Both the position numbers and the translations under genes were made by a program. The notes beneath the pieces were generated by a model, which worked only from the letters and a program-made list of their open reading frames with translations, did not search any database and was not told the origin of the DNA. This document shows, piece by piece, positions 1-9,132 of a stretch of 9,132 bases of DNA (positions are counted from its first letter, which is position 1; each line of letters starts with the position of its first letter). This DNA is from Actinomycetes bacterium (GTDB taxonomy: Bacteria; Actinomycetota; Acidimicrobiia; Acidimicrobiales; RAAP-2): the NCBI GenBank assembly GCA_021799915.1, contig JAJYZN010000085.1, positions 1 through 9,132 of the forward strand, written 5' to 3'.

Positions 1-873
1 CATGAGACACGGCGCCCACGAGCAGGTGCCTTCGAGAAGCCCCACCCTGAGCTCTGGGAAGCGCGCGAGAATGCCTCCGGACGTGAAGCACGCAGCGACA
101 AACATGATGCCGAGGGGTTGGTTGAAGGAATGCCAGAGCATCAGGCGGTCCAGGTGGGCACCAAAAGAGAAGTCCGGTAAGAGTGACGTTCGGCCACCTC
201 CGTGAAAGCACACGGCGACACCGAGTTCTTCGGCTGCTCTCCAGAGCGGGTCATAGCGCGGGTGGTGCCACGGCGCGGCGTCCACGAGCCCCGGAGCGAG
301 GAACGCTGCCTTGAACCCCAAGTCAACAGATCGCTGGAGCTCGGCAACCGCACCGTCCACGTCGTGGGGAGCGATCATTGACGCACCGAAGGTTCGGCCG
401 GGCAGACCACAGTCCTTCAGGAAGTCTGCCATCCAGTCGTTGTAGGCACGTGCAATGGCGGTTGCCAATGCCGGTTCCAGACCATCGGGACCCACGTAGT
501 CGGCGCTCTGCAACCCGAGCACGAACAGACCCCGGCTCGGGAACAGCACCGTGGAGTCGATTCCTTCGGCGCGCATCGCCTCCACTTGAGACGCGGCATC
601 GAAGAGCCGAGCCTCGGAGGCGGCGAGCGCCTCGTCTTGCTCTGCCCTCCACGGTCGGCCGCCCACCGATCCTATGCCCTCGCGAGGATGGGGACGGCCA
701 CTGCGGAGCAGGATCGCGTCTTTCACCCGGACTCGCATGTCTCTCGCTGTCTGGGTCAGACCGATCGGTGCAACGTGGGCCCATTTCGGGTCGATGTACC
801 GCTCCCAGAGATCGGCCGGCTCGACGACGTGCATATCGCTGTCGGCCACTCGCCAGTCGTTCGCCGTCGTCAC
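1..873 (-). CDS. Amidohydrolase-2 family metal-dependent hydrolase/decarboxylase, 3' end cut by window edge
   Basis: This reading frame is open without a stop from a GTG at 873 to the left edge, giving 291 visible residues of a protein normally near 380-410. It begins VTTANDWRVADSDMHVVEP. The D-x-H metal motif is D13-M14-H15, as expected for the N-terminal strand of PF04909 TIM-barrel enzymes (the ACMSD and gamma-resorcylate decarboxylase superfamily). A second metal histidine is likely H224 in CFHGGG, and E281 lies in LLEGTCSW, the counterpart of MTEQGGSW in the gene at 1596. The C-terminal aspartate motif (usually WGSDYPH) lies beyond the edge. The start is supported by GAGGAGGT five bases upstream (878-885). 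The gene diverges from the MarR gene and may share its operator. By family the reaction would be a cytosolic hydrolysis or non-oxidative decarboxylation, but the substrate is unknown. Codon use is less GC-biased than in the right half. Confidence 0.88.
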   Translation of the reverse strand, partial: MTTANDWRVADSDMHVVEPADLWERYIDPKWAHVAPIGLTQTARDMRVRVKDAILLRSGRPHPREGIGSVGGRPWRAEQDEALAASEARLFDAASQVEAMRAEGIDSTVLFPSRGLFVLGLQSADYVGPDGLEPALATAIARAYNDWMADFLKDCGLPGRTFGASMIAPHDVDGAVAELQRSVDLGFKAAFLAPGLVDAAPWHHPRYDPLWRAAEELGVAVCFHGGGRTSLLPDFSFGAHLDRLMLWHSFNQPLGIMFVAACFTSGGILARFPELRVGLLEGTCSWAPCLM

Positions 874-877
874 GGGT

Positions 878-885
878 ACCTCCTC
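878..885 (-). promoter_or_regulatory. Shine-Dalgarno site for the leftward amidohydrolase
   Basis: The minus strand reads GAGGAGGT here, a near-perfect anti-16S match, followed by a 4-5 base spacer and GTG at 873. It fixes the start of the leftward amidohydrolase, which has no competing in-frame start with a comparable site nearby. Confidence 0.75.
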
Positions 886-965
886 AATCGTCGTTCCGGC
901 TCACTCAGCCCCGCTCGACCCGTAGCTCCTGGTCGGCATGTGGGCCCAGGCCACCCATTTCATTG

Positions 966-980
966 TTTGACTCAGTCAAA
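966..980. promoter_or_regulatory. Perfect 15-base palindrome, probable MarR-family operator
   Basis: The sequence TTTGACTCAGTCAAA is a perfect inverted repeat with 7-base arms and one central base. It lies in the gap between the leftward amidohydrolase and the rightward MarR gene, in the most AT-rich stretch of the window (about 50% GC by hand count of 961-1020). Size, symmetry and place suit a dimeric winged-helix repressor encoded next door. It covers the putative -35 box TTGACT of the MarR promoter, so binding would block RNA polymerase. That MarR binds here is inference. No obvious second copy was seen in the gap. Confidence 0.65.
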
Positions 981-995
981 TGAATACCATACAGT
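967..995 (+). promoter_or_regulatory. Putative sigma-70-type promoter of the MarR-amidohydrolase transcript
   Basis: TTGACT at 967-972 and TACAGT at 990-995 are separated by exactly 17 bases, a good housekeeping promoter match in an otherwise GC-rich sequence. Transcription would begin near 1002-1003, which coincides with an in-frame GTG at 1003. The -35 box is inside the palindrome at 966-980. I found no comparably clear promoter on the minus strand for the divergent gene. Confidence 0.6.
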
Positions 996-1014
996 AGGCG
1001 TCGTGGACAGCGCT

Positions 1015-1020
1015 CGGAGG
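1015..1020 (+). promoter_or_regulatory. Shine-Dalgarno site deciding the MarR start
   Basis: CGGAGG ends six bases before the GTG at 1027, an optimal spacing. It favours 1027 over the in-frame GTG at 1003, which could only serve as a leaderless start, and over the TTG at 1021, which touches the site directly. Confidence 0.6.
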
Positions 1021-1026
1021 TTGCCG

Positions 1027-1599
1027 GTGGCGGTTTCGCTGCCCGCATCGTCTGCTGGCGAACAGGTCGAAGTTATTCAGCGAGCATTGTGGGAGATGCT
1101 TCGCCTCTATTCGAGCCGTCGGGCGTTCGCCGGTTGGTCAGCGGCGTCAGGCGTCCTCGTGTCCCAACCGGCGTTCGACCTGTTGGGCCGGGTCGAGGAG
1201 CGGGGACCGATCACCCTCGGCGAGCTGGGACGGCTGGCCCATATGGATCCTTCGGCGGTCGGTCGTCAGGTCCGGTCCCTGGAGGAGCTTGGCTTAGTGG
1301 ATCGATCGCCGAGCACGTCAGACCGGCGCGTGGTGGAAGTACGGCTCACGCACCGCGGCAAAGAGGTCCGGCACCGGGTGGCGTCGGCAGGAGCTCGACA
1401 CCTGGCGGACGAACTGGGCGCGTGGAGCGAATCTGATCGCCGTGCGCTTGCCAGGCTCCTACCCAAGCTGGTCTCGGATCTTCGGAGCCGGCGGTACGAG
1501 GTGTCCCGAGTCGGAGACGCCTCACTCCACGTTGCCCAGGCTAAACGAGAGAGCCCTACCCCCACGAAGCGGCGATCCGACGAAGGAGCGAGTCGATGA
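1027..1599 (+). CDS. MarR-family winged-helix transcriptional regulator
   Basis: About 190 residues. An N-terminal helical region (residues 15-55, including ALWEMLRLY) is followed by the winged helix-turn-helix at roughly residues 62-115. The recognition part reads ITLGELGRLAHMDPSAVGRQ, and then comes the wing with SDRRVVEVRLTHRGKEV, a classic MarR pattern. The C-terminal helices complete the dimerisation domain, and a polar, basic tail of about 35 residues follows, longer than usual. The start at 1027 is chosen for the CGGAGG site. GTG at 1003 is in frame and sits at the predicted transcription start, so a leaderless longer form is possible. The gene ends in ATGA shared with the next gene, so it is probably co-transcribed with the two downstream amidohydrolases and represses its own operon through the 966-980 palindrome. 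MarR proteins usually respond to small aromatic or phenolic ligands; the ligand here is unknown. Confidence 0.85.
   Translation: MAVSLPASSAGEQVEVIQRALWEMLRLYSSRRAFAGWSAASGVLVSQPAFDLLGRVEERGPITLGELGRLAHMDPSAVGRQVRSLEELGLVDRSPSTSDRRVVEVRLTHRGKEVRHRVASAGARHLADELGAWSESDRRALARLLPKLVSDLRSRRYEVSRVGDASLHVAQAKRESPTPTKRRSDEGASR
1583..1588 (+). promoter_or_regulatory. Shine-Dalgarno site for the amidohydrolase at 1596
   Basis: AAGGAG lies seven bases before the ATG at 1596, inside the last codons of the MarR gene. Together with the ATGA overlap it suggests both independent and coupled initiation. Confidence 0.65.
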
Positions 1600-2810
1600 C
1601 CGTCAGCTCACCTGAAGGAGAGCGGTACATCGTGATCTCGGCTGATTGCCATGCCGGCGCGAGCATCGACGACTACCGGGATTTTCTCGAGGCGGAATAT
1701 TGGGACGAGTTCGATTCGTGGCGAGAGGCGTACCGCAACCCTTTCCAGGACTTGAAAGGGGATCGCGGATCTCGCAACTGGGACTCCGAGCGCAGGACGG
1801 TAGACCTGGAAACCGACGGCATCGTGGGAGAAGTGGTCTTTCCCAACACGGTGCCACCGTTCTTTCCCACCGGTGCCGTCGTGGCCCGACCTCCGAGCTC
1901 TGAGGAGTACCGTCTTCGCCGGGCAGGTGTGAGAGCGCATAATCGCTGGTTGGCCCAGTGGTGTGCCGAACAGCCGGATCGTCGGGCCGGTGTGGCCCAG
2001 ATCTTCTTGAACGATATCGACGACGCGGTCGAAGATGTGCGCTTTGCCGCAGCGAAGGGCCTGAGGGGAGGTATCCTCCTTCCAGCCGTTCCTCCCGACG
2101 CTCCATGGCTCGAACCGCTGTACTCCCCGGCGTACGACCGCGTGTGGCAGGTCTGTGAGGACTTGGAAGTGGTGGTGAACCATCACTCGGGTGGGGGTAC
2201 TCCCGACTACGGCGACTATCCGGCGGCCAGCATCATCTGGCTCGCCGAGACCGCGTTCTTCTCGCGGCGCGCGCTCACCCACCTCATCGCCGGTGGCGTG
2301 TTCGACCGCTTTCCCAAGCTGCGGTTCGTGATGACTGAGCAGGGTGGGTCCTGGGTGCCGTCGGCGCTCTCCATGCTCGACGTCTTCTACTCGCAGATCG
2401 CTCCCTCGGGTCGCTTCGGTGAGCTGGCCGTCCCCCGGGAAGCCATGCTGGAGCACTTGCCCTCCGAGTACTTCGCCCGAAACTGCGCGGTGGCGGTGAG
2501 CTTTCCCAGTCCCAAGGATGCGCGTGCCCGACACGCCATCGGCATGGAACGTTTCCTTTGGGGGAGTGACTATCCCCATGCCGAGGGTACCTTCCCCCAC
2601 TCGGTGGCCGCGTTGCGGCGATCCTTCGCCGGGGTGGTCCCGACTGAGCTCGATGCCATCCTGGCGAAGAATCCAGCGACGGTCTACGGATTCGATCTCG
2701 ACCGCCTGGCGCCACTGGCCGCCCGCGTCGGCCCGCTCGTGTCCGAAGTCGCCCAACCGCTCGACAAGGTGCCTCCAGGCACGATGAGCCCGGCGTTCTA
2801 CCGTGACTGA
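1596..2810 (+). CDS. Amidohydrolase-2 family metal-dependent enzyme with intact active site
   Basis: 404 residues, a full-length member of PF04909. The N-terminal strand carries ISADCHAG with the D17-x-H19 metal pair. H196/H197 lie in VNHHSGGG, E248 in MTEQGGSW, and D325 in LWGSDYPHAEGTFPHS, followed by KNPATVYGFDL near the end. All are hallmark positions of the ACMSD-like amidohydrolases, which use a divalent metal for hydrolysis or non-oxidative decarboxylation in the cytosol. No signal peptide or membrane segment is visible. The ATG at 1596 has AAGGAG seven bases upstream and overlaps the MarR stop by four bases. The 3' end overlaps the next amidohydrolase gene by eight bases. The distribution of motifs matches the leftward gene at 1-873, so the two are probably paralogues. 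The substrate is not deducible. Confidence 0.9.
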   Translation: MTVSSPEGERYIVISADCHAGASIDDYRDFLEAEYWDEFDSWREAYRNPFQDLKGDRGSRNWDSERRTVDLETDGIVGEVVFPNTVPPFFPTGAVVARPPSSEEYRLRRAGVRAHNRWLAQWCAEQPDRRAGVAQIFLNDIDDAVEDVRFAAAKGLRGGILLPAVPPDAPWLEPLYSPAYDRVWQVCEDLEVVVNHHSGGGTPDYGDYPAASIIWLAETAFFSRRALTHLIAGGVFDRFPKLRFVMTEQGGSWVPSALSMLDVFYSQIAPSGRFGELAVPREAMLEHLPSEYFARNCAVAVSFPSPKDARARHAIGMERFLWGSDYPHAEGTFPHSVAALRRSFAGVVPTELDAILAKNPATVYGFDLDRLAPLAARVGPLVSEVAQPLDKVPPGTMSPAFYRD

Positions 2811-3690
2811 TCCCGTCATCTCCGGAGGCCCCGGCCACCACCGTGCCGGCGCGGACGACCGCCCGCCGATGGACGTGGTGGACATCTGGGTCAACTTCGT
2901 CTCCGACGACCTCGCCACGCAGTTCCTGTCCCAAGAGCAGAACCGCGACGTCAGCGACTACCTCGGAAGCTCGGAGCGCCGGGCCCAGGGGGCTGAGGCG
3001 GTGCTCTCGTCCATGGACGAGCTCGGTGTCGCCACCGGCATCGTGACGACCGACCTGGGGCGCGGCGCCGAAGAGGCACTCGAGGCCGCGGCCGAACACC
3101 CCGGTCGCCTACTCGTGGCCGGCGGTGTCACCGACCCGAGCCGTCCCACCCGCAACGTCCGGCGCATCCGTGCCCTGGCCGACGAACCGAGCTTCGTCAT
3201 GGTGCGCATCATGCCGGTGGCCACCGGGGCCAGGATCGACGATCCGAGGCACTATCCGGTCTACAGCGTGTGTGAGGAACTGCGCATCCCGGTGGGGATC
3301 AACGTCGGAGTGCCCGGTCCCAAGGTGAGGTCGCGGCTCCAGCACCCCGAGCTTCTCGAAGATGTCCTGATCGACTTCCCCGATCTCGTGGTGATCGGCG
3401 CTCACATGGGTCATCCATACGAAGAGCTGCTGATGAACTACATGCGCAAGTGGACCAACCTCTACCTGTCGTGCACCGCCTACGCCCCCCGGTACATGGA
3501 ACGGGCACTGCTGATGTTCATGGGAAGTACCACCTATCGAGGACGGGTCCTGTGGGGGAGCGACGAGCCGTGGTTCCCGATGCGCCGCTCCCTGGCCGAA
3601 GCCCGAGACCTGCCCCTCGACGACGGAGCGATGGCGTTGTTCCTCGGGGGGACGGCCCGACGCCTGTTCGCCCGGGACACCGGAGGCTGA
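2803..3690 (+). CDS. Divergent amidohydrolase-2 family protein with degenerate N-terminal metal site
   Basis: 295 residues from a GTG that overlaps the upstream stop by eight bases; an ATG at 2869 (giving MDVVDIWVNF) is an alternative start, and neither has a strong ribosome site. The fold is recognisable from VVIGAHMGHPYEELLMNY (H201, H204) and VLWGSDEPWF (D254). Where the family has D-x-H-x-H, however, this protein has D27-I-W29-V-N31. The mid-barrel histidine position, seen as VNHHSGGG in the gene before it, reads GINVGVPGP, with N167. So two or three metal-binding histidines appear replaced, while the later histidine and aspartate remain. It may use another metal arrangement, or be a non-catalytic partner of the intact enzyme with which it is translationally coupled. 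It is also about 100 residues shorter than its neighbour. Family assignment is secure at fold level; activity is uncertain. Confidence 0.82.
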   Translation: MTDPVISGGPGHHRAGADDRPPMDVVDIWVNFVSDDLATQFLSQEQNRDVSDYLGSSERRAQGAEAVLSSMDELGVATGIVTTDLGRGAEEALEAAAEHPGRLLVAGGVTDPSRPTRNVRRIRALADEPSFVMVRIMPVATGARIDDPRHYPVYSVCEELRIPVGINVGVPGPKVRSRLQHPELLEDVLIDFPDLVVIGAHMGHPYEELLMNYMRKWTNLYLSCTAYAPRYMERALLMFMGSTTYRGRVLWGSDEPWFPMRRSLAEARDLPLDDGAMALFLGGTARRLFARDTGG

Positions 3691-3766
3691 CGTAACCGCG
3701 AGCGCCAGCCCCCGTCACCCACCGCTCGTCACCCGGGCCGCCCGAGAGGCACCGCTGCCCGTCCGG

Positions 3767-5035
3767 TCAGGTCCCGTCCACCACGGCCACGGCCAGTGGA
3801 CCTTCGACCAGAACGCAGACCCGGGCCTTCGGGCCGGCGTTGCCAACGGCCTCTTCCACCGCCGCCTGGAGGGAGTGGACGGGTCGGAGCTGGGCCGCGA
3901 CGGCCTCGGCGTCGACCACTCCGTCGCTGTGGAGCCAGACGTCGGCACGAGACAGGACGCGTCCGAGCACTTGGGCCTGCCACCGGTCGAGCGCCGCTTC
4001 CCCGTCGGCGCCGGCCAGCTCGGCCGGGTTGCCGGCTGCGGCCAGGATGCGGGCGAAGGCGCCCCCCGCCGGTACGCCGTCGGCACACGCCGCGGCGATC
4101 ACGATCGTCCCACCTTCCTTCACCACCCGGGCCGCCGCAGCCATGCCCTTCACCGCCTGATAGAGGTTCCGGTCGAGCGGATAACCGGCATTCGTGGTCA
4201 CGACGACGTCGAACAGCTCTCGCACCGGCACCACCGCCGTCGAGGTCACGAACTCGCACGCCCGCATGTGCCCTGTTGGCAGGGGCCCGGCGAACACCGC
4301 GGTGAGGCCCCGGGAACTGTTGATCGTCACGTCGATCGACAGATCCGGTGGCAGGAGGGAGGTGGCCCGGCGGACGAAGTCGTGGACCGGGTTCCCGTCG
4401 GTCCGCAGCCAAGTGGCGGCCGGGTCGGCGATCCGCGACGGGCTGTGGGCTTCGAGGATGGTGTCGGTGGCGGCCAGTCCCGGGCACACCGCCTTGGGTC
4501 CCCCGCTGAAGCCGGCGAAGAAGTGCGGCTCCACGAACCCGGTGCAGATCCGGACGTCGGAGGATACGTAGCGCCGATCCAACATGATCGGGACTCCGTC
4601 GACCCGTCCCACTGACACATGGCTGCCGTCGTCGGATCGGTGTTGGTGGATCCGGTAGCGGTCCAGGATCGCCGGGGACACGAGCTCTTCCATCTCGGGG
4701 CGCGAGGCCGCCCGGTGGGTCCCCGTGGCGCACAGCAGATCCACCCGATCGGGTCCCGCCCCGGCTCGTTCGAGCTCCGAGAGGAGTGGTGGCAGGACGG
4801 TGCGGAGTGGCATCGGTCGGGTGATGTCCGGGAAGACAACCACCACATGGTCCCGAGGCCCCAACAGCTCGACCAGTGCCGTGGGGCCGTCGCCGATCAG
4901 ATGGCTGAGCGCCGAGCGAACGGCGCCGGCTTCGTCGGGGAGGGTGGGGATGTCTACCGGCTCGACCACGAAGGTGTCGTCGGGGACCGACAGGTCCAGC
5001 TTCCCCGTCCCGTAGGGGAGCTGGACAGTTCTCAC
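3767..5035 (-). CDS. larA: LarA-family nickel-dependent 2-hydroxyacid racemase/epimerase
   Basis: 422 residues, matching the usual ~424 of lactate racemase LarA. Visible motifs are FPDITRP (D70, R73), CATGTHR (H107), GFVEPHFFAGFSGGPKAV (H171, K181), LEAHSPSR (H197) and YQAVKGM (Q293, K296). From memory these align, with a 1-3 residue offset, to L. plantarum LarA D72, R75, H108, H174, K184, H200, Q295 and K298. They cover the catalytic histidines, the lysine that tethers the nickel-pincer (NPN) cofactor and the substrate-binding residues. The family racemises or epimerises 2-hydroxy acids by hydride transfer, and members act on lactate, malate, phenyllactate or sugar acids such as gluconate. 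The GTG start overlaps the kinase stop (GTGA), with only a weak, distant GAGG, so translation is probably coupled. It is the last gene of the operon. Cofactor genes larB, larC and larE are not in the window. Given its neighbours, a sugar acid or glycerate-like substrate is more likely than lactate; that is inference. Confidence 0.9.
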   Translation of the reverse strand: MRTVQLPYGTGKLDLSVPDDTFVVEPVDIPTLPDEAGAVRSALSHLIGDGPTALVELLGPRDHVVVVFPDITRPMPLRTVLPPLLSELERAGAGPDRVDLLCATGTHRAASRPEMEELVSPAILDRYRIHQHRSDDGSHVSVGRVDGVPIMLDRRYVSSDVRICTGFVEPHFFAGFSGGPKAVCPGLAATDTILEAHSPSRIADPAATWLRTDGNPVHDFVRRATSLLPPDLSIDVTINSSRGLTAVFAGPLPTGHMRACEFVTSTAVVPVRELFDVVVTTNAGYPLDRNLYQAVKGMAAAARVVKEGGTIVIAAACADGVPAGGAFARILAAAGNPAELAGADGEAALDRWQAQVLGRVLSRADVWLHSDGVVDAEAVAAQLRPVHSLQAAVEEAVGNAGPKARVCVLVEGPLAVAVVDGT

Positions 5036-6579
5036 CGACGGCGACCGGGTACCTCGGCGGTGCCCGCAGTCCCGGTGGCTGCACCCACTCCGGGCTCACC
5101 GGCACCCGTCCCCGACCCCGACCCCGACCCCGGCCCCGTCCCGAGCCCCAGGAGGGTCGTGGTGACGTGATCGATCCAGGGCCGCAGCTCCCGGTAGGCG
5201 GCGACGGCGTCCGGGTCGGGCGTGATCACCTCGTCCAACGGGTCGAGCTGGTCGAGGTGCACGTCCAAGCCGATGGCTCCGGCGCCGAGGAGGGCCGCGC
5301 CGGCCGACGCCGCCTCTCCAGAGCAGCGTCGGGTGGCCGGCAGCCCCGACGTCGACGTCAGCACGTCGACCCACAGCGGGATCCGGCTCCCGGCTCCGGC
5401 GAGCGACAGCCCGGCGGGGGTCGGTGCCCCGGCGATGGCGGTGGGGGCCGAGTCGAGGCAGCGCACGACATCCCAGGCCACGGACTCGACCACGGCTCGC
5501 GCCGCGTCACCGGCATCATGGGCCGAGCTCAGCCCCACGAACCCGGCCCGGGCGTCGTCACGCCACCATGGCGCCCGAGCGCCGTCCAGCCAGGGGACGG
5601 CCACCACCCCCCGGGCTCCCGGTGGGCTCTGCGATGCCAGCGCGGCCAGAGACTCGGAGTCCCGTCCGGTGAGCCGGCCGAGCCATTCGAGGAACGCCCC
5701 CGCCGAAGACAGACCTCCTTCCACCAGCCACCCGCCACCCGCCCCACGGGAGATCACCATCCCGGCCGGGGACGGGTCGGGGCGGGCGTCCACCGGGAAG
5801 GAGATGTTCGCCGTGGTGCCCCAGCTCACCATGGGGCAGTCCACCGTCGCCCCCGAGCCGAGCACCTCGCACTGGCGGTCACCGGCGCCGATCACCACCG
5901 GGGTCCCCGGTCGCAGGCCCAGCTCGGCCGCCGGGACCGAGCGCAACGTTCCGATCACCTGGTCGGGCATGAGCACCGGGGCCAACCGCCCCGCTGCCGG
6001 CCCCACGATCTCGGGCACCGGGCTCCCGAACAGGTCGTAGAGGCCAGTGCGCGAAGCCAAGGTGACGTCGGTGGCCACCTCCCCGGTCAGACGCCACAGC
6101 ACCAGGTCCCTGGGTGACAAGAGCCAATCGCACGCCGCCAGCCGCTCGGGTTCGTGGGCCGCCAGCCAGTCGACCTTGGCCGCCATGGCGCCACTGTCGA
6201 GGGGCACACCGGTCAGGGTGCGGACCGCTTCGTCACCGCCGAGGCGCTCGGTGAGCTCGGCGGCTTCGTCGCCGGCACGGCGGTCGGACCACAAGAGACC
6301 CTTGCCCAGCGGATCGGCCGAGGAGGTCACCGGGACGAAGGTCTGGCGAGCGGCCGAGCAGCTCACCACGTCGACGGCGGTGAACGCTTTCGGGGCAGCC
6401 GCCCGGGCTTCGGCGCACCCGATCACCACCGAGGTCCACCAGCCGAACGGGTCCTGCTCGGCCCAGCCGAGGCGCGGGTGGGTGGTGGTCAGCTCGGCCC
6501 GGGCCAGGGTGACGAGACCGTCGTCGGCCCACAGCGCCACCTTCGTCACGCTGGTGCCGAAGTCCACGGTGAGGATCAC
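5032..6579 (-). CDS. FGGY-family carbohydrate kinase (xylulokinase-like)
   Basis: 515 residues. The N-terminal FGGY domain starts with VDFGTSVTK (D6-G8-T9), the first phosphate-binding loop. GAGDRQCEVLGSGA holds the probable catalytic base D234, followed by VSWGTTANIS as the second nucleotide loop at the domain junction. The C-terminal domain shows ARAPWWRDDARAGFVGL, LAGAGSRIPLW and GEAASAGAALLGAGAIG, all typical of the family. These kinases phosphorylate ketoses, polyols or some sugar acids with ATP in the cytosol; the exact substrate is unknown. The core ends near residue 478 and is followed by an unusual 37-residue Gly/Ser/Thr/Ala/Pro tail encoded by a hexamer repeat, probably disordered. 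The GTG start overlaps the aldolase stop (GTGA) and is preceded by tandem GGGAG. The stop overlaps the LarA start. It probably phosphorylates the substrate of the aldolase encoded just upstream. Confidence 0.92.
   Translation of the reverse strand: MILTVDFGTSVTKVALWADDGLVTLARAELTTTHPRLGWAEQDPFGWWTSVVIGCAEARAAAPKAFTAVDVVSCSAARQTFVPVTSSADPLGKGLLWSDRRAGDEAAELTERLGGDEAVRTLTGVPLDSGAMAAKVDWLAAHEPERLAACDWLLSPRDLVLWRLTGEVATDVTLASRTGLYDLFGSPVPEIVGPAAGRLAPVLMPDQVIGTLRSVPAAELGLRPGTPVVIGAGDRQCEVLGSGATVDCPMVSWGTTANISFPVDARPDPSPAGMVISRGAGGGWLVEGGLSSAGAFLEWLGRLTGRDSESLAALASQSPPGARGVVAVPWLDGARAPWWRDDARAGFVGLSSAHDAGDAARAVVESVAWDVVRCLDSAPTAIAGAPTPAGLSLAGAGSRIPLWVDVLTSTSGLPATRRCSGEAASAGAALLGAGAIGLDVHLDQLDPLDEVITPDPDAVAAYRELRPWIDHVTTTLLGLGTGPGSGSGSGTGAGEPGVGAATGTAGTAEVPGRRR
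5105..5140. repeat. Hexamer repeat CCCGNC x6 encoding the kinase C-terminal tail
   Basis: Six consecutive units of CCCG-N-C, of which three (5111-5128) are identical CCCGAC. On the minus strand they encode alternating Gly with Ser, Thr or Pro in the tail of the FGGY kinase. Short repeats of this type expand and contract by slippage, so the tail length may differ between strains. The repeat lies 70-110 bases before the kinase stop, so it does not supply the ribosome site of the next gene. Confidence 0.8.
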
Positions 6580-7412
6580 CTCCCGCTCCCGCTCCCGCTC
6601 CCGCTCCCGGCGCCGCCGGTCGCCGAGCCGTGGACCACCTCGGCCATCCGGCGGGCGGCTTCGTCAGGCCGGGGTTCCTGGTAGAGAGCCCTGCCGATGG
6701 CCATGCCGGCCCCCCCTCCGGCCATGACGTCCTCGGCTTCGACCAGTACCCGCTCCAGCGGATCCCCCCCGCCGTCCTCGCTCCGCCTCGGACCGCCGAG
6801 GAACAGGACCGGCACTCCCACGCTGGCCACCACCCGGGCCACGGCGTCGGTCCGGGCCGACCCCGCTTCGGCGTCGGGGACCGGGACCTTGAGGAGGGGC
6901 GCCCCCAAGTCGTGGGCCACCACGGCCGCGTAGACCACGTCGTCGACGCCGGTAGCCATGGCCCCGTCCCGCCACACGACCGGCTCGACCAGAGCTTCGA
7001 TCCCGCAGGTGCGGGCCTCTTCGAGGACCTGTCCCAGAAGCTCGAGGGCGCCGGCGGTCAGCGGGTCCGTCCGGTCGATGCGGGTCATGTGCTTCACCCC
7101 GGTCCACCCCTCCTCGGCCGCCCGGTGAACGCTGGCCACCAGCCGGTCGTCGAGCTCGAAGGCCGAGCCGGCCAGGCCGGTGCGGTTCACCGAGAGGTAG
7201 GTGCGGTGGTGCGCCCCGATGCTCCCGTCTCTGGACAGGTCGCCGAGCGGTTGGGCGCTGGCCAGGATCCCGTCACAGTGCGCCAGCGCGGCCGACAGGG
7301 CGGCGGTGTAAGTCCGGTAGTCCTCGATGGTGATCACCCCGCGGGCCCGGTGGTCCGCCGCCAGCACCAGCGCCGGCACCGGCAGTGAGCCGGGGTGGGC
7401 GGCGTTGCTCAC
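6576..7412 (-). CDS. Class I aldolase, (beta/alpha)8 barrel, resembling the Cgl0159 / DeoC-LacD-DhnA group
   Basis: 278 residues. The N-terminal strand reads LAADHRARG, then VNRTGLAGSAFELDDR (residues 75-90), a signature I associate with the Cgl0159 family found in a Corynebacterium inositol gene region. The C-terminal half has GVKHMTRID (K107), LVEPVVW (E143), LLKVPVPD with K175 as the likely Schiff-base lysine, LFLGGPR as a phosphate-binding loop (G206-G207), and GGAGMAIGRALYQ, as in class I LacD/DhnA aldolases. It should cleave a phosphorylated sugar or sugar acid into two smaller carbonyl compounds, such as DHAP plus an aldehyde. The start at 7412 is the GTG of a GTGA overlap with the dehydrogenase stop, with GGAG four and ten bases upstream; the frame stays open far upstream but that part is antisense-like shadow. 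The C-terminus (residues 262-278) is a Gly-Ser tail. The catalytic lysine assignment is by motif only. Confidence 0.86.
   Translation of the reverse strand: MSNAAHPGSLPVPALVLAADHRARGVITIEDYRTYTAALSAALAHCDGILASAQPLGDLSRDGSIGAHHRTYLSVNRTGLAGSAFELDDRLVASVHRAAEEGWTGVKHMTRIDRTDPLTAGALELLGQVLEEARTCGIEALVEPVVWRDGAMATGVDDVVYAAVVAHDLGAPLLKVPVPDAEAGSARTDAVARVVASVGVPVLFLGGPRRSEDGGGDPLERVLVEAEDVMAGGGAGMAIGRALYQEPRPDEAARRMAEVVHGSATGGAGSGSGSGSGR
6582..6609. repeat. Hexamer repeat CCCGCT x4 plus partial copy, encoding a Gly-Ser tail and tandem GGGAG
   Basis: Four identical CCCGCT units (6582-6605) and a partial fifth. On the minus strand they give Gly-Ser repeats at the aldolase C-terminus. The same bases give repeated GGGAG just before the kinase GTG at 6579; one copy ends exactly six bases upstream, an optimal Shine-Dalgarno spacing, and one abuts the start codon. 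Confidence 0.85.
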
Positions 7413-8314
7413 CCGGCTCCGGCTCCGAGGTCGGCTCCGGCCAGGCCCAGGATGACCTTGGCCACGGCCGAGAAGTCCTCGCGCCCGTAGCCAGCGGTGC
7501 TGGCCGCGGTGAGGGCCTGGCGGGCGGTGGCCGTCGTGGACAGGGGCACGCCGGTGCGGGCGGCGTAGGTCAGGGCCAGGTCCAGGTCCTTGGCCATGAG
7601 GTCGGTCATGAAGCCCGGTCGCCAACCGTTGGACGCCGGGCTCTCGGGGATGATCCCGGGCACCGGCAGGCGGGTGCGCACGGCCACGCAGTCGCCGGTG
7701 GCGTGCTCGAGGACGGTGAGCAGCTTGGCCATGTCCACTCCCGACTTCACGGCCAGGGCGGTGGCTTCGGCCGTCGCCACCATCTGGGCGGCGTAGATGA
7801 GGTTGTTGCAGAGCTTCACCACCTGGCCCATCCCCGGCCCTCCCACGTGGACCACGAGCCGGGCGAACGCCGCCAGCACCGGCTCGACCGTGGCCAGGTC
7901 CCCGGCGTCGCCGCCCACCATGAGGGTGAGGGTCCCGGCTTCGGCGCCGGCCGTCCCTCCCGATAGCGGCGCCTCCAGGTACGCCGCCCCGGTGGCGGTC
8001 ACCCGCTCGTGCTGGGCCCGCTCGACCTCGGGATCGATGGTGGAGCAGTCCACGACGGTGGTGCCCGGACCCAGCGCCGGCAGCAGGGCGTCGACCACGG
8101 ATGCCACGTCCGGGGAGCTCGGGACGCAGAGGATGACCACGTCGGCGGCGCCGGCCACGGCCGCGGTGGAATCCGCCTCGGCGGCTCCCCACCCCACGGC
8201 GATCTCGATCGGGCCGCGGCTCCGGGAGGCCACGGTCACCTGGTGACCGGCCTCGAGCAGGTGCCGGGTCATGGGCAGCCCCATGGCCCCCAGACCGATG
8301 AACCCCACCTTCAT
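7409..8314 (-). CDS. NAD(P)-dependent 3-hydroxyacid dehydrogenase (HIBADH / tartronate semialdehyde reductase type)
   Basis: 301 residues, the usual length for beta-hydroxyacid dehydrogenases. GFIGLGAMG (G7-x-G9-x-x-G12) is the Rossmann dinucleotide loop, APLSGGTAGA (S118-G-G) is the substrate-binding motif, GMGQVVKLCNN carries the catalytic K167 with N170/N171, and LMAKDLDLA (K242-D243) is the conserved C-terminal motif. Family members interconvert 3-hydroxy acids and semialdehydes (3-hydroxyisobutyrate, tartronate semialdehyde/glycerate, sulfolactaldehyde, L-threonate). In this operon it probably handles the aldehyde product of the aldolase. The ATG at 8314 has AGGAG five bases upstream (8320-8324). 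It follows the glycosidase gene by 30 bases and overlaps the aldolase start by GTGA. The C-terminus ends in a short Gly-Ala tail encoded by GGAGCC repeats. Substrate and cofactor preference cannot be settled from sequence. Confidence 0.93.
   Translation of the reverse strand: MKVGFIGLGAMGLPMTRHLLEAGHQVTVASRSRGPIEIAVGWGAAEADSTAAVAGAADVVILCVPSSPDVASVVDALLPALGPGTTVVDCSTIDPEVERAQHERVTATGAAYLEAPLSGGTAGAEAGTLTLMVGGDAGDLATVEPVLAAFARLVVHVGGPGMGQVVKLCNNLIYAAQMVATAEATALAVKSGVDMAKLLTVLEHATGDCVAVRTRLPVPGIIPESPASNGWRPGFMTDLMAKDLDLALTYAARTGVPLSTTATARQALTAASTAGYGREDFSAVAKVILGLAGADLGAGAG
7415..7438. repeat. GGCTCC repeat at the dehydrogenase-aldolase junction
   Basis: Two adjacent GGCTCC units (7415-7426) and a third at 7433-7438 after a six-base interruption. 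On the minus strand they encode Gly-Ala pairs at the end of the dehydrogenase and place GGAG four and ten bases before the aldolase GTG at 7412. The arrangement is the same as at 6582-6609 but uses a different hexamer. Confidence 0.7.
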
Positions 8315-8319
8315 CTGTG

Positions 8320-8324
8320 CTCCT
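8320..8324 (-). promoter_or_regulatory. Shine-Dalgarno site for the dehydrogenase
   Basis: AGGAG on the minus strand, five bases before the ATG at 8314, in the 30-base gap after the glycosidase stop. It supports the chosen start. The gap is too short for a clear separate promoter, so co-transcription with the glycosidase is likely. Confidence 0.7.
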
Positions 8325-8344
8325 ATCCGTTGCTCTCTACAGGG

Positions 8345-9132
8345 TCACGTGAACTGCGGCAGCCAGCGCCCGGTGTGCTCCATGAGCTCGCCCACCATGG
8401 CGTCGGTCCGCCGAAGATCGCCCCGCCCGGCCAGCGGGTCGAGGGCGTAGGCGGCACCGGCCAGGACCCGATCGCCGGTGAGGGCCGCCTCCACGGTGAG
8501 CTCCTGGACGGCGACGTGGCGCCGAAGCAGCTCGGCAAACGGCGGCGGCGTCACCACCCGGTCCCGGCCGCGCACCCCGTCGGCGTCGACGACGCCGATC
8601 GACTCGACCACGGCTCCTTCGGGCAGGTCGGGGCACTGCCCGGTGTTGGGGATGTTCACGGGTGCCTCCAGGGGCGTCCCGGTCACCAGGGCGTCGATGA
8701 CCGGTCCCGGAAGCTCACCGGACTGCCAGGTCTGGAGGTCCTTGCTGCCGTCCAGCCAGGCCTCCACGTCGGCGACGTAGCCGGCCTGGTGCCGCTCACG
8801 CTCTGCGATGGTGGTGCACTCGATGCCGTAGTCGGCGCCCCACCCTGAGTCCTCGGTCAGCACCGAGGGCAGGAACTCGGCCAGGTGCCGGTCGCCGGCG
8901 GCCGGCACCGCACCCCAGCGGTCCAAGAAGGTGAGGGACAGGACGTGGCGCCGGGCGAAGTCCAACGGCGTGAAGGGATCGGCCTCGGGTCGGCCGGCAA
9001 CCGGGGCCAGGGCCGCCGGACCACCGGCGTCGGCGACGATCTGACGGAGGACCCCGATGCCGTCCTGGCCGTCGATGTCGAGCTCGGTGATCACCGGGAA
9101 ATGGTTCACGCCGGCCACCCGGGGCCGGATCG
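8345..9132 (-). CDS. Glycoside hydrolase family 4 enzyme, C-terminal part (5' end beyond window)
   Basis: 262 residues are visible; the frame stays open to the right edge, so the GTG at 9118 is an internal codon and the gene starts outside the window (family length is usually 430-470). VAGVNHF near the edge is the GH4 motif whose asparagine and histidine sit at the Mn/NAD active site. GDRHLAEFLP follows (8870-8899). The C-terminal signature includes VNIPNTGQCPDLPEGAVVES, then AVQELTVEAALTGD and ALDPLAG. GH4 enzymes use NAD+ and a divalent metal to oxidise C3 of a glycoside transiently and eliminate the aglycone. Members cleave alpha- or beta-glucosides, galactosides, glucuronides or 6-phosphoglycosides. 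The residues that separate these activities lie mostly in the missing N-terminal part. It is the first visible gene of the operon and likely supplies the sugar processed by the downstream enzymes. Confidence 0.87.
   Translation of the reverse strand, partial: IRPRVAGVNHFPVITELDIDGQDGIGVLRQIVADAGGPAALAPVAGRPEADPFTPLDFARRHVLSLTFLDRWGAVPAAGDRHLAEFLPSVLTEDSGWGADYGIECTTIAERERHQAGYVADVEAWLDGSKDLQTWQSGELPGPVIDALVTGTPLEAPVNIPNTGQCPDLPEGAVVESIGVVDADGVRGRDRVVTPPPFAELLRRHVAVQELTVEAALTGDRVLAGAAYALDPLAGRGDLRRTDAMVGELMEHTGRWLPQFT

Follow-up and report, generated by a model that had tools for sequence, protein, structure and literature searches.

Uncultured soil actinobacteria carry a conserved block of five genes that resembles a new catabolic route for plant sugar acids, the nature of the sugar acid being predicted from the enzymes themselves. 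We report here the analysis of one such block, located in a window of 9,132 nucleotides (the whole stretch of DNA that was analysed) from a genome of the Acidimicrobiales. The sequence establishes a conserved block, the families of its members and their active-site motifs, and from these we infer every substrate and the order of the steps. Our tentative reading is that the cluster serves the catabolism of a uronic-acid glycoside in Acidimicrobiales, likely a plant alpha-galacturonoside of the pectin type, by way of a keto-uronate phosphate. The fuller version of this reading, in which an FGGY kinase adds a phosphate to the keto-uronate before a class I aldolase splits it into DHAP and tartronate semialdehyde, and in which LarA racemises the L-glycerate dictated by the sugar configuration to D-glycerate, is more doubtful. 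The nickel enzyme LarA probably flips the handedness of the leftover three-carbon acid, which is itself a predicted substrate.

The source genome (G000) consists of 155 contigs and 2.46 Mb with a completeness of 95.7%, and the window occupies positions 12059-21190 of its contig C52. Read 5' to 3' on the minus strand, the genes encode a GH4 glycosidase, a HIBADH-type dehydrogenase, a class I aldolase, an FGGY kinase and LarA (Table 1), with a 30-base gap between the first two and 4-base overlaps at the three remaining junctions; this spacing suggests that the five are co-transcribed. The Pfam scores of all five proteins exceed the cut-offs. The GH4 gene extends beyond the window end, and on the source contig the full protein is 448 aa long with a GTG start outside the window, at 9691 in window numbering; a gene on the opposite strand starts about 44 bases upstream of it. 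The region 1..3690, which contains a MarR gene and three Amidohydro_2 genes, falls outside the system, within the insert that separates larA from the transporter genes.

Table 1 Features of the window, with positions counted from its first letter
Feature	Position	Strand	Remarks
GH4 glycosidase, predicted LplD type	8345..9132, stop at 8345	-	C-terminal 261 residues in window; Glyco_hydro_4C 101.9 bits
HIBADH-family beta-hydroxyacid dehydrogenase, 301 aa	7409..8314	-	NAD_binding_2 151.5 + NAD_binding_11 107.6 bits
Class I aldolase, Cgl0159/DeoC type, 278 aa	6576..7412	-	Cgl0159 79.2 + DeoC 42.1 bits
FGGY kinase, 515 aa, xylulokinase-like	5032..6579	-	FGGY_N 136.4 + FGGY_C 75.8 bits
LarA, NPN-type 2-hydroxyacid racemase, 422 aa	3767..5035	-	Lar_N 166.5 + LarA_C 102.9 bits
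Amidohydro_2 gene	2803-3690	+	In insert, outside system
Amidohydro_2 gene	1596-2810	+	In insert, outside system
MarR regulator	about 916-1599	+	In insert, outside system
Amidohydro_2 gene	1-873	-	In insert, outside system

Conservation was followed with a 20-row aldolase alignment scanned against the named genomes by short conserved peptides, a procedure that reaches close relatives only. It yielded 19 loci, 17 of which are labelled Acidimicrobiales, Acidimicrobiaceae or Acidimicrobiia, one Actinomycetes and one Eremiobacterota. All five genes are present and in the same order in nine of these 19 aldolase-selected loci (L027, L028, L029, L031, L034, L035, L036, L038 and L039; identity 51-78%), and the set is more than a chance assemblage. 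LarA is the sole missing gene in L032, L033 and L040, the HIBADH-type gene and LarA are both missing from L030, and GH4 from L042; L041 retains the aldolase and kinase alone, L043 and L045 the aldolase alone, and L037 and L044 end at contig ends, the latter lacking LarA. The operon layout and the family names of the original prediction are borne out by the gene coordinates and the Pfam matches, and its condition for refutation, that relatives do not keep the set together, is contradicted by the retained gene order. The aldolase was found in nine of 100 relatives and its profile matches two of 396 genomes of the phylum, namely the source genome and one distant match (96.7 bits); a GH4 of the LplD-type cluster kind occurs in 12 of the 172 genomes of the source family, and a search of plasmids gave no match. 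Two further genomes were found via LarA. G016 carries GH4, HIBADH, FGGY and LarA together with the transporter but no aldolase in the block, nor does its genome contain an aldolase match over E 1e-20; in G084 FGGY and LarA lie beside the transporter, the other three genes not being nearby.

The glycosidase may point towards a uronic acid. It has the GH4 domain, NAD fold and metal-binding CH motif of its family, and its best solved relative is the alpha-galacturonidase LplD (3fef; 190 bits over residues 2-421, next best 130). The CHEV motif (C167-H168-E169-V170 in full-length numbering, from a part of the gene that lies beyond the window) is present in 13 of 13 rows; motif counts here exclude proteins of which no single piece covers 75% of the query, which are GH4 of L031, L033 and L036 and the HIBADH-type enzyme of L031 and L044. 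Going by the title of a 2013 paper by Thompson, CHEV is reportedly linked to alpha-galacturonidase. On the strength of this motif and of its LplD-like sequence the enzyme is predicted to be of the LplD alpha-galacturonidase type: it resembles B. subtilis LplD over the full length and shares motifs including CHEV, but overall identity is low, and the source genome has no Ashwell isomerase. The NAD-dependent sulfoquinovosidase family GH188 was also considered, but Pfam places the protein in GH4. G001, G016, G024 and G044 have a second GH4 paralogue (41-45%), with no common gene set among the gene-called neighbours in these four stretches.

The match of the aldolase to the Cgl0159-like family (PF22649) lies well over the Pfam cut-off of 27, and K175, the candidate Schiff-base residue, is a lysine in 19 of 19 rows. 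A structural model of the aldolase (mean pLDDT 83.4) has DHAP-binding class I aldolases and Cgl0159 as its closest matches, within about one Z unit, with YihT not far behind, and suggests a DHAP-aldolase fold. The FGGY kinase scores 211.2 bits against the xylulokinase model TIGR01312, below 380, and bears AARQ rather than the QMHG of XylB: all 19 rows have Arg in place of the Met, the next residue being Gln in 16 and Glu in three, R-E resembling the R-E of GlpK. This Arg could hold a substrate carboxylate. The position of the GlpK Tyr is Gly, Ala or Ser in the cluster kinases, as in XylB, and the pocket therefore looks sugar-sized. The HIBADH-type enzyme, which was aligned in 15 rows with YihU, GarR, YgbJ and GlxR, retains S118-G119-G120 and K167; SGG occurs in 15 of 15 rows and is common to GarR (36% identical), GlxR and YgbJ, unlike YihU, which has GRT with a role in sulfonate binding. 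Its scores fall below the cut-offs of both TIGR01692 (276.9 bits; 291.6) and the sulfolactaldehyde reductase model NF012005 (148.3 bits; 348). Because Val stands in for the HIBADH Trp and two extra Arg are conserved in the pocket (VRTRLP), the substrate is probably not 3-hydroxyisobutyrate; the two Arg may also indicate one that exceeds tartronate semialdehyde in size or acidity, which counts against our scheme.

In alignment with LarA_Lp and LarA_Ip, the cluster LarA keeps R73, H107, H171, K181 and H197 (two catalytic His and the Arg, Lys and His of the NPN site), and all catalytic and NPN residues are common to it and to LarA_Lp, LarAH43 and LarA_Ip. The activities of this family are reported to be separated by four positions (F175, F176, W358 and T359 of LarA_Lp), with F,F,W,E/Q marking a lactate/glycerate racemase subgroup and E,V,A,H the gluconate epimerases (GntE); LarAH43, which also has Q at the fourth position, favours glycerate (PMC11770544). 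The corresponding residues here are F172, F173, W352 and Q353, and F,F,W,Q is found in 14 of 14 rows, one of which (G075) comes from outside the cluster; by this quartet the enzyme is predicted to be of the lactate/glycerate type. The Q alone is insufficient proof of that type, as LarA_Ip combines W,Q with L,M in the first half of the quartet. The score against the lactate racemase equivalog NF033504 (391.4 bits) is below the cut-off of 460. The NPN synthesis gene larC (PF01969) is present in G000, and the cofactor is not private to the cluster, since many relatives have a second, longer LarA homologue. Judged by Lar_N scores in 100 relatives and by the motif in the best 30 loci by score, LAR-type LarA occurs in nine, and in eight of these it directly follows the cluster FGGY gene. 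It is nevertheless an accessory part of the cluster: among aldolase-selected clusters with a visible downstream side it is present in 11 of 17 and absent in six, a count that leaves out G016 and G084 as well as L037, L043 and L045, which have no FGGY gene in view. The absences are scattered over the FGGY tree (6 changes), and across eight loci LarA distances track those of the other four proteins weakly (r 0.27, with 520 of 5000 permutations as high) and those of FGGY with r 0.03. Unlike known lactate/glycerate racemases, the cluster LarA sits in a putative sugar-acid operon and not in a lar operon.

The neighbourhood was searched for linked transporters, as the original prediction had suggested, and an HAAT-type ABC transporter was found next to the clusters. 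In 14 of them a 730-odd-residue fusion of an MFS half and an ABC-ATPase half immediately follows LarA, or the kinase in clusters without LarA, and on longer contigs it is followed by a fused LivH-LivM permease, a LivG-type ATPase and a Peripla_BP_6 binding protein. In the source genome the transporter genes lie on the operon strand 5.5 kb from larA, and the insert between them also holds a distant HIBADH paralogue. Other neighbours include an AXE1/Abhydrolase_7-like esterase farther along in six clusters, a TauD-family gene on the opposite strand by five, an SDR gene upstream in five and, upstream of the clusters L029 and L038, a GH78 rhamnosidase; the SDR, Epimerase-family and amino-acid permease genes that precede some loci have no place in the scheme below.

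In the proposed uronate pathway, the HAAT-type ABC system would import the glycoside and GH4 would free a D-hexuronate from it, which a further enzyme would convert to a keto-uronate (tagaturonate or fructuronate, a 5-keto-aldonate). The FGGY kinase would phosphorylate the CH2OH end, with its motif Arg facing the carboxylate, and the aldolase would cleave between C3 and C4, the products being DHAP and tartronate semialdehyde. Reduction of the latter by the HIBADH-type enzyme would yield L-glycerate, which LarA would racemise to D-glycerate for a glycerate kinase. That the product would be L-glycerate is our own derivation from established sugar chemistry: when a D-hexuronate in Fischer projection is turned round, its C5 hydroxyl comes to lie on the left, provided that C2 of the semialdehyde is not scrambled. 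Ordinary glycerate kinases use D-glycerate, and for this reason LarA would be needed. By analogy, the logic parallels that of inositol catabolism (keto-acid phosphate to DHAP and malonate semialdehyde) and of sulfo-EMP (DHAP and sulfolactaldehyde, then a HIBADH-family reductase), making the cluster a putative kinase-aldolase-reductase scheme with a racemase as an added part.

Several observations count against the uronate pathway. The isomerase step is missing, since UxaC is absent from G000 and found in only one of nine aldolase-bearing genomes and KduI in none of 13 cluster genomes. Neither of the two glycerate kinase families searched for, PF02595 and PF13660, was found in G000, the one exception among 13 cluster genomes for PF02595, while PF13660 is present in none of the 13; and because PF02595 is common in relatives without the aldolase (70 of 91, against eight of nine with it; 78 of 100 overall), it does not discriminate as a partner. 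It is on account of the missing isomerase, the aldolase-less G016, the reduced gene set of G084, this glycerate kinase pattern and the weak LarA tracking that we hold the pathway tentatively; the clusters that lack LarA and the low GH4-LplD identity also weigh against it. A literature search, with most subscription journals outside its coverage, found nothing on kinases for tagaturonate or fructuronate, on the phosphates of these two or on glycerate racemase as a named enzyme, nothing on a lactate racemase with FGGY and an aldolase, and nothing on Cgl0159, iolJ and tartronate semialdehyde or on L-glycerate with galacturonate and a racemase.

L-Rhamnose is the partner of galacturonate in rhamnogalacturonan, and an LplD-type GH4 would free both, which makes an L-rhamnose route conceivable though unlikely: FGGY, a family that includes RhaB, would act as rhamnulokinase, the aldolase would yield DHAP and lactaldehyde, and LarA would racemise lactate. 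HIBADH-family enzymes act adjacent to an acid group, which lactaldehyde does not have, and the kinase is far from RhaB (20% identity) with Arg at the sugar motif. The LarA quartet fits lactate too (PMC11770544) and GH78 genes stand upstream of two clusters, but the rhamnose isomerase RhaI (TIGR02635) gave three weak matches and none over cut-off in 13 cluster genomes. No more probable is an inositol-like route, in which a 2-deoxy-5-keto-aldonate phosphate would be split into DHAP and malonate semialdehyde, the latter going to 3-hydroxypropionate, and LarA would serve some other lactate or glycerate need. HIBADHs reduce malonate semialdehyde, and the closest named aldolase family is that of Cgl0159, which lies in the C. 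glutamicum inositol locus; yet this route leaves GH4 unexplained and LarA without a pathway substrate, although LAR-type LarA is tied to the cluster in eight of nine cases, and no inositol genes were found among the annotated neighbours.

We consider it quite improbable that FGGY is a glycerate kinase paired with LarA (L-glycerate to D-glycerate to phosphoglycerate), the aldolase then acting on an unphosphorylated sugar acid. The FGGY-LarA adjacency retained in G084 and G016, the likeness of R-Q or R-E to the GlpK R-E and the lack of PF02595 and PF13660 in G000 favour this idea, but the GlpK Tyr position is that of XylB, the modelled aldolase fold is nearest to DHAP-binding aldolases, PF02595 is present in 12 of 13 genomes, and we know of no FGGY-family glycerate kinase. 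The first idea, now very improbable, was that sulfoquinovose is degraded by a variant of sulfo-EMP in which sulfolactate is the substrate of LarA. The enzyme types match those of E. coli sulfo-EMP (YihQ/S/V/T/U), both having a glycosidase, a sugar kinase, a class I DHAP aldolase (with a modelled fold near YihT) and a HIBADH-family C3 reductase; a TauD-family gene lies by five clusters, and sulfo-EMP is reported from Actinobacteria (PMC12890257). It was set aside on SGG in place of the YihU-type GRT in 15 of 15 rows and on the LplD-type GH4, which is neither GH31 nor GH188; moreover, the glycosidase and the FGGY kinase are non-homologous to their sulfo-EMP counterparts, the block has an extra LarA and neither YihS nor a PfkB kinase, and the main text of PMC11770544 does not name sulfolactate as a LarA substrate. 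Least credible of all is epimerisation of an aldonate at C2 by LarA ahead of the kinase, since F,F,W,Q and not the GntE quartet E,V,A,H is found in 14 of 14 rows and the match to the hexonate-epimerase model reaches 24 bits where the cut-off is 500, even if FGGY and LarA are adjacent and some LarA homologues are gluconate epimerases (PMC7583248). This had been one of two readings in the original prediction, which is partly supported: its intact LarA catalytic residues are confirmed by the alignment, and the quartet favours its second reading, racemisation of a glycerate-like three-carbon product. The linked transporter, the LplD type of GH4 and the accessory status of LarA go beyond that prediction.

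Compared with known systems, the uronate pathway shares its aldolase family (PF22649) and the split into DHAP and a C3 carboxylate semialdehyde with the Cgl0159-like branch of myo-inositol catabolism, but adds FGGY, GH4 and LarA, and neither an inositol dehydrogenase nor any Iol gene stands among the annotated neighbours. As in the E. coli GarD-GarL-GarR-GarK route, a C3 aldehyde acid would be turned into glycerate by a beta-hydroxyacid dehydrogenase; the Gar aldolase, in contrast, is of the pyruvate type, and that route has neither sugar kinase nor racemase. From the Ashwell isomerase pathway it differs by the absence of UxaC in G000 and in eight of nine aldolase-bearing genomes.

If true, this would be a uronate route distinct from the isomerase, oxidative and fungal reductive routes, in which half of the uronate carbon is kept as DHAP with no dehydration. 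The presence of a lactate-racemase-type enzyme in a sugar operon would be explained as the rescue of the wrong glycerate enantiomer. Racemisation of glycerate by LarA is so far an in vitro activity whose significance in the cell PMC11770544 leaves open; the pathway would give it a physiological role within sugar-acid catabolism, and would hint at the possible diet of uncultured Acidimicrobiales of peat and permafrost.

The HAAT-type ABC transporter operon linked to the GH4/HIBADH/aldolase/FGGY/LarA gene set contains a gene for an MFS–ABC fusion of 730-odd residues, in which an MFS transporter domain and a LivF-like ABC ATPase are combined in one protein; in 14 clusters this gene lies directly 3′ of the gene set. 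To our knowledge, no role has been described for such a fusion. The genome under study (G000) harbours an insert that separates larA from the transporter genes and is unique among the clusters compared, comprising a MarR regulator, three Amidohydro_2 genes and a distant HIBADH paralogue. A TauD-family dioxygenase is encoded on the opposite strand in five clusters, and an AXE1/Abhydrolase_7-like esterase gene is located past the binding-protein gene in six.

Within the gene set, the repeat DNA encoding the tails of the aldolase and the FGGY kinase is situated immediately upstream of the start of the following gene. An aldolase fragment on a contig labelled Candidatus Eremiobacterota adjoins NADH dehydrogenase genes, and reflects either transfer or a binning error.

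Longer LarA homologues resembling the second one of G000 occur in most relatives (Lar_N in 79/100). Among the 100 relatives searched, 13 of the 16 matches to uronate isomerase (UxaC) have a partial match to Lar_N, a LarA domain, no more than about 4 kb away. The LarA-type enzyme adjoining UxaC is a second, different one, perhaps belonging to the hexonate-epimerase group.

Locations of the features discussed (G, genome; C, contig; L, locus in a relative)
Feature	Location	Remarks
Aldolase C-terminal tail	window 6576-6640	low-complexity, Gly/Ser-rich
FGGY C-terminal tail	window 5032-5110	low-complexity, Gly/Ser-rich
TauD-family dioxygenase gene	G000:C52, about 2579-3409	other strand
AXE1/Abhydrolase_7-like esterase	G000:C52, about 1392-2390	past binding-protein gene
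larA/transporter insert	window 1-3690; G000:C52, about 10273-15824	
Distant HIBADH paralogue	G000:C52, about 10372-11286	in insert, outside window; 32% identity
MFS–ABC fusion	G000:C52:8068-10272	outside window
MFS–ABC fusion	L029:13541-15745	
MFS–ABC fusion	L088:9952-12144	
Second LarA homologue	G000:C27:23589-24182	longer
UxaC with nearby partial Lar_N	G004:C118, G011:C23, G020:C20, G021:C34, G023:C123, G024:C116, G035:C166, G043:C23, G051:C188, G054:C84, G054:C115, G058:C140, G065:C9	
Aldolase fragment (63%)	L045:30-407	contig edge
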